A stretch of 64,000 bases of DNA from Rhodobacter sp. SGA-6-6. Lineage in GTDB: Bacteria > Pseudomonadota > Alphaproteobacteria > Rhodobacterales > Rhodobacteraceae. Below the pieces are notes generated by a model that was not told the origin of the DNA, made no database searches, and saw only the letters and a list, made by a program, of their open reading frames with translations. The DNA is taken from positions 186,001-250,000 of the forward strand of contig NZ_JAAKGP010000002.1 in assembly GCF_011043545.1 (NCBI RefSeq), in the 5' to 3' direction. This document shows, piece by piece, positions 1 through 64,000 of this stretch. A program made the translations under genes and the position numbers. Positions within the stretch are counted from its first letter, which is position 1; each line of letters begins with the position of its first letter.

Positions 1-846
1 CGCCCGGCGCGCGAGGTGGCGGGCGACCACTGGGTCGTCCGCGGCGACCGCGGCATCACCTATGCCGCCACCCCGGGCGAGAAGACCCGGATCACCGCCG
101 GGACCTTCTGGCCCGAGGATTATACCGGCGAGCCGCAAATCAGCTTCTCGGCCACGGAAGGCGCGGAGATGGGGCTGAAACTGGGCGACCGGATCACCGT
201 CAACATCCTCGGCCGCGACATCACCGCGGTGGTCACCTCCTTCCGCGAGGTGGATTTCTCCAACGCCGGCATGGGCTTCGTGATGACGCTGAACCCTTCC
301 GCGCTGGCCGGCGCCCCGCATACCCATATCGCCACCGTCTACGCGCCGCCGGAGGCCGAGGCGACGATCCTTCGCGAGGTGACGAAGACCTGGCCCAACG
401 TCACCGCCATCCGCATCCGCGAGGCGGTGGACCGGGTGGCCGAGGCGCTGTCGGCCATCGCCACCGCCACCGCCTGGGCGGCGGCGGGAACGCTGCTGAC
501 CGGCTTCATCGTGCTGATCGGCGCGGCGGCGGCGGGCGAACGGGCCCGCATCTACGAGGCCGCGATCCTTAAAACCCTAGGCGCCACCCGCGCCCGCATC
601 CTGATCAGCTTCGCGCTGCGGGCGGGGCTGCTGGGGGCGGCGGCGGGGGTGGTCGCGGTGGCGGCGGGCGGCATCGCCGGCTGGGCGGTGATGCGCTTCG
701 TGATGGAGACGGATTACGTCTTCGAGCCGGTCTCGGCGCTGGCCATCGTCGCGGGGGGGATCATCGCCACGCTGCTGGCGGGCCTCGTCTTCGCCGCACG
801 GCCGCTGTCGGCCCGTCCGGCGCAGGTGCTGCGGGCGCAGGATTAG
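1..846 (+). CDS. FtsX-type ABC transporter permease, C-terminal part (5' truncated by window)
   Basis: The frame is open from the first base, so only the last 281 residues are visible and the natural start lies upstream. The visible part begins with a soluble, extracytoplasmic-type stretch containing GLKLGDRITVNILGR. It then has an FtsX-like membrane module with hydrophobic segments near visible residues 155-180, 200-230 and 243-268. Between the first two sits the conserved cytoplasmic loop EAAILKTLGATRARI, diagnostic of MacB/FtsX/YbbP-type permeases. Such permeases use a separate ATPase to drive lipoprotein or lipid handling at the inner membrane. That ATPase is probably encoded upstream, outside the window. 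The substrate cannot be told from this fragment. Confidence 0.85.
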   Translation, partial: RPAREVAGDHWVVRGDRGITYAATPGEKTRITAGTFWPEDYTGEPQISFSATEGAEMGLKLGDRITVNILGRDITAVVTSFREVDFSNAGMGFVMTLNPSALAGAPHTHIATVYAPPEAEATILREVTKTWPNVTAIRIREAVDRVAEALSAIATATAWAAAGTLLTGFIVLIGAAAAGERARIYEAAILKTLGATRARILISFALRAGLLGAAAGVVAVAAGGIAGWAVMRFVMETDYVFEPVSALAIVAGGIIATLLAGLVFAARPLSARPAQVLRAQD

Positions 847-861
847 GAAACCGTCGGCATT

Positions 862-918
862 GGTGGGGTGGAACCCCACGCTACGTCGACTTCCGGTAGG
901 GTGGGGTTCCACCCCACC
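862..918. repeat. REP-like inverted pair (locus R1)
   Basis: Two 23-nt copies of the window's short palindromic element face each other: 862-884 (ends CTAC) and 896-918 (starts GTAG), separated by 11 nt. Each copy is itself a hairpin with GGTGGGG/CCCCACC arms; the left copy has one mismatch. The pair lies between the convergent permease and kinase-like genes, where it may also act as a terminator. Confidence 0.8.
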
Positions 919-923
919 ACGGC

Positions 924-1652
924 CTACCCCTGCCGCCGCAGCCAGGGCAGCACCAGCGTCAGCGCCCGCAACTCCCGGCTTTGCGGCCGGAACAGAAGCA
1001 GCGCCCGCCCCAGCCAGCCGAGCGGCGCCAGCAGAAGCGCCAGCCGCCCCGCCCGGGCCAAGGCCCCCGGCGGCCCCTCCGCACGATAGCCGGCGAAGGC
1101 GGCTTCCAGCCAGCGGGCGTCCTCCGGCCAGCGGGCGAAAGCGCTCTGCGCCAGCACCATCAGGTCCGCCGCCTGCCGCAGCCCGCCCGGCCGCGCGGCG
1201 CGGAAGCGTTCGAGGTCGATGAACCGCACCTGCGCGCCGTCCCAGCAGATGTCGCGCACCGCGGGGCGGCCATGCACCATGCCCGCCAGATGCAGCCGCG
1301 CCAGCGCCTGCCCCGCCGCTTCCATCGCCCGCAGCTTCCCGGCCTCGGCAAGGCCCGGATCGGCCACCACCTGCGGCAGCACCGGGCCGGCGTCGGGCAG
1401 GACGATCCAGCCCGGCCCCTCCATCTCGACCCCCGCCACCGGCAGGCCCTGCGCCTGCAAGGCCCGAATCCCCTCGCGCTCGGCGGCGAAGCTGCGGGCC
1501 GGGTCGCCCTTCTGCAGCCGCATCCGGCCCGCCAGGCGCTCCACCCGTTTCAGCCAGAACCGCCGCCCGTCCGCCAGCTCCAGCGGCCGCACCCGGGCCG
1601 GAGGCTGGTCCAGCGCCTCCTCCACCGCCCGTTCCAGATCGGGGTCGGCCAT
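924..1652 (-). CDS. Kinase-like protein (Kdo/APH-type phosphotransferase fold)
   Basis: A 242-residue protein starting at the ATG 4 nt after the hemC stop, so the two are probably co-transcribed. An upstream in-frame extension would overlap hemC and is not used. It resembles small Rhodobacteraceae proteins related to lipopolysaccharide core (Kdo/WaaP-like) and aminoglycoside phosphotransferases. There is a Lys-containing N-terminal lobe (RRFWLKRVERL), then a catalytic-loop-like segment MVHGRPAVRDICW and a metal-binding-like FIDLERF. The usual HxD catalytic Asp is replaced: the loop reads HGR. A hydrophobic C-terminal tail (LALLLAPLGWLGRALLLF) suggests membrane association. The substrate is unknown and activity is uncertain. 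Confidence 0.6.
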   Translation of the reverse strand: MADPDLERAVEEALDQPPARVRPLELADGRRFWLKRVERLAGRMRLQKGDPARSFAAEREGIRALQAQGLPVAGVEMEGPGWIVLPDAGPVLPQVVADPGLAEAGKLRAMEAAGQALARLHLAGMVHGRPAVRDICWDGAQVRFIDLERFRAARPGGLRQAADLMVLAQSAFARWPEDARWLEAAFAGYRAEGPPGALARAGRLALLLAPLGWLGRALLLFRPQSRELRALTLVLPWLRRQG

Positions 1653-1656
1653 GCCT

Positions 1657-2592
1657 TCAGCCGAAGAAGCCCGGGCCTGCCCGGCCCAGCAGCTCCCCGG
1701 CCAGCGCCACGCCCATGGCGGCGCCATCGCCCGCGGCCCCGCGGACCTCGCCCGCGACCGAGGCGCTGCCGTCCGGCCGCAGGATTTCCCCGCGCAGCCA
1801 GAGCCTGTCGCCCTCCAGCACCGCCAGCCCGGCGATCGGCGTCTGGCAGGAACCGTCGAGCCGGGTCAGGAAGGCCCGCTCCGCCGCCAGCCGCAGCCCG
1901 GTCGGCCCGTGATGGATCGCCGCCAGCATCGCCGCCACGCGGGTATCGCCGACACGCCGCTCCACCCCGATGGCACCCTGGGCACAGGCCGGCAGCATCT
2001 CCTCCGGCGCGATGGCGGAGCGGGCGACATGCGCCATGCCCAGCCGGGTCAGCCCGGCCATGGCCAGGAAGGTGGCGTCCGCCACCCCTTCCTCCAGCTT
2101 GCGCATCCTTGTCTGGACGTTGCCGCGGAACTCCACCAGCTGCAGGTCCGGCCGCCGCAGCTTCAGCTGCGCCCGCCGCCGCAGCGAGGAGGAGCCGACC
2201 ACCGCGCCCTGCGGCAGGTCCTGCAGCCGCGCCGCCCGCGGGCTGACGAAGCCGTCGCGCACGTCGGCGCGTTCCAGATAGCAGTCCAGCACCAGCCCCT
2301 CGGGCTGCAGCGTCGGCATGTCCTTCATCGAATGGACGGCGATGTCGATGGCGCCGTCCTGCAACGCCTCCTCGATCTCGCGGGTGAACAGGCCCTTGCC
2401 GCCGATCTCGCGCAGCGCCTTGTCCTGGATCTGGTCGCCAGTGACCTTGATCACCACGGTCTCGAAAGCCGCCTCGGGCAGGGCGAAGGCCGCCATCAGG
2501 CAGCGCCGCACCTCATGCGCCTGCCACAGCGCAAGCGGAGAGCCGCGGGTTCCGATCTTCAGCGGGCGGTCGGGGGAGGGCATGTCGCTCAT
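1657..2592 (-). CDS. hemC: Porphobilinogen deaminase (hydroxymethylbilane synthase)
   Basis: Polymerises four porphobilinogen units into hydroxymethylbilane in the cytosolic tetrapyrrole pathway. The 311-residue length matches the family. The N-terminal IGTRGSPLALWQA, the active-site HSMKD (residues 87-91, Asp91 catalytic) and the dipyrromethane-cofactor Cys249 in DGSCQTPIAG are all present. The start at 2592 (MSDMPSPD) is the first ATG; a second ATG three codons later is equally possible because neither has a strong ribosome site. It lies 4 nt upstream of the kinase-like gene and about 1 kb from the divergently oriented hemE. Confidence 0.97.
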   Translation of the reverse strand: MSDMPSPDRPLKIGTRGSPLALWQAHEVRRCLMAAFALPEAAFETVVIKVTGDQIQDKALREIGGKGLFTREIEEALQDGAIDIAVHSMKDMPTLQPEGLVLDCYLERADVRDGFVSPRAARLQDLPQGAVVGSSSLRRRAQLKLRRPDLQLVEFRGNVQTRMRKLEEGVADATFLAMAGLTRLGMAHVARSAIAPEEMLPACAQGAIGVERRVGDTRVAAMLAAIHHGPTGLRLAAERAFLTRLDGSCQTPIAGLAVLEGDRLWLRGEILRPDGSASVAGEVRGAAGDGAAMGVALAGELLGRAGPGFFG

Positions 2593-2669
2593 GATGCCTT
2601 GGCCTAGCGCAGCGGGGGCGCAAGGGCAACTGTCCGCCGCGCCGCAGCCGTGCCATCACCTCTCCGCCA

Positions 2670-2894
2670 GGCCCGGGCGGGGATGAGGCGAGGCACTGCC
2701 TCGCCCCCGCCCGTGCGAAACGGTTCAACCGGAGACGGTGCAGCCCTGAACCCCGAGAGGCCAGCGCCCGGCCGGGCGGGCGAGAAGCGCCCGCCGAGGG
2801 GCGGGCGGGCGCTGGCCGGGCCTTGAGGGCCCGGCCGGACAAGGGGAAGCGTTGCGCGGTGGCGAAGGCGATGGCCTTCGCCAGAGAGACCGGG
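2670..2894. repeat. Long structured intergenic repeat, copy A
   Basis: The 326-nt gap between hemC and the next minus-strand gene holds a ~225-nt element nearly repeated at 28566-28786. It contains four hairpins: GGCGAGGCA/TGCCTCGCC at 2687-2705, a long stem starting GGCCAGCGCCCG (2759-2770 with 2806-2817), CCGGGCC/GGCCCGG at 2816-2834, and GGCGAAGG/CCTTCGCC at 2861-2882. Stem parts are better conserved between the copies than loops. No convincing gene lies here; minus-strand frames across it look like GC-rich artefacts. Confidence 0.75.
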
Positions 2895-2918
2895 CAAGAA
2901 ACGGCGGATGCCGATCTC

Positions 2919-3407
2919 CTAGCGCGCCAGCTTCGCCTTGCGCTCGGCCTGTTTCGCCGCCCCGCGGAAGGCCGCCCAGAGCATCACCCGCATCGCCAGC
3001 ACCTGGAAGACGCCGATCCCCAGCAGGACCAGGGCGAAGATCTTCAGGTCCTCGTCGGTGGGGCTGCTGCCCAGCATCTCGGTCAGCAGGCCGGCCTTCC
3101 AGGCCAGCACCAGCAACCCGATCTGGACCGCCAGCGTCAGCAGCGTCCACAGCACCGCCATCGCCCAGGCCCGGCCCGAGGCGGGCCGCGCGCCCTCGCG
3201 CTGATACCAGACCTGCCCGACGGCCATCGCCGCGAAGATCGGCACCAGGAAGCCCATGGCGTTCGACTGCGGCGAGAAGCCGAGGAACCGCTCCGCCAGC
3301 CAGAACAGCAGCCAGACCAGCAGGATGCCGCCGACCAGGAAGGCCAGGAACATGCCGGTCAGCTTCGCACCGGACAGGCGGGGGGCGGGGGAAATCGGGT
3401 CGGACAT
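2919..3407 (-). CDS. Four-helix membrane protein, ABZJ_00895-like
   Basis: A 162-residue integral membrane protein with hydrophobic segments near residues 17-40, 50-68, 80-105 and 122-145 and a basic C-terminal tail rich in Lys/Arg/Ala. The start is the ATG at 3407 (MSDPISPAP), preceded by AAGGAG; the longer upstream frame is not supported. The segment after the second helix, [18 protein letters not shown], resembles the small membrane family annotated ABZJ_00895, whose function is unknown. It is divergent from hemE, sharing a 193-nt intergenic region, and no functional link is evident. Confidence 0.7.
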
Positions 3408-3600
3408 CGGAAACTCCTTGCAACTGCGGGATGTCTTCCTGCCCGGCCCGGCGTCCGGGCGCAACCCGCCTTCGACCCGGGGTAAAGGTCTCCCCACCCG
3501 CCGCGGCATTGCGGCGCGTTTCCGGCCGCCCCGGCCGAGGGGGCTTGCAAAGCAACGGCTTTCGCGTCAGGCGGAGGGGCAGCACGATCCGGGGAAGACC

Positions 3601-4632
3601 ATGAGCCAGAAGACCATCCTGCGCGCCCTTGCCGGCGAGACGCTGCCGGTGCCGCCGGTGTGGATGATGCGGCAGGCGGGCCGCTACCTGCCGGAATACC
3701 GCGCCACCCGGGCGCAGGCGGGCGACTTCCTGTCGCTGTGCTACACGCCGGACCTTGCCGCCGAGGTCACGCTGCAGCCGATCCGCCGCTTCGGCTTCGA
3801 CGCCGCCATCCTGTTCGCCGACATCCTGCTCTTGCCGCAGGCCCTCGGCCCGAAACTGTGGTTCGAGGCCGGCGAGGGCCCGCGGATGGAGACCACCACC
3901 ACCCCGGCGCAGGTCGCCGCCCTGCGCCCGGCCGGGGCGATCCACGACACGCTGGCCCCGGTCTACGAGACCCTGCGCATCCTGTCGCGCGAATTGCCGA
4001 AGGAAACCACGCTGATCGGCTTCGCCGGCGCACCCTGGACCGTGGTCACCTACATGATCGCCGGCCGCGGCAAGGACGACCAGGCCGGCGCCCATGCGCT
4101 GAAGGCCGCCGACCGCGCCACCTTCGAGGCGCTGATCGACCGCATCACCGAGGCGACGATCCTCTACCTCTCCGCCCAGGTCGAGGCCGGGGCCGAGGTG
4201 ATCAAGCTGTTCGACAGCTGGGCCGGCTCCCTGAAAGGCCAGGACTTCGCCGATTTCGCGGTGAAGCCGGTCGCGCGCATCATCTCGGCGCTGAAGGACC
4301 AGCACCCCGGCCTGCCCGTCATCGCCTTCCCGCGCGAGGCCGGGCCGGGATACATCGGCTTCGCCGCCGCCACCGGCGCCGATTGCGTCGCCGTGGACAA
4401 TTCCGTCACCCCGGAATGGGCGGCCGAGCATGTCCAGCCCGGCGGCTGCGTGCAGGGCAACCTCGACCCGCGCCACATGGTGACCGGGGGCGAGGCGCTG
4501 GTGCGCGAGACCCGGCGGGTGGTCGACGCCTTCCGCAACGGGCCGCATATCTTCAACCTCGGCCACGGCATCACGCCGGATGCCGACCCGGCCAACGTGC
4601 AGCTGATGCTCGACACCATCCGGTCCGCCTGA
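3601..4632 (+). CDS. hemE: Uroporphyrinogen decarboxylase
   Basis: Converts uroporphyrinogen III to coproporphyrinogen III, the substrate of HemF and HemN in this window. It is 343 residues, normal for the family. The start at 3601 ([10 protein letters not shown]) is followed by the signature [13 protein letters not shown] at residues 22-34. The second signature region [16 protein letters not shown] and the late [13 protein letters not shown] segment are also intact. Four bases separate it from the next gene, so the two may be co-transcribed. The upstream 193 nt contain no DnaA-box cluster or AT-rich tract, unlike the hemE-linked origin of Caulobacter. Confidence 0.98.
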
Positions 4633-4636
4633 TCCC

Positions 4637-5560
4637 ATGCGCCGCTGGCTTCTCCTTGCCGTCCTGGCGCTGGCCGCCGTCTGTGCCGGTCTCTGGGCCA
4701 CCGGCCTGGCCGGGCTGGCGCAGGCCTGGATCGCCATGCAGGGCCAGCGCGCCGAATGGCAGGACAAGGGCCTCTGGCTGCCGCATTACCGTGCCGCCGT
4801 CGAGGCGCGGAAGATCGAGGGGCTGTCGGACAACGTCTCCGGCCTGACCTTCTCGGCCGCGACCGGCACGCTGTTCACCGTCACCAACCGCCCGCCGCAG
4901 GTGGCCGAGCTGTCGCCCGAGGGCCGGCTTCTCCGCAGCTTCCCGCTGCAGGGCGCCGAGGACCCCGAGGGCATCACCCATGTCGGCGGCGACCGCTTCA
5001 TCATCGCAGACGAGGGGCGGGACCGGCTGTCCTGGGTGACGATCACCCCGGCGACCACCGCGCTGGACATCGCGCAGGCGCCGCATCTGACGCTGGACTT
5101 CGCCGCGCAGGACAACATGGGCTTCGAGGGCGTCTCCTGGGATGCCGCCGGGCACCGGCTGGTGCTGGTGCAGGAGATGTGGCCGGTGCGGGTGCTGTCC
5201 GTCACCGGGATCGAGGAGACGCTGGCCGGGGGCAGCATGGCGCTCGGCATCCACGAATGGGCGCCCTCGGCGGGCCATGCCTTCCTGGCCGCCGACCTGT
5301 CCTCGGTCACCCTGCACGAGGCGACCGGCAACCTGGTCCTCCTCAGCCACATGAACGCCGCGCTTTACGAATACGCGCCGGAGGGCGAGATCGTCAGCGT
5401 CCTGCCGCTCTGGCGCGGATGGGCCGGGCTGGCCGAGGGCATTCCGCAGGCCGAGGGCGTGGCGGTCGGCGCGGCGGGCGAGATCTACATCGTCTCGGAG
5501 CCGAACCTGTTCTACCGGCTGGACGGCCAGCCTGCCGCCCTCTGGGCGAAGGGCGGCTGA
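4637..5560 (+). CDS. SdiA-regulated (YjiK-like) beta-propeller protein
   Basis: A 307-residue protein with an N-terminal membrane anchor or uncleaved signal (residues 1-32) followed by a predicted extracytoplasmic beta-propeller. The segments GLSDNVSGLTFSAATGTLF, EDPEGITHVGGDRFIIADE and NMGFEGVSWD fit the SdiA-regulated domain of YjiK-type proteins. The family's biochemical role is not established; some members bind Ca2+. The gene starts 4 nt after hemE and its stop overlaps the start of the following transporter (TGATG), suggesting a three-gene transcript. Confidence 0.8.
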   Translation: MRRWLLLAVLALAAVCAGLWATGLAGLAQAWIAMQGQRAEWQDKGLWLPHYRAAVEARKIEGLSDNVSGLTFSAATGTLFTVTNRPPQVAELSPEGRLLRSFPLQGAEDPEGITHVGGDRFIIADEGRDRLSWVTITPATTALDIAQAPHLTLDFAAQDNMGFEGVSWDAAGHRLVLVQEMWPVRVLSVTGIEETLAGGSMALGIHEWAPSAGHAFLAADLSSVTLHEATGNLVLLSHMNAALYEYAPEGEIVSVLPLWRGWAGLAEGIPQAEGVAVGAAGEIYIVSEPNLFYRLDGQPAALWAKGG

Positions 5561-6459
5561 TGCTGCCCCTCTGGGCCTGGGCCACGCTGGCGGGGGCGGT
5601 GGCGCAAACGGGGCGCAACGCCGCCCAGTCCGGGCTGACGGCGAGGCTGGGCACGCTGGGGGCGGCCAACACCCGCTTCCTGTTCGGCCTGCCCTTCGCC
5701 TGCCTGTTCCTGGCCCTCGCGCTCTGGATCACCGGCGAGGCTCTGCCGCGGCTGACGCTGCCGGCACTGGCCTGGACCGTCACCGGCGCGCTCGCGCAGA
5801 TCACCGCCACGGCGATGATGCTGCAGGCGATGCGGTCGCAGGGCTTCGGGCTGGTGACCGCCTGGCTGAAGGTCGAACCCGTGCTGGTGGCGCTGGCGGG
5901 CTGGCTGCTTCTGGGCGATCCGCTGACCTGGCCGATGCTGGGCGCCATCGCGGTGGCCGTGGCCGGGGTTCTGGTGCTGACGCTGAAGCCCGGCGGCAGC
6001 CGGGCGATGCTGACCGGGATCGGCCCCGCCGTGCCGGGGCTGGCCGCCGGCTTCGCCTTCGGGCTGGCCGCCATCGGCTTCCGCGGCGGCATCACCGCCC
6101 TGCCCGAGGGCAGCTTCCTGATCCGGGCGCTGGCGATGCTGGCGCTGTCGCTGGCGGTGCAGAGCCTGGTGCTCGGCCTCTGGCTCTGGCTGCGCGCCCG
6201 CCCGGCGCTGACCGGCAGCTTCCGGTCCTGGGCGCCCTCGCTGGCGGCGGGCTTCCTCGGCGCGCTGGCCTCGGCCTTCTGGTTCATCGCCTTCTCGCTG
6301 ACCACCGCCGCCAATGTCCGCACCCTGGCGCTGGTGGAGGTGGTGCTGGCGCTGGCCGTCGCCCGCTTCGCCTTCGGCCAGCGGACCACGGCGCGGCAGA
6401 TGGGCGGGATCGCGCTGCTGTTGGCGGGCGTGGTCCTGCTGCTGCGGGCGTCGCCGTAG
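5560..6459 (+). CDS. EamA/DMT-superfamily transporter
   Basis: A 299-residue inner-membrane protein with about ten hydrophobic helices arranged as two EamA repeats (roughly residues 5-140 and 150-295). This is the usual design of drug/metabolite exporters such as RhaT/YdcZ-type carriers. Each half ends in a pair of Gly/Ala-rich helices (GAIAVAVAGVLVLTL and MGGIALLLAGVVLLLRA). The ATG overlaps the stop of the beta-propeller gene by one base, implying translational coupling. The substrate cannot be predicted. Confidence 0.88.
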   Translation: MLPLWAWATLAGAVAQTGRNAAQSGLTARLGTLGAANTRFLFGLPFACLFLALALWITGEALPRLTLPALAWTVTGALAQITATAMMLQAMRSQGFGLVTAWLKVEPVLVALAGWLLLGDPLTWPMLGAIAVAVAGVLVLTLKPGGSRAMLTGIGPAVPGLAAGFAFGLAAIGFRGGITALPEGSFLIRALAMLALSLAVQSLVLGLWLWLRARPALTGSFRSWAPSLAAGFLGALASAFWFIAFSLTTAANVRTLALVEVVLALAVARFAFGQRTTARQMGGIALLLAGVVLLLRASP

Positions 6460-6473
6460 CAACCACCAGACCC

Positions 6474-6548
6474 GTCCCGGGCTTGACCCGGGACCTCGCC
6501 CCAAACCGCGGAACGCTGGAAAGAGAGGTCCCGGGCTTGACCCGGGAC
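6474..6548. repeat. Two direct copies of a 21-nt palindrome
   Basis: Bases 6474-6494 and 6528-6548 are identical 21-nt copies of a palindrome with arms GTCCCGGG and CCCGGGAC around a GCTTGA-like centre. They lie just after the transporter stop and can form two hairpins. The same motif type is a common dispersed intergenic element in Rhodobacteraceae genomes; here it may terminate the hemE-side transcript. Confidence 0.75.
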
Positions 6549-6570
6549 GGGTGTTCATCCGCACCCCCCC

Positions 6571-6590
6571 AGGGCGGGGTTCACCCCGCC
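6571..6590. repeat. REP-like element, single partial copy (locus R2)
   Basis: A 20-nt copy of the GGCGGGG/CCCCGCC palindrome, lacking an intact GTAG head. Its TCA at 6581-6583 is the stop codon (TGA) of the following minus-strand gene. Confidence 0.7.
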
Positions 6591-6937
6591 ATCATCGCCC
6601 CGCCCAGCATCCCCCGCAGCGCCTCCAGCGCCTCTGCGGCATCCTCGCAGCCCGGGCCGATCCGCACCGCCACCGAGCCGGCATAGCCGAAGGCCGCGGC
6701 CTTGCCCGGGCGCAGGGCGATCTCCAGCCCCTTCGGCCCCTCGGTCACCCGTTCCACCGCATCCTCGGCACCGAAGCTTTCGTCGTTGACCTCCAGCCAG
6801 ACCGGGCCGCCGCCGAGCGGCTGGCGGAACAGCACATAGGGCTCGTCCTCGCCCTCCCCCTCGGCGAAGCCGACGAAAAGCATCCCGTCATCCTCGACGA
6901 CCGAGCCATAGGCCGCCTTCACCACGATATCCGCCAT
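6581..6937 (-). CDS. Small acidic protein, possibly Imm10-like
   Basis: 118 residues, acidic, no signal peptide or membrane segment. The pattern MLFVGFAEGEGEDEPYVLF, then WLEVNDES, then GLEIALRPGKAAAFG with a final VRIG strand resembles the Imm10 immunity-protein fold (small beta-rich proteins often beside polymorphic toxins). No toxin gene is nearby, so an immunity role is not supported by context. It lies downstream of hemF on the same strand with 45 nt between them, including a hairpin. Its stop codon sits inside a REP-like repeat. The assignment is tentative. Confidence 0.65.
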   Translation of the reverse strand: MADIVVKAAYGSVVEDDGMLFVGFAEGEGEDEPYVLFRQPLGGGPVWLEVNDESFGAEDAVERVTEGPKGLEIALRPGKAAAFGYAGSVAVRIGPGCEDAAEALEALRGMLGGAMMAG

Positions 6938-6957
6938 CCCGGCCCCTTCCTTCCCTC

Positions 6958-6978
6958 CTGATTTTCGCCGAAAATCAG
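6958..6978. terminator. Palindrome after hemF
   Basis: A 10-nt arm palindrome with one central base (CTGATTTTCG-C-CGAAAATCAG), 4 nt after the hemF stop. The AT-rich arms around a CGCCG core are shared with 14267-14287. It probably acts as a transcription terminator for hemF. Confidence 0.6.
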
Positions 6979-6982
6979 CCCG

Positions 6983-7849
6983 TCACGGCCATTTCGCCAC
7001 CGGCGGCAGGCTCATCAGCACCGCATTGGCGTCATGGCCCGTCTCCAGCCCGAATTTCGTGCCGCGGTCGTAGACCAGGTTGTATTCGGCATAAAGCCCG
7101 CGGTGGACCAGCTGCACCTCGCGCTCGGCCTCGCCCCAGGGGGTCCCCAGCCGCCGTTCGGTCACCGGCAGGAAGGCGGGCAGGAAGGCCTCGCCCACGG
7201 CTTGCGTGAAGGCGAAGTCGGCCTCCCAGTCGCCGGTATTCAGGTCGTCGTAGAAGATGCCGCCGACGCCACGGGCGCGGCCGCGGTGGGGGACGAAGAA
7301 ATATTCGTCCGCCCAGGCCTTGAAGCGGGGGTAGTAGTCCGGCGCATGGGCGTCGCAGGCGCGCTTCATCTCGGCATGGAAATGGGCGGTGTCCTCGGCA
7401 TATTCGATGCAGGGGTTCAGGTCGGCGCCGCCGCCGAACCACCAGGCCCCCGGGGTCCAGAACATCCGGGTGTTCATGTGAACGGCGGGCGTATGCGGGT
7501 TGGCCATATGGGCGACGAGGGAAATCCCACTGGCCCAGAACCGCGGGTCCTGCGCCATCCCCGGCACGCCGCGCGCCGCCATCGCGGCCTGTGCGCGTTC
7601 CCCCAATCGGCCATGAACCGCCGACCAGTTGACGCCGACCTTCTCGAAAACCCGGCCGCCGCGCAGCACCGACATCAGGCCGCCGCCACCATCCGGGCGG
7701 GTGGTCGGCGTCACCTCGAAGCGCACGGGGGGCGTGCCCGGCGCGGTCGCCCTAGCCTCAAGCCCCTCGAAAGCCTCGACAATCCGGTCGCGCAGGGCAT
7801 GGAACCAAGTGGCCGCCCTGTCCTTCCGCGCCTCGAAATCCGTCTCCAT
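6983..7849 (-). CDS. hemF: Oxygen-dependent coproporphyrinogen III oxidase
   Basis: Catalyses the aerobic oxidative decarboxylation of coproporphyrinogen III to protoporphyrinogen IX. The 288 residues match the family, with the signatures VHMNTRMFW, FGGGADLNPCI and YNLVYDRGTKFGL intact, as are the conserved His residues near HMANPHTPAVHMN. It complements the O2-independent HemN encoded at 24.5 kb, so both oxygen regimes are covered. It is followed by a palindrome and a small gene on the same strand. Confidence 0.97.
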   Translation of the reverse strand: METDFEARKDRAATWFHALRDRIVEAFEGLEARATAPGTPPVRFEVTPTTRPDGGGGLMSVLRGGRVFEKVGVNWSAVHGRLGERAQAAMAARGVPGMAQDPRFWASGISLVAHMANPHTPAVHMNTRMFWTPGAWWFGGGADLNPCIEYAEDTAHFHAEMKRACDAHAPDYYPRFKAWADEYFFVPHRGRARGVGGIFYDDLNTGDWEADFAFTQAVGEAFLPAFLPVTERRLGTPWGEAEREVQLVHRGLYAEYNLVYDRGTKFGLETGHDANAVLMSLPPVAKWP

Positions 7850-7972
7850 CGCCGCCTCCTGCTGCCGCCCGGGCCTCTCCTACCACCGCTTGCCGTCCCG
7901 GCCAACGCGGCGTTTGGCATGGCCCTGCGCCGGGGCTAGACTCGCGGCAACCCCCAATGCGAGTCGCCCGGA

Positions 7973-8374
7973 ATGAAACGTCTTCTTCCCCTGACCCTTC
8001 TCCTTGTCGCCGCCTGCGGCACGCCGCAGGAACAATGCATCGCCCGCAACACCCGCGACCTGCGCACGGTGGAGCGGCTGATCGCCGAATCCGAGGCCAA
8101 CCTGAAGCGCGGCTATGCGCTGGAGAAACGGACGGAAAGATACCGCACCTTCGTGCCCTGCCTCTTGCCCTCGCCGCCCGATGCCAACGGCAATCCGCAG
8201 CCGCCGCGCCGGACGATGTGCCCGGACACCGAGACCCGCACCTATACCGTGCCGAAGTCGATCGACCTCGACCTGGAGGCGCGCAAGCTGGCGCAGCTGA
8301 AGGACAAGCGCCGGCAGTTGCTGCGCGCGGCGGAGCCGGTGATCGCGCAATGCAAGGCCCAGTATCCCGAGTGA
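7973..8374 (+). CDS. Putative lipoprotein
   Basis: 133 residues with a lipoprotein signal peptide: basic start MKRLL, hydrophobic core and lipobox LVAAC, with Cys15 as the predicted lipidation site. The mature part is charged and rich in Arg/Glu, with Cys residues at about 22, 62, 82 and 127 and a probable helical segment (LDLEARKLAQLKDKRRQLL). It has no recognised domain. Its stop is followed at once by a perfect 15-bp repeat of the gene's last bases (8375-8389). Function unknown; probably an envelope protein. Confidence 0.75.
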   Translation: MKRLLPLTLLLVAACGTPQEQCIARNTRDLRTVERLIAESEANLKRGYALEKRTERYRTFVPCLLPSPPDANGNPQPPRRTMCPDTETRTYTVPKSIDLDLEARKLAQLKDKRRQLLRAAEPVIAQCKAQYPE

Positions 8375-8389
8375 CAGTATCCCGAGTGA
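8360..8389. repeat. 15-bp perfect tandem duplication across a stop codon
   Basis: Bases 8360-8374, including the TGA of the lipoprotein gene, are repeated exactly at 8375-8389. The duplication leaves the protein unchanged and adds 15 nt before the convergent SDR gene. Confidence 0.9.
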
Positions 8390-8392
8390 TGA

Positions 8393-9205
8393 TCAATAGG
8401 CCGGCGCGGCCACCCGGTCGCAGAGCCCGCGCCCGCCGTCGACGCGGATCACCTGCCCGGTGACGAAGCGCGCCGCGTCCGAGGCCAGGTATTGCACCGT
8501 CTCGGCCAGTTCGTCCGGCCCGGCGATCCTACCCAAGGGCGTGCCCGCCGCCAGCCGGTCGTGCCAGTCGGGGTTCTCGCGCAATGCGCCCTGCAGGCTG
8601 GCGCTCATCACCGAGGCGAAGGAGATCGCGTTGACCCGGATCCCCTTCGGCGCCAGCTCCACCGCCAGGCTGCGGGTCATCTGCTCCACCGCCGCCATGG
8701 CGATGGAATAGCCCAGCAGGCCGGGCTGCGTCGTCCCCGCGGCCAGCGAGGACAGGTTGACGATACAGCCGAGCGGCGCGCCCTCCTCGTCCCCCGCCCT
8801 CTCGGCGGCCTGGATCATCCGGCGGGCGGCCATCTGGCTCATCCGCAGCGCGGTCATCAGGTTCTGCTGCCACATCACTTCCACCCCGTCGGCTTCGGGG
8901 TTCAGCGGGTCCGAGGGCGCGAAGCGGCGGCTGGCGTTGACCAGGATGTCCACGCGGTCGAAGGCGTCGACGGTGGCGGACAGTAGGTTGGCGATGGTCA
9001 GCTTCTGGGTCAGGTCGCCGGCAAACAGCCGCACCGCACCCTCGGCCCGCGCCTCCTCGCCGACCTCGGCCTCCAGCCGGGCCTCGTCGACATCGGCGCA
9101 CATCACCCGGGCGCCCTTGTCCAGCAGGTGGCGGGCGATGGCCAGGCCGATGCCGTTGGCGGCGCCGGTGACGATGGCGGTCTTGCCGGAGACGGAAAGG
9201 GACAT
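8393..9205 (-). CDS. SDR-family protein with altered catalytic tetrad
   Basis: 270 residues with a Rossmann fold: the NAD(P)-binding TGAANGIG is at 13-20, the Ser region IVNLSSLAAG near 148-157, and the C-terminal VTGQVIRVDGG is typical of classical short-chain dehydrogenases. The active-site YxxxK is changed: Tyr166 is present but Met170 stands in place of Lys. The NNAG motif is NASR (90-93). Related Rhodobacteraceae sequences appear to share the loss, so this may be a subfamily with different chemistry or a binding protein. It lies 11 nt downstream of the rsmC-like gene on the same strand, probably in one operon. Confidence 0.85.
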   Translation of the reverse strand: MSLSVSGKTAIVTGAANGIGLAIARHLLDKGARVMCADVDEARLEAEVGEEARAEGAVRLFAGDLTQKLTIANLLSATVDAFDRVDILVNASRRFAPSDPLNPEADGVEVMWQQNLMTALRMSQMAARRMIQAAERAGDEEGAPLGCIVNLSSLAAGTTQPGLLGYSIAMAAVEQMTRSLAVELAPKGIRVNAISFASVMSASLQGALRENPDWHDRLAAGTPLGRIAGPDELAETVQYLASDAARFVTGQVIRVDGGRGLCDRVAAPAY

Positions 9206-9216
9206 GGGAACCTCGT

Positions 9217-10197
9217 TCAGGGCCGCCGGCGCGGGCGGGTGGCACGGATCACGCGAAAGGCGCTGTCGCCGCCGATCTCCTCCACCGCCAGGAAGGCGGC
9301 GGTCAGCGCGGCATCATAGGGCAGGTGGCGGTTGGCGACCAGCCACAGCGCTCCGTCCGGGGCCAGCATCCCGCGGGCGGCGGCGATGAAGGCCAGACCG
9401 AGCGCGGGATCGGCATCGCGGCCGCTGTGGAAGGGCGGGTTCGTCACCACGGTCTCGGCCAGATGCTCGGGGCGGAAGCGGGTGGCGTCGGCCCAGTGGA
9501 ACTGCGCCCGCGGGTCGGAGATGTTGGCCCGGGCGCAGTCCAGCGCGTCGCGCTCGGCCTCCACCAGATCCAGCCGCTTCACCCCTTCGCGGGCCAGCAC
9601 CGCGCGGGACAGGTAGCCCCAGCCGGCCCCCAGATCGACCACCTTCGGCCCCAGCTTCGCCGGCAGCAGCCCCGCCAGCAGCGCCGAGCCGCGGTCCGGC
9701 CCGTCGGCCGAGAACACCCCGGGTCGGGTGAGGAAGCCGCCCTCGATCCGGGTCTCCCGCGCCGCCCATCCGGCCAGCTGCGGCCCGGCGGGGAAGACCG
9801 CCAGCTTGCCATGGGCCTTGGACAGCGCCTCGCCCAGCGGGACCAGCGCCCGCAATTCCTTCAGCACGCTTTCGATGCCGTCGGTCTTCTGCCCGTCCAC
9901 CGCCACCGGCCCGCCCGGCACCACCGAGGCCGCGGCCTCGGCCAGCAGGGCGCGGGCATGGTCGCGGGCCCGCGGCAGGCAGACCAGTGCCCCCGCATAG
10001 GGGGGCGACGGCTCCATGGAATACCCCTGCGCCGCGAACCAGTCGTGGTCGGGCCGGAAGCCGGTCAGCACCGTGACCCGGTCCTTCGGAAGGATCGACA
10101 GGTCGTCGCCCGCCCGCGGCCGCCAGACGCCGATCCGCCCCCCGGGCAGCACCCATGCGCCGTCTTGCAGCGCCTTCTCAAGCCGTTCGGATCGCAT
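9217..10197 (-). CDS. rsmC: RsmC-like 16S rRNA (guanine-N2)-methyltransferase
   Basis: 326 residues with a degenerate N-terminal methyltransferase-like half and a C-terminal SAM-dependent domain. Motif I is VVDLGAGWGYLSRAVL and the catalytic motif is TNPPFHSGRDADP, the NPPFH signature of RsmC/RlmG enzymes that methylate guanine N2 in rRNA. The size and two-domain layout match RsmC (G1207 of 16S rRNA), though RlmG-type specificity cannot be excluded. It is encoded between clpS and the SDR gene on the same strand. Confidence 0.85.
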   Translation of the reverse strand: MRSERLEKALQDGAWVLPGGRIGVWRPRAGDDLSILPKDRVTVLTGFRPDHDWFAAQGYSMEPSPPYAGALVCLPRARDHARALLAEAAASVVPGGPVAVDGQKTDGIESVLKELRALVPLGEALSKAHGKLAVFPAGPQLAGWAARETRIEGGFLTRPGVFSADGPDRGSALLAGLLPAKLGPKVVDLGAGWGYLSRAVLAREGVKRLDLVEAERDALDCARANISDPRAQFHWADATRFRPEHLAETVVTNPPFHSGRDADPALGLAFIAAARGMLAPDGALWLVANRHLPYDAALTAAFLAVEEIGGDSAFRVIRATRPRRRP

Positions 10198-10215
10198 GGG
10201 AGGGGCGCGGCGGCC

Positions 10216-10581
10216 CTATTCCTTTTCCATCGTGCATTGCAGCGGGTGCTGGTGGCGGCGGGCGAAATCCATCACCTGCGCCACCTTGGTCTCGGCCACC
10301 TCGAAGCTGAAGACGCCGACCACGGCAAGGCCCTTCTTGTGGACCGTCAGCATGATGTCGAAGGCCTGGGCATGGGACATGCCGAAGAACCGCTCCAGCA
10401 CATGGACGACGAATTCCATCGGGGTGTAATCGTCGTTCAGCAGCATCACCTTATACATCGGCGGCCGCTGCGTCTTCGGCTTCGGCTTGGCCAGAAGCGA
10501 GGTGTCCTGCCCGTTGCCCGGTGCGCCGCCGCTGCTGGAGGCGCGGTCGCCGGCCGAGGATCTGGCGGGACGAAGGGTCAA
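10216..10581 (-). CDS. clpS: ATP-dependent Clp protease adaptor ClpS
   Basis: 121 residues if translation starts at the TTG at 10581, which has AGGAG seven bases upstream; no in-frame ATG gives a sensible full-length start. ClpS delivers N-end-rule substrates to ClpAP. The core is fully conserved: [19 protein letters not shown], the central helix, then [20 protein letters not shown]. The first ~45 residues are a low-complexity Ser/Gly/Lys-rich tail, as in other alphaproteobacterial ClpS proteins. No clpA is nearby. Confidence 0.92.
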
Positions 10582-10707
10582 GGGCTGCTCCTGCAAGGCA
10601 CGGGTTTCCGGGGCGTGGCCGGAATATAGCCTCTTTTCCCGGGACGAAAAGGGGCGGGATTGCAAGGGCCGGCGGCAGGAGGCATTCAGGGGCGGAAAGG
10701 GACGCCC

Positions 10708-11412
10708 ATGCTGACCACCATCGGATTCGACGCCGACGACACGCTCTGGCAGAACGAGGCCTATTTCCGCCTGACGCAGGAGCGTTTCGCCGACCTCCTG
10801 CGCGACCATGCCGAGCAAGGCGCCCTGATGGAGCGGCTGCTGGCGGCGGAGCGGCGCAACATCGGCGCCTATGGCTTCGGGGTGAAGGGCTTCACCCTGT
10901 CGATGATCGAGACCGCGATCGAGGTGACGGAAGGCCGGGTCCCGGCCTCGGTGATCTCGGAACTCCTCGGCGCGGGGCGGGCGATGCTGGACCATCCGGT
11001 CGAGCTCCTCCCCCATGCCCGCGAGGCGGTCGAGGCGCTGGCGGACGACTTCCGCATCGTGCTGATCACCAAGGGCGACCTGCTGCACCAGGAGCGCAAG
11101 CTGGCGCAATCCGGCCTGGGCGACCTGTTCGACGCGGTGGAGATCGTCTCGGACAAGACGCCCGCGACCTACCACGCCGTCTTCGCCCGCCACGGCACCG
11201 GCGCGGCGCAGGCGCTGATGGTCGGCAACTCGCTGAAGTCGGACGTGATTCCGGCGCTGGAGGCCGGCGGCTTCGGCGCTTATGTGCCGCATGGCCTGAC
11301 CTGGGCGCTGGAATCCGCCGATGAACCGCAGGGCCACCCGCGCTATGCCAGCCTCGCCGACCTGTCGGCCCTGCCCGGGCATGTGGAGGGGCTGCAAAAA
11401 CGTGCCCCATAA
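10708..11412 (+). CDS. HAD-superfamily hydrolase
   Basis: 234 residues starting at the ATG at 10708 with a purine-rich site (GGAAAGGG) upstream. Motif I is FDADDTLW (nucleophile Asp8, acid Asp10), motif [10 protein letters not shown] and motif III/IV SDKTP...[19 protein letters not shown]. This is a subfamily I haloacid dehalogenase-like phosphatase with a helical cap, close to the YjjG/Gph-like group. The physiological substrate is unknown. It stands alone between the divergent clpS and the dacA-like gene. Confidence 0.87.
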
Positions 11413-11612
11413 CTTGGGGGCGTCCGCCTGGACACCCCCATATCTTCCCTGCCGGACCGCCGGACGCAGCGCTTCGGACACAGGATCAGGAAATCCCCCA
11501 AAGCCCTTGGAAATTAGGTGTTTTCTGCTTCGTCCCCCTGTGCTAGCCTGATCCCCGGCAGAAACGAGGTTCCGAAAACGGGACCCGACTACAGGCATAA
11601 GGGACAGGCGAC

Positions 11613-13589
11613 GTGAAATCGCTTCTCGGGCGGATTCTCCGCGCTCTCATCGGTGTCATGGTCTTCGCGGCCATCGGCTTGCCCCACCCGGCACAGGCGG
11701 CGCCTTTCGCGGCCATCGTGATGGATGCCCGCTCGGGCGAGGTGCTCTACGAAAAGAACGCCGACACCAGGCTGCATCCGGCCTCGCTGACCAAGATGAT
11801 GACGCTTTACATCGTCTTCCAGGAGATCGAGGCCGGCCGCCTGCACCTGGACGACAAGGTGACGGTGACGAAATACGCCGCCTCGCAGCCGCCGTCGCGG
11901 CTGGGGCTGAAGACCGGGCAGAAGATCGCCGTGCGCTACCTGATCCGCGCCGCGGCGGTGAAGTCGGCCAACGATGCCGCCGCCGCGCTCGGCGACCACA
12001 TCTCCGGCTCGCCCGAGGCCTTCGGCAAGCGGATGACCAAGACCGCCCGCGCGCTCGGCATGAGGAACTCCACCTTCAAGAACGCCAACGGGCTGACGCA
12101 GGAGGGCCACCTGTCGACGGCGCGCGACATGAACATCCTCGGCCGCCACCTGTTCTACGACTTCCCGCAATATTACAACATTTTCTCCCGCCGCACCGCC
12201 GATGCGGGCATGGCGACCGTGCGGAATACGAACGCCCGCTTCCTGGACAGCTACGAAGGCGCCGACGGGATCAAGACCGGCTATACCGTGGCCGCGGGCT
12301 TCAACCTGACCGCCTCGGCGCAGCGCGGCAAGAAGCGGATCATCGCCACGGTCTTCGGCGGCACCTCCACCGCCGCGCGCAATGCCAAGATGGCGGAACT
12401 GATGGACATCGGCTTCAACGCCGCCCGCAACAACGTGCGCGAGAAGGTGCCGGAAGCGGCACCCCTGCCCGACGACGCGCTGGTCGCCGGCGGTCCCGGG
12501 CCGGTGGACGAGCCGGGCGTCGAAGGCGGCTCGGCCAAGACCATCCGGGTCTCGGGCGAGGTCACGCGCTCGCCGCGGCCGAAGGCCAAGCCCGGCGTGG
12601 CGGCCGAGGCCGTCGCGGTGGCGGTGGCCGAGGCGGTGGTGGAGCCCGAGGTCCCCGACGCCGTGGCACTGGCCATCGCCGCGGGGGTGAACGACGCTCT
12701 TGGCGAAGCGCTGGCCGAACCGCCGCCGGAAGGCACGCTGGAAGCCCAGGCCCATGCGCTGGCGCAAGGCGAATCGGCCGCGGCCGAGCCGGTGGCCGAG
12801 GAACCCGTCACCGTGGCCGAGGCCCCGCCGACCGAGGGCACGCTGGAGGCGCAGGCCTTGGCGCTGGCCGGAGCGACTGCAGCGGAAACCCCGCCCGAGA
12901 ACACGCTCGAAGCCCAGGCCGTGGCACTGGCCGAGGCGCCCGTGGCCGATCCGGCCCTCGCAGCCCTGCGTCCGATGGCGCGCCCGGAGACCGCGGCGGT
13001 GGAAGAGCCGGCGGCCGAGGCCCCGGTAGAGCTTGCCGCCGCCGAGGAGACGCCCGCCGCGCCGCCGGTCGAGGACCTGGTGGAAACCGTGCAGGCCCCG
13101 GAAGAGGTGCTGCTGGCCGAAGCGCCCGAGGCGCCGCAGGTCGAGGCGGTGGAAACCGTCGCCGCCGCGGTGGTGGCGCCGATGCCCGAATCGCCCGCCT
13201 CCGAAACGCCCGCTGTCGCAGAGGTCGAGACCGTGGCCGCCAAGCCCACCCGCAACGCGCCGATCTTCGACAGCGCCGAGCCGGAAACCATCGAACTCGC
13301 CGCCGCCGAAGCGCCGGAGGAGGAACTGGTGGTGGTGGCCAAGTCCAGCTCGGGCGGCCGTCACTGGGGCGTCAACGTCGGCGACTACAATTCGCGCGCC
13401 CAGGCGGAACGCGAATTGCTGAAAGTCGCGCTGGCCGAAAGCGCCACGCTGAACCAGGGGCTGCGGAAGATCTCGGAAAAGGGCGGCAGCTACCACGCCA
13501 ATTTCATGGGGCTGACCGAGGACCAGGCCGACCTGGCCTGCCGCCGCCTGCGCGCCCGCGGCGTCTCCTGCGAAACGCTGGGGCCGTGA
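11613..13589 (+). CDS. D-alanyl-D-alanine carboxypeptidase with SPOR domain (DacA-like)
   Basis: 658 residues, starting at GTG 11613 and carrying a signal peptide (cleavage near residue 30, AQAA). The penicillin-binding domain has all active-site motifs: SLTK (58-61), SAN (118-120) and KTG (221-223), so it should trim stem peptides in the periplasm. Residues ~280-575 form a Glu/Ala/Pro-rich linker holding three copies of a (G/N)TLEAQAxALA unit (about 374, 409 and 430). The last ~75 residues form a SPOR domain that binds denuded septal glycan. The design points to a division-site carboxypeptidase. The following gene overlaps by one base. Confidence 0.93.
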
Positions 13590-14263
13590 TGGGCTGGGTC
13601 CTGCCGCCGCCGCCGCAACCCTCCGCCGCCGTCGAGGGCACGGCTGACCGCTTCCCGGTCCGCCGCATCTTCTGCGTCGGCCGGAACTACGCCGAACATG
13701 CCCGCGAATTCGGCAACGATCCCGACCGCGAACTGCCGTTCTTCTTCCTGAAACCCGCCGATGCGCTGGTGGACAGCGGCAGCACCCTGCCCTACCCGCC
13801 CGCCACCCGGGACCTGCATTACGAGGCGGAACTGGTGGTGGCGCTCAAGGACGGCGGGGCCAACCTGTCCGAACAGGACGCAGAGCGGCTGATCTTCGGC
13901 CATGCCGCCGGCAACGACCTGACCCGCCGCGATCTGCAGGCCGAGGCCAAGGCCGCGCGCCGGCCCTGGGACATGGCCAAGGGCTTCGACGCCTCGGCCG
14001 TGATGGGACCGATCCGCCCCGGCCCGCTGGCCGACGGCGTGATCCGCTGCCTTGTGAACGGCGCGGTGCGGCAGCAGGCGAAGCTGTCGGACATGATCTG
14101 GCCGGTGCCCGGCATCCTGATGCACCTGTCGCGGCTGGTGACGCTGGCCCCCGGCGACCTGATCTTCACCGGCACCCCTGCGGGCGTCGGCGCGCTGAGC
14201 CGCGGCGATACCTGCACCGTCGAGATCGACGGGCTGGCCCCCGCCACCGTCACCTTGGCCTGA
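13589..14263 (+). CDS. Fumarylacetoacetate hydrolase family protein
   Basis: 224 residues; the ATG overlaps the preceding stop (TGATG). The FAH fold is clear: RRIFCVGRNYAEHAREFG, the metal-binding HYEAELVVAL, GNDLTRRDLQ and the C-terminal GDLIFTGTPAGVG. Members cleave C-C bonds in acylpyruvates or decarboxylate oxaloacetate; the short single-domain form resembles YcgM/FAHD1-type acylpyruvases. The exact substrate is not predictable. A palindrome 4 nt after the stop separates it from the convergent ccoS. Confidence 0.9.
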   Translation: MGWVLPPPPQPSAAVEGTADRFPVRRIFCVGRNYAEHAREFGNDPDRELPFFFLKPADALVDSGSTLPYPPATRDLHYEAELVVALKDGGANLSEQDAERLIFGHAAGNDLTRRDLQAEAKAARRPWDMAKGFDASAVMGPIRPGPLADGVIRCLVNGAVRQQAKLSDMIWPVPGILMHLSRLVTLAPGDLIFTGTPAGVGALSRGDTCTVEIDGLAPATVTLA

Positions 14264-14266
14264 TCC

Positions 14267-14287
14267 CGATTTTTCGCCGAAAAATCG
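14267..14287. terminator. Bidirectional palindrome between FAH gene and ccoS
   Basis: Ten-base arms CGATTTTTCG and CGAAAAATCG around one base, in the 29-nt gap between convergent genes. The T/A-rich arms fit a bidirectional terminator. It shares its core with 6958-6978. Confidence 0.65.
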
Positions 14288-14292
14288 TGCCC

Positions 14293-14451
14293 CTACGGTT
14301 TCGGCCGGTCGTCCCAGTCCTTGGTCAGGATGCGGTTGGCGTCGCCCTCGGGGTCGTCGAACTGGCGGGTCTTCATCGCCCAAACGAAGAACACCAGCCC
14401 GATCAGGCCGAGAAACAGCGAGGCGGGGATCAGGATGCCCAGGATTTCCAT
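14293..14451 (-). CDS. ccoS: cbb3-type oxidase assembly protein CcoS
   Basis: A 52-residue protein with one N-terminal transmembrane helix (ILIPASLFLGLIGLVFFVWA) and the CcoS signature KTRQFDDPEGDANRIL. It is needed for insertion of heme and copper into the cbb3 oxidase. Its ATG overlaps the ccoI stop by one base (TAATG), so translation is coupled. It is the last gene of the minus-strand ccoGHIS operon. Confidence 0.95.
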   Translation of the reverse strand: MEILGILIPASLFLGLIGLVFFVWAMKTRQFDDPEGDANRILTKDWDDRPKP

Positions 14452-16667
14452 TACTTCAGCCTCAGCGCGTTCAGCGTCACGGTGATCGAGGACAGGGACA
14501 TCGCCAGCGCCGCGGCCAGCGGCGTGGCGTGGCCGGTCAGCGCCAGCGGCACCGCCACCACGTTGTAGCCGCCCGAGATCAGGAAATTCTCCACGATCCT
14601 GCGGCTGGACTGGGTGCCGATCCGCACGGCGTCGGCGATGGGCGCCATGTCCTGCCCCAGCAGCACGATGTCCGAGGCCACCCGCGCCGCGTCCAGCGCC
14701 GAGGCGGGCGAGATCGACACATGCGCCGCCGCCAGCGCCGCAGTGTCGTTCAGCCCGTCGCCGACCATCAGCACCCTGCGGCCTTCCGCGGTCAGCCCCG
14801 CCACCCGCGCGGCCTTCTCGGCCGGCAGCTGGCCGGAGGCCCATTCGGCGATCCCCAGCCGCTGCGCCAGCCCCGCCACCGCGGGTTCGGCATCGCCGGA
14901 CAGCAGGATCACCCGCTTGCCCGCCGCCAGCAGCGCCCCCACCGCCACATCGGCGCCGGGGCGCGGCCGGTCGGTGAAGGTGAAGGGCCGCGGCGCCTCC
15001 CCTTCCCCGGTGCAGAGCCAGGTCGCGGTCTCGGCCACCGAGGCGGCAGCGCCGCACCATTCGGCGCGGCCCAGGCGGACGCGACGGCCCTTCCAGACCC
15101 CCTCGACCCCGTAGCCCGGCACCTCGCGCAGGTCCTCAACCCGCGCCGGCCGCAACCCGCGCGCCCTTGCGCCGTCGGCCAGCGCCCGGGCCAGCGGATG
15201 GCCGGAGGCGCCGGCCAGCGCCAGCGCAACCTCGACCGCCATCGCGGGATGGGCGTCGAGGTTGGTCGGCTCCGGCGTGCCGAGCGTCAGGGTGCCGGTC
15301 TTGTCGAAGACAACAGTGTCCACCTCGGCCAGCCGCTCCAGCGCGGTGCCCTGCTTGATCAGGAGGCCCTTGCGGAACAGCTTGCCCGAGGCCGCCGTCA
15401 CCACCGCCGGCACAGCGAGGCCGAGCGCGCAGGGGCAGGTGATGATCAGCACCGCGGCGGAGATGTTGATGGCATAGCGCAGGTCGCCGCCGGTTTGCCA
15501 CATCCAGAAGCCGAAGGCGCTGAAGCTCAGCAGATGGACCAGCGGCGAATACCAGCTGGAGGCGCGCTCGGCCAGGCTGGTGTAGCGGGTCTTCGCCGCC
15601 TCGGCCACCGCCACCAGATCGGCCATGCGGTGCAGGCTGGAATCCTTGCCGGCCGCCGTCACCCGCAGGGTCAGCGGCCCGGTCAGGTTGACCTCGCCGG
15701 CCGAGACCACGGCGCCCTCGCCGGCAAAGACCGGCAGGCTTTCCCCGGTCAGCAGGCTGCGGTCCAGTTCCGAGGTGCCGGCAATCACCACGCCGTCCAC
15801 CGGCATCCGCCCGCCCGGGCGCACCACCACGATGTCGCCCGCCGCAATCTCCGAGATCGGCTTCACCACTTCGGCCCCGTCCTCCAGCACCGTCGCCCGC
15901 GGCACCTCCAGCGCCGCCAGTTCCTCGGCGGCGGAGCGGGCGATGGCGCGGGTGCGGTAGTCGAGGTAGCGGCCGACCAGCAGGAAGAAGGCCAGCATCA
16001 CCGCGGCGTCGAAATAGGCGTGGTGGCCGGAATGGATGGTCTCGAACAGGGAGATCGAGGAGGCCAGGATCAGCGCCAGCGAGATCGGAACGTCCATCCC
16101 CAGCCGCCCGGCGCGCAAGCTGGCCCAGGCCGACTTGAAGAAGGGCTGACCGGCGAAGACCACGGTCGGCAGGGCGATGGCGGCGGAAATCCAGTGGAAC
16201 AGGTCGCGGGTGGCGTTCTCGGCCCCCGACCAGACCGCGATGGAGAGGAGCATGACGTTCATCATCGAGAAGAACGCCACGCCGAGCCGCATCAGCAGGT
16301 CGCGCGCGGTCTTGTCGGCCTCGGTCGCCGACAGCAGGCCGGGGTCCAGTTCATGCGCCTCGTAGCCCACGCCCTTCAGCGCGGCGATCAGGTCCTCGGC
16401 GGTAACCTCCGGCCCGGCATCGACGGTGACCCGCTTCAGCGTCAGGTTCAGCCGGCTGGACTTCACGCCGGGATAGGCCGCCAGCCGCCCCTCGACGGTG
16501 GAGATGCAGGCGGCGCAATGCGCCGCGGGCAGGGACAGCACGATCCGGGCATCGCCCTGCGCCGACAGCTGGGCGATGCGCTCGGCCGAGGGGGCGGCGA
16601 CGCAGGCCGGGCAGGCCGACAACCCGCCGGTCATCCCCTCGCCGATGTCGCGCTCCGCAATCGCCAT
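14451..16667 (-). CDS. ccoI: Copper-translocating P1B-type ATPase CcoI (FixI)
   Basis: 738 residues. It pumps copper across the inner membrane for cbb3 oxidase assembly. The N-terminal region carries an extra CPAC (19-22) and a heavy-metal domain with AHCAAC (CAAC 51-54). Eight membrane segments follow, with the metal-translocation CPC in TCPCALGLAVP, the phosphorylation site DKTGTLT, the HP motif SGHPLA and the hinge VGDGLNDTAAL. The length is typical of FixI/CcoI. Three bases separate it from ccoH and it overlaps ccoS by one base. Confidence 0.96.
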   Translation of the reverse strand: MAIAERDIGEGMTGGLSACPACVAAPSAERIAQLSAQGDARIVLSLPAAHCAACISTVEGRLAAYPGVKSSRLNLTLKRVTVDAGPEVTAEDLIAALKGVGYEAHELDPGLLSATEADKTARDLLMRLGVAFFSMMNVMLLSIAVWSGAENATRDLFHWISAAIALPTVVFAGQPFFKSAWASLRAGRLGMDVPISLALILASSISLFETIHSGHHAYFDAAVMLAFFLLVGRYLDYRTRAIARSAAEELAALEVPRATVLEDGAEVVKPISEIAAGDIVVVRPGGRMPVDGVVIAGTSELDRSLLTGESLPVFAGEGAVVSAGEVNLTGPLTLRVTAAGKDSSLHRMADLVAVAEAAKTRYTSLAERASSWYSPLVHLLSFSAFGFWMWQTGGDLRYAINISAAVLIITCPCALGLAVPAVVTAASGKLFRKGLLIKQGTALERLAEVDTVVFDKTGTLTLGTPEPTNLDAHPAMAVEVALALAGASGHPLARALADGARARGLRPARVEDLREVPGYGVEGVWKGRRVRLGRAEWCGAAASVAETATWLCTGEGEAPRPFTFTDRPRPGADVAVGALLAAGKRVILLSGDAEPAVAGLAQRLGIAEWASGQLPAEKAARVAGLTAEGRRVLMVGDGLNDTAALAAAHVSISPASALDAARVASDIVLLGQDMAPIADAVRIGTQSSRRIVENFLISGGYNVVAVPLALTGHATPLAAALAMSLSSITVTLNALRLK

Positions 16668-16670
16668 GGT

Positions 16671-17123
16671 CTAGCCCTTCACCCGCAGGTCGAAGCGCTG
16701 CTCGAACAGCGTGCCGTCCTGCGCCACCGCCTCCAGCTTCAGCATCCACTGGCCGGGGGCCAGCTCCACCGGCGCCTCGTAGACGCCGCCGACGAAGGCG
16801 AAGTCGGGGGTCACGTCGTCGCGGGCCGAGGTCGGGCGGCCGATCAGCACCTGCAGCGAGGCCACCTCGACCGGCCGGCCGGCCGCATTGGTGATCGCCA
16901 GCCTGACGCGGCCGTTCTCGTGGGTCGGCGCCACGGTCCAGCCCAGCTTCTCCTGCGCCTCGCGGCGGGCGTCGAATTCCTGGCTGGCGACGAAGGTGTT
17001 CGGCGCCTCCAGCCCCGGGAAGGTCGATACGGCCTGCCAGGCCATCACCAGGTTCACCGCGATGATGATCCCGAAGGCGCCCACCGTGAAGACCGCCACC
17101 TGGCGTCCGGTGATCTCGGCCAT
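16671..17123 (-). CDS. ccoH: cbb3 oxidase assembly protein CcoH (FixH)
   Basis: 150 residues: one N-terminal membrane helix (VFTVGAFGIIIAVNLVMAW) and a periplasmic FixH domain of beta strands ending in QWMLKLEAVAQDGTLFEQRF. CcoH interacts with the oxidase subunits and stabilises the assembly complex. It sits in the conserved order ccoG-H-I-S with 3-nt gaps on both sides. Confidence 0.94.
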   Translation of the reverse strand: MAEITGRQVAVFTVGAFGIIIAVNLVMAWQAVSTFPGLEAPNTFVASQEFDARREAQEKLGWTVAPTHENGRVRLAITNAAGRPVEVASLQVLIGRPTSARDDVTPDFAFVGGVYEAPVELAPGQWMLKLEAVAQDGTLFEQRFDLRVKG

Positions 17124-17126
17124 GGT

Positions 17127-18563
17127 TCAGTTCCCCTTGCCGTTGAAGATGGTCTCGTGGCTGACGCGGTCGGTCCCCGGCATGGTATCCGAACCGAGGT
17201 CCTGAACCCAGAGCCGAAGATCGGTCCGCGCCGCGGCCGTCGCGCCGGTGCCCGCAGGGGCGGTGACATAGAGCCGGACCGACTTGGTCTCGTTGGCCGG
17301 GACGCGCAGCTTCAGCCCGTCCTCGCCCTCCAGCGCCAGGGTGAAGAGCCCGGTGTCGGAGGTGGCGGAGACGGCGAACCAGTGGTCCTCGCCATGCTTG
17401 TTGCGCAGCCGCAGGTCATAGCTGTTGCGGATCGAGCCGTCGGACAGCGTGACATAGGTCGGGTTGCGCACCGGGGTGACGTTCAGGTCGATCTCGGTGC
17501 GCAGGAACAGCGCCACGATCAGGCCGAGGCCGACCGCCGACCACAGCGTGGTGTAAAGGATGGTCCGCGGCCGGAAGATATGCTTCCAGACCGATTTCGG
17601 CATCTGGCCCTCGCGCTCGCGCGTTTCGTCGGTCAGGGCGAGGTAGCCGATCAACCCGCGCGGCTTGCCGATCTTGTCCATGATCTCGTTGCAGGCGTCG
17701 ATGCAGAGGCCGCAGGTGATGCAGGCCAGCTGCTGGCCGTTCCTGATGTCGATCCCCATCGGGCAGACGTTGACGCAGGCCATGCAGTCGATGCAGTCGC
17801 CGTTGCCGGCCACGGTCTGCTTGCCCCGCGGCTCGCCCCGCCAGTCGCGGTAGCCGATGGTGATGGTGTCCTCGTCCATCATCGCCGCCTGGATGCGCGG
17901 CCAGGGGCAGGCGTAGATGCACATCTGCTCGCGCGCGAAGCCACCGAAGGCGAAGGTCGTCGCGGTCAGCACCAGCATGGTGGTATAGGCGATCGGATGC
18001 GCCTCTCCGGTGACCAGGTCGCGCAGAAGCGCGGGCGCATCGGTGAAATAGAAGATCCAGGCCCCGCCGGTGGCCAGGGCGATCAGCAGCCAGACCGCCC
18101 ACTTGGCCAGCCGCTTCCTGATCTTCTCGCCGTCCCATTTCTGCCGATGCAGGCGGATCTGGGCGTTGCGGTCGCCTTCCACCCAGCGTTCGACCAGGAG
18201 GAAGAGGTCGGTCCAGACCGTCTGCGGGCAGGCATAGCCGCACCAGACCCGGCCCGCGGCGGAGGTGAAGAGGAAGAGGCCGAGGCCAGCCATGATCAAG
18301 AGGCCGGCGACGAAGTAGAATTCGTGCGGCCAGATCTCGATCATGAAGAAGAAGAACCGCCGGTGCGCCATGTCGATCAGCACCGCCTGGTCGGGCAGGT
18401 TCGGTCCGCGGTCCCACCGCAGCCAGGGGGTGATGTAGTAGATCCCCAGCGTCACCGCCATGATCCACCATTTCAGGGTGCGGAAGCTGCCCTTGACCCG
18501 GCGCGGGAAGATCGGCTCGCGCGCGGCGTAAAGCGAGGGAGGATTGGTATCGGGCGTGCTCAC
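17127..18563 (-). CDS. ccoG: Cupric reductase / cbb3 assembly protein CcoG (RdxB)
   Basis: 478 residues if started at GTG 18563, which has GGAG nine bases upstream; an ATG at 18602 lacks a ribosome site. Five membrane helices, a WCGYACPQTVWTDLF segment and two ferredoxin-like [4Fe-4S] motifs are visible: CIDCMACVNVCP and CITCGLCIDAC. The C-terminus is an Ig-like FixG domain. CcoG reduces Cu(II) for the oxidase CuB site. It is first in the ccoGHIS operon, with an FNR-type box centred 72 nt before the start. Confidence 0.96.
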   Translation of the reverse strand: MSTPDTNPPSLYAAREPIFPRRVKGSFRTLKWWIMAVTLGIYYITPWLRWDRGPNLPDQAVLIDMAHRRFFFFMIEIWPHEFYFVAGLLIMAGLGLFLFTSAAGRVWCGYACPQTVWTDLFLLVERWVEGDRNAQIRLHRQKWDGEKIRKRLAKWAVWLLIALATGGAWIFYFTDAPALLRDLVTGEAHPIAYTTMLVLTATTFAFGGFAREQMCIYACPWPRIQAAMMDEDTITIGYRDWRGEPRGKQTVAGNGDCIDCMACVNVCPMGIDIRNGQQLACITCGLCIDACNEIMDKIGKPRGLIGYLALTDETREREGQMPKSVWKHIFRPRTILYTTLWSAVGLGLIVALFLRTEIDLNVTPVRNPTYVTLSDGSIRNSYDLRLRNKHGEDHWFAVSATSDTGLFTLALEGEDGLKLRVPANETKSVRLYVTAPAGTGATAAARTDLRLWVQDLGSDTMPGTDRVSHETIFNGKGN

Positions 18564-18628
18564 GGAATGGCTCCGGCTTGGCTGGACTGCTTTTCCCTGC
18601 ATATGGCAGGGCCACGGGCGGCGGGACT

Positions 18629-18642
18629 TTGACCTGCGTCAA
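18629..18642. promoter_or_regulatory. FNR/FnrL-type box upstream of ccoG
   Basis: TTGAC-CTGC-GTCAA, a perfect inverted repeat matching the FNR consensus TTGAT-N4-ATCAA except for paired T-to-C/A-to-G changes. It is centred at 18635.5 in the 327-nt ccoP-ccoG gap, well placed to activate ccoGHIS at low oxygen. Confidence 0.88.
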
Positions 18643-18797
18643 TTCTGTCATTGCCGATACAGATTTTCAGCGGGGCGCGGCGCCGCAGGGCGCTTTGACG
18701 CAGGCAGGACTGCAAGGCGGGATTGCAGGCCGCGCAGGGCTGGGGCGGCAGCGAAAGAGCCGCGGCTTGACCGCGGCCCGCCCGGGAAGGAAGGTGG

Positions 18798-18876
18798 CAC
18801 CGGCGCCCCCGGAAACGCGCGAACAGGAAGGGGCGCCGGTGCCGGTCCCCGGCGGCGGTTGGAACCGCCGGGGATT
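18798..18876 (-). terminator. Two strong hairpins after ccoP
   Basis: In the ccoP-ccoG gap, hairpin 1 has arms 18848-18857 and 18867-18876 (TCCCCGGCGG/CCGCCGGGGA). Hairpin 2 has 14-nt arms 18798-18811 and 18832-18845 (GGCACCGGCGCCCC and its complement). They begin 15 nt after the ccoP stop and probably terminate ccoNOQP. The rest of the gap, to 18563, holds the ccoG promoter region. Confidence 0.7.
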
Positions 18877-18890
18877 GCCGTCGGGCAGGG

Positions 18891-19769
18891 CTATTCGCCG
18901 CCGCCCAGGCCGTGGACGTAGAAGGCCACGGCGCGGATCTGGTCCTCGGTCAGCCGCTCGTTCCAGTCCGGCATCACGCCGAAGCGGGCATAGGTGACCG
19001 TATGGGTGATCGCCTCGCGCGAGCTGCCGTAAAGCCAGACCGCATCGGTCAGCTTCGGCGCGCCCTGCGCGCGGTCGCCCGAACCGTCTTCCATGTGGCA
19101 GGACGAGCAGTTGTCGACGAAGACGGTCTGCCCCTCGGCCGCCAGCGCGGCGTCATGCTCCTGCCCCGAAAGCTGCAGCACGTATTCCACCACCTGGCCG
19201 ATCTGGGTGTCGTCCAGCAACTCGTCCACGCCGAACTTCGGCATTTCCGAATAGCGGGCGTCGCCGTCGGTGGTGTTGCGGATGCCGTGGGTGACGGTCA
19301 GGTGGATGTCCTCCATCGTTCCGCCCCAGAGCCAGTCGTCGTCCAGCAGGTTCGGGTAGCCCAGCGACTGCACCCCCGCCGCCCCGGCGCCGTGGCATTG
19401 CGAGCAGTTGGTCATGAAGACCGCCTGCCCCGCCCGCTGCGCATAGCCGGCCAGCGCCTCGTCGCTGCCGATGGCGTTCAGGTCGGCGGCGACCAGCTTT
19501 GCCTTGATCTCGCCGTTGGCGTCGTCGAAGCGCTTGATCTCGGCCGCCACGTTGTCGCGGGCGTTGTAGCCCAGGTAGCCCTGGGTCACGCTGGAGATCA
19601 TCGGCCAGGCCGGATAGGCGATGGTATACCACAGGCCCCAGACGATGGTGCCGTAGAACACCCAGACCCACCAGCGCGGCATCGGGTTGTCGAACTCCTG
19701 GATCCCGTCCCACTCATGGCCGGTGGTCGGAACCTCGCGCTGCGTCTTGGTCACTTTCTTGGCGCACAT
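18891..19769 (-). CDS. ccoP: cbb3 cytochrome oxidase diheme subunit CcoP
   Basis: 292 residues. The ATG at 19769 is chosen because AAGGAGG lies seven bases before it; the upstream GTG at 19775 sits too close to that site. There is an N-terminal membrane helix ([20 protein letters not shown]) and two periplasmic c-type heme domains with CSQCH and CSSCH, each followed by a distal Met ligand region (EMPKFG and GVMPDW). CcoP passes electrons from soluble cytochrome c to CcoO. It is last in ccoNOQP. Confidence 0.97.
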
Positions 19770-19771
19770 GG

Positions 19772-19966
19772 TCACGCCTCCTTGCAGTCGGGTTGCGAGG
19801 CTTCCGCAGGCGCAGCGTCGTTGCGGAAGATCGAATTTGCGGCCTCGTCATGCAGCGGCCGGCTGCCCGGGCGCAGGGCCCAGAGGCAGATGCCGAGGAA
19901 GCCGAGCAGCATCGCCAGCATCCCCCAGCTGTCCGCCATGTGGCGCAGGAAGGTATAGATTTCCAT
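19772..19966 (-). CDS. ccoQ: cbb3 oxidase subunit CcoQ
   Basis: 64 residues with a single membrane helix ([18 protein letters not shown]) and a charged tail, as in CcoQ/FixQ proteins, which stabilise CcoP in the complex and in R. sphaeroides help signal electron flow to the Prr/RegBA system. It lies 15 nt after ccoO and 2 nt before the ccoP start. Confidence 0.93.
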
Positions 19967-19981
19967 CTCTCCCTCCCCCGC

Positions 19982-20731
19982 TCAGCGCGTCGGGTCCGGG
20001 ATGAAGGTCGAGAAGTCGACCATCGTTCCCAGCACCTGGATATAGGCGATCAGCGCATCGGCCTCGGTCAGCTGCGGCTGGCCGTCGAAGTTGCGCACGT
20101 TCACGTCCTTGCCGCCCTCGAAAGCCGCCGAACCATAGCGTTCCTGCAGGCCCGAGGAATCGGCGTTCGGGTCGGCCTGGGCCACGAAGTCGGCCTGGGC
20201 GCTGGCGATCATCTCCTCGGTATAGGGGACGCCGACCAGCGCGCTGGTCTCCAGCGAGTCACGGATGTATCTGCCGTCGATCTCGCGGTCGAACAGGAAG
20301 CCGTAGGGCGGCATCAGCGATTCCGGCACCACCTGCTTGGCGTCGAAGAAGTGGTCGCGGTGCCATTCGTCGGAATAGCGCCCGCCGACCCGGGCCAGGT
20401 CCGGCCCGGTCCGCTTCGACCCCCACTGGAACGGATGGTCGTATTTCGACTCCGCCGCCAGCGAGTAATGGCCGTAGCGCTCCACCTCGTCGCGCATCGG
20501 GCGGATCATCTGGCTGTGGCAGACATAGCAGCCCTCGCGGACGTAGATGTCGCGGCCGGCCAGTTCCAGCGGCGTGTAGGGGCGCATCCCCTTCACGTCC
20601 TCGATGGTGTTTTCCAGGTAGAACAGAGGCACGATCTGCACGAGGCCGCCGATGGTCACGACCAGGAAGGCCAGGACCATCAGAAGCGTGGCATGGGTTT
20701 CGATAGCCTTGTGCTTGTCAAGGAGAGCCAT
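19982..20731 (-). CDS. ccoO: cbb3 cytochrome oxidase monoheme subunit CcoO
   Basis: 249 residues: one N-terminal membrane helix and a periplasmic c-type cytochrome domain with [13 protein letters not shown] (heme-binding CYVCH) and a Met ligand in [10 protein letters not shown]. It accepts electrons from CcoP and passes them to the CcoN heme b. It lies 15 nt downstream of ccoN. Confidence 0.97.
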
Positions 20732-20746
20732 TTCTCATCCCCTCCC

Positions 20747-22354
<1,608 letters not shown>

Positions 22355-22472
22355 TTTGCGTCCCTTCGTCTTTTATGTCCCGCCCGGCAGACAGGAGCCC
22401 CGTCAGCGACTCAGGCCCCCGGAACGGAATTCTCGACAGGGTGCTTCTTGCAGTCGCGGCGATCATCATTCC

Positions 22473-22486
22473 TTGATCTGCATCAA
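22473..22486. promoter_or_regulatory. FNR/FnrL box, ccoN-proximal
   Basis: TTGAT-CTGC-ATCAA, an exact match to the FNR consensus, centred at 22479.5. It is 125 nt before the ccoN start and 100 nt before the usp start. Confidence 0.92.
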
Positions 22487-22504
22487 CAGCATCATGCGAC
22501 AGAC

Positions 22505-22518
22505 TTGACCTCGGTCAA
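22505..22518. promoter_or_regulatory. FNR/FnrL-type box, usp-proximal
   Basis: TTGAC-CTCG-GTCAA, a perfect inverted repeat of the same family as 18629-18642, centred 68 nt before the usp start and exactly 32 nt from the neighbouring box (about three helical turns). Confidence 0.85.
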
Positions 22519-22579
22519 CGCAAGGGGGCCTGATGGGAGCCTAGCATGGTTTCCGTCAATGCAACCTCAGGAGGCATCC

Positions 22580-23425
22580 ATGGCCTACAAGTCACTCTTG
22601 ACCGTTGCCACCGCGCCCGACCGGATCGGGGCCGCCGTGGCCGCAGCCGCCGCGATCTGCCTGAAGGCCGACGCCCATCTCGACGCGCTGGCGCTCGGCG
22701 TCGACCGGACCCAGGTCGGCTATTCCTACGTCGGCGCCGGCGCGGTGGTGCTGCAGGTCGCCATGGACCGGGCCGAGCAGGAGGCCCGCGCCAACGAGAA
22801 GGCGGTGAAGGAGGCATTGGCGGCGCAGGGGCCCGGCCTGCGCTCGGCCGTCGAGACGGCGGTGACCCAGATGGGCGCGCTGACCGACCTGGTGGCCGCC
22901 CGCGCCCGCTATGCCGACCTGGTGGTGCTGCCGAAACCCTATGCCGAGACCTCCGGCCCCGAGTCGGAGGCGGTGATCGAGGCCGCGATGTTCGAGGGCA
23001 TGGCCCCGGTGCTGGTGGTGCCGCAGAGCGGGCTGAAGGCCCCGGTGCCGCGCCACATCGTGCTGGCCTGGAACCAGAGCCGCGAGGCGATGGTCGCCGC
23101 CCGCCGGGCGCTGCCCTTCCTGAAACAGGCCGAAAGGGTGACGATCACCGTGATCGACCCGCCGCCGCACGGGCCGGAACGGTCGGACCCGGGCGGGCTG
23201 CTGTGCCAGCTGCTGGTGCGCCACGGGGTGAAGGCCGAGGTCTCGGTGCTGGCCCGCACCCTGCCGCGGATCTCGGACGTGCTGCACCGCGCCTGCCGCG
23301 ACCTCGACGCCGACCTCCTGGTGATGGGCGCCTACGGCCATTCCCGCTTCCGCGAGGCGATCCTGGGCGGCGCCACCCGCAACATGCTGGAACAGGCGGA
23401 AATCCCGGTGTTCATGGCACATTGA
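22580..23425 (+). CDS. Universal stress protein (two-domain UspA type)
   Basis: 281 residues starting at the ATG at 22580 with a strong CAGGAGG site. Two Usp-like halves are present. The second keeps the ATP-binding signature GAYGHSRFREAILGGATRNML-type (G-x2-G-x9-G-S/T), while the first lacks it. It is divergent from ccoN and next to fnrL, as in R. sphaeroides. The two FNR boxes upstream suggest induction at low oxygen. Its role is probably in survival of oxygen limitation; the target is unknown. Confidence 0.9.
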   Translation: MAYKSLLTVATAPDRIGAAVAAAAAICLKADAHLDALALGVDRTQVGYSYVGAGAVVLQVAMDRAEQEARANEKAVKEALAAQGPGLRSAVETAVTQMGALTDLVAARARYADLVVLPKPYAETSGPESEAVIEAAMFEGMAPVLVVPQSGLKAPVPRHIVLAWNQSREAMVAARRALPFLKQAERVTITVIDPPPHGPERSDPGGLLCQLLVRHGVKAEVSVLARTLPRISDVLHRACRDLDADLLVMGAYGHSRFREAILGGATRNMLEQAEIPVFMAH

Positions 23426-23434
23426 AGGAATAGC

Positions 23435-23456
23435 GCAGCCGCGCGAGCGCGGCTGC
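23435..23456 (+). terminator. Hairpin after usp
   Basis: Arms GCAGCCGCG and CGCGGCTGC around CGAG, 10 nt after the usp stop, followed by AAGCCTTTCC. A likely terminator with a weak T-tract. Confidence 0.6.
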
Positions 23457-23517
23457 AAGCCTTTCCACTCGCCTCTGCGCGCAAGCGCGCAACCGGCTCG
23501 GGCTTGCCTCCGGCGGG

Positions 23518-23580
23518 GATATTTAGGGGCAGGTGAAAGAAAGAAGCGCTCTTCTTCCAAATTCACCTGCCACAAATATC
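23518..23580. repeat. 63-nt interrupted palindrome between usp and fnrL
   Basis: Nested matching arms share one centre near 23549: GATATTT/AAATATC (23518-23524, 23574-23580), GGCAGGTGAA/TTCACCTGCC (23528-23537, 23562-23571) and AAGAAG/CTTCTT (23541-23546, 23551-23556). It lies in the gap between convergent usp and fnrL and could be a bidirectional terminator or a mobile repeat. Confidence 0.75.
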
Positions 23581-23684
23581 CTCAGGGGGTTTGGGGGCAG
23601 AATGCCCCCATCAGGCGACAGCAGCCGCAAGAGCCTCCGCCAGCCATCACGAAAAGGAATGCGGCGGCAGCCGCGCCATATGGC

Positions 23685-24431
23685 TCAGGCCAGCATCCCG
23701 CCGTCGCTGTCGTCGCCCGCCTCTTCCAGCAGGCGGTCGAAATCCGGGATGGTGACGTGGCGCTTGCCTTCCAGGCTGATCACGCCTTCCTTCTTCAGGG
23801 CCGAGATCTGGCGGCTGACCGTCTCCAGCGTCAGCCCCAGGTAATCCGCCATCTCCTCGCGGGTCAGCGGCAGGTCCACCACCATGCTGCCGCCGGTCCG
23901 CCGAAGGTGCAAGGACGCGTGGCGGCGGGCGATGATGGCGATCAGCGAGGCGATCTTCTCCCGCGCCGTCTTGCGGCCCAGAAGCAGCATCCATTCCCGC
24001 GCCGCATCCAGTTCGTCCAGCGTCATCTCCAGCAGACGCTCGGCGATGTGCGGGGTCTTGCCCATCATCTCCTCGAAGGGCTTCTTGCGGAAACAGCACA
24101 TCAGCACGTCGGTCGTCGCCGTCACGTCGTAGGCCGCGGTCACCCGGCCCGGCCGGCCGACGAAATCCGACGGCAGCAGCAGGCCCACCATCTGCCGCCG
24201 CCCGTCCTCCATGGTCTGGGTCAGCGTGGCGATGCCGGTCACCACCGAGGCGACGAAATCCATCCGGTCGCCCGACCAGGTGATGGTCTGCCCGGCCTGG
24301 TAGCTGCGGTAATACTTGATCTGCTCCAGCGCGGCGAGTTCGTCCGTCTCGCATCGGGCGCAGACGGCACGGTGCCGGATGGGGCAATCGCCGCATTCGG
24401 GATGCGCCCCCAAGCCAACCTGCAATCCCAT
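23685..24431 (-). CDS. fnrL: Oxygen-sensing transcription regulator FnrL
   Basis: 248 residues, CRP/FNR family. An N-terminal Cys cluster (Cys13, 16, 24, 27) plus a central Cys in VLMCCF supply ligands for an O2-labile [4Fe-4S] cluster. The C-terminal helix-turn-helix LTREEMADYLGLTLETVSRQ has the E--SR contacts that read TTGAT. It should activate ccoNOQP, ccoGHIS, usp and hemN when oxygen is low. A perfect FNR box lies 24 nt before its start, so autoregulation is likely. It is divergent from hemN, the R. sphaeroides fnrL-hemZ order. Confidence 0.96.
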   Translation of the reverse strand: MGLQVGLGAHPECGDCPIRHRAVCARCETDELAALEQIKYYRSYQAGQTITWSGDRMDFVASVVTGIATLTQTMEDGRRQMVGLLLPSDFVGRPGRVTAAYDVTATTDVLMCCFRKKPFEEMMGKTPHIAERLLEMTLDELDAAREWMLLLGRKTAREKIASLIAIIARRHASLHLRRTGGSMVVDLPLTREEMADYLGLTLETVSRQISALKKEGVISLEGKRHVTIPDFDRLLEEAGDDSDGGMLA

Positions 24432-24448
24432 GTCCGCCCTTTCGCCCC

Positions 24449-24462
24449 TTGATCTGCATCAA
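24449..24462. promoter_or_regulatory. FNR/FnrL box in the fnrL-hemN divergent promoter
   Basis: TTGAT-CTGC-ATCAA, identical to the ccoN-proximal box. Its centre is 24 nt from the fnrL start (a repressing position) and 42 nt from the hemN start (near an activating position if the transcript starts close to the ATG). Confidence 0.92.
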
Positions 24463-24497
24463 GGACCGGAGCCCCCGACGCGCCTAAAGGTAGTCGC

Positions 24498-25853
24498 ATG
24501 ACAGTCGATGCGCAACTCACGCGCCTCGGTCTTTTTGACGCGAGGGTGCCCCGGTATACGTCCTATCCCACCGCGCCGCAGTTCGCGGGCGGGGTGGATG
24601 CCGGCACCTTCACCCACTGGATCGAGGCGATTCCCGAAGGTTCGGCGATCTCGCTCTACCTGCATGTGCCATTCTGCCGCAGGTTGTGCTGGTTCTGCGC
24701 CTGCCGGACCCAGGGCACCTCGTCGGACGATCCGGTGATCGCCTACGCCCAGACCCTGAAGACCGAGATCGCCCTTCTCGCCCGGCACCTGCCGCGCGGG
24801 GTGCGGCTGTCGCGGCTGCACTGGGGCGGCGGCACCCCCACCATGCTGCCCCCGGCCGAGGTCCATGCCCTGGCCGAGGCGATCTTCGACGTGGCCCCGA
24901 TGGCCGAGGGCGGCGAATTCTCGGTCGAGATCGACCCGAACGAGGTCGACGACGCCCGCCTGGACGCGCTGGCCGCTGCGGGCATGAACCGCGCCTCGAT
25001 CGGGGTGCAGGACTTCGACCCGGAAATCCAGAAGACCATAGGCCGCGAGCAGAGCTACGGGCTGACACGCGACATCGCCGAGCGCATCCGCGCCCGCGGC
25101 GTCCGCAGCCTGAACGCCGACATCCTTTACGGCCTGCCGCACCAGACGCCCGAGCGGATCGCGGATTCGGTGCAGAAGCTGCTTTCCCTCTCGCCCGACC
25201 GGGTGGCGCTTTACGGCTATGCCCATGTGCCCTGGATGAGCCGGCGGCAGCAGATGATCCCCTCGGATTCCATGCCAACGCCCGGGGAACGGCTGGGCCT
25301 GTTCGAGACCGCCCGGCAGCTGTTCCTCTGGGACGGCTACGACGAGATCGGCATCGACCATTTCGCCCGCCCCACGGACGGGCTGGCGGTGGCGCAGAAG
25401 GCCGGCAAGCTTCGGCGCAACTTCCAGGGCTATACCGACGACACCGCGCCGGCGCTGATAGGCCTTGGCGCCTCGTCGATCAGCCGCTTCCCGCAGGGCT
25501 ATGCCCAGAACGCCTCGGCCACCGCCGTCCATACCAAGGCGATCCGGGCGGGGCATTTCAGCACCCACCGCGGCCATGTCTTCGGGGCCGAGGATCTGGT
25601 CCGCGGCCGGATCATCGAGGCGTTGATGTGCGACTTCCGGGTCGACCGCGCGGAACTGATGCGCGATTTCGGCGTGACGCCGGCTTGGGTGGACGGCCTG
25701 TTCCGCAGCGCCGCCGCCGGGTTCGAGGACATGGTGGCGCTGCAGGACGGCGTGCTGTCGATCCCGGTGAAGGGCCGCCCCCTGACCCGCATGATCGCCC
25801 GCGCCTTCGACGCCTACGACCAGTCCAAGGCCCAGCATTCGGCGGCGATCTGA
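24498..25853 (+). CDS. hemN: Oxygen-independent coproporphyrinogen III oxidase (radical SAM)
   Basis: 451 residues, full length. The radical-SAM cluster motif CRRLCWFCAC gives Cys60, Cys64 and Cys67, with the extra Cys69 typical of HemN. PRYTSYPTAPQF near the N-terminus and LHWGGGTPTML are also diagnostic. It oxidatively decarboxylates coproporphyrinogen III without O2, supplying heme for the cbb3 oxidase. It is called hemZ or hemN in Rhodobacter. FnrL control is predicted from the upstream box. Confidence 0.97.
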   Translation: MTVDAQLTRLGLFDARVPRYTSYPTAPQFAGGVDAGTFTHWIEAIPEGSAISLYLHVPFCRRLCWFCACRTQGTSSDDPVIAYAQTLKTEIALLARHLPRGVRLSRLHWGGGTPTMLPPAEVHALAEAIFDVAPMAEGGEFSVEIDPNEVDDARLDALAAAGMNRASIGVQDFDPEIQKTIGREQSYGLTRDIAERIRARGVRSLNADILYGLPHQTPERIADSVQKLLSLSPDRVALYGYAHVPWMSRRQQMIPSDSMPTPGERLGLFETARQLFLWDGYDEIGIDHFARPTDGLAVAQKAGKLRRNFQGYTDDTAPALIGLGASSISRFPQGYAQNASATAVHTKAIRAGHFSTHRGHVFGAEDLVRGRIIEALMCDFRVDRAELMRDFGVTPAWVDGLFRSAAAGFEDMVALQDGVLSIPVKGRPLTRMIARAFDAYDQSKAQHSAAI

Positions 25854-26328
25854 GGGGGCGCACCTGACCTTGCTGTCGGGATGCGGCACTGTCGAGGAAG
25901 AATGTCCGCTTCGCAGGACATTGCGGTCATCCCCGCACAACAGAGGCCGGCGCCCGACCGCGGGTGGTCGCCTCCACGGCGCGTAGCAGGCGCTTTATGG
26001 TGCGGCCTCTCCTCCGGCTGGAGCGGAAGCCGACGGCGCAGAAGCGCCCGCCCGGGGGGCGGTCGGGCGCTGGCCGGGGGCGCGTTCCGCGCCTGTTGAT
26101 CCGGCCGGAGCTTCATCGGGGGCTGCGCGCAGGCTCCATTCCGATGGCAGCTACGGGCTCACCCTCCCGGCCAGCAGGGGGCGCAGCAATTCCTTCCGTC
26201 CCCGTCGCCGCCGCCCCCCCGCCCCCCTCGCAGGCATTCCCGACCCCCGATCACGGAAACATCCCTTTTCAAACCGCCCGAAGCGGGGCAGCATGGCGGC
26301 ATCGCCCGAAACCCCGGAGACCGCCGCC
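25854..26328. other. Gene-free region with repeat remnant
   Basis: 475 nt between hemN and the protease gene. Bases 26040-26078 closely match part of the long repeat (the GAAGCGCCCGCC...GGGCGCTGGCC half of its main stem). The flanks no longer align clearly, so this looks like a decayed third copy. No gene is supported, and no clear promoter motif stands out. Confidence 0.6.
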
Positions 26329-28083
26329 ATGCGCGCCCTTCTGTCCGTCCTGCTGATCGCCCTCGGCCTTTTCCTGGCCGCGCCGCAGGCGCAGGCGCAG
26401 GGCTGGATCGACCAGCCCTTCGATCCCGCGCCGATGAGCCGCGAGGACATCGCCACCGTGCAGGCGGCGCTGGCCTTCTCGGGCGACTACTACGGCTATA
26501 CCGACGGCATCTGGAACCAGGACGCCCAGGCCGCGCTGCAGGCCTGGGTCCAGCGCGAGGAAGGCGCCTCGCGCCCGCTCTACCGCCACCTGAACCGGCT
26601 GGTGATGAAGTTGGAGGACGAGCGGGTCAAGAACGGCTGGCAGCTGTTCTATTCCGAGACCACCAACACCTCCTACCTGCATCCGTTCACCCTGCTGAAA
26701 TCGGTCGACAACAAGGATGCGGTGGAGTTCCTGTCCGACGACAGCGGCTTTTCCGTCATGGTCCGCTTCACCGACCAACCGGGGATGAAGAACATCCACG
26801 ACTGGTTCATGGGCCAGGCGGTGCAGGGATCGGACCCCTACCAATACAGCGACAACCAGCTCTGGATCACCTCGGTCACCATCGAGGACAACATGGTGGC
26901 CTATGCCCGGTCGGACTTCTACAACGGCAGCTGGTCCACCGTCTCCATCGTGGTCTGGCCGGAATATTTCTACCACCTGAACCTGATGGCGGCCTCGATG
27001 ACGGTCGGCGGCAGCCCGGCCTCGCTGATGTGGACGGACGGCGGGGTGATCGACCAGGTGATCAACGGCGGCGTCAATGCCGCGGCGCCCTCCACCGCCT
27101 CGGACGGCAACGGGCCCAAGGACCAGGTGCGCCGGCCGACGGCGCCGGGCGTGGCCGACATGCCGGACCCCGAGCCCGAGCCCGAACCGCAGCCCGATCC
27201 GGGCGGCCCGGTGACCATCGCCGGGAACGAGCCCGCCACGCCGCCACTGGGCAGCCCCGGCCCCGCCGCCCCCGTCGCGCCCGATCCGGGCGGCGCCACC
27301 GCCCCGCCCCTCGGCAGCCCGGCCACGCCCGATCCCGGCGGCGTGATCGGCGTCGGCAATCCCGGCCCCGCCCCGGTGCGCGAGCCGGGCAGCCTGCCGG
27401 TCGCCAGCCCCGGCGCCACCGCCCCCACCCCCGCCCCGAGCGAGCCGCTGCCCAAGGTCACCGGCACGCTGAAGGGCTCGGGCAGCGGCTTCTACATCGC
27501 GCCGACGGTGCTGGTCACCGCCGCCCATGTGGTCGAGGGCTGCGGCGCGGTGGCGATGGTGGACGGCACGCCGCTGGAGGTGAAGGCCAGCGATTCCACG
27601 CTGGACCTGGCCATGCTGGCCGGCGCGCCGGATGCGGGGGTCTGGCTGAAGCTCTCGGCGCTGGAGGTGCCGAAGCTGGGCGAGACGGTCACCGCGCTCG
27701 GCTATCCCTATTACACCAGCCTGGACCAGGGCCTGACCGTGACCAGCGGCAATGTCAGCGCGCTGCGCGGCATCGACGGCTCCTCGAACCGGGTGATGAT
27801 CACGGCGCCGGTGCAGCCCGGCAACTCGGGCGGGCCGCTGCTGAACAAGAAGGGCGCGGTGATCGGCGTGGTGGTCAGCCGCATCGACGACATCGCGGTG
27901 CTGGAGGAGACCGGCAGCCTGCCGCAGAACATGAACTTCGCGGTGCCGACCGGGCCGCTGCTGACCTTCCTGGCCACCAACCGCTGGGTGAAGCCGCAGG
28001 GCGAGGGCAGCGGCGGCGACGTTACCGGCGGCGTGCCGGACGGGGTGTCGAACGCGGTGGTGCCGCTCTACTGCTACGAGTGA
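26329..28083 (+). CDS. Secreted trypsin-like serine protease
   Basis: 584 residues from the ATG at 26329 (GGAG 10 nt upstream), beginning with a signal peptide cleaved after AQA near residue 23. Residues ~36-76 look like a peptidoglycan-binding-type helical repeat (YYGYTDGIWNQDAQAALQAW). A central domain (100-250) is followed by a Pro/Gly-rich linker (about 255-375). The C-terminal protease domain has the full triad: His400 (TAAHVVEG), Asp426 (STLDLAML) and Ser500 (PGNSGGPL), as in DegP-like enzymes but without a PDZ domain. It is probably periplasmic; the target is unknown. Confidence 0.9.
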   Translation: MRALLSVLLIALGLFLAAPQAQAQGWIDQPFDPAPMSREDIATVQAALAFSGDYYGYTDGIWNQDAQAALQAWVQREEGASRPLYRHLNRLVMKLEDERVKNGWQLFYSETTNTSYLHPFTLLKSVDNKDAVEFLSDDSGFSVMVRFTDQPGMKNIHDWFMGQAVQGSDPYQYSDNQLWITSVTIEDNMVAYARSDFYNGSWSTVSIVVWPEYFYHLNLMAASMTVGGSPASLMWTDGGVIDQVINGGVNAAAPSTASDGNGPKDQVRRPTAPGVADMPDPEPEPEPQPDPGGPVTIAGNEPATPPLGSPGPAAPVAPDPGGATAPPLGSPATPDPGGVIGVGNPGPAPVREPGSLPVASPGATAPTPAPSEPLPKVTGTLKGSGSGFYIAPTVLVTAAHVVEGCGAVAMVDGTPLEVKASDSTLDLAMLAGAPDAGVWLKLSALEVPKLGETVTALGYPYYTSLDQGLTVTSGNVSALRGIDGSSNRVMITAPVQPGNSGGPLLNKKGAVIGVVVSRIDDIAVLEETGSLPQNMNFAVPTGPLLTFLATNRWVKPQGEGSGGDVTGGVPDGVSNAVVPLYCYE

Positions 28084-28170
28084 CGGGCGGGAACGGCGGA
28101 TGATGGACATCCGCCGCGGAAGCCGCGATCCTGCGGCGGACCTGCCGTTCCGTTGCGAGACAGTGCCCCG

Positions 28171-28554
28171 ATGAGTGCCGATCCTTCCCCCCGCAAGCCC
28201 GGCCGCAAGGGCGGGCTGGCGCATTTCCTGGCTGCAGCGGGCTATTCCGCCGCCGGGCTGAGGCGGCTGGCGCGGGAAAGCGCCTTCCGGCAGGAGGCCG
28301 TCTTCGGGGGGCTGGCGCTGGCCGTGCTGGCGCTCTGCGGCGCTTCGGGGCCGGCGCTTGCGGGAATGGCGGGGCTGGTGCTGCTGCTGGTGGCGGTCGA
28401 GGCGCTGAACACCGCGCTGGAGGTGCTGGTGGACCATCTCTCGCCCGGCTGGTCGCAGTTCGCCAAAGACACCAAGGACCTCGGCTCGCTGGCGGTGGCC
28501 TGCGTGGCGGCGATGAACGGGCTTTATTTCATCGCGGTGCTGGTCTGGGGATAG
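28171..28554 (+). CDS. dgkA: Diacylglycerol kinase
   Basis: 127 residues with the three-helix layout of the prokaryotic DagK family. The signature EALNTALEVLVDHLSP and upstream RLARESAFRQE amphipathic segment are intact. It phosphorylates diacylglycerol produced by periplasmic glucan or lipid A modification, returning it to phospholipid synthesis. It starts at ATG 28171, 87 nt after the protease stop. Confidence 0.94.
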   Translation: MSADPSPRKPGRKGGLAHFLAAAGYSAAGLRRLARESAFRQEAVFGGLALAVLALCGASGPALAGMAGLVLLLVAVEALNTALEVLVDHLSPGWSQFAKDTKDLGSLAVACVAAMNGLYFIAVLVWG

Positions 28555-28565
28555 TTTCCCGGCTT

Positions 28566-28786
28566 GGCCCCGGGCGGGATCAGGCGAGGCACTGCCTCGC
28601 CCCGCCCGTGCGCGGCGGATCAACCGAAGACGATGCGGCACATACCCCCGAGAGGCCAGCGCCCGCCCCGGCGGGCGAGAAGCGCCTGGCCCAAGGGCGG
28701 GGCGGGCGCTGGCCGGGCCTTTGAGGCCCGGCCGGGAGAAGGGGGAAACGTGGCGCTGTGGCGAAGACACGTGCCTTCGCCAAGGA
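28566..28786. repeat. Long structured intergenic repeat, copy B
   Basis: The 374-nt gap between dgkA and the next small gene holds the second copy of the ~220-nt element at 2670-2894. Hairpins correspond: 28583-28601 (identical to copy A), the main stem 28654-28665 with 28703-28714, 28713-28731 and 28760-28781. The inner part of the main stem differs (CGCCCC here, paired by GGGGCG), consistent with compensatory change. Downstream of it, up to 28928, only the next gene's leader is seen. Confidence 0.75.
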
Positions 28787-28928
28787 AGCCGGAAAATCCC
28801 GAACCGCCCAAACCGGGGGGCCATGCACCCGCAGCATGGCAGGGCTGCGTCCGTGCCGGTTTTTCTGCGGTGCAGAAAGGGCCATATTGCCGGGCGAGGG
28901 AGAGACCATCTCTGAAAGGACCAGACCG

Positions 28929-29075
28929 ATGTCTGCCCGCCCCCGCATCCAGGCGAAGACCAATCCCGCCGTGGCCTATCACGCCGAGGAACGCGCGATC
29001 CTGCGCAACGTCCAGCTGCGCGCGCTGACCGCGCTGGAACAGATGTATGCCTACTTCGGCGCCGACCGTGGCTGA
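28929..29075 (+). CDS. Small protein of unknown function (48 aa)
   Basis: ATG 28929 has AAAGGA eight bases upstream and encodes a 48-residue, mildly basic protein with helical character: NPAVAYHAEERAILRNVQL then ALTALEQMYAYFGAD. It has no membrane segment. Codon use and ribosome site match real genes, and its position just before nfuA looks deliberate. I do not recognise a named family. Confidence 0.7.
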   Translation: MSARPRIQAKTNPAVAYHAEERAILRNVQLRALTALEQMYAYFGADRG

Positions 29076-29115
29076 AACCCGCAGGGTCCTTGCCCCTGCC
29101 CGCAGGGCCCTTGCC

Positions 29116-29144
29116 TTGACAGCGGGCGGGGCGGGGCGCATATC
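29116..29144 (+). promoter_or_regulatory. Predicted sigma-70-type promoter of nfuA
   Basis: TTGACA (29116-29121) and CATATC (29139-29144) with a 17-nt spacer, 26 nt before the nfuA ATG. The -35 element is perfect; the -10 is partial. Confidence 0.5.
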
Positions 29145-29169
29145 CGAAGGGACTGGCCGGAGATAGCCC

Positions 29170-29733
29170 ATGTTCATCCAGACCGAATCCACCCCGAACC
29201 CCGCCACGCTGAAGTTCCTGCCGGGACAGACCGTGCTCGAAACCGGCACGGCCGATTTCCCGGGGCAGGAAGCGGCGGCGAAATCGCCGCTGGCGCGCCG
29301 CATCTTCGCGGCGGGCGGCGTGACCGGCGTCTTCTTCGGCAACGACTTCGTGACCGTCACCAAGGCCGAGGACGTGGAATGGCAGCACATCAAGCCCGCC
29401 ATCCTGGGCGCGATCATGGAGCATTACCAGTCCGGCGCTCCGGTGATCGAGGGCAATGGCGCGACGAGCGGCGGCCATGCCGAGCATTCGGGTGAAGACG
29501 CCGACATCGTGCGCCAGATCAAGGAACTGCTCGACACCCGCGTCCGTCCGGCGGTGGCGCAGGACGGCGGCGACATCACCTTCCACGGCTTCGACCGCGG
29601 CGTGGTCTACCTGCACATGCAGGGCGCCTGCGCCGGCTGCCCCTCCTCGACCCTGACGCTGAAGATGGGGATCGAGAACCTGCTGCGGCACTACATCCCC
29701 GAAGTGACCGAGGTGCGGCCGGTCGCCGCCTGA
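29170..29733 (+). CDS. nfuA: NifU-like Fe-S cluster carrier (Nfu)
   Basis: 187 residues. An N-terminal Nfu_N domain (MFIQTESTPNPATLKFLPG) is joined to a C-terminal NifU domain whose CAGC (Cys154, Cys157) binds a transferable [4Fe-4S] cluster. This NFU1-like layout is standard in alphaproteobacteria. It could supply clusters to enzymes here such as HemN, MiaB and FnrL, but no direct link is shown. TsaB follows 85 nt later. Confidence 0.94.
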   Translation: MFIQTESTPNPATLKFLPGQTVLETGTADFPGQEAAAKSPLARRIFAAGGVTGVFFGNDFVTVTKAEDVEWQHIKPAILGAIMEHYQSGAPVIEGNGATSGGHAEHSGEDADIVRQIKELLDTRVRPAVAQDGGDITFHGFDRGVVYLHMQGACAGCPSSTLTLKMGIENLLRHYIPEVTEVRPVAA

Positions 29734-29818
29734 TCTCTCGATGCCGGCTCCCCGCTCCCTTCGGGTCGCTCCTCGCGGGGCGGTGTCCGGCGACGACAAG
29801 TCGAAGACGCAGGAGGAG

Positions 29819-30406
29819 TTGCCGCTTCTGGCCTTCGACACATCGGCGGCGCATTGCGCCGCCGCCTTGCTTTTGCCGGGCGGCCGCGTGATCGGCCGCG
29901 AGGAGCCGATGCAGAAGGGCCAGGCCGAACGGCTGGTGCCAATGCTGGAAGAGGTTCTGGCCGAGGGGGGCATCGGCTGGGCCGACCTGCGGCGGATCGC
30001 CGTGGGCATCGGCCCCGGCAATTTCACCGGCGTCCGCATCTCCGTCGCCACCGCCCGCGGGCTGGCGCTGGCGCTGGACATCCCCGCGGTCGGCGTCACC
30101 CGGCTGGAGGCGCTGGCCCATGGCCTGCCCCGGCCGCTGCGGGTGATCGAGGATGCGCGGCAGGGACTGGCCTATGTGCAGGACTTCCCGGGCGGCCCGG
30201 CGCGGCTGGAGCCCCTTGCCCCCTTCGCCGGCCCTGCCACCGGCAGCGCGGCGGGCGACACCGCCCTGCCCCCGGCGATGCCGATCGCCGAGGCCATCGC
30301 CCGCATCGCCGCGACCCGCACCCCCGGCCCGCCGCCCGCCCCCTTCTACCTGAAGGCCGCCGACGCCGCCCCGCCGTCAGACCCGCCTCCGGTGATCCTG
30401 CCGTGA
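29819..30406 (+). CDS. tsaB: tRNA threonylcarbamoyladenosine biosynthesis protein TsaB
   Basis: 195 residues from the TTG at 29819, giving the family-typical start PLLAFDTSAAHCAAALL; AGGAGG lies just upstream but only 2 nt away. An in-frame ATG at 29741 would add 26 low-complexity residues and has no ribosome site. The ASKHA fold is clear: GIGPGNFTGVRI and TARGLALAL. TsaB partners TsaD and TsaE in t6A37 synthesis on tRNAs. Its stop overlaps the start of rimI (GTGA). Confidence 0.88.
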   Translation: MPLLAFDTSAAHCAAALLLPGGRVIGREEPMQKGQAERLVPMLEEVLAEGGIGWADLRRIAVGIGPGNFTGVRISVATARGLALALDIPAVGVTRLEALAHGLPRPLRVIEDARQGLAYVQDFPGGPARLEPLAPFAGPATGSAAGDTALPPAMPIAEAIARIAATRTPGPPPAPFYLKAADAAPPSDPPPVILP

Positions 30407-30816
30407 TCCCCGCCGCGCTTGCCGCGCTGCACCGGCGCTCTTTCCGCAGCCCGCCGCCGTGGAGCGAGGCGGATTTCGCCGGCTTCCTGTCCGACCCGCT
30501 GGCCTTCCTGCTGGTCGAGGGCGACGCCGGCTTCCTGCTCGGCCGGGCGGTGGCGGGGGAGGCGGAACTGCTGACCCTTGCCGTCGCGCCGGAGAGCCGC
30601 CGCCTCGGCCTCGGCCGCAGGCTGGTGGCGCGCTTCCTCTACCAGGCGCGGCTGCGCGGGGCGGGGCGGGCCTTCCTGGAGGTCAGCGCCGAAAACCCTG
30701 CCGCCATCGCGCTTTACGAATCGGCGGGCTTCGCCGCCGCCGGCCGCCGCCGCGGCTATTACGCCACCCCCGAAGGCACGCGCATCGACGCCGTAGTCAT
30801 GGCGCGCGACCTCTGA
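30403..30816 (+). CDS. rimI: GNAT N-acetyltransferase, RimI-like
   Basis: 137 residues from the GTG at 30403, overlapping the tsaB stop by 4 nt. The GNAT acetyl-CoA motif is RRLGLGRRLVARFL, followed by FLEVSAENPAAIALYESAGF and RRRGYY, the RimI pattern for acetylating ribosomal protein S18. The tsaB-rimI pairing is widespread. The N-terminus is short, so a start slightly upstream inside tsaB cannot be ruled out. Confidence 0.88.
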   Translation: MIPAALAALHRRSFRSPPPWSEADFAGFLSDPLAFLLVEGDAGFLLGRAVAGEAELLTLAVAPESRRLGLGRRLVARFLYQARLRGAGRAFLEVSAENPAAIALYESAGFAAAGRRRGYYATPEGTRIDAVVMARDL

Positions 30817-30989
30817 CGCAGGGGAAGCCGCACTTCCTGACCAAAGCGTCAGGAAACGCCGGCCGATCACGCGAATCCGACTTGACCCCCCGGGGGCCTT
30901 CCCGACTAATCTGGCCCATGATCCGCCCGCGACCGGGCCTTCCCGGCGGACAGGGCGGCGCTGCGCATTATCAACCGGGAGAGCTACCC

Positions 30990-31985
30990 ATGACCCTGAT
31001 GAAATCCCTTGCCGGGGCGACCGCCACCCTGGCCCTGATGGCCGGCGCCGCGCTGGCCGAGCCGGCGATCATCTTCGACCTCGGCGGCAAGTTCGACAAA
31101 TCCTTCAACGAGGCCGCCTTCAACGGCGCCGAACGCTGGGCCAAGGAAACCGGCGGCACCTACAAGGAACTGGAGATGCAGGACGAGGCGCAGCGCGAGC
31201 AGGCGCTCCGCCGCCTGGCCGAGGCCGGCGCCAACCCGGTGGTGATGACCGGCTTCGCCTTCGGCGACGTGCTGGCCAAGGTGGCCCCCGACTTCCCCGA
31301 CACCAAGTTCGCCATCATCGACATGGTGGTGGACGCGCCGAACGTGAAGTCGGTGGTGTTCAATGAACATGAAGGCTCCTACCTGGTCGGCATCATGGCC
31401 GCCATGGCCTCGAAATCCGGCACGGTGGGCTTCATCGGCGGCATGGACATCCCGCTGATCCGCAAGTTCGGCTGCGGCTATGCCCAGGGCGTGAAGGCGG
31501 CCAACCCGGACGCCAAGCTGATCATCAACTGGACCGGCGACACCCCCGCCGCCTGGAACGACCCGGTGAAGGGCGCGGAACTGGCCAAGGGCCAGAAGGC
31601 GCAAGGCGCCGACGTGATCTATGCCGCGGCCGGCGGCACCGGCATCGGCGTGCTGCAGGCGGCGGCGGACGAGGGCATCCTGTCCATCGGCGTCGACAGC
31701 AACCAGAACTACCTGCACCCCGGCTCGGTCCTGACCTCGATGGTCAAGCGCGTCGACAACTCGGTCTACGAGGCCTTCAAGGAAGGCGAGGCGCTGACCC
31801 CCGGCATCAACGTCATGGGCCTGGCGAACGAGGGCGTCGGCTATGCGATGGACGAGCACAACGCCGCCCTGGTGACGCCCGAGATGCAGGCCGCGGTCGA
31901 CGAAGCCGCCGCCAAGATCAAGGCGGGCGAGATCGTGGTCCACGACTACATGTCGGACGACACCTGCCCGGCCGCGACGTTCTGA
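30990..31985 (+). CDS. BMP-family ABC transporter substrate-binding protein
   Basis: 331 residues from the ATG at 30990 (GGGAGAG upstream). A signal peptide ends AALA|EP and lacks a lipobox Cys, so it is a soluble periplasmic protein. The Bmp/PnrA fold is shown by FDLGGKFDKSFNEAAFNGAERW and by AAAGGTGIGVLQAA...IGVDSNQN. Members bind nucleosides. It heads a four-gene ABC operon; the 115 nt to the ATPase is the only sizeable gap. A possible promoter (TTGACC, CTAATC) lies at 30882-30911. Confidence 0.93.
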   Translation: MTLMKSLAGATATLALMAGAALAEPAIIFDLGGKFDKSFNEAAFNGAERWAKETGGTYKELEMQDEAQREQALRRLAEAGANPVVMTGFAFGDVLAKVAPDFPDTKFAIIDMVVDAPNVKSVVFNEHEGSYLVGIMAAMASKSGTVGFIGGMDIPLIRKFGCGYAQGVKAANPDAKLIINWTGDTPAAWNDPVKGAELAKGQKAQGADVIYAAAGGTGIGVLQAAADEGILSIGVDSNQNYLHPGSVLTSMVKRVDNSVYEAFKEGEALTPGINVMGLANEGVGYAMDEHNAALVTPEMQAAVDEAAAKIKAGEIVVHDYMSDDTCPAATF

Positions 31986-32100
31986 TCCCCCGACAGGGGC
32001 AATCTCGGTGCCGCGCCGGGTCTCTGGCGCGGCACATTTTGCAAGGTCCGCCGAAGCCGCGACAAAAGCGGCGGGCGGCCTGCGGGACGGGGGAAGCTGC

Positions 32101-33645
32101 ATGGAAAACGGCGCTTATGCCATCGAGCTGAAAGGCATCTCCAAGGCCTTCGGCCCGGTGCAGGCCAACCGCGACATCAACATCGCCGTGCCGCGCGGCA
32201 CCATCCACGGCATCATCGGCGAGAACGGCGCCGGCAAGTCGACGCTGATGAGCATCCTCTACGGCTTCTACCGCGCCGATGCCGGGCAGATCCTGATCAA
32301 CGGCAAGCCCACCGCCATCCCCGACAGCCAGAGCGCCATCCGCGCCGGCATCGGCATGGTGTTCCAGCATTTCAAGCTGGTGCAGAACTTCACCGTGCTG
32401 GAGAACGTCATCCTCGGCGCCGAGGACGGGCCGATGCTGAACTCCAGCCTCGCCAAGGCGCGCAAGACGCTGGCCGAGCTGTCGCAGGAATACGAACTGG
32501 ACGTGGACCCCGACGCGCTGGTCGAGGACCTGTCGGTCGGCCACCAGCAGCGGGTCGAGATCCTGAAGGCGCTCTACCGCCAGGCCGACATCCTGATCCT
32601 GGACGAACCCACCGGTGTGCTGACCCCCGCCGAGGCCGACCACCTGTTCCGCATCCTCAAGGGTCTGAAGGCCCAAGGGAAAACCATCATTCTGATCACC
32701 CACAAGCTGCGCGAGATCATGGAGGCCACCGACAACGTTTCGGTCATGCGGCGCGGCACCATGGTGGACACGGTCAGGACCGCCGAAACCAGCCCCGAGC
32801 AGCTGGCCGAGCTGATGGTGGGCCGCAAGGTGCTGCTGGAGGTCGAGAAGGCCCCCGCCAGCCCCGGCGCGGTGGTGCTGTCCGTCCAGGACCTGAGGGT
32901 GAAGGACGAACACGGGGTCGAGCGGCTGAAGGGCGTCAGCTTCGAGATCCGCGCCGGCGAGATCCTCGGCATCGCCGGGGTGGCCGGCAACGGCCAGTCC
33001 GAACTGATGGAGGCGCTTGGCGGCATGATCCGCGCCACCGGCGCCGTCACCCTGAAGGGCCAGCCGCTGCCGCTGTCGGGCAAGGGCGCCGACGGGCAGA
33101 GCCGCCGCCGCGCCGGCATCGCCCATGTGCCGGAGGACCGCCACCACCACGGGCTGATCCTGGACTTCACCGCCTGGGAAAACATGGCCTTCGGCTATTT
33201 CAACGAACCGGAATACCAGAAGAACCGGCTCTTGATGGACAACGCCGCCATCCGCGCCGACACCGCGAAGAAGATGGAAACCTTCGACGTGCGCCCGCCG
33301 ATCCCCGGACTGCAGGCGAAAAGCTTCTCGGGCGGCAACCAGCAGAAGATCGTGGTGGCCCGCGAATTCGAGCAGGACCCCGACCTGCTGCTGGTCGGCC
33401 AGCCCACCCGCGGGGTGGATATCGGCGCCATCGAGTTCATCCACAAGCAGCTGATCGCGCTGCGCGACGCCGGCAAGGCGGTGCTGCTGGTCTCGGTGGA
33501 ACTGGACGAGATCATGTCGCTGTCGGACCGCATCGCGGTGATGTTCGACGGAAAGATCATGGGCTTCCGCGACCCCGACACCACCGACGAACGCGAACTG
33601 GGCCTGCTGATGGCCGGGATCACCGGAAAAGGGGAGGCCGCGTGA
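32101..33645 (+). CDS. Nucleoside ABC transporter ATP-binding protein (two NBDs)
   Basis: 514 residues with two tandem ATPase domains. NBD1 has GENGAGKST, signature LSVGHQQRVEIL and DEPTGVLTP. NBD2 has a degenerate Walker A (GVAGNGQSE) and FSGGNQQKIVVAREF, as is usual for the RbsA/NupA-type second domain. The upstream frame extension before ATG 32101 is not needed. The stop overlaps the first permease start (TGATG). It energises uptake of a ligand bound by the BMP protein. Confidence 0.94.
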   Translation: MENGAYAIELKGISKAFGPVQANRDINIAVPRGTIHGIIGENGAGKSTLMSILYGFYRADAGQILINGKPTAIPDSQSAIRAGIGMVFQHFKLVQNFTVLENVILGAEDGPMLNSSLAKARKTLAELSQEYELDVDPDALVEDLSVGHQQRVEILKALYRQADILILDEPTGVLTPAEADHLFRILKGLKAQGKTIILITHKLREIMEATDNVSVMRRGTMVDTVRTAETSPEQLAELMVGRKVLLEVEKAPASPGAVVLSVQDLRVKDEHGVERLKGVSFEIRAGEILGIAGVAGNGQSELMEALGGMIRATGAVTLKGQPLPLSGKGADGQSRRRAGIAHVPEDRHHHGLILDFTAWENMAFGYFNEPEYQKNRLLMDNAAIRADTAKKMETFDVRPPIPGLQAKSFSGGNQQKIVVAREFEQDPDLLLVGQPTRGVDIGAIEFIHKQLIALRDAGKAVLLVSVELDEIMSLSDRIAVMFDGKIMGFRDPDTTDERELGLLMAGITGKGEAA

Positions 33646-34745
33646 TGGACCGTTTGCCGCGTTGGGCCGATGTCGCGCTCGTCCCGTTGGTCTCGCTGAT
33701 CCTCGCCTTCGCCATCGCCGCGCTGGTGATCCTGGCCATCGGGCAGGACCCGTGGGAGGCGATCACGGTGATGGTGCAGGGTTCGGTGATGAACGCCTAC
33801 GGCTGGGGCTATACGCTTTATTACGCCACCAGCTTCATGTTTACCGGGCTGGCGGTCTGCGTCGCCTTCCATGCCAGCATGTTCAACATCGGCGGCGAGG
33901 GGCAGGCGCTGCTCGGCGGCCTCGGCGTGGCCTTGGCCTGCCTGTTCGTGCCCTGGCCGCACTGGTCGCTGGCGCTGATCGGCGCCACGGCCTCGGCAGC
34001 GGCCTTCGGGGCGGTCTGGGCGGCGATCCCGGCCTGGCTGCAGGCCAAGCGCGGCAGCCATATCGTGATCACCACGATCATGTTCAACTACATCGCCGCC
34101 AGCCTGCTGCAATACCTTCTGGTCAACACGTTGAAGCCGGTGGGGCAGGCCGATCCGGCCTCGGCCAATTTCCCGCCCGCCACCCACCTGCCGGCGCTGA
34201 ACGACATTCCGCTGTTGAACCTGGTCTTCACCAAGGCGGTGCCGGCCAATGTCACCCTGTTCATCGCGCTCGCCATGGCGGTGCTGGTCTGGGTGCTGTT
34301 GTGGCACACCCGCCTCGGCTACCAGATCCGCGCCTTCGGCAAGTCCGAGGCCGGCGCCCGCTATGCCGGGATCAACCCGACCTTCGTCATCATGGTGGTG
34401 ATGCTGATCTCCGGCGGGCTGGCCGGCATGATGGCGATCAACAACGTGATGGGCGAGGCCGAGCGTCTCTTAGGCAACTCGGCCTCCGGCGCCGGCTTCA
34501 TCGGCATCGCGGTGGCGCTGATGGGGCGCAACCACCCGCTGGGCGTGGTGCTGGCGGCGCTGCTGTTCGGCTTCCTGTTCCAGGGCGGGGCGGAACTCGG
34601 GCTCTGGACCAAGATCCCGATCGAGATGCGGATCGTGGTGCAGGGTCTGGTGATCCTGTTCACCGGAGCGCTGGACGTGATGGTGCGGATGCTGCTGGTG
34701 CGGATCTTCGCCCTGTTCCGGCCGCGAACGATGGAGGCCGCGTGA
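33645..34745 (+). CDS. Nucleoside ABC transporter permease 1
   Basis: 366 residues from the ATG at 33645, with GGGGAGG seven bases upstream; a GTG one codon earlier is less well placed. About eight or nine membrane helices, with the BPD_transp_2 signature GQALLGGLGVALAC and the loop GYQIRAFGKSEAGARYAGI, match NupP/YufP-type permeases. It overlaps the genes on both sides by one base. Confidence 0.93.
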   Translation: MDRLPRWADVALVPLVSLILAFAIAALVILAIGQDPWEAITVMVQGSVMNAYGWGYTLYYATSFMFTGLAVCVAFHASMFNIGGEGQALLGGLGVALACLFVPWPHWSLALIGATASAAAFGAVWAAIPAWLQAKRGSHIVITTIMFNYIAASLLQYLLVNTLKPVGQADPASANFPPATHLPALNDIPLLNLVFTKAVPANVTLFIALAMAVLVWVLLWHTRLGYQIRAFGKSEAGARYAGINPTFVIMVVMLISGGLAGMMAINNVMGEAERLLGNSASGAGFIGIAVALMGRNHPLGVVLAALLFGFLFQGGAELGLWTKIPIEMRIVVQGLVILFTGALDVMVRMLLVRIFALFRPRTMEAA

Positions 34746-35713
34746 TGGATTACGCCACCTTCCTGCAGATGCTGGACAGCACCCTGCGGCTGGCGACGCC
34801 CCTGATGCTGGCCTGCATCGCCGGGCTTTACTCCGAGCGCGCCGGCATCTTCGACATCGGGCTCGAAGGCAAGATGCTGGCCGCCGCGATGTGCGCCGGC
34901 GCGGCGGCGGCGCTTTCGGGATCGGTCTGGTGGGGGCTCTTGGCGGGGATCGGCGGCTCGCTAGTCTTCGCCGCCATCCATGGCGTGACCTCGATCACCT
35001 TCCGCGGCAACCAGCTGATCTCGGGCGTGGCGCTGAACTTCCTCGCCTCCGGCCTGACCGTGCTGGTGGCGCAAAGCATGTTCGGCCAGGGCGGCCGCAC
35101 CCCGCCGCTGAACGGCCCGGCGCGGTTCCAGCCGATCGCCCTGCCCTTCGCCGAAGAGGCGCGGGCGATCCCGGTGATCGGCCCGTTCTACGACGAGGTG
35201 ATCTCGGGCCACCCGCTGCCGGTCTATGCCGCCTTCGCGGTGGTGGCGCTGACCTGGTGGGTGCTGTATCGCACCCGCTTCGGCCTGCGCCTGCGCGCGG
35301 TGGGAGAGAACCCGGCGGCGGTGGACACCGCGGGCGTCAGCGTCGTCGGCCTGCGCTATGCGGCGGTGATGGTGACCGGCGTCCTCTGCGGCCTTGCGGG
35401 GGCCTATATGGCCACCGCGCTGCAGGCGGGCTTCGGCAAGGAGATGACGGCGGGCCGCGGCTATATCGCGCTGGCGGCGCTGATCTTCGCCAAGTGGCGG
35501 CCGGTGGCGGCGATGTGGGCCTGCCTGCTGTTCGGCTTCTTCCAGGCGCTGGCCAACCGCCCCGACGTGGTGGAGGCGGTGGTGCAGGTCAAGGTGCCGG
35601 TGCCCTTCCTGACCGCCCTGCCCTATGTGCTGACGGTGCTGGTCCTTGCCGGCTTCGTCGGCAAGGCGATCCCGCCGCGGGCGGGGGGCGAGCCCTATGT
35701 GAAGGAGCGCTGA
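34745..35713 (+). CDS. Nucleoside ABC transporter permease 2
   Basis: 322 residues, the shorter NupQ/YufQ-type partner permease. GIFDIGLEGKMLAAAMCAGA near residues 36-55 and GLRLRAVGENPAAVDTAGV are family hallmarks. About eight membrane helices are visible. With permease 1 it forms the heterodimeric channel of the BMP transporter. It is last in the operon; phoH converges 15 nt later. Confidence 0.93.
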   Translation: MDYATFLQMLDSTLRLATPLMLACIAGLYSERAGIFDIGLEGKMLAAAMCAGAAAALSGSVWWGLLAGIGGSLVFAAIHGVTSITFRGNQLISGVALNFLASGLTVLVAQSMFGQGGRTPPLNGPARFQPIALPFAEEARAIPVIGPFYDEVISGHPLPVYAAFAVVALTWWVLYRTRFGLRLRAVGENPAAVDTAGVSVVGLRYAAVMVTGVLCGLAGAYMATALQAGFGKEMTAGRGYIALAALIFAKWRPVAAMWACLLFGFFQALANRPDVVEAVVQVKVPVPFLTALPYVLTVLVLAGFVGKAIPPRAGGEPYVKER

Positions 35714-35728
35714 GCCGGGAAACCCGGC

Positions 35729-36739
35729 TCAGCCCGCCGTGGCCTCGTCGGCCTCGTAGGCGTTGATGATGCGGGCGACCAGCGGGTGGCGCACCACGTC
35801 CTTCGACGTGAAGTAGTTGAAGCTGACGCCCTTAACCCCTTTCAGGATGCGTTCGGCCTCGGACAGACCCGAGACGGTGCCGCGCGGCAGATCGACCTGG
35901 GTGCGGTCGCCGGTGATCACCATGCGGCTGCCTTCGCCCAGGCGGGTCAGGAACATCTTCATCTGCATCGAGGTGGCGTTCTGCGCCTCGTCCAGCACCA
36001 CGAAGGCGTTCGACAGGGTGCGCCCGCGCATGAAGGCCAGCGGCGCGATCTCGATCCGCTTCTCCTGCATCAGCTTTTCCACCTGCTTCGCCGGCAGGAA
36101 GTCGTTCAGCGCATCGTAGAGCGGCTGCATGTAGGGATCGACCTTCTCCTTCATGTCGCCGGGCAGGAAGCCGAGGCGTTCGCCCGCCTCCACCGCCGGG
36201 CGGCTGAGAACGATCCTCTCGACCGCGCCGGAGATGAACATCGTCACCCCCACCGCCACCGCCAGGTAGGTCTTGCCGGTCCCCGCCGGGCCGATGCCGA
36301 AGCCGAGTTCATGGCTGAACAGGTTGGCGACATAGGCCTTCTGCGCCTCGGTCCGCGGCTCGATCGGCTTCTTGCGGGTGCGCAACTCCATGCCGGGGTT
36401 GAACAGCTCGATCTGCTCGCCCTCGCCCGTGGGGGTCACCGGGCGGCCCATCCGCATCGCGCCGTCGATGTCGCCGGCCCCGAGGCTGCGCCCCGCCTCC
36501 AGCCGGGCGTAGAGACTGCGCAGCACCGCCGCAGCCTGCTCCCGCGCGCCCTTGTCGCCGATCACCGCCAGACGGTTGCCGCGCCGCAGGATGTGAACCC
36601 CCATCTGGTGCTCCACCTGGGCCAGGTTGCGGTCGAACTCTCCGCAGAGGTCGATCAGCAACCGGTTGTCGGGAAATTCGAGGGTGGTTTCCACCATGTC
36701 CTCGGGGCTGGTCGGGGGGGTCAGCGCGCTGATGCCCAA
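35729..36739 (-). CDS. PhoH-family ATPase
   Basis: 336 residues. The start is a TTG at 36739 with AAGGAG six bases upstream, since no suitable ATG exists. The P-loop GPAGTGKT is at residues 150-157, Walker B is AFVVLDEAQNA, and the family motif LSRPAVEAGERLGFLPGDM follows. PhoH-like proteins are thought to act as RNA-binding NTPases linked to ribosome and rRNA maturation. It often lies with miaB and ybeY; miaB is 1.4 kb upstream here, separated by two envelope genes, and ybeY does not follow. Confidence 0.93.
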   Translation of the reverse strand: MGISALTPPTSPEDMVETTLEFPDNRLLIDLCGEFDRNLAQVEHQMGVHILRRGNRLAVIGDKGAREQAAAVLRSLYARLEAGRSLGAGDIDGAMRMGRPVTPTGEGEQIELFNPGMELRTRKKPIEPRTEAQKAYVANLFSHELGFGIGPAGTGKTYLAVAVGVTMFISGAVERIVLSRPAVEAGERLGFLPGDMKEKVDPYMQPLYDALNDFLPAKQVEKLMQEKRIEIAPLAFMRGRTLSNAFVVLDEAQNATSMQMKMFLTRLGEGSRMVITGDRTQVDLPRGTVSGLSEAERILKGVKGVSFNYFTSKDVVRHPLVARIINAYEADEATAG

Positions 36740-36920
36740 AAGGATCTCCTTTGTTCAGAGGGCCCATGACAGGAGCCTGCGCCACACCCCGCGATCTGGC
36801 AAGGATTTTTGCAGGCACCCCCATATCTTGCGGGTCATGCTGTAGAAATTGTGACGATGACGGGCGAAGACAAGAGGAGGACGGGGGGAATGGCGAAAAT
36901 CCCGCCCCCAGGACGGAAAC

Positions 36921-36945
36921 GGGCCGCAGCTGGCGGCTGCGGCCC
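36921..36945 (-). terminator. Hairpin after the lipoprotein gene
   Basis: Arms GGGCCGCAGC and GCTGCGGCCC with a 5-nt loop, about 40 nt past the lipoprotein stop and upstream of phoH. No long T-tract follows, so termination would be weak. Confidence 0.5.
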
Positions 36946-36983
36946 GGAAGCGGCGCCCGAAGGGGCGGTGTGTCGGCGGCGGC

Positions 36984-37406
36984 TCAGCGCGTGCAGACGC
37001 CGTTCGCGTCAGCCGTGGTGCCGGCCGGGCAGCGCTTGACCACCACGGTCTTGATGCCGGGGCCGGGGGTCCAGTCGGCGATGCCTTCCGAACGGGTCTG
37101 GTATTCGCGGATCACAGTGCCCGGCGGGAAGTGGTTGTTGCAGACCGGCAGGCCCGAGGCCGGGTCGTAGCGCGGGCTGGAATAGCCCTCGACCCCGTCG
37201 TCCATGATCCAGTTCTGGCAGCCGTCCGGGTCGTAGGCGATGGCGGCGCGGCCGTTCACCAGCACCCCCGTGTCGCGGCCCTTGTCCACGCCCGTGGCGA
37301 TCACGTCGTCCGGGCCGCGGTAGCGGTGCAGGCCGTCTTCCACGCAGGCCCCGAGCAGCAGCGGGGCGGCAAGGAGGGCGCCGAGTTTCATGTAGCTCTG
37401 CATCAT
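36984..37406 (-). CDS. Lipoprotein with GYxxPRxDP cysteine module
   Basis: 140 residues with a lipoprotein signal (MKLGALLAAPLLLGAC). The start is set at ATG 37406, 2 nt after the upstream gene's stop; ATGs at 37403 and 37391 are alternatives. Mature residues contain PDGCQNW...DDGVEGYSSPRYDP...GLPVC, a Cys-bracketed module almost repeated in the adjacent OmpA-like protein. A second Cys pair lies in VKRCPAG and GVCTR near the C-terminus. The two genes are clearly coupled. No known function; probably an outer-membrane accessory protein. Confidence 0.8.
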   Translation of the reverse strand: MMQSYMKLGALLAAPLLLGACVEDGLHRYRGPDDVIATGVDKGRDTGVLVNGRAAIAYDPDGCQNWIMDDGVEGYSSPRYDPASGLPVCNNHFPPGTVIREYQTRSEGIADWTPGPGIKTVVVKRCPAGTTADANGVCTR

Positions 37407-37408
37407 TG

Positions 37409-37978
37409 TCACCACCGATAGCAAACGATTTCGACGCGACGGTTCTTGGCCATCCCGGCCGCCGTGCCGTTCGAGGCGATCGGCTGGCGTTCGCCGAAGC
37501 CAAGCTCACGCTCGACCGAGGCGCCGACCGAGCGGGCCACTTCCGCCACCGCATGGGCGCGGCGCTTCGACAGGCTCATGTTGTATTCGTCCGAGGCGCG
37601 GCTGTCGGTATGGCCGTAGATGGCATAGCCGAAGGCGCCCGCCTGGCTGAAGAACTGGCGCAGCCGGTCGCGGCCCGAGGCCGTCAGCTTGGCGCTGTCG
37701 GTGGCGAACAGCGTGTCGGTGTTCTCGACCAGGCAGGTGTTCTTCTTCAGGCAGACCGGCTTGCCGGTCTTCGGGTCGCGGCGCGGCACCATGTAGCCTT
37801 CCAGGCCGCCGTCGGCCCACCAGTGCATACAGCCGTCGTCGTCGATCCAGACGCCCCATTCGATCTTGCCGGTGACGACAGGGGATTCCTGCGCCAGGGC
37901 GACCGAAGCCCCACCCAGGCCGGCCGCAAGCGCCAGCCCTCCCAACATCATCCGCACTGCGCGTGAATACCCGTTCAC
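37409..37978 (-). CDS. OmpA-family envelope protein with GYxxPRxDP cysteine module
   Basis: 189 residues from the GTG at 37978 (AAGGGGG eight bases upstream); the signal peptide ends SVALA|QE. The N-terminal mature part has the module DDGCMHW...GLEGYMVPRRDP...KPVC, shared with the next gene. The C-terminal domain is OmpA/MotB-like: YAIYGHTDSRASDEYNMSLS and RRAHAVAEV, with NRRVEIVCYRW at the end, which should bind peptidoglycan. It likely forms a pair with the neighbouring lipoprotein. Confidence 0.87.
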   Translation of the reverse strand: MNGYSRAVRMMLGGLALAAGLGGASVALAQESPVVTGKIEWGVWIDDDGCMHWWADGGLEGYMVPRRDPKTGKPVCLKKNTCLVENTDTLFATDSAKLTASGRDRLRQFFSQAGAFGYAIYGHTDSRASDEYNMSLSKRRAHAVAEVARSVGASVERELGFGERQPIASNGTAAGMAKNRRVEIVCYRW

Positions 37979-38093
37979 AGCCAGAGCCCCCTTCACCACT
38001 ATGTGACAGCTGGTCCGAGAATTGCCGTCCGACCCCTGCGAAGTAAAGGGGATTCTTGGAGATTTGGGCATTTATGTGGCGGTCCGTCCGCAG

Positions 38094-38117
38094 TTACCCA
38101 CAATATCCTGTGGATAA
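38094..38117. promoter_or_regulatory. Two inverted DnaA-box-like sites
   Basis: TTACCCACA (38094-38102, one mismatch to the consensus TTATCCACA) and TGTGGATAA (38109-38117, exact on the other strand) face each other with a 6-nt gap. They lie about 120-140 nt before the OmpA-like gene and just after miaB. Confidence 0.55.
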
Positions 38118-38161
38118 GGACAGATTGTTTCGCCGCCGGAAACCTTGCGGCTGACCCAAGG

Positions 38162-39463
38162 TCAATCCGGAATCCTGACCGCCGCCAACGAGTTCGGCGC
38201 CGAAGCTGAGACGCGGGCGCGGACCAGATCGCCGATGCGGCCCGCCGCGTCCTCGACATGCACCGCCATCAGGTGCTGCGACTTGCCGACCATCTGGCCG
38301 GGGCGGCGGCCGGTCTTTTCGTAAAGCACCGCCACCTCCTGCCCCACCATCGCCGCCTGCGCCGCCTGCTGCTGCGCGGTGATCAGCGCCTGCAGCGCCT
38401 GCAGCCGTTCGTCGGCCACCTCCGCCGCCACCGGAGCCTTCTCCGCCGCCGGGGTGCCGGGGCGGGCGGAATACTTGAAGCTGAAGGCGGCGCCGTAGCC
38501 CACCTGCCGCACCAGCGCCATCGTCGCCTCGAAATCGGCCTCGGTCTCGCCGGGGAAGCCGACGATGAAGTCGCTGGTCAAGAGGATGTCGGGCCGCGCC
38601 GCCCGGATGCGCTCCACCAGCCGCAGGTAATGGTCCGCTGTGTGCTTGCGGTTCATCGCCTTCAGGATGCGGTCGCTGCCCGACTGCACCGGCAGGTGCA
38701 GGTAGGGCATCAGCTGCGGCACCTCGGCATGGGCGGCGATCAGGTCCTCGGCCATGTCGTTGGGGTGGCTGGTGGTATAGCGGATGCGGTCCAGCCCCTC
38801 GATCCCGGCCAGTTCCCGGATCAGCCGGGCCAAGGTCCAGCCGCCGGCATGGTAGGCGTTGACGTTCTGGCCCAGCAGGGTGATCTCGCGCACCCCGCGG
38901 TCCACCAGGTCGCGCGCCTCGCGCAGCAGCCGCTCGGCGGGGCGGGAGACCTCGGCGCCGCGGGTATAGGGCACCACGCAGAAGGCGCAGAACTTGTCGC
39001 AGCCCTCCTGCACGGTCAGGAAAGCCGTCGGCCCCCGCAGCGCCTTGCGGGCGGGCAGGTGCTCGAACTTGTCCTCGGCCGGGAAATCGGTGTCCACCAC
39101 CCGGCCCTCGGCCCGCACCATCGCCGGCAGGCGGTGATAGCTTTGCGGCCCGACCACGATGTCGACCAGCGGCATCCGCTTCAGGATCTCCTCGCCCTCG
39201 GCCTGGGCCACGCAGCCGGCGACGCCGACCTTCAGCCCGGGCCGCTCCGCCTTCAGCGGCTTCAGCCGGCCGAGGTCGGAATAAAGCTTCTCGCTGGCCT
39301 TCTCGCGGATATGGCAGGTGTTCAGCAGCACCATGTCCGCCTCTTCCAGCACCTCGGTCTGGACATAGCCCTGCGCGCCCATGGCCTCGGCCATGCGTTC
39401 GCTGTCGTAGACGTTCATCTGGCACCCGTAGGTCTTGATGAACAGTTTCTTCGGATCGGCCAT
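38162..39463 (-). CDS. miaB: tRNA-2-methylthio-N6-isopentenyladenosine synthase MiaB
   Basis: 433 residues from the ATG at 39463 (GGAGG seven bases upstream). The N-terminal UPF0004 domain supplies Cys14, Cys50 and Cys84 for one [4Fe-4S] cluster. The radical-SAM motif CDKFCAFC (Cys155, 159, 162) holds the second. A TRAM domain ends the protein ([20 protein letters not shown]). It methylthiolates A37 of tRNAs reading UNN codons. Confidence 0.97.
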
Positions 39464-39601
39464 TCCCGCGCCTCCTGCGGCCCGGCTTTTACACCCCGCT
39501 GCCCGCCACGGCAACGCCACCCCCTTGCCATGCACGAAGACTTCACCGATTCTGGAACCGATCGGCCCGGCCCCGCGGGGAATGGCCCCGGCGGCAGGAA
39601 C

Positions 39602-40474
39602 ATGATGCGCTACAAGGATCTGGAGACCTTCATCGGCACCGCCGGCCCGGCCCTGGCCAAGGGCCCTGTCGCCATGATCATGGCCGAGGACGCAGTGGAG
39701 ATCGACAGCACCCTGCGCCACCACCTGCAAAGCGGCTTCCGCACCGTGATGCTGCTGGCGCCCGAGGACATGGCGCTGCCGGCCGATCTGGAGGCCAGGG
39801 TCCACCACGTCCTGCACGACGTCTATGCCGACGCCGCCCTGTCCGAGGCGGTGAACCGGGTCAACGACGCCGCGCCGGGGATCTGGCTCTACTACTGCTA
39901 CAACGCCGAATACCTGTTCTTCCCGTTCTGCGAATCGCGCTCGGTCCGCGACCTCTTGGCCTTCCATGCCGAGGAGCGGCGCGAGGCGATGCTGACCTAT
40001 GTCGTCGACCTCTACGCCAGCGACCTGGACACCCACGGCAATGCGGTGTCGCTGGAGGATGCCCATCTCGACCGCTCGGGCTATTACGCGCTGGCCCGCA
40101 AGGACGCCGAGAAGAACTGGGCCGAGAAGGACCGGCAGATGGATTTCTTCGGCGGCCTGCGCTGGCGGTTCGAGGAGCACATCCCCTGGACCCGGCGCAA
40201 GATCGACCGCATCTCGATCTTCAAGACCCGCAAGGGGCTGCGGCTGCGCCCCGACTTCACCTTCAACGAGGAAGAGCTGAACACCTTCGCCTGCCCCTGG
40301 CACAACAACCTGACGGCGGCGGTCTGCTCGTTCCGCACCGCCAAGGCGCTGCGCACCAACCCGGGCAGCCGCTTCGACATCCAGAACTTCCGCTGGCACA
40401 ACTCGGTCCCCTTCGACTGGCACAGCCAGCAGTTGATGGACCTTGGGCTGATGGAGCCGGGGCAGTGGTTCTGA
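39602..40474 (+). CDS. Glycosyltransferase family 2-like protein
   Basis: 290 residues from ATG 39602; an in-frame ATG at 39530 lacks a ribosome site. No signal peptide. The sequence begins with a Rossmann-like stretch ([14 protein letters not shown]...[11 protein letters not shown]) and contains [15 protein letters not shown]. The C-terminal half is rich in aromatic residues and charged motifs ([17 protein letters not shown]). Related Rhodobacteraceae proteins are usually annotated as glycosyltransferase family 2, but no DxD site is obvious in the expected position, so donor and acceptor are unknown. Confidence 0.7.
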
Positions 40475-40502
40475 CACCGTGGCGCGGCGGCCGGCGGGGC
40501 AC

Positions 40503-40565
40503 GGCGGGGTGAACCCCGCCCTACCGGGAAGACCCGGCGCGTCGTAGGGCGGGGTTCACCCCGCC
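40503..40565. repeat. REP-like inverted pair (locus R3)
   Basis: Two 22-nt copies of the GGCGGGG/CCCCGCC type: 40503-40524 (ends CTAC) and 40544-40565 (starts GTAG), GTAG heads facing inward across 19 nt. They lie between the convergent glycosyltransferase-like and DUF72 genes. Confidence 0.82.
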
Positions 40566-40572
40566 GCCCCGT

Positions 40573-41364
40573 TCACCCCAGCCGCTCGATCAGCGCCATC
40601 GCGGCCTGCGGGTTCAGCACCTTGTGGCCGCTGATGACGTAAAGGAACACGTCGCGCGGGCCGGAGGGTTTCGGGTCGCCCACATAATCCAGACCCTCCG
40701 GGCAGCCGCCCTCGGCCCAGACCTTCGCCCGCTCGGCCCAGAGGTCCAGCGCCCTTTCGCTGTAGCCGAGCGGCTCGTCCTCCGCCGTGCCCATGATCCG
40801 GGCATAGACGAAGGGCGCGGTCGGGTCGGCGATCTGGGGGAATTCACTGTCCGCCGCGATCACCGCCGCCACGCCATGGGCGCGGGCCAGATCGGTGAAC
40901 TCCGGCGTGCGGAAGCTGTCGTGGCGCACCTCCACCGCATGGCGCAGCTTGCGGCCCTGGTGCGAGGCGGGAAGCAGCTTCAGGAAGGCCTCGAAATCCT
41001 CCGGATCGAATTTCTTCGTCGCCATGAACTGCCAGTTGATCGGGCCGAGCTTGTCGCCCAGCTCCACCACCCCGCTGTCGAGGAAGCGCTGGATGCTCTC
41101 GCCCGCCTCGGACAGCACCCGGCGGTTGGTGGCGAAGCGCGGGCCTTTCAGCGCGAAGACGAAGCCCTCGGGCACCTCGTCGTGCCATTTGCGGAAACTC
41201 TCGGGCCTCTGCGAGCCGTAATAGGTGCCGTTGACCTCGATCGAGGTCAGCACGCGGCTGGCATGGTCCAGTTCCCGCTTCTGAGCCAGGCCCTCGGGGT
41301 AGAAGCTGCCGCGCCAGGGCTCGTAGGTCCAGCCGCCGACGCCGATGAAGATCCTGCCTGCCAT
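40573..41364 (-). CDS. DUF72 family protein (YecE-like)
   Basis: 263 residues with the DUF72 TIM-barrel pattern: IGVGGWTYEPWRGSFYPEGL at the start, SIEVNGTYYGSQRPESFRKW, FALKGPRFATNRR, and PFVYARIMGT. The final GPRDVFLYVISGHKVLNPQAA is also typical. The enzymatic role of the family is unknown. The gene stands alone, ending 8 nt from a REP-like pair. Confidence 0.88.
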   Translation of the reverse strand: MAGRIFIGVGGWTYEPWRGSFYPEGLAQKRELDHASRVLTSIEVNGTYYGSQRPESFRKWHDEVPEGFVFALKGPRFATNRRVLSEAGESIQRFLDSGVVELGDKLGPINWQFMATKKFDPEDFEAFLKLLPASHQGRKLRHAVEVRHDSFRTPEFTDLARAHGVAAVIAADSEFPQIADPTAPFVYARIMGTAEDEPLGYSERALDLWAERAKVWAEGGCPEGLDYVGDPKPSGPRDVFLYVISGHKVLNPQAAMALIERLG

Positions 41365-41422
41365 GGCCTGCCCCTTTTGCCGAGAGGACCAGCCTAGCCG
41401 AAATCGGGGATGGTGCGAAGGC

Positions 41423-41839
41423 TCAGCGCCGGCGCAGGCGGATCACCACGTCGACCCTGGCGATCTCGGTGCCCTCCGGCGCGGCGGGAAGGCCGGTGAT
41501 CTTCAACTCGTCCTTCGGGGCGTCGGTCAGGGTGGCGCTGTCTTCCCAGTAGAAATGCGGGTGGTCGTCCATGCGGGTGTCGAAGTAGCTTTTCGACCCG
41601 TCCACCACCACCTCGTTCATCAGCCCGGCCTCGCAGAAGGCCCGCAGGGTGTTGTAGACGGTGGCGAGGCTGACCTTCTCACCGGCAGAACTGGCTGCGG
41701 CATAAAGTCCCTCGGCGGTGACATGGCGGTCCTCGCCGTCGCCGACCAGCAGGCCGGCCAGGGCCAGCCGCTGCCGCGTCGGACGCAACCCGCCGTGCGC
41801 CAGCCAGTCGGCCCCCCGCTTTTCCGCCACCGGAGTCAT
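41423..41839 (-). CDS. irr: Fur-family iron/heme regulator Irr
   Basis: 138 residues. The winged helix (LRPTRQRLALAGLL, then VSLATVYNTLRAFCEAGL) is Fur-like. The position divergent from fabA and the DTRMDDHPHFYWEDS segment match rhodobacterial Irr. The usual His-His-His heme/metal site is HPH here (His93-Pro94-His95), so heme sensing may differ. Irr normally represses or activates heme and iron genes under iron limitation, a fitting neighbour for this heme-rich window, although hemC, E, F and N show no Irr-box that I can identify. Confidence 0.85.
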   Translation of the reverse strand: MTPVAEKRGADWLAHGGLRPTRQRLALAGLLVGDGEDRHVTAEGLYAAASSAGEKVSLATVYNTLRAFCEAGLMNEVVVDGSKSYFDTRMDDHPHFYWEDSATLTDAPKDELKITGLPAAPEGTEIARVDVVIRLRRR

Positions 41840-41875
41840 GTCGCAAACCCGTTGCCCATAAGGACATATATAAAA

Positions 41876-41913
41876 CCCGGGGGCGCCGAATCAATCGGAT
41901 TCCGCCCCCGGGG
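41876..41913. promoter_or_regulatory. Imperfect palindrome in the irr-fabA divergent promoter
   Basis: CCGGGGGC plus CCGAATC on the left is matched by GATTCC plus GCCCCCGG on the right, centred on AATC, within the 157-nt irr-fabA gap. Its place between two divergent genes suggests a regulator binding site or attenuating hairpin rather than a terminator. A TATATAA tract lies just to its irr side. Confidence 0.5.
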
Positions 41914-41996
41914 TGCAACGCCCCGCCCTTGCTTAGCCTTCCATGCCTCTGTTACACGGGTTGGCAACAATCTTACGCAGAGGGGATGCGCGGCCG

Positions 41997-42506
41997 ATGG
42001 GTCTTTATCCGACCAGCTTCGACAAGGAAGACCTGTTGAAATGCGCCCGGGGGGAATTGTTCGGGCCGGGCAACGCCCAGTTGCCGGAACCGCCGATGCT
42101 GATGATGGACCGCATCACCGACATCTCGGAGGACCGCGGCGAGCATGGCAAGGGCCATGTGGTGGCCGAGTTCGACATCACCCCGGACCTGTGGTTCTTC
42201 GCCTGCCACTTCCCCGGCAACCCGATCATGCCGGGCTGCCTGGGCCTCGACGGGCTGTGGCAGCTGACCGGATTCAACCTCGGCTGGCGCGGCTGGCAGG
42301 GGCGCGGCTATGCGCTCGGTGTCGGCGAGGTCAAGCTGACCGGCATGGTGCGGCCGGACCGCAGGATGCTGACCTACTACGTCGATTTCACCAAGGCGGT
42401 GCAGACCCGCCGCCTGACCATGGGCGTGGCCGACGGCCGAGTTGAGGCGGATGGCGAAACCATCTATCTGGTCAAGGACATGAAGGTCGCCCTCTCGGCG
42501 AGCTGA
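41997..42506 (+). CDS. fabA: 3-hydroxydecanoyl-ACP dehydratase/isomerase FabA
   Basis: 169 residues from ATG 41997 (GAGGGGA upstream). The hot-dog active site is intact: His71 in [11 protein letters not shown] and Asp85 in LGLDGLWQ. It introduces the cis double bond at the C10 stage of fatty acid synthesis. With fabB and fabI immediately downstream (16-32 nt gaps) it forms the classical unsaturated fatty acid operon. Confidence 0.97.
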
Positions 42507-42522
42507 CCTGAAGGAGAATCCC

Positions 42523-43752
42523 ATGCGCCGCGTCGTCATCACCGGGATCGGCATCGTCTCGCCCATCGGCAACGATGCCGCCGAAGTGGAAGCCTCGCTG
42601 CGGGCGGGGAAATCCGGCATCGTCTTCGCCCCCGACTATGCCGAGCACGGCTTCCGCAGCCAGGTCCACGGCACCGTCAAGCTGAACGTCGAGGACCATA
42701 TCGACAAGCGCGACCTGCGCTTCATGGGCGACGGGGCGGCCTATACCTTCATCGCCATGCGGCAGGCCATCGCCGACAGCGGCCTGACGGACTCCGAGGT
42801 CTCGAACGACCGCACCGGCATCATCGTCGGCTCCGGCGGGCCTTCGACGAAAAGCTTCTTCCGTGCCCACAACGTGGTGCGCGAGACCGGCAGCCCGAAG
42901 CGGATCGGGCCGTTCGGGGTGACCAAGGGCATGTCCTCCACCGTCTCGGCCTGCCTCGCCACGCCGTTCCGCATCAAGGGCGTGAACTATTCGATCACCT
43001 CGGCCTGCTCGACCAGCGCGCATTGCATCGGCAACGGCACCGAGCTGATCCAGATGGGCAAGCAGGACGTGGTCTTCGCCGGCGGCGGCGAGGAGCTGGA
43101 CTGGACGCTCAGCTGCCTGTTCGACGCCATGGGCGCGATGTCGTCGAAATACAACGACACGCCCGAGACGGCGAGCCGCACCTATGACGCCACCCGCGAC
43201 GGCTTCGTCATCGCCGGCGGCGGCGGCGTGGTGGTGCTGGAAGAGCTGAATCACGCCCTGGCCCGCGGCGCGAAGATCTACGGCGAAGTCACCGGCTACG
43301 GCGCCACCTCGGACGGCCACGACATGGTGGCCCCTTCGGGAGAGGGCGGCGAGCGGTCGATGCGGGTGGCTTTGTCCACCCTGCCCGAAGGCCGCCGGAT
43401 CGACTACATCAATAGCCACGGCACCAGCACCCCCGTCGGCGACATCACCGAGGTCGAGGCGATCCGCCGCGTCTTCGGCCGCGGCACCACGCCCCCCATC
43501 GCCTCCACCAAGTCGCTGACCGGGCACAGCCTGGGCGCCACCGGCGCGCATGAGGCGATCTATTCGCTGATCATGATGCAGAAGGGCTTCATCGCCGCTT
43601 CCGCCAACGTCGTCACCCCCGACCCGAACCTGGACCCGGGCGAGATCGTCACCACCCTGCGCGAGGGGGTGGAGATCGACGGCGTGCTGTCCAATTCCTT
43701 CGGCTTCGGCGGCACCAACGCCACCCTGGTCATGTCGAAATACCTCGGCTGA
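42523..43752 (+). CDS. fabB: 3-oxoacyl-ACP synthase I FabB
   Basis: 409 residues with the Cys-His-His triad: Cys162 in SACSTSAHC, His in [12 protein letters not shown] and His in [14 protein letters not shown]. It elongates the cis-3-decenoyl product of FabA. GAAGGAG lies before the ATG. The FabA-FabB pair marks an anaerobic-type unsaturated fatty acid pathway, expected to work at low oxygen. Confidence 0.97.
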
Positions 43753-43784
43753 GTTTTCAACGGATCCATTTCAAGGGGGCCAGG

Positions 43785-44573
43785 ATGGCAGACCTTATGA
43801 AAGGCAAGCGCGGCCTCGTGATGGGGGTTGCGAACGACCGCTCCATCGCCTGGGGCATCGCCTCGGCGCTGGCGGCGGAAGGGGCGGAGCTGGCCTTCTC
43901 CTACCAGGGCGAGGCATTCGGCAAGCGGGTGCAGCCGCTGGCAGCCTCGGTCGGGTCGGACGTGCTGGTGGACGTGGACGTGACGGACGAGGCGTCCCTG
44001 GACGCCTGCTTCGCTTCGCTGAAGGACCGCTGGGGCAGGCTGGACTTCGTGATCCACGCCATCGCCTTCTCCGACAAGACCGAGCTGACCGGGCGGTTCA
44101 TCAACACCACCAAGGGCAACTTCCTGAATTCGCTGAACATCTCCTGCTTCAGCTTCATCGACGTGGCGCGGCGGGCGGAAGGGCTGATGCCGGACGGCGG
44201 GGCGCTGATCACCCTGACCTTCCAGGGCTCCAACCGGGTCTCGCCGAACTACAATGTGATGGGGGTGGCGAAGGCGGCGCTGGAATCGGCCACGCGCTAC
44301 CTGGCCAATGACCTCGGCCCGCAGAAGATCCGCGTCAACGCCATCTCCCCCGGCCCGATGAAGACGCTGGCCGGCTCGGCCATCGGCGGGGCGCGGGCGA
44401 CCTTCCGCCACACCGAGGAGAACGCGCCGCTGCGGTCGAACGCCACGCTGGAGACCATCGGCGGCACCGCAGTCTGGCTCTGCTCCGACTACGGCGCCGC
44501 GACCACGGGCGAGATCATCCACGTAGACGGCGGCTATCACGTCCTGGGCTTCCCGCAGGCGGAGAACCTTTGA
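43785..44573 (+). CDS. fabI: Enoyl-ACP reductase FabI
   Basis: 262 residues. NADH-binding GVANDRSIAWGIA is at the N-terminus, and the catalytic Tyr156 and Lys163 lie in YNVMGVAKAALE. At the neighbouring conserved position 146 there is Phe (LTFQGS) instead of the usual Tyr. The gene ends the fabABI operon, reducing trans-2-enoyl-ACP in each elongation cycle. A REP-like pair begins 11 nt after the stop. Confidence 0.96.
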   Translation: MADLMKGKRGLVMGVANDRSIAWGIASALAAEGAELAFSYQGEAFGKRVQPLAASVGSDVLVDVDVTDEASLDACFASLKDRWGRLDFVIHAIAFSDKTELTGRFINTTKGNFLNSLNISCFSFIDVARRAEGLMPDGGALITLTFQGSNRVSPNYNVMGVAKAALESATRYLANDLGPQKIRVNAISPGPMKTLAGSAIGGARATFRHTEENAPLRSNATLETIGGTAVWLCSDYGAATTGEIIHVDGGYHVLGFPQAENL

Positions 44574-44583
44574 GGCAGGGGCC

Positions 44584-44643
44584 GGCGGGGTGAACCCCGC
44601 CCTACATAAGGACCGTTCGCGTAGGGTGGGGTTTCACCCCACC
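44584..44643. repeat. REP-like inverted pair of mixed type (locus R4)
   Basis: A GGCGGGG-type copy (44584-44605, ending CTAC) faces a GGTGGGG-type copy (44621-44643, starting GTAG) across 15 nt. The TCA at 44634-44636 in the second copy is the stop codon of the SulP gene. Confidence 0.82.
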
Positions 44644-46271
44644 GGCCCGCCCGCCTCCACCTCCCCCAAATCCGCCAGATACCTCACCAGCGGCTCCCTC
44701 AATCCCTGCGCCAGCAGCACCCTCCGCACCGCCGGGCGGGCGCCGAGGATGCAGAGCCGGCCGCCCTTGCGCTCCAGCTTGCGGGCCAGCACCTCGAAAC
44801 TGCGGGCGCCGGAGCTGTCGATCATCGGCACATCGCCGAAGTCGATGACAAACCGGCGCGGGCGGTCGGCGATGCGGTCCAGCACGCCGCCCACCTGCGC
44901 CGCCGAGCCGAAGAAGAACGGGCCGTGCAGCCGGTAGAGGATCAGGTCGTCGCGCTGCACCGCGCCCTCGCCCTCGGGCGCCTCCAGCGCGGTGCCGTCC
45001 GACATCCGCTTGATGAAGACCAGCCCGGCCAGCGCGAAGCCGACCATGATCCCCTCGGTCAGGTCGCGGAACACCACCAGGAGGAAGGTGCTGACCACGA
45101 TCAGCGCATCCCCGCGCGAGCCGCGGACCAGGGTCCACAGCTCCTCCTTCTCGATCATGCCCCAGCTGACCACCGCCAGCACCCCCGCCAGCGCGGCCAG
45201 CGGGATATAGCCGGCCAACGGCGCGGCGACGACCATCACCGCCAGCAGGAACAGCGCGTGCAGCATCCCCGAGACCGGCCCGCGGGAGCCGGCGCGCACG
45301 TTGGTCGCAGTGCGGGCGATGGTGCCGGTGACGCAGAAGCCGCCGAACAGGGCCGAGCCGATGTTGGCCACCCCCTGCCCCATCAGCTCGGCGTTCGACC
45401 GATGCCGCGCGCCGGACATGCCGTCGGCCACCACCGCCGAGAGCAGCGACTCGATGGCGCCGAGGAGGGCGAAGGAAAACGCCCAGGGCGCGGCCTCGGC
45501 CAAAGCCGCGCGCGACAGCGCCGGCAGGGCGGGCATCGGCGGCAGGTTCGGCAGGGCGCCGAAGCGGCTGGCGATGGTCTCGACCGGCAGGGCCAGCCCG
45601 GCGGCCACGACCGAGGTCAGCACCACTGCGATCAGCATCCCCGGCCAATGCGGCCGCCAGCGCCGCAAGCCGATGATCACCGCCACCGACAGCGCGGCAA
45701 TGCCGAAGGCGGCCGGCGTCACCGTGCCCCGCGCCGCCCACAGCGCCTCCAGCTTGTGCAGGATCTCGGCCGGTTCCGCCCCGGGCAGGGTCAGGCCGAA
45801 CAGTTCCTTGATCTGGCTGGAGAAGATGATGATGCCGATCCCGGCGGTGAAGCCCACCGTCACCGGATAGGGGATGAACTTGATGTAGGTCCCCAGCCGC
45901 AACGCCCCGGCGACGATCAGCATAAAGCCGGACAGGAAGGTGGCGAGGATCAGCCCCTCCACCCCGGTCTGCATCGTGCAGGCGGCGACCAGCACGATGA
46001 AGGCCCCCGCCGGCCCGCCGATCTGGAACCGGCTGCCGCCGAGGGCCGAGACCAGGAAGCCGCCGACGATGGCGGTGTAGAGCCCGCGCTCCGGCCCCAC
46101 CCCGCTGGCGATGGCGATGGCCATCGACAAGGGCAGCGCCACGATGGCGACGGTCAGCCCGGCCAGCGCATCGGCCTTGAGGTCGGAAAGGCGGTATCCT
46201 TCCTGCCAGACCGTCACGATCTTGGGCAGAAAGTCGGTCAGGCCATTGTGGCCCCGCGCTCTGTCGGTCAT
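44634..46271 (-). CDS. SulP-family anion transporter with STAS domain
   Basis: 545 residues if started at ATG 46271; an ATG at 46319 would add 16 residues and also lacks a good ribosome site. The N-terminal ~400 residues give 11-14 membrane segments with the SulP signatures LPLSMAIAIASGVGPERGLY and GTIARTATNVRAGSRGPVSGM. The C-terminal STAS domain (about 420-540) includes FVIDFGDVPMIDSSGARSF. Members carry sulfate, bicarbonate or dicarboxylates; the substrate here is not predictable. Its stop codon lies in a REP-like element. Confidence 0.92.
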   Translation of the reverse strand: MTDRARGHNGLTDFLPKIVTVWQEGYRLSDLKADALAGLTVAIVALPLSMAIAIASGVGPERGLYTAIVGGFLVSALGGSRFQIGGPAGAFIVLVAACTMQTGVEGLILATFLSGFMLIVAGALRLGTYIKFIPYPVTVGFTAGIGIIIFSSQIKELFGLTLPGAEPAEILHKLEALWAARGTVTPAAFGIAALSVAVIIGLRRWRPHWPGMLIAVVLTSVVAAGLALPVETIASRFGALPNLPPMPALPALSRAALAEAAPWAFSFALLGAIESLLSAVVADGMSGARHRSNAELMGQGVANIGSALFGGFCVTGTIARTATNVRAGSRGPVSGMLHALFLLAVMVVAAPLAGYIPLAALAGVLAVVSWGMIEKEELWTLVRGSRGDALIVVSTFLLVVFRDLTEGIMVGFALAGLVFIKRMSDGTALEAPEGEGAVQRDDLILYRLHGPFFFGSAAQVGGVLDRIADRPRRFVIDFGDVPMIDSSGARSFEVLARKLERKGGRLCILGARPAVRRVLLAQGLREPLVRYLADLGEVEAGGPVG

Positions 46272-46383
46272 CTTCGCGTCCAAGCCAAGGGAGTGCGCCA
46301 GTAATCGCCGGCCGGTCATGGTGCTTGAATGCCGCCAGATGACTCCCCAGCCACCCCGCTGTCAATCACCAACGGAAGAACTC

Positions 46384-46884
46384 ATGTCCGCCGCCCCCCC
46401 CTCCCGCCGCGATCCCGTGGCAGATGCCGATGCCGAGGCCCGGGCCGAGGCGCTGTCGCTTCTGAACACCGGCCATGCCGCGCTGGCCTGGACCGATCCC
46501 GACACCGGAGCCCCCGGAATCAGCCGGATCGCCTTCGCGCGCGATCCCGAAGCCGGGCCGATGACGCTGGTCTCCGGCCTCGCGCCGCATACGCGGGCGC
46601 TGCGGCAAAACCCCGATTGCGCGCTGATGGTGGGCGAGGTCGGGCCGAAGGGCGACCCGATGACGCACCCCCGCCTGATGATCCGCGCAAGGGCGGAGTT
46701 CGTCCCCGCCGACGCGCCGGACCGCGCCGCCCTGCGCGCCCGCTGGCTGGAGCGGAACCCGAAGGCCACGGTCTACATCGACCTGCCGGACTTCTCCTTC
46801 GTGCGGCTGGTGCCGCAGTCTGGCCTGCTGAACGGCGGCTTCGCCCGCGCCTTCCGGCTGAGCGCCGAGGACCTGAAGGGCTGA
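46384..46884 (+). CDS. Pyridoxamine 5'-phosphate oxidase-like (HugZ-type) protein
   Basis: 166 residues from ATG 46384. The split-barrel FMN-binding fold is suggested by ALAWTDPDTGAPGISRIAFA, MTLVSGLAPHTRAL and the run HPRLMIRARAEF. The late motif GLLNGGFARAFRL is typical of the HugZ/PNPOx-like group, some of which degrade heme; others are of unknown function. The C-terminal heme-binding His extension of true HugZ is absent. It is divergent from sulP. Confidence 0.82.
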   Translation: MSAAPPSRRDPVADADAEARAEALSLLNTGHAALAWTDPDTGAPGISRIAFARDPEAGPMTLVSGLAPHTRALRQNPDCALMVGEVGPKGDPMTHPRLMIRARAEFVPADAPDRAALRARWLERNPKATVYIDLPDFSFVRLVPQSGLLNGGFARAFRLSAEDLKG

Positions 46885-46901
46885 CCCCGCCGGGAATGCC
46901 G

Positions 46902-46929
46902 AAGGGGCGGCCCCGCAGGACCGCCCCTT
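46902..46929. terminator. Bidirectional terminator hairpin
   Basis: Arms AAGGGGCGG and CCGCCCCTT with a 10-nt loop, between the convergent PNPOx-like and beta-helix genes. A/T ends on both sides allow termination in both directions. Confidence 0.75.
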
Positions 46930-46951
46930 GAACGCCTCGCCCGCCGCCGGC

Positions 46952-49243
46952 TCAGGCCGGCATGTCCATCCGGATCACCGCGGCGACCTTGCCCTTCACC
47001 GCCTCGCCCCAGCGCAGATGGGCCTGCACGCCCCCCGCCCCCTGCCCCGGCAGCGCATTCGGGAAGACGTAGCGCGCCGCATTGGCCGCGGTGGTGATCG
47101 CCCCTTCCGGCATCACGCTTTCCACCATGCGGATGCGCCCGCCGAAGGGGATGTAGCCCCCGGCATCCAGCACCCAGGTATCGGCGGCGGTGTTCTGGCT
47201 GTGGCTGACCACGATCGGGTTCTGGATCGTCTGCGCCACCTGGTTGTAGGTGTTCCCCTCCACCCGCACGTTGCGCGAACGGGTGAAATCCAGCCCGGCG
47301 AAGGAGGTGTCCACCATCTCCACCCGGTCCACCGTGGCGTTGAACACCCGGAAGGTGTTGTTCACCAGGCTGAACCCGTTCAGGAAATGACCCGATCCAT
47401 AGGGCTTCACCACCAGCCAGCGGAAGGCGCTGCTCACGTCCGAGGCGATGAAGATGTTCCCCACCACGTTCAGCCCGCCGAAGGAGAACTCGTTGTTGAA
47501 GCCCGGCTCGGGGTCGTGCTCGTTGCCCCATTCGATGAAGCAGTTGTCGATGTAGTTGCCCGAGACCACGGTCGCCACGTTGGTCTGGGTGAAGACCAGC
47601 CCCGCCAGCCGCACCCCCGCCGGCGCGTCGTCGCCCTGGAAGAAGTGGTTGTTGCAGATCATGTGGCTGGTGCCGTTCATCACCGCGAAATGCTTGAAGC
47701 GCACGATGCGGTTGTTGCGGAACTTCACGTCGTTGGCCTGCACGTTCACCGCGATAGTGCTGCGGTTCTGCGCGTCCAGCGACTGTTCGTTCGACAGGAA
47801 CTGGCAGTAGTCGATGAACATCCCCTGGCAGCCGGTCCCGGCCGAGGTGACACCGCGGTCCTTCGGCCGGTTGAAGGTGCAGCTGTCGAAGCGGAACACC
47901 GACCCCGCCATCGGCAGCAGCACGCCCGAGCAGAGGCCGAGGCTGTTGAACTCCACCTCCTGGATCTCGAACCGCGACAGCAGCGAGAAGCCGCTGAAAT
48001 CCAGCAGGTATCTGAAGCGGGTGAAGGTATAGGTCCGCGTTCCCGCGGCGCCATAGAGCGGCTGCGACAGCTCGATCGTGCCGGCGCCGACGTTCTTCGA
48101 CTTCACATAGACCTCGCGGCCGACCCCGGTGCCCTGCACCAGCGCGCCGACGGGGATGTTCGCCACATTGGCCACCCCGCTCAGCCGGGTGGAGCTGGTG
48201 ATCGCATAGGTGCCGACCGAGGTCACGGTCTCGCTGGTCCAGGCGGTGGAGGTGACGGCGTTCAGCGATCCGTTGCGCAGCACCCGTCGGTTGGCGAAGG
48301 AGGTCAGCCCCGACAGCGCCGCCACGTCGATCGGCCCGTCCAGATCGACCCGCCGGCCCGACATGTCGAAGGTCACATGGTCGCTGAAGTAGAACAGCGC
48401 CTGCAGGGCCCGCCGGAACCCCTCCAGATCGCTGCCAAAGGCGCGGGAATAGGTCTCCAGGTCGAAGTTGCGGGTCAGCACCAGCCGGTTGCCGGCCGGC
48501 TGCACCACCGTGCCCTGGAAGCGGATCGGCGAATTGATGGTCAGGTTCCCCGGCAGATGGTAGCTGCCCGAGGAGACCAGGATCGTCCGCCCCGCCGCCG
48601 CCGCATCCGCCGCCAGGAAGGCCGCCACGTCGCTCGTGGTGCCGTCCCCCTTGGCGCCGTAGTCGCGCACGTCCACCATGTCCATCATGTCGCGCAGGAA
48701 GACGCCGGTGACATCCTCCACCACCAGGTCGTCGATCCGGACCGTGCCGCCGTTCGCCCCGGTCAGGTCCAGCCCGACATGGGCGAAGGCGGCCGAGGCG
48801 CCCCAGGCCATGGTCACCCCGGTGCGGGCGCCGGCCCCGACGATGGCTTCGACGGTGACCACCTCGCCGTATTGCGTCAGCGTCACCGCGGGCCCGGCCT
48901 GCACGATGCTGCCGCCGACATTGGTCTCGGCCAGCGTCCCCACCCAGGCGGCGATGCGGACCGAGGGCAGGTTGCCCGCCACCGCCTTCACCCGGGCCGA
49001 GATGCGCAGATACATGTCGGGGCGCAGCGGCGTCTGGGTGAAGCAGCGCAGCTTCTGGGTCGCGTTGGTCTTCTGCATCTCCAGGCAGCCGCCGAAGTCC
49101 TGGTCGTTGGTCACCAGCGCCGCATTGGCCGCGCCCTGCCAGGACGCATCGCCCGGGCGGCCGTTGTTGCTGGACCACAGGTTCAGCCCGGCCGCGAAAG
49201 CCGGCGGCATCAGAACCAGCCCTTCGGTAATCGCCTTGTTCAT
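46952..49243 (-). CDS. Right-handed beta-helix protein, spike-like (pectate-lyase superfamily)
   Basis: 763 residues from ATG 49243 (AAGGGA upstream). No signal peptide. The first ~180 residues form a carbohydrate-binding-like beta-sandwich (DQDFGGCLEMQKT...LRISARVKAVAGNLPSVRI). Residues ~191-205 begin a beta-helix with DVRDYGAKGDGTTSD, as in phage tail spikes and GH28-like proteins; later turns contain repeated Asn-rich rungs (NNRIVRF, GNYIDN, GNIFIA, NNTFRV, GNTYN). The N-terminus MNKAITEGLVLMPPAFAAGLNLW resembles rhodobacterial gene-transfer-agent head-spike proteins (GhsB type). No phage genes are nearby. Confidence 0.8.
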   Translation of the reverse strand: MNKAITEGLVLMPPAFAAGLNLWSSNNGRPGDASWQGAANAALVTNDQDFGGCLEMQKTNATQKLRCFTQTPLRPDMYLRISARVKAVAGNLPSVRIAAWVGTLAETNVGGSIVQAGPAVTLTQYGEVVTVEAIVGAGARTGVTMAWGASAAFAHVGLDLTGANGGTVRIDDLVVEDVTGVFLRDMMDMVDVRDYGAKGDGTTSDVAAFLAADAAAAGRTILVSSGSYHLPGNLTINSPIRFQGTVVQPAGNRLVLTRNFDLETYSRAFGSDLEGFRRALQALFYFSDHVTFDMSGRRVDLDGPIDVAALSGLTSFANRRVLRNGSLNAVTSTAWTSETVTSVGTYAITSSTRLSGVANVANIPVGALVQGTGVGREVYVKSKNVGAGTIELSQPLYGAAGTRTYTFTRFRYLLDFSGFSLLSRFEIQEVEFNSLGLCSGVLLPMAGSVFRFDSCTFNRPKDRGVTSAGTGCQGMFIDYCQFLSNEQSLDAQNRSTIAVNVQANDVKFRNNRIVRFKHFAVMNGTSHMICNNHFFQGDDAPAGVRLAGLVFTQTNVATVVSGNYIDNCFIEWGNEHDPEPGFNNEFSFGGLNVVGNIFIASDVSSAFRWLVVKPYGSGHFLNGFSLVNNTFRVFNATVDRVEMVDTSFAGLDFTRSRNVRVEGNTYNQVAQTIQNPIVVSHSQNTAADTWVLDAGGYIPFGGRIRMVESVMPEGAITTAANAARYVFPNALPGQGAGGVQAHLRWGEAVKGKVAAVIRMDMPA

Positions 49244-49404
49244 GTCGGTATCCCTTGCCTCTTCCCGGATCACGGGCGGCGGGAAACGGACAGACACCGC
49301 ACCCCGCGCCTTGGGGCAAGGGAGGTATCAACAGGGGGTTAACCGCGCCTGTGGGGAGCGTTCGGGACAGGGCGGAGGGGCGCAACGGAGTGTCCTTCCG
49401 CAAC

Positions 49405-49473
49405 TGTCATCCTGCGGAAGCGGGGACCCGGAAGGCCGCTTTCAGAGATGGGTCCCCGCTTTCGCGGATGACA
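49405..49473. repeat. Inverted repeat with ~24-nt arms
   Basis: Arms 49405-49429 (TGTCATCC...GCGGGGACCC) and 49450-49473 (GGGTCCCCGC...GGATGACA) are complementary with few mismatches, around a 20-nt loop. The sequence type is distinct from the REP-like family. Confidence 0.8.
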
Positions 49474-49494
49474 TGGATGCGGAAGCCGGAGAGT

Positions 49495-49558
49495 GGCGGG
49501 GTGAACCCCGCCCTACCCAGAACAATCGTCGGTATCGTAGGGCGGGGTTCACCCCGCC
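49495..49558. repeat. REP-like inverted pair (locus R5)
   Basis: Two identical-type 22-nt copies, 49495-49516 (ends CTAC) and 49537-49558 (starts GTAG), GTAG heads inward across a 20-nt spacer. They begin 21 nt downstream of lysK. Confidence 0.82.
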
Positions 49559-49579
49559 ACCACCGGCCGCCCGGAAGTC

Positions 49580-51163
49580 TCAGCCCGAGACCAGCCCGCC
49601 CGCCAGCGCCTTCTCGATCAGCGCCACGGTCTCCTCGACGCCGTAAAGCGCGATGAAGCCGCCGAAGCGCGGACCGTCGCTGGCGCCCAGCAGAACCTCG
49701 TAAAGCGCCTTGAACCAGTCGCGCAGCGGCTCGAAGCCATGTTCCTTGCCGACCGCGAAGACCATCGACTGCAAGGCCTCGTCGTCGAGGCCCCCGTCCC
49801 AGGCCTTCAGCCGCGCCACCAGATCCTCCATCGCCGCCCGCTCGGTGTCGGAGGGCAGGCGGAACACCCGGGTCGGCGCGATCTTGTCGGCGAAGTATCG
49901 CACGGCATAGCCCGCCGCCGCGTCCAGGTCCGGATGCGTCTCGGGCGAGGCCTCCGGCGCATAGCGGCGGATGAAGCCCCACAGTCCCTTGGCGTCCTTG
50001 GCGCCGGCCACCGAAGCCAGGTTCAACAGCATCCCGAAGCTGACCACCATCTTCGACTCCGGCGGCTTGCCGTCGTGGATATGGAACACCGGGTTGCTGA
50101 CCTGCTGTTCCACCGTCTGGTCCGGGAAGGCCTTCAGCTGCTGGTGATATTCGTCCACCGCCCGCGGGATCACGTCCCACCACAGCCGCTTGGCCGTCTT
50201 CGGCTTCTGATACATGAAGTAGGACAGGCTTTCCGAGGCCGCATAGGTCAGCCATTCGTCGATGGTCAGCCCGTTGCCCTTGGACTTGGAGATCTTCTGG
50301 CCGTGCTCGTCCAGGAACAGCTCGTAGGTGAAGTGGTTCGGCTTGCGGCCCCCCAGCACCTCGCAGATGCCGTCGTAGATCGGCGTGTTGGTGGAATGGT
50401 CCTTGCCATACATCTCGAAGTCCACGTCCAGCGCCGCCCAGCGGGCGCCGAAATCGGGCTTCCATTGCAGCTTCACATGGCCGCCGGTCACCGGCAGCGT
50501 CCATTCCCGCCCGTCCTCGTCGTCGAAGGTGATGGTGTGGTTCGCCTTGTCGACATGCTTCATCGGCACATAGAGCACCCGCCCCGTCTCGGGATGGATC
50601 GGCAGGAAGCAGGAATAGGTCTGCTGCCGCTCCTCGCGCAGCGAGGCCAGCATGATCTCCATGATCTGCTCATACCGCTCCGCCGCCAGCTTCAGCGTGT
50701 CGTCGAAGCGGCCGGACTTGTAGAAATCGGTCGCCGAGATGAACTCGTATTCGAAGCCGAAGGTGTCCAGGAACCGCCGCAGCATGGCGTTGTTGTGGGC
50801 GCCGAAGCTTTCGTATTCCCCGAACGGATCGGGGACCGAGGTCAGCGGCCGCTGAAGGTTGGCCTTCAGCATCTCCTGCTGCGGCACGTTCTCGGGCACC
50901 TTGCGCATCCCGTCCACGTCGTCCGAGAAGCAGATCAGCCGGGTCGGGATGTCGCAGATGATCTCGAAGGCCCGGCGGATCATCGTCGTCCGCGCCACCT
51001 CGCCGAAGGTGCCGATATGCGGCAGGCCCGACGGGCCGTAGCCGGTCTCGAACAGGGCATGGCCCTTCTTCGGGTCCTTGCCGCCGAAGCGTTTCAGCAC
51101 CGCGCGGGCCTCTTCAAAGGGCCAGGCCTTCGAATTCATCGCCGCATCGCGCAGGGAAGTCAT
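49580..51163 (-). CDS. lysK: Lysyl-tRNA synthetase, class I
   Basis: 527 residues from ATG 51163 (AGGAG eight bases upstream), a better start than the GTG at 51172. Class I motifs are present: HIG in [11 protein letters not shown] (about 48-51) and the KMSKS equivalent KISKSKGNG. Class I LysRS is the archaeal-type enzyme used by most alphaproteobacteria in place of class II LysS. It charges tRNA-Lys. Confidence 0.97.
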
Positions 51164-51272
51164 GCTTTCCACTCCTGAAACGCCCGGGACACCGCGCCGC
51201 GGACGCCCCGTCCTCTATTGCCGCCCGCCGCCGGGGTCAATAATCTCCGGCCCAACCGCAAAGGAGAGGCCC

Positions 51273-51692
51273 ATGTCCGACACCGCCCCGATGTCCGCGC
51301 AGGATGCGCTTGTCGCCGTGATGGTGGCCTGCTCGGCCTCGGACCAGAACATGCGGACGGCGGAACTGGTGGCGATCCAGCGCATGGTCAACCACATGCC
51401 GATCTTCGCCGCCTACGACACCGACCGCATCCGCCGGGTCAGCCAGACCATCTTCGACCTGTTCGAGGAAGAGGACGGGCTCGACGCCCTGTTCGGCCTG
51501 ATCCGCGAGGCGTTGCCCGAGCGGCTTTACGAGACCGCCTATGCGCTGGCCTGCGACGTGGTCACCTCGGACGGCCGCCACAGCCAAGTGGAACTGCGGA
51601 TGCTGGAGGAAGTGCGCGAGGAACTCCACATCGACCGCCTGCACGCCGCCGCGATCGAATGGGGGGCAAGGGTAAGGCATATGCAGCCTTGA
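51273..51692 (+). CDS. TerB-like (tellurite resistance-associated) family protein
   Basis: 139 residues from ATG 51273 (AAGGAGAG upstream). All-helical, soluble and acidic, with the TerB pattern: Asp/Glu-rich helices such as MRTAELVAIQRMVNHMP, VSQTIFDLFEEEDGLDALF and CDVVTSDGRHSQVELRMLEEV. The second is like the metal-binding TerB core with paired acidic motifs. No other ter genes are near, so a direct tellurite role is unlikely. It is convergent with dacB. Confidence 0.82.
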   Translation: MSDTAPMSAQDALVAVMVACSASDQNMRTAELVAIQRMVNHMPIFAAYDTDRIRRVSQTIFDLFEEEDGLDALFGLIREALPERLYETAYALACDVVTSDGRHSQVELRMLEEVREELHIDRLHAAAIEWGARVRHMQP

Positions 51693-51710
51693 TAGGGGCA
51701 CACGCCACCC

Positions 51711-53180
51711 TCAGGCGTAAAGCCCCGCCCAGCGGTTGATCAGCTGCCCCTGCAGCCGCCGCGACCGCTTGGTCCAGCCGGACACCCCCTCCGGCCCCTC
51801 GCGCTGCGCCACCGGCACCGCATCGCGCCGCGCCGGGTCGCCGGTGAAGATGGCGAAGATCATCTCGCGGCCGCCCGGCGGCACGATATGCCCGGCCAGG
51901 CCCGAGACGAAGTTCAGCGTCCCCGACTTCGCCAGCACCTTCACCGGATGGCCCTTGATCTCCTTGCCCTCGGCGTCCTTCATGCCCACGTCGCGCAGGA
52001 TCGGCTTCAGCCCCAGGCCGCCGCGATGCGCCGCCACCAGCGCCTTCGCCATGTCCGCCGCCGTCACCCGCGACGCCGCCCCGAGGCCGGAATGGTCGGC
52101 GAAGCTGGACGTCATCCCCAGCCGCTGCGCCGCCCAATCCGTCATCGCCCGGCCCGAGGCCGCCAGTTTCGCCGCATGGCTGGAGGTCAGCCCGCAGCAT
52201 TCCGCGGTGATGTTGGTCGAGAACTTCAGCATGTCGCGCAGCACTTCGGTCAGCGGCTCGCTTTCTACCCGGCCGATCTCGGTGCCGCCGGGCATCCTCG
52301 CCACCACATCGCCCTTCGGCAGGTCGATCCCCTGCGCGCGGGCCAGCACCCGGAACACCTCGGCGACGTAAGCCGCCGGCTGGCGCACCGGCAGCCAGCG
52401 GCTGCCGCCCTTGCCGAGCGCGGCCGAGGCCACCGTCCAGTCCTCGCGCCCCGGCGACTGGTCGTAGGTGAAGAGCGGGCTCTCCCGCTTCACCACCCGC
52501 CCGGTGATGCCGGAGACCGCCGGCACGAAGCGTTCGCCCCGCGCGTCCAGGCCGACCTTCCAGTCGCCGCCGGCCTTCTTCCACTCGAAATAGACCCGGT
52601 TGAAGTTCAGGTTCAGCCCCGACAGCGCCGGGTCGTAGCCGACATGCACCGGCTGGTCGTCGGTGATCGTCCTCAGCCGCGGCAGCGCGCCGTCCCAGAC
52701 CAGGAACCGCCCCGTCGCGCCCTTCAGCCCGCCCTTGGCCAGCCGCGCCACCAGGTCGCCCAGGTTGTCGGTCTGCAAGGTCGGGTCGCCGCCGCCCGCC
52801 AGCACCAGATCGCCCTGCACCACCCCGCCCTTCACCGGCCCGGTCGCCAGCACCCGGGTGACGAAGCGATGCCCCGGCCCCAGCTTCTCCAGCGCGTAAA
52901 GCGCGGTGATCGCCTTGGCGACCGAGGCGGGGGGCAGCTTGGCCTGCGGCTCATGCGCCTCCAGCACCGCGCCGGTCGCCGCATCGGCCACCACGAAGCC
53001 CACCGTGCCGCCCAGCTTCGCCGCCGCGATCAGCGCCTCGAACCCCGGCGCGGCCGAGCCGGAGGAGGCCGCGATCTTGCCCCGCGCCACCGGCCGCGGC
53101 GAGCGTTCCATCACCTCGGCCAGCGCGGGCGAGGCCAGCCCCGCCATCAGCCCCGCCAGAAAATACCGCCGGTCGATCAA
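51711..53180 (-). CDS. dacB: D-alanyl-D-alanine carboxypeptidase/endopeptidase PBP4 (DacB)
   Basis: 489 residues from the TTG at 53180 (GGGGGA six bases upstream); no ATG is suitable. The N-terminus DRRYFLAGLMAGLASPALA looks like a twin-arginine signal. Class C penicillin-binding motifs are SVAK (ASVAKAITAL), STN in the KFSTNITAE stretch and KSGT near the end (LAKSGTLNFVSGLAGH). PBP4 enzymes cleave peptidoglycan cross-links and terminal D-Ala in the periplasm. It lies downstream of nadD on the same strand, 77 nt away. Confidence 0.93.
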   Translation of the reverse strand: MIDRRYFLAGLMAGLASPALAEVMERSPRPVARGKIAASSGSAAPGFEALIAAAKLGGTVGFVVADAATGAVLEAHEPQAKLPPASVAKAITALYALEKLGPGHRFVTRVLATGPVKGGVVQGDLVLAGGGDPTLQTDNLGDLVARLAKGGLKGATGRFLVWDGALPRLRTITDDQPVHVGYDPALSGLNLNFNRVYFEWKKAGGDWKVGLDARGERFVPAVSGITGRVVKRESPLFTYDQSPGREDWTVASAALGKGGSRWLPVRQPAAYVAEVFRVLARAQGIDLPKGDVVARMPGGTEIGRVESEPLTEVLRDMLKFSTNITAECCGLTSSHAAKLAASGRAMTDWAAQRLGMTSSFADHSGLGAASRVTAADMAKALVAAHRGGLGLKPILRDVGMKDAEGKEIKGHPVKVLAKSGTLNFVSGLAGHIVPPGGREMIFAIFTGDPARRDAVPVAQREGPEGVSGWTKRSRRLQGQLINRWAGLYA

Positions 53181-53257
53181 ATCGAGTCCCCCATGGATCA
53201 ATGCAGCCCTTCTAGCGGATTCCCCGCCGCCTGCACCAGTCACGCCGGGGTGAGCGG

Positions 53258-53857
53258 TCAGCCCTTCCACCCGCCCTTCGCCCGGATCTCGGAAGACGAG
53301 GCGTCGTTCATCGGCACGTTGACGAAGACCCAGGCCGGCCCCTTCCGGCTGCCGAGGTTCTCGCCCCGTCCGACCCGGTGGCCGCGGAACACCTGCGCCG
53401 CCACCGACAGCCGCGCCGCAAGGCCCGAGCCCGGCCGCGCCAGCACCCCCACCGGCACCATCGCCATGATGTCGCGCCAGCGGTCCCAGCGGTGGAACTG
53501 CGCCAGGTTGTCCGCCCCCATCAGCCAGACGAAGCTGACGCCGGGATACATCCGCCGCAGCCGCCGGATGGTGTCGGCGGTGAAGCGCGTCCCCAGCCGC
53601 GCCTCGATGTCGGTCACCACCACCCGCGGGTCGCCCCCCAGCATCCGCTCCGCCTGCGCGATCCGCGCCGCCATCGGCGCCGGCTGCCGCGCCTTCAGCG
53701 GATTGCCCGGGCTGACCAGCCACCACACCCGGTCCAGCCCCATCCGCTTCAGCGCCTCGCGGGTGACATGCACATGCCCCTCATGCGCCGGATCGAAGGA
53801 GCCGCCCAGAAGGCCGATCACCATCCCCGGCCGCGCTTTCGGAAGTCCCGCCCGCAT
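53258..53857 (-). CDS. nadD: Nicotinate-nucleotide adenylyltransferase
   Basis: 199 residues if started at ATG 53857 (GAAGGGA just upstream); a longer form from 53932 would add 25 residues and overlap the ettA start region. The nucleotidyl-transferase motif [17 protein letters not shown] and the C-terminal SSSEIR are intact, as is [10 protein letters not shown]. It forms deamido-NAD from nicotinate mononucleotide and ATP. It is divergent from ettA. Confidence 0.95.
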
Positions 53858-53930
53858 CGCCTTCCCTTCGTTGCCCTTCGCCCGCAATCCCGCTATCTGA
53901 TCCCGGTCCGCCGGAAAAGGGAGTCCCGCC

Positions 53931-55586
53931 ATGGCCAGCTACCAGTATGTCTACCACATGGACGGCGTGTCCAAGACCTATCCGGGCGGCAAGAAGGTGT
54001 TCGAGAACATCCGCCTGAACTTCCTGCCCGGGGTCAAGATCGGCGTCGTCGGCGTCAACGGCTCGGGCAAGTCCACGCTCCTGCGTGTCATGGCCGGGAT
54101 CGACAAGGATTTCACCGGCGAAGCCTGGCACGCCAAGGGCGCCACCGTCGGCTACCTGCCGCAGGAGCCGCAGCTCGACCCGCAACTCAACGTGCGCGGC
54201 AACGTGATGGAGGGGGTGAAGGCCAAGCAGGCCAAGCTCGACCGCTACAACGAACTGGCGATGAACTACTCGGACGAGACCGCCGAGGAGATGGCCGCCC
54301 TGCAGGACCAGATCGACGCCGAGAACCTCTGGGACCTGGATTCGCAGGTGGACGTGGCGATGGAAGCCCTGCGCTGCCCGCCCGACGATGCCGACGTGGA
54401 AACCCTCTCGGGCGGCGAACGCCGCCGGGTCGCGCTGTGCAAGCTGCTCCTGGAAGCGCCGGACATGCTGCTGCTGGACGAACCGACCAACCACCTGGAT
54501 GCCGAGACCATCGCCTGGCTGCAAAAGCACCTGATCGAATACAAGGGCACGATCCTGATCGTCACCCACGACCGCTATTTCCTCGACGACATCACCGGCT
54601 GGATTCTCGAGTTGGACCGCGGCCGCGGCATTCCCTACGAGGGCAACTATTCCGCCTGGCTGGAGCAGAAAGCCAAGCGGCTGGCGCAGGAAGCGCGCGA
54701 GGACCGGGCGACGCAGAAATCGCTGGAGCGCGAGCTGGAATGGATCCGCGCCGGCGCCAAGGCCCGTCAGGCCAAGTCCAAGGCCCGGATCGCGGCCTAT
54801 GAGGAAAAGGCCAGCCAGTCCGAGCGCGAGAAGATCACCACCGCCCAGATCATCATCCCCAACGGCCCCCGCCTCGGCGGCAAGGTGATCGAGGTGGAGG
54901 GGCTGGCGAAGCATTTCGGCGACAAGCAACTGATCGAGGACCTGTCCTTCAGCCTGCCCCCCGGCGGCATCGTCGGCGTGATCGGCCCGAACGGCGCTGG
55001 CAAGTCCACCCTGTTCCGCATGATCACCGGGCAGGAGACACCCGACGCCGGCACCATCACCCTGGGCGACACGGTGAAGCTGGCCTATGTCGACCAGTCC
55101 CGCGACGCGCTGGATGCCAACAAGACGGTGTGGGAGGAAATCTCCGACGGGCTGGAGGTGCTGGAACTCGGCGACGCCACCATGAACTCCCGCGCCTATT
55201 GCGGGGCGTTCAACTTCAAGGGCGGCGACCAGCAGAAGAAGGTGGGTCTCCTGTCCGGCGGCGAACGCAACCGGGTGCACATGGCCAAGCTGCTGCGCCG
55301 CGGCGGCAACGTCCTGCTGCTCGACGAACCCACCAACGACCTGGACGTGGAAACCCTGCAAGCGCTGGAGGCGGCGCTGGAGGATTTCGCCGGCTGCGCG
55401 GTGATCATCAGCCACGACCGCTTCTTCCTCGACCGCCTCTGCACCCATATCCTGGCCTTCGAGGGCGACGCCCATGTCGAATGGTTCGAGGGCAACTTCG
55501 AGGCCTATGAGGAAGACAAGGTGCGCCGTCTCGGCCCGGATTCGATCGAGCCGAAGCGGGTGAAATACAAGAAGTTTTCGAGGTAG
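53931..55586 (+). CDS. ettA: Energy-dependent translational throttle protein EttA (ABC-F)
   Basis: 551 residues with two ABC domains and no membrane part. Walker A motifs are GVNGSGKST and GPNGAGKST; signatures are [11 protein letters not shown] and [11 protein letters not shown]. The P-site-tRNA-interacting linker lies between the domains ([20 protein letters not shown]...[15 protein letters not shown]). ABC-F EttA gates the first peptide bond according to the ATP/ADP ratio. A REP-like pair ends the region 3 nt before its stop codon (stop 55584-55586). Confidence 0.96.
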
Positions 55587-55639
55587 GGTGGGGTTCCACC
55601 CCACCGTTGCGGGATCGGTGGGGTGGAACCCCACCCTAC
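55583..55639. repeat. REP-like inverted pair, heads outward (locus R6)
   Basis: Copies 55583-55605 (starts GTAG) and 55617-55639 (ends CTAC) with an 11-nt spacer. Unlike the other pairs the GTAG ends face outward. The left end overlaps the ettA stop codon and the right end contains the stop codon of the RAYT gene. Confidence 0.85.
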
Positions 55640-56114
55640 CGCCAATGCACCGACGAATACGGCCAATCCTCCGGCCGAGCAACGAACCCGTGCTTCACCG
55701 GATTGATGTGGCAATACCAGACATGCGCCGCGAAATCGTCCTCGTCGCGGATGTGGTGTTCCCAGAACCGCCTCTGCCATATCCCGGCATCCCCCTTGGC
55801 GATCTTGCTCGGCGAGCGCGGTAGGGTGGGGTTCCACCCCACCGCCTCCTTCACCTCCCGCGTGAACCGCGCCTTGATCGCGCCCCATCGCGTCGAGAAG
55901 TCGCCGTCTCCTTCCGGCATTGCCCATACGCAATGCAGATGATCCGGCAACACGACCCACGCCGCGATCCCGAACGGCCGCTCCGCCCTTGTCGCCGCCA
56001 CCGCCCGCCGCAGGGCCGCCACCTCGCGCATAAGCAGGTCGCCGCCCCGACGGCCAGGCAGACCGTGAAGAACACCCGCGCCCCTGTCCGTTTCGGCCTG
56101 ATGTAGTTCGGCAT
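55636..56114 (-). pseudogene. REP-associated tyrosine transposase (RAYT, IS200-like), frameshifted
   Basis: The frame from ATG 56114 starts like a RAYT (MPNYIRPKRTGARVFFTVC) but breaks near 56050: the family-typical continuation (RRGGDLLMREVAALR) is in the -1 frame, so a small indel has disrupted it. The rest is well preserved: the HUH site in WVVLPDHLHCVW, STRWGAIKARFTREV, GIWQRRFWEHHIRDE and the catalytic-Tyr region YCHINPVKHGFV. A REP-like copy (55821-55843) lies in the reading frame, adding VGWNPTL. The stop codon (55636-55638) is supplied by locus R6. RAYTs are single-copy domesticated transposases thought to spread REP elements. A sequencing error at 56050 is possible. Confidence 0.85.
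55821..55843. repeat. REP-like copy inside the RAYT coding frame (locus R7)
   Basis: A complete 23-nt GTAG-headed copy of the GGTGGGG type, unpaired, lying within the RAYT reading frame in the variable linker between the RFTREV and GIWQRRF segments. Confidence 0.85.
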
Positions 56115-56212
56115 TCCTCCAGCCTGCCACGACAAGGGTTAACCGCCCCTTTCGCGGAACCCCTCCCGCCCTCCCCGCGTTATTCCTCCGAACCCAATCG
56201 GAGGAGCATCCC

Positions 56213-56290
56213 ATGAAAGGCGCACTCGCCTGGCTGATCGGCATCCCGATCCCGATCATCATCCTTCTCTACCTCTTCGACGTGTTCTGA
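56213..56290 (+). CDS. 25-residue hydrophobic small protein
   Basis: A tiny frame with a textbook ribosome site (CGGAGGAG, 8 nt before ATG). It encodes MKGALAWLIGIP then PIIILLYLFDVF: one membrane helix with a Pro-kinked centre and an acidic-aromatic tail. It ends in TGA at 56288-56290. Similar very short hydrophobic proteins occur in other alphaproteobacteria and are routinely missed by gene callers. Function unknown. Confidence 0.65.
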   Translation: MKGALAWLIGIPIPIIILLYLFDVF

Positions 56291-56420
56291 CACCCCGGGC
56301 CGCAGTCCTTGCGGCCCGGGCACCCCTTGCGGCGCGCGCATCCTGCAACCTTTCCGCGAGCGCGCCGCATTTCCGCCCCATTCCCGGGCTTTCCTGACCG
56401 CCTCGGAACAGGAGACCGCA

Positions 56421-56600
56421 ATGGCCGCCATCCTCACCATCGCAGCAGGCACTCTGGGCCTTCTGGTGGCGCTGGTCTCCTTGCTTCTCGGCGGCTCCCT
56501 CCTCACCGCGCTGCTGCTCTGGACCTCGGTCGGCATCGCCGCCACGATCCTTGGCCTGATCTGGTCGCGGCTGCCCCAGTCCGCCCCCCTCCGCGCGTGA
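56421..56600 (+). CDS. 59-residue two-helix membrane protein
   Basis: ATG 56421 has AGGAG six bases upstream. The protein is almost entirely hydrophobic: LTIAAGTLGLLVALVSLLLG and a second helix around TALLLWTSVGIAATILGLI, ending WSRLPQSAP. It is too short for ordinary gene calling. It lies between the 25-residue gene and cspA. No family is recognised; a small inner-membrane protein is the likely product. Confidence 0.65.
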   Translation: MAAILTIAAGTLGLLVALVSLLLGGSLLTALLLWTSVGIAATILGLIWSRLPQSAPLRA

Positions 56601-56747
56601 TCTTGATTTTGGGGTGAAAAAGCCCCATAAAGCAGATTGCGACGTTATCTCTCGACCTGTCTCCGACCATCGGCACAGCCTCGACCACAGCTGACTGCGC
56701 CAGGCCGCCGCACTCCCGCGGGCGGCACCACGACAGGAGACATCACG

Positions 56748-56954
56748 ATGGCCAAGGGCACCGTGAAATGGTTCAACGAAACCAAAGGCTATGGTTTCAT
56801 CGCCCCGGAAGGCGGCAAGAAGGACGTGTTCGTCCACATCACCGCGCTGCAGCGCGCCGGCCTGACCAGCCTGAAGGACGGCCAGCCGGTCACCTTCGAC
56901 ATCGAATCGGGCCGTGACGGCCGCGAATCGGCGACCAACCTCTCGCTGGCCTGA
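56748..56954 (+). CDS. cspA: Cold-shock domain protein
   Basis: 68 residues, a single cold-shock domain with RNP1 KGYGFIAP and RNP2 DVFVHIT, both intact. It binds single-stranded RNA as a chaperone. The leader from 56601 to 56747 is about 147 nt, typical of cold-shock mRNAs regulated by RNA structure. The start ATG has AGGAGA eight bases upstream. A strong terminator follows. Confidence 0.96.
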
Positions 56955-56976
56955 GGCCGGGCGCGACGGAAAAAGC

Positions 56977-57005
56977 AAAGGGCGGGCCATAGCGGCCCGC
57001 CCTTT
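56977..57005. terminator. Bidirectional terminator after cspA
   Basis: Twelve-nt arms AAAGGGCGGGCC and GGCCCGCCCTTT with a 5-nt loop, between the convergent cspA and pseudo-receiver genes. A-runs on the left and T's on the right fit termination in both directions. Confidence 0.88.
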
Positions 57006-57020
57006 CGCATGTCGGAAACC

Positions 57021-57452
57021 TCAGGCCGCGCGCCACATCAGCCGGTCGCGCAGCGCATGTTCGAATCCCACCCGCAGCGACACCGCCGACAAGGGTGCCC
57101 TCAGGCAGACCGGGGCGTTGCGTTCCTGCGGGAAGACCTGGGCGGTATGCTCGGCGCTGACAAGGATCACCGGCACCCGGCTTTTCACCGCCGCCAGCGT
57201 CTTCGCCGCGCGGCTCCCGGCCTCGATCCCGCCAAGCCCGTCGCATTCCATCACGAACAGCCCGTAGCCCATCGGATCGTCGATCATCGCGGCCAGGGCG
57301 GCATAGACCTCGGTCTCGACCTCGACGATGCCGCCGAGCCCGGCGATGCGGTCCTGCAGCGGCGTCCGCTCGGCCGCGGACAGCAGAAGCACCCGCACGC
57401 CCCAGCCCACCGGCAAGGCCGCGGCGGTATCGAAATCATGGGTGACCTGCAT
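57021..57452 (-). CDS. Receiver-like (pseudo-receiver) protein
   Basis: 143 residues from ATG 57452 (AAGGAGG upstream). The alternating beta-alpha pattern VRVLLLSAAERTPLQDRI, GLFVMECDGLGGIEAG, PVILVSAEH and APVCLRAPL resembles a response-regulator receiver domain. An Asp lies in MECDGLGG near the phosphorylation position, but the acidic pocket before it is replaced by LSAAER and the conserved Lys is Arg. Such pseudo-receivers usually act without phosphorylation. No kinase or output domain is nearby. It is divergent from the aldolase. Confidence 0.72.
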   Translation of the reverse strand: MQVTHDFDTAAALPVGWGVRVLLLSAAERTPLQDRIAGLGGIVEVETEVYAALAAMIDDPMGYGLFVMECDGLGGIEAGSRAAKTLAAVKSRVPVILVSAEHTAQVFPQERNAPVCLRAPLSAVSLRVGFEHALRDRLMWRAA

Positions 57453-57620
57453 GGCTGCCTCCTTCGCCCCTTTTCGGCATGTCGCCATCCTGCCCGACGC
57501 TTGAGTTGAAACTGTGGGCTTTTCCGGGAATTTTAAGGACAGGCCGCCACAATTCCGACGCTGTTGCCCGGGTCCGCGTTTCCGCGCAGACTGGCGGCGG
57601 AAACCGGCAGGAGAGTCCCG

Positions 57621-58364
57621 ATGAAACACGCCAACCTCACCAACTGGGCCGAGCGGGTGGACCTCGCCGCCGCCTTCCGCTGGACCGTGCGCGAGAACAT
57701 GCACGAGGCGGTGTCGAACCATTTCTCGCTGGCGGTGAACCCCGAGGGGACGCGCTTCCTGATCAACCCGAACGGGCGGCATTTCAGCCGGATCACCGCC
57801 TCGGGCCTCTTGGAGCTGGACGCCAACGACCCCGCGACGATGGACCGGCCGGATGCGCCGGACCCCACCGCCTGGGGGCTGCACGGGTCGATCCACCGCG
57901 CCTGCCCGCACGCCCGCTGCCTGATGCATGTGCATTCGATCCACGCCACGGTGCTGGCCGCGCTGGCCGATTCGAGGCTGCCGCCGATCGACCAGAACAC
58001 CGCGATGTTCTTCGGCCGCTACGTGGTGGACGACCATTACGGCGGCATGGCCTTCGGCGACGAGGGCGCGCGCTGCGCCGAGATGCTGCAGGACCCGAAG
58101 ATCGGCACCATGATCATGGGCAACCACGGCGTGCTGGTGATCGGCCGCACCGTGGCCGAGGCCTTCAACCGGCTCTATTACTTCGAGCGGGCGGCCGAGA
58201 CCTATATCCGCGCGCTGCAGACCGGGAGGCCCTTGCGGGTGCTGTCGGACGAGGTGGCCGAGAAGACCGCGCGGGAATGGGAGGATTACCCCGGCTACGC
58301 CGAGAACCACCTGCGCGAGATCAAGGCAGTGCTGGACGCCGAGGCGCCGGACTACGCGTCCTGA
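57621..58364 (+). CDS. Class II aldolase/adducin family protein
   Basis: 247 residues from ATG 57621 (CAGGAGAG upstream). Zn-binding His residues lie in LMHVHSIHATVL and MGNHGVLVIG, with EAVSNHFSLAV early. The fold is that of fuculose-phosphate aldolase and ribulose-phosphate 4-epimerase. The length and N-terminus match the aldolase group rather than AraD. The substrate, a phosphorylated or free sugar acid, is unknown. It ends 4 nt before a long inverted repeat. Confidence 0.88.
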   Translation: MKHANLTNWAERVDLAAAFRWTVRENMHEAVSNHFSLAVNPEGTRFLINPNGRHFSRITASGLLELDANDPATMDRPDAPDPTAWGLHGSIHRACPHARCLMHVHSIHATVLAALADSRLPPIDQNTAMFFGRYVVDDHYGGMAFGDEGARCAEMLQDPKIGTMIMGNHGVLVIGRTVAEAFNRLYYFERAAETYIRALQTGRPLRVLSDEVAEKTAREWEDYPGYAENHLREIKAVLDAEAPDYAS

Positions 58365-58367
58365 CCG

Positions 58368-58422
58368 CTCGTCGGGGACTTCGTCCCTCCTCGCCCGAGG
58401 AGGAGACGAAGTCCCCGACGAG
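58368..58422. terminator. Long hairpin between convergent genes
   Basis: Outer 18-nt arms (58368-58385 and 58405-58422, CTCGTCGGGGACTTCGTC and its complement) and an inner stem CCTCCTCG/CGAGGAGG, with one bulged base. The whole is a ~26-bp stem in the 60-nt gap between the aldolase and phosphodiesterase genes, probably a bidirectional terminator. Confidence 0.8.
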
Positions 58423-58424
58423 GT

Positions 58425-59252
58425 TCAGGTGAAAAACGGCGTCGCCTTCATCGTCGGCGGCACCGCAACACCCATCCGCGCCAGGATCGAGGGCGCCAGC
58501 GCCAGCTGGTCCAGCACAACGTCCGGCGGCGGCAGTTGCGCCGCGCCGAAGTAGTAGAAGGCGAAGTCGCGCTGGTCCTCGCCGGTGCCGCCGTGGTGGC
58601 CGCGGGCGTCCTGGCCGTGGTCGGCGGTGACGATCACCTCGTATCCCGCCCTGCGCCAGCGGTGGATGAAGGGCGCAAGCTGGCCATCCATCACGAAGCA
58701 GGCGTGGTCCATCTCTTCGCAGTCGTGGTGGAAACGGTGGCCCATGCTGTCCAGCGTGCAGGTGTGGAGGATGCCGTAGTCGATGCCCTTCACCTCGGCC
58801 AGCCGGGTCAGGGTGCCGAACAGGTCGTGGTCGGCGGGCGTCATCTGGTTGGCGTGGCCATAGCCCTTCATGGTGTGGAACCGGCCATGGGTGATCGGCC
58901 CCTCCGGCTCGTCGTATTCGATGTCGCGCACCACGTCGAAGGGCGCGCGATTGAAGAATTCCGACCAGTAGGAATGGGTGACCGCCCCGGTCTTCTTCCC
59001 GGCGCGCGTCAGTTCGGAAAAGACATCGGGAAACTCCAGCCGCCGGATGTCGGCATTGTCCCAGATGCCGTGGACCTGCGGCGGCAGGCCGGTGTGGATC
59101 GAGGCATAGCAGCTGGCCGAGGTCGAGGGCAGGACCGAGCGCATCCGCCGCACCCGCGCCTCGCCCTGCTCGACCCAGCCTTCGAGGTTGCCGAAAAGGC
59201 GCCGCCAGTTCCGCCACGGCACGCCGTCGAGGATGATCAGCAGCAGCTTCAT
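58425..59252 (-). CDS. Alkaline phosphatase-superfamily (nucleotide pyrophosphatase/phosphodiesterase-like) protein
   Basis: 275 residues, cytosolic, no signal peptide. The metal and nucleophile sites of the type I phosphodiesterase fold are visible: LLIILDGVPWRNW at the start, LPSTSASCYASIHTG with the Thr/Ser nucleophile, CTLDSMGHRFHHD and VTADHGQDARGHHGG. Family members hydrolyse phosphodiesters, phosphonates or sulfates. The substrate is unknown. It lies downstream of the oligopeptide transporter genes on the same strand, 108 nt after the ATPase. Confidence 0.85.
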   Translation of the reverse strand: MKLLLIILDGVPWRNWRRLFGNLEGWVEQGEARVRRMRSVLPSTSASCYASIHTGLPPQVHGIWDNADIRRLEFPDVFSELTRAGKKTGAVTHSYWSEFFNRAPFDVVRDIEYDEPEGPITHGRFHTMKGYGHANQMTPADHDLFGTLTRLAEVKGIDYGILHTCTLDSMGHRFHHDCEEMDHACFVMDGQLAPFIHRWRRAGYEVIVTADHGQDARGHHGGTGEDQRDFAFYYFGAAQLPPPDVVLDQLALAPSILARMGVAVPPTMKATPFFT

Positions 59253-59279
59253 GTCCCGGGACCGCTCCCCCCAACACCG

Positions 59280-59346
59280 CGGAGTTTGCGCAAACTCCGC
59301 CCCGAAATCCGCGCGGATTTCGGCCCGATTTCTGCGCAGAAATCGG
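59280..59346. repeat. Three consecutive perfect palindromes
   Basis: 59280-59299 (arms CGGAGTTTGC/GCAAACTCCG), 59302-59323 (CCGAAATCCGC/GCGGATTTCGG) and 59325-59346 (CCGATTTCTGC/GCAGAAATCGG) lie end to end with gaps of 1-2 nt. Each is a perfect palindrome with a GCGC centre. They fill most of the gap between the transporter ATPase gene and the phosphodiesterase gene. Confidence 0.92.
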
Positions 59347-59360
59347 CGCGGGCCACCGGA

Positions 59361-60998
59361 TCAGTTGCCCGCACTGGCCATCCTGCGATGCTCGATCACC
59401 CGCTCCAGCCAGCCCAGTTCCATCTCGGGGACCGAGGACAAGAGCAGGTCGGTGTAATCGTCATAGGGCGGCGCCAGCACGTCACTCTTCTGGCCGTAGC
59501 GCACCACCGCGCCCTTGAACATCACCGCAATCTTGTCGGAAATCGCCCGCACGGTCGCCAGGTCGTGGGTGATGAACAGATAGGCCACATGGCTTTCGGC
59601 CTGCAGGTTCAGCAGCAGCTTCAGGATGCCGTCCGCCACCAGCGGGTCCAGCGCCGAGGTCACCTCGTCGCAGATGATCAGCTTCGGCTTCGCCGCCAGC
59701 GCCCGGGCGATACAGACCCGCTGCTTCTGCCCGCCCGACAGCTCCGCCGGATAGCGCTGCGCGAAGCCCTTGCCCATCTCGATCTGGTCCAGCAGCTCCT
59801 GCACCCGCCGGTCGCGCTCGGCCCCCTTCAGGCCGAAGTAGAACTCCAGCGGCCGGCCGATGATGGTGCCGACGGTCTGCCGCGGGTTCATCGCGGTGTC
59901 GGCCATCTGATAGATCATCTGGATCTCGCGCAGGTCGTCCTTGCTGCGGCCCTTCACGTCGTTCGACAGCACCCGCCCGGCAAAGGTGATCCGCCCCGAG
60001 GTCGGCGGCAGAAGGCCGGTGATCGCCCGTGCCAGCGTCGACTTGCCCGATCCCGATTCGCCCACCACTGCCAGGGTCTGGCCGGCCGGCAGGTCGATGC
60101 TGACGTTCTTCAGCACGTCGAAATTGGTGCCGCGGTAGCGGGCGGTGACATTGGCGACCTGCAGCACCGGCGGCGCCGGGGTCTTCTCGGCATGTTCCAG
60201 CGACCGGACCGAGACCAGCGCCCGGGTATAATCCTCGCGCGGGGCGTTGATGATCTGGTCGGTGGTGCCCAGTTCCACCATCCGGCCGTGGCGCAGCACC
60301 ATGATGTCGTCGGCCACCTGCGCCACCACCGCCAGGTCGTGGGTGATGTAGAGCGCAGCGACCTGCGTGTCGCGGATCGCCTCCTTGATCGCGGCCAGCA
60401 CGTCGATCTGCGTGGTCACGTCCAGCGCGGTGGTCGGCTCGTCGAAGATCACCAGATCGGGCTTCGGGCACAAAGCCATCGCCGTCATCGCCCGCTGCAA
60501 CTGCCCGCCGGAAACCTGGTGCGGATAGCGCTCGCCGAAAGTGTCCGGGTTGGGCAGGCCCAGCTTGCGGAACAGAGCGCGCGCCCGCGCCTCGGCCTCG
60601 GCCTTGCCCATGATGCCATGGGACAGCGAGGTCTCGATCACCTGCTCCATCAGCCGCTTGGCCGGGTTGAACGAGGCGGCGGCGGATTGCGAGACATAGG
60701 TCACTTCCTTGCCGCGCAGGGCGCGCAGCGCCTGCGGGCCCGCGGTGCGGATTTCCCGCCCGTTCAGCCGGATCGTGCCGCCGGTCAGCCGCACCCCGCC
60801 GCGGCCATAGGCCATGGCGGACAGGCCGATGGTGGACTTGCCGGCGCCGGATTCGCCGATCAGCCCCAGCACCCGGCCGCGCTGCAACTGCAGGTCGACG
60901 CCATGGACCAGCGTCACCTCCTTCGGCGGCTCGCCGGGCGGATAGGCGGTGGCCTCGATGACAAGGCCCTTGATGTCGAGAAGCAGGTCGTCAGCCAC
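59361..60998 (-). CDS. Dipeptide/oligopeptide ABC transporter ATP-binding protein (fused DppD-DppF type)
   Basis: 545 residues, two oligopeptide-type ATPase domains in one chain. Walker A motifs are GESGAGKST and GESGSGKST; signatures are [10 protein letters not shown] and [10 protein letters not shown]; the short oligo_HPY-type linkers follow each. It energises the two permeases encoded upstream. Its start overlaps the second permease stop by 8 nt. Such fused ATPases are typical of YejF- and GsiA-like transporters. Confidence 0.94.
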
Positions 60999-61806
60999 CG
61001 CGGCCCCCTTTCAGGCTGGAGGTGCGGGTCAGGATCCAGTCCGCGACCAGGTTGACGCTGATCGCCAGCGCGGCGATGGCCCCGGCAGGCAGCAGCGCCG
61101 CCGACTTGCCGTAGATCAGCCCGTCCTTGTTCTCCTTCACCATGCCGCCCCAGTCCGCCAGCGGCGGCTGCACCCCGAGGCCGAGGAAGGAAAGCGTGGA
61201 GATGAACAGCACCGCGAAGATGAAGCGCAGGCCGAACTCGGCCACCAGCGGCGACAGGGCATTGGGCAGGATCTCGCGGAAGATCACCCAGTTGCCCTTC
61301 TCGCCGCGCAGCTTCGCCGCCTCAACATAATCCATCACCGCGATATCGGCGGCGACGGCGCGCGACAGCCGGAAGACGCGGGTGGAATCCAGCACCCCCA
61401 TCACCAGGATCAGCACGGTCAGGTTCAAGGGCAGCACCGACAGCAGCACCAGCGCCACGATCAGCGCCGGGATCGCCATCACCAGGTCGACAGCGCGCGA
61501 CAAGAGCTGGTCCACCCACCCGCCCTTCACCGCGGCCAGGAAGCCGAGGAAGGACCCCAGCGAGAAGGCCAGCACCGAGGAGGCCAGCGCCACGAAGATG
61601 GTGATCTGCGCGCCGTAGATCAGCCGCGAAAGGATGTCGCGGCCGATGGTGTCGGTGCCCAGCCAGAAGCTGGCCGAGGGGCTTTCCCAGACCCCGCCGA
61701 CCGGGGCGTCGATCGGATAGGGGGCGATGAAATGGGCGAAGACCGCGATGAACAGGAAGCCGCCGGTCAGCACCATCCCGACGAGGGCAGAGAAGGGTAT
61801 CCTCAT
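60991..61806 (-). CDS. Oligopeptide ABC transporter permease (DppC-type)
   Basis: 271 residues from ATG 61806. About six membrane helices and the permease loop EAAKLRGEKGNWVIFREILPN (EAA loop) are visible. The N-terminal OppC segment (PYPIDAPVGGVWESPSASFW, then GTDTIGRDILSRLIYGAQ) is typical. Its ATG overlaps the stop of the DppB-like gene by 4 nt (ATGA). Confidence 0.94.
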   Translation of the reverse strand: MRIPFSALVGMVLTGGFLFIAVFAHFIAPYPIDAPVGGVWESPSASFWLGTDTIGRDILSRLIYGAQITIFVALASSVLAFSLGSFLGFLAAVKGGWVDQLLSRAVDLVMAIPALIVALVLLSVLPLNLTVLILVMGVLDSTRVFRLSRAVAADIAVMDYVEAAKLRGEKGNWVIFREILPNALSPLVAEFGLRFIFAVLFISTLSFLGLGVQPPLADWGGMVKENKDGLIYGKSAALLPAGAIAALAISVNLVADWILTRTSSLKGGRGG

Positions 61807-62759
61807 TTCGGGTGCCTCAGCCGCGGGTTGGCCAGGATGCCGATGATGTCGGCCGCCATATTTAGGAAGATGTAGACCGCGGCGAAGATCAGCCCCACCG
61901 CCTGCACCACCGGCAGGTCGCGCTTGGTCACATGGTCGACCAGATACTGTCCAAGGGCGTTGTAGCCGAAGACCACCTCGACCACGACCACGCCCACCAC
62001 CAGATAGGCCAGGTTCAGCATCACCACGGCGACGACGGGCGCGATGGCATTGGGGAAGGCATGGCGCCAGATGATCGTCATCGGCGACAGGCCCTTCAGC
62101 TCGGCCGTCTCGACATAGGCCGACTGCATGACGTTCAGGATCGCCGCGCGGGTCATCCGCATCATATGCGCCAGCACCACCAGCACCAGCACGATCACCG
62201 GCAGCGCCACGGCGTGCAGCTTGGCCCAGAAGCCCATGCCGGGGAAGACCATGGCGACCGGCTGGAAGATGGGGAACAGCTGCGTCAGCAGGTAGATGAC
62301 GAAATAGGCGGCGACGAATTCCGGCAGGCTGATCGTCGACAGCGTGATGCCCGAGATCACCTTGTCCGGCCATTTCCCGGCATAGCGCGCCGCGACCAGA
62401 CCCAGGATGATCGCCAGCGGCACCGCGATGGCGGCGGCGCAGCCGGCAAGGAACAGCGTGTTGCCCAGCCGCTGGCCGATGGATTGCGCGATGTCGGCGC
62501 CGTTGGTCAGCGCCTTGCCCAGGTCGCCGGTCAGGATGCCGCCGAGCCAGGAGAAATAGCGGGTGAGCGGCGGCTGATCCAGCCCCAGCTTCGCCTCCAG
62601 GTTGGCCACAGCCTGCGGCGTGGCCGACTGGCCGAGGATCGCCTGCGCGGTGTTGCCCGGCAGCGCCTCGACCCCCAGGAAAATCACCGCCGAAACGGCG
62701 AAGAGCAGAAGGAGGCCCAGCGCGATGCGCTGGACCAGCAGTTTCAGGATCGGATGCAC
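61803..62759 (-). CDS. Oligopeptide ABC transporter permease (DppB-type)
   Basis: 318 residues. It has the DppB hallmarks: long first helix (LGLLLLFAVSAVIFLGVEALPG), GNTAQAILGQSATPQAV and the EAA-like loop YVETAELKGLSPMTIIWRH. It forms the membrane channel with the DppC-type subunit. It lies 10 nt downstream of the binding-protein gene. Confidence 0.94.
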   Translation of the reverse strand: MHPILKLLVQRIALGLLLLFAVSAVIFLGVEALPGNTAQAILGQSATPQAVANLEAKLGLDQPPLTRYFSWLGGILTGDLGKALTNGADIAQSIGQRLGNTLFLAGCAAAIAVPLAIILGLVAARYAGKWPDKVISGITLSTISLPEFVAAYFVIYLLTQLFPIFQPVAMVFPGMGFWAKLHAVALPVIVLVLVVLAHMMRMTRAAILNVMQSAYVETAELKGLSPMTIIWRHAFPNAIAPVVAVVMLNLAYLVVGVVVVEVVFGYNALGQYLVDHVTKRDLPVVQAVGLIFAAVYIFLNMAADIIGILANPRLRHPK

Positions 62760-62769
62760 CGGCGGGGCC

Positions 62770-64000
62770 TCAGGCCAGCCAGCACTTCGACGGCGCGCGG
62801 TAGTTCATCATCTCGGCGTTGGGATCGTCCACCCAGCCGCCGAGCGCGTCGCTGACACCGGCGACGAATTCGTTGAACATCGGCAGGATCAGGCCGCCCT
62901 CGTCGCGGACGATATGGGCCATCTCGGAATACATGCCCTTGCGCTTGTCCTGGTCCAGCTCGGCCCGCGCCGCCATCAGCAGCTCGTCGAACTTGGCGTT
63001 CTTGAACTTGGTGTCGTTCCATTCCGCCGTGGACAGATAGGCGGTGGAATACATCTGGTCCTGCACCGGCCGGCCGCCCCAGTAGCTGGCGCAGAACGGC
63101 TCGACGTTCCAGACGTTGGTCCAGTAGCCGTCGTCCGGTTCCAGCTGCACCTGCAGCGGGATGCCGGCGGCCTGCGCCGAGGCCGCGAAGAGGTTGGCCG
63201 CATCCACCGCACCGGGGAAGGCGCCGGGCGCCGTGCGCATGATGATCGGGCTGCCGTCGTGGCCGGACTTGTCGTAATATTCCTTGGCCTTGGCCGCGTC
63301 GTATTCGCGCTGCTCGATGCTGTCGTCGAACAGCGGATAGGCCGCGTTGATCGGGAAGTCGTTGCCGACCGAGCCGAGCCCGCCGAGGATCTTGTCCACC
63401 ATCTCCTGCCGCTTGATGCCGTATTTCAGCGCCATCCGCAGGTCGTTGTTGTCGAAGGGCGCCTTGTCCACATGCATGATGAAGACATAATGCCCGCGGC
63501 CCACCGCGCGGCGCACCTGCACCCCGGGCGCGCCCTTCAGCAGTTCCACGATCTTCGGGTCCACCCGGTTGATCATGTGGACCTGCCCCGCCTGCAGCGC
63601 GGCCGTCCGGGCGGTGTTGTCGTTGATCGACAGGATCTCGACCTCGTCGGCATGGCCGGTGTTGGGGTCGAAGTAGTTGGGGTTCTTCTTGTAGGCGTAG
63701 CGGACGCCCGGCTCGAAGGTTTCCAGGATATAGGGGCCGGCGCCGATCCCCGCGGTCGGGTTGTCGTAGCCGCCGCCGGGCTGGATGATCAGGTGGTAGT
63801 CGGTCAGCAGGTAGGGAAGGTCGGCGGAAGGCGCTTCCAGCGTCAGCTCCAGCTTGTCGCCCTCGGCCTTCATCTCGGCGATGCCCTTGACGATCCCCAG
63901 CGCGCCGGATTGCGCATTCTCGTCGGTGTGGCGTTTGTAGGTCGCCATCACGTCCTCGGCCGTCACCGTCTGGCCGTTGGAGAATTCCACGCCCTGGCGG
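62770..64000 (-). CDS. Oligopeptide ABC transporter substrate-binding protein (5' end outside window)
   Basis: The frame runs off the right end, so the first residues and signal peptide are missing; about 409 residues are visible. The SBP_bac_5 pattern is clear: WRQGVEFSNGQTVTAEDVMAT-type start (continuing RQGVEFSNGQ upstream of 63990), VRRAVGRGHYVFIMHVDKAPF and DLRMALKYGIKRQEMVD. It delivers peptides, or possibly nickel, opines or glycosides, to the permeases encoded downstream. The ligand cannot be predicted. Confidence 0.92.
   Translation of the reverse strand, partial: RQGVEFSNGQTVTAEDVMATYKRHTDENAQSGALGIVKGIAEMKAEGDKLELTLEAPSADLPYLLTDYHLIIQPGGGYDNPTAGIGAGPYILETFEPGVRYAYKKNPNYFDPNTGHADEVEILSINDNTARTAALQAGQVHMINRVDPKIVELLKGAPGVQVRRAVGRGHYVFIMHVDKAPFDNNDLRMALKYGIKRQEMVDKILGGLGSVGNDFPINAAYPLFDDSIEQREYDAAKAKEYYDKSGHDGSPIIMRTAPGAFPGAVDAANLFAASAQAAGIPLQVQLEPDDGYWTNVWNVEPFCASYWGGRPVQDQMYSTAYLSTAEWNDTKFKNAKFDELLMAARAELDQDKRKGMYSEMAHIVRDEGGLILPMFNEFVAGVSDALGGWVDDPNAEMMNYRAPSKCWLA

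Follow-up and report, generated by a model that had tools for sequence, protein, structure and literature searches.

REP palindromes read in frame inside RAYT transposase genes of the Rhodobacteraceae

Introduction

RAYTs are domesticated transposases that are kept together with populations of REP palindromes, for reasons that are debated. A stretch of 64,000 nucleotides from Rhodobacter sp. SGA-6-6 (contig NZ_JAAKGP010000002.1, positions 186,001 to 250,000; hereafter the window) contains a RAYT gene that lacks a continuous reading frame and that carries a complete REP within its coding sequence. This locus raises the question of how a repeat of the kind on which RAYTs act came to be part of a RAYT gene. 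An earlier, sequence-only reading of the window had proposed that this protein mobilized the repeat family and possibly inserted one copy into its own gene. We examined the locus, its genome and its relatives in the Rhodobacteraceae, and we weigh here the explanations for the inner REP.

Results

The RAYT gene remnant occupies positions 55636-56114 of the minus strand, starting at an ATG (56114) preceded by GGAGGA and ending at a TAG codon (55636-55638). Its 22 N-terminal codons (MPNYIRPKRTGARVFFTVCLAV, 56114-56049) lie in one frame and the remainder, from GGDLLMREV to the stop (56046-55636), in a second one, placing the change of reading frame within 56046-56050; translated homologues have a single frame across the matching site. 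The part from 55636 to 56046 scores 157.9 bits against the NCBIfam model NF047646 (REP_Tyr_transpos; cut-off 80), and its product matches E. coli TnpAREP (PDB 4er8, E = 1.4e-34), the sole sequence match in the PDB. A Pfam search gave no match, which says nothing on the N-terminal fragment. The DHLH (HuH) and YCHINPVKHG (tyrosine) motifs are both intact and are accompanied by WQRRFWEHH; among 47 aligned relatives, residues H59, H61, Y149 and P154 are invariant, and D58 is present in at least 90%. These results bear out the earlier identification of a RAYT core on the minus strand and of an N-terminal part out of frame near 56050.

This gene is the only RAYT match in its genome (E up to 0.001) and, having no single intact open reading frame, is either a remnant or the product of a sequencing error. 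We regard an error of sequencing or assembly, with an intact gene in the living strain, as a lesser but real possibility: a run of G occupies 56045-56048, the assembly is a draft of 67 contigs, and the remaining motifs of the gene are intact. We also considered, and set aside, a C-terminal truncation by the REPs at the 3' end. The gene has 47 residues after the linker described below, and relatives that terminate in a REP have from 47 (L183) to 89 (L097), so that its end is short but not alone in being so.

Within the coding sequence, a linker joins the HuH motif to the tyrosine motif (55786-55860, minus strand), and it is where related RAYTs bear their REPs. In the window gene it contains a REP at 55821-55843 (plus strand) with a GTAG head, a perfect 8-bp stem and a 3-nt loop, which the minus-strand reading frame translates as VGWNPTL. 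Two further copies, letter-identical to this 23-mer, form a doublet at 55583-55639, between the RAYT gene and the convergent gene ettA (53931-55586, plus strand; energy-dependent translational throttle protein, TIGR03719, 949.8 bits). The outer heads of the doublet provide the stop codons of both genes: the GTAG at 55639-55636, belonging to the copy at 55617-55639 (minus strand), gives the RAYT gene its TAG, and the GTAG at 55583-55586, belonging to the copy at 55583-55605 (plus strand), gives ettA its own (55584-55586). A complete headed palindrome in the reading frame and a stop codon inside a second palindrome pair, both noted previously, were thus recovered. The single REP folds into 8 bp with a 3-nt loop and an unpaired GTAG (z -3). 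For the doublet, the fold has 24 bp (z -9), and the layout is that of a REPIN, with inverted REPs, outward GTAG heads and an 11-nt spacer. We detected no headed REP within 350 nt 5' of the gene; there is one inside the gene instead.

The element is also present elsewhere. The window contains six matches to the 24-mer (up to 3 mismatches) versus none in 100 shuffles, and the genome contains 18 matches (up to 2 mismatches) at 16 places, two of the matches being second-strand hits at places counted once before; the reversed control gave 0. Eight of the genomic matches to the pattern are exact, and five of these lie outside the RAYT gene's locus.

We then asked if intact homologues lack the inner copy. 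Several carry it: homologues with a single open frame in other genera have a REP in the same linker, in several cases of the same type, as in L181 (Paracoccus haematequi), L180 (Sulfitobacter) and L182 (Marivivens). Because of these homologues, the inner copy was, judging from sequence comparison, most likely inherited with the gene before the gene was broken. This is the outcome that the earlier reading had named as one that would refute it, although the ancestral coding segment is itself an inserted REP. A recent insertion private to this genome and made by its own RAYT could explain why the inner copy has exactly the letters of the two copies in the 3' doublet. However, loci in general have an inner stem identical to a flanking one (36 of 43, compared to 230 of 1806, or 12.7%, of mismatched locus pairs), and we rejected this explanation, which we hold to be very improbable, because homologues share the inner REP. 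What stands of the earlier interpretation is therefore a RAYT, a broken frame and a repeat of the RAYT-substrate kind that occurs elsewhere in the genome; the recent self-insertion does not stand. Using the family model, we found a RAYT in 2 of 13 genomes of the same genus, and the second one (L020) is far from the window gene in the tree; none of these 13 genomes provided a sister species, either sharing the inner REP or lacking it. As many intact relatives carry an inner REP too, it looks like a habit of the family and not a private accident.

To describe this habit, we collected RAYT linkers from across the family. RAYT relatives are present in at least 131 of 394 family genomes, and among the matches listed we read 131 loci (the window's own, L019; L020; 29 further loci; and 100 stretches), with more than one locus from some genomes. 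The linker, taken as the segment between IKxRF and WQxR, was kept for 125 of the 131 loci as the union of two extractions; left out were L104, L105 and L125, from which it was not extracted, and L129, L142 and L150, which are broken. We scored a headed REP where a GTAG or GTAA head was joined to an 8-bp stem with at most 1 mismatch and a loop of 2-5 nt. Linker length is bimodal, at about 18-21 aa or at least 24 aa, and headed REPs follow this division: of the 55 linkers (out of 125) that contain one, 54 belong to the 60 long linkers and one to the 65 short linkers. The lone short case, L076, measures 22 aa in the second extraction and 31 aa in the first, and was thus shortened. Six of the 60 long linkers contain no headed REP, and 70 of the 125 RAYTs have no inner REP.

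A second set was drawn from the best 80 of 570 relatives, from which 79 linkers were read and sorted as family or outside by the taxon name of the record. Headed REPs are present in 20 of 43 family linkers and in 0 of 36 from outside the family; eight of the 43 family loci duplicate records of the first set. Three loci are recorded as 'Alphaproteobacteria bacterium', of which L184 (no REP) and L210 (REP) were counted as family and L249 (no REP) as outside; moving L184 and L210 outside gives 19 of 41 versus 1 of 38. None of the 14 linkers read from 29 class-level loci (L151-L179), which mostly belong to far RAYT-like groups, contains an inner REP.

The palindrome keeps the reading frame and its peptide is a plain loop, as would be expected of an ordinary coding segment that resembled a REP by chance. 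When we shuffled the 60 long linkers synonymously, however, 0.53 headed hairpins were expected, compared to the 54 observed, and control windows outside the linker in the same genes contained 0 in 120. The heads are canonical GTAG and the same letters are dispersed through the genomes, and we therefore consider the probability of a chance likeness negligible. A synonymous shuffle scored on stem length alone was weak (P <= 0.005 in 14 of 91 linkers, a set that included 21-aa linkers; mean P 0.35), and 27 of 49 linkers with a stem of at least 7 had P > 0.02. This weakness arises because REP-derived peptides themselves favor palindromes, and the result became clear once the GTAG/GTAA head was added.

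The REPs also leave a trace in codon usage and in reading frame. CTA makes up 31.9% of leucine codons in long linkers versus 2.3% outside, as the CTAC end of the REP forces this rare codon, and AGG makes up 15.5% of arginine codons versus 5.7% outside. Forward inner REPs read xGT AGG in 44 of 45 cases, the odd one being the L076 artefact, and reverse inner REPs use one frame in 57 of 68 cases and the other two in 7 and 4. This uniformity is partly due to shared descent.

If RAYT and REP form a pair of enzyme and substrate, the type of the inner REP should follow that of the REPs dispersed through the genome. We counted four dispersed types exactly (B, GTAGGGCGGGGT..; A, GTAGGGTGGGGT..; C, GTAGGGTGGGTT..; D, GTAGGCCGGGCT..) in 80 chosen genomes, of which 54 have a REP-like linker, 16 have a RAYT but no such linker and 10 have no RAYT match; the reversed control was 0 throughout. 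Inner types were assigned by hand, and degenerate inner REPs and those of types E, AT and S were not scored as A-D. We subtracted two copies to allow for the linker. In 37 of 40 genomes the inner type then outnumbers each of the other three dispersed types, and in one more (G081) it ties with two of them. Rank tests of inner against dispersed type gave p = 1.4e-9 to 2e-7 for the individual types, uncorrected for shared descent. In G120, which has two RAYTs, one with an inner A and one with an inner B REP, there are 5 exact A copies and 32 exact B copies. This is the pattern that a substrate-enzyme pair predicts, and it links enzyme and substrate by correlation.

The exceptions are G380 and the window's genome, in which the gene carries type A (8 exact copies) and type B is present in 80 copies with no B RAYT. 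Genomes that have at least 4 copies of a type that is not in the gene number 6 for A, 4 for B, 7 for C and 1 for D; the four B genomes are the window's and three others, among them G032, which has a decayed B-like linker. Type A populations are small. Each of the nine A genomes listed has at least one exact copy off the RAYT locus, and G298 and G396 have only one.

Inner REPs are conserved at the nucleotide level in genes that are under purifying selection. In 15 pairs formed by six B-type genes (L023, L025, L026, L032, L051 and L059, with L082 of this group excluded), identity of the first inner REP is 0.87-1.00, and complete in 6 pairs, at core synonymous differences (pS) of 0.57-0.87 per site, which is near saturation. 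In ten pairs of REP-carrying genes, dN/dS is 0.08-0.16. Pairing within the stem is retained as well: of 30 REPs at one homologous position, 25 form all 8 pairs, and the 10 distinct stems at this position contain 5 extra Watson-Crick pair types, with a paired fraction that was reached in 0 of 2000 shuffles. These 30 loci were picked by eye from position and peptide, and the 3-nt loop was set by hand for three of them.

Such conservation would be expected if selection maintained the inner REP for a function. It would then be a hairpin, formed by the gene or by its mRNA, to which RAYT binds, and it would either limit RAYT expression or replace a missing 5' flanking REP as a cis substrate. Retention of the rare codons AGG and CTA agrees with this proposal, as does the distribution of flanking REPs. 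When first-set loci that have at least one flanking REP are compared, those with an inner REP have a 5' copy in 14 of 42 cases and those lacking one in 40 of 50 (p = 7e-6); for all first-set loci the figures are 15 of 55 and 40 of 70 (p = 0.001), these tests being uncorrected for shared descent. In the second set, however, the difference is not significant (5 of 19 versus 11 of 22, p = 0.2), 70 of 125 family RAYTs do without an inner REP, and continuous exchange with dispersed copies would yield equal conservation. We therefore consider a selected function of the inner REP somewhat unlikely, though an explanation to be taken seriously. At the 3' side, the stop codon is the TAG of a REP head in 56 of 124 RAYT genes of the first set and in 19 of 35 of the second; as so many genes end likewise, the REP-given stop of the window gene is ordinary.

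Inner REPs also differ between closely related genes. In the coding sequence on either side of the linker, L128, L205 (Roseicyclus marinus) and L214 share 85-94% identity, yet L128 carries an A doublet and L214 a D doublet, and L205 has an A half with a D doublet after it. Within Paracoccus, the inner A REP of L181 has no counterpart in L195 and L199, whose linker is the short one. D-like doublets enclose an LPVVxSGRY-like segment; it occurs in 24 of 204 linkers, or in 23 if the duplicate L253 is discounted. A FastTree tree gave 25 changes of presence or absence of the inner REP and 44 changes of type, with poor support. Our counts are not corrected for shared descent and, because this tree is poorly resolved, we claim no number of independent insertions.

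One alternative source of such turnover is homologous recombination among RAYT genes together with horizontal transfer of whole alleles, with no part played by RAYT chemistry. L205 resembles the left part of L128 joined to the right part of L214, as recombination would produce. The linker of L033 with its spacer has a good match (73-100%) only at the RAYT gene in four genomes, with at most 40 candidates scored in each; its two REP parts match many places, and a few other doublets can be aligned with it over their full length, at 72-77%, through their REPs. Recombination among RAYT genes leaves unexplained, however, why the inner type tracks the dispersed type and why REPs occupy several linker positions in both orders (F-R and R-F), and we consider it unlikely as the means by which inner REPs moved.

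To place the linker in the protein, we used an AlphaFold model of L182 that drew on 46 of the 79 relatives read; its mean pLDDT is 85.9 and its core is good. Within the linker, pLDDT falls below 50 at residues 97-102 and 106-112; a helix (residues 73-87) precedes it and a strand (133-136) follows. The best fold match of the model is 4er8 (Foldseek E = 4.2e-18, rmsd 1.5). By our own labelling of the helices, the insertion is predicted to lie between alphaC and beta4.

Discussion

In our favored reading, which we consider probable, the window gene is a decaying single-copy RAYT of a Rhodobacteraceae lineage that commonly bears its own cognate REP, as a copy or an inverted pair, within the coding sequence, put there by RAYT action and kept by RAYT action or exchange. 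The REP lies in a loop that is bounded on one side by the helix after the HuH strand and on the other by the half of the protein with the WQ and tyrosine motifs. From the correlations above we infer that REPs may have entered this loop because the enzyme itself cuts and joins single strands; an insertion at any other place would destroy the gene, and the loop would tolerate it. Continuing RAYT action, or exchange with other copies, would have kept the inner REP a good palindrome and matched to the dispersed copies. In the genome studied here, the gene would then have been broken by the frameshift, and the small population of REPs would have lost its functional enzyme.

An extension of this reading is that the system refers to itself. 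The DNA of the substrate would also encode a loop that may lie beside the substrate-recognition region, so that a change of REP type would alter the loop peptide while enzyme and substrate stayed matched, and the inner hairpin would take over the cis-control role of the 5' flanking REP. Loop peptides do differ with REP type, reading VGxKPT, or PGFSPA/AGLKPGL in type D, but we regard this extension as speculative and doubt that it is correct.

A cognate REP inside the coding frame ties enzyme and substrate into one inherited unit, and it makes the REP type of a RAYT readable from the gene itself. L128, L205 and L214 provide a natural set of near-identical enzymes with different inner REPs. With this type information and such natural sets, the action of RAYT on its own gene, the switching of REP families and the upkeep of the palindrome are therefore open to test.

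Several known systems share features with these genes. In the available text of Nunvar et al. 2010 (PMC2817692), RAYTs are described as always flanked by two inverted REPs (a REPtron). The family RAYTs resemble a REPtron in having a cognate REP type, in having a REP at or just after the stop in many genes, and in having some copies near the gene; unlike in a REPtron, a 5' flanking REP is less often found when a REP lies inside the gene. The window gene has the dispersed cognate REP of a REPtron but only a 3' doublet in place of inverted REPs on both sides. GTAG/CGTC REPs read in frame inside proteins, possibly in flexible parts, are reported by Di Nocera et al. 2013 (PMC3733652), along with GTAG heads that often supply the TAG stops of flanking ORFs and many repeats between convergent genes. 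The REPs described here share all three features. In the sections of that paper available to us, intragenic REPs are named in repair, replication and other genes, whereas the repeats mentioned for RAYT genes flank them or overlap their ends. The same paper (PMC3733652) mentions Rickettsia palindromic elements in genes. Inner REPs are like these elements in being palindromic repeats read in frame inside proteins. To our knowledge, the Rickettsia elements are not carried by a cognate enzyme. Perfect-palindrome REPs are described, in the portion of PMC8266576 available to us, for group 3 enzymes.

E. coli TnpAREP (4er8) is the closest solved relative by sequence and by fold, and both motif halves align with it. 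Its linker is only a few residues long (chain residues 86-89), whereas linkers here have a basal length of about 18-19 aa and reach 76 aa with REPs. The E. coli enzyme belongs to subclass 2.2, with which we compare the family RAYTs through these matches to 4er8; short alphaC-beta4 insertions of that subclass are stated to lie near the REP-recognition region (Quentin et al. 2018, PMC6006769).

The closest precedent comes from the same work (PMC6006769), in which, as far as its available text goes, in-frame REPs in tnpAREP genes of subclass 2.4, generally between the HuH and Y motifs and in a peripheral region, are called a 'unique feature'. This subclass occurs in Cyanobacteria, Bacteroidetes and scattered phyla, has the motifs NH[IFV]H (HuH) and YIxNNP (Y), and has its insertion domain between beta3 and alphaC; the text on subclasses 2.7 and 2.8 also refers to a REP insertion in some members (of 2.8, as we read it). 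The Rhodobacteraceae genes resemble subclass 2.4 in carrying a REP in frame between the HuH and Y motifs, and we do not file them as members. The window gene has DHLH and YCHINP, unlike the subclass motifs, and the HuH motif of its relatives is mostly DH-H. Their insertion follows the helix after the HuH strand, and by our labelling would be placed in the alphaC-beta4 interval of the L182 model. Among the open-licence PMC papers listed, we found none on inner REPs in Rhodobacteraceae RAYTs. In-frame REPs in tnpAREP genes are thus already known from the published description of subclass 2.4, and the Rhodobacteraceae case differs from it in lineage, in motif and in apparent place of insertion.

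Distribution of type-A REPs in the genome of Rhodobacter sp. SGA-6-6

The type-A REP, a GTAG-headed palindrome, occurs at seven places genome-wide at ≤1 mismatch. Four of these seven places lie inside 55 kb of contig C12 (window 862-918, 44620-44643 and 55582-55843), and two of the four are inside the RAYT gene or at its end. Although the numbers are small, the type-A copies look clustered, and local hopping of this REP is a possible cause.

The REP at 44621-44643 overlaps the 3' end of a minus-strand ORF (44634-46319), supplying its last codons and TGA stop; from its sequence, this ORF reads like a putative SulP-type transporter. The inverted REP pair at 862-918, one copy of which has 2 mismatches to the 24-mer query used within the window, lies between the convergent ORFs 16-846 (+) and 924-1727 (-).

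REP types and RAYT genes within genomes

A second REP type, GTAGGGCGGGGT..ACCCCGCC, has 80 exact copies in a whole-genome count of the same genome, and despite this number the broken type-A gene is the sole RAYT that we found there. Searches of three other genomes of the genus (G001, G003 and G004) gave 0 copies of each of the two types. Genome G030 contains 142 copies of REP type C, although the RAYT fetched from it (L038) has a short linker between its HuH and tyrosine motifs; the 3' side of L038 bears REPs of a non-C type, GGTGCGTG.

RAYT loci in relatives

We scanned 160 RAYT loci, with flanks that differed in length. The 3' end of ettA, the convergent neighbor of the window's RAYT gene, was near the RAYT gene in 24 of them (the window's L019, L027, L029, L031, L033 and 19 others). 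As this neighborhood recurs, the data suggest that the RAYT has long been inherited at one site, beside ettA.

L037 (G034:C296:7348-8171) is a tandem pair of RAYT reading frames, the second of which is without the usual N-terminal part. The linker of L205, from Roseicyclus marinus, is 76 to 78 aa and contains three inner REPs, which belong to two types: an A half comes first and a D doublet (an inverted pair) after it, as if half of one doublet had been replaced by another doublet.
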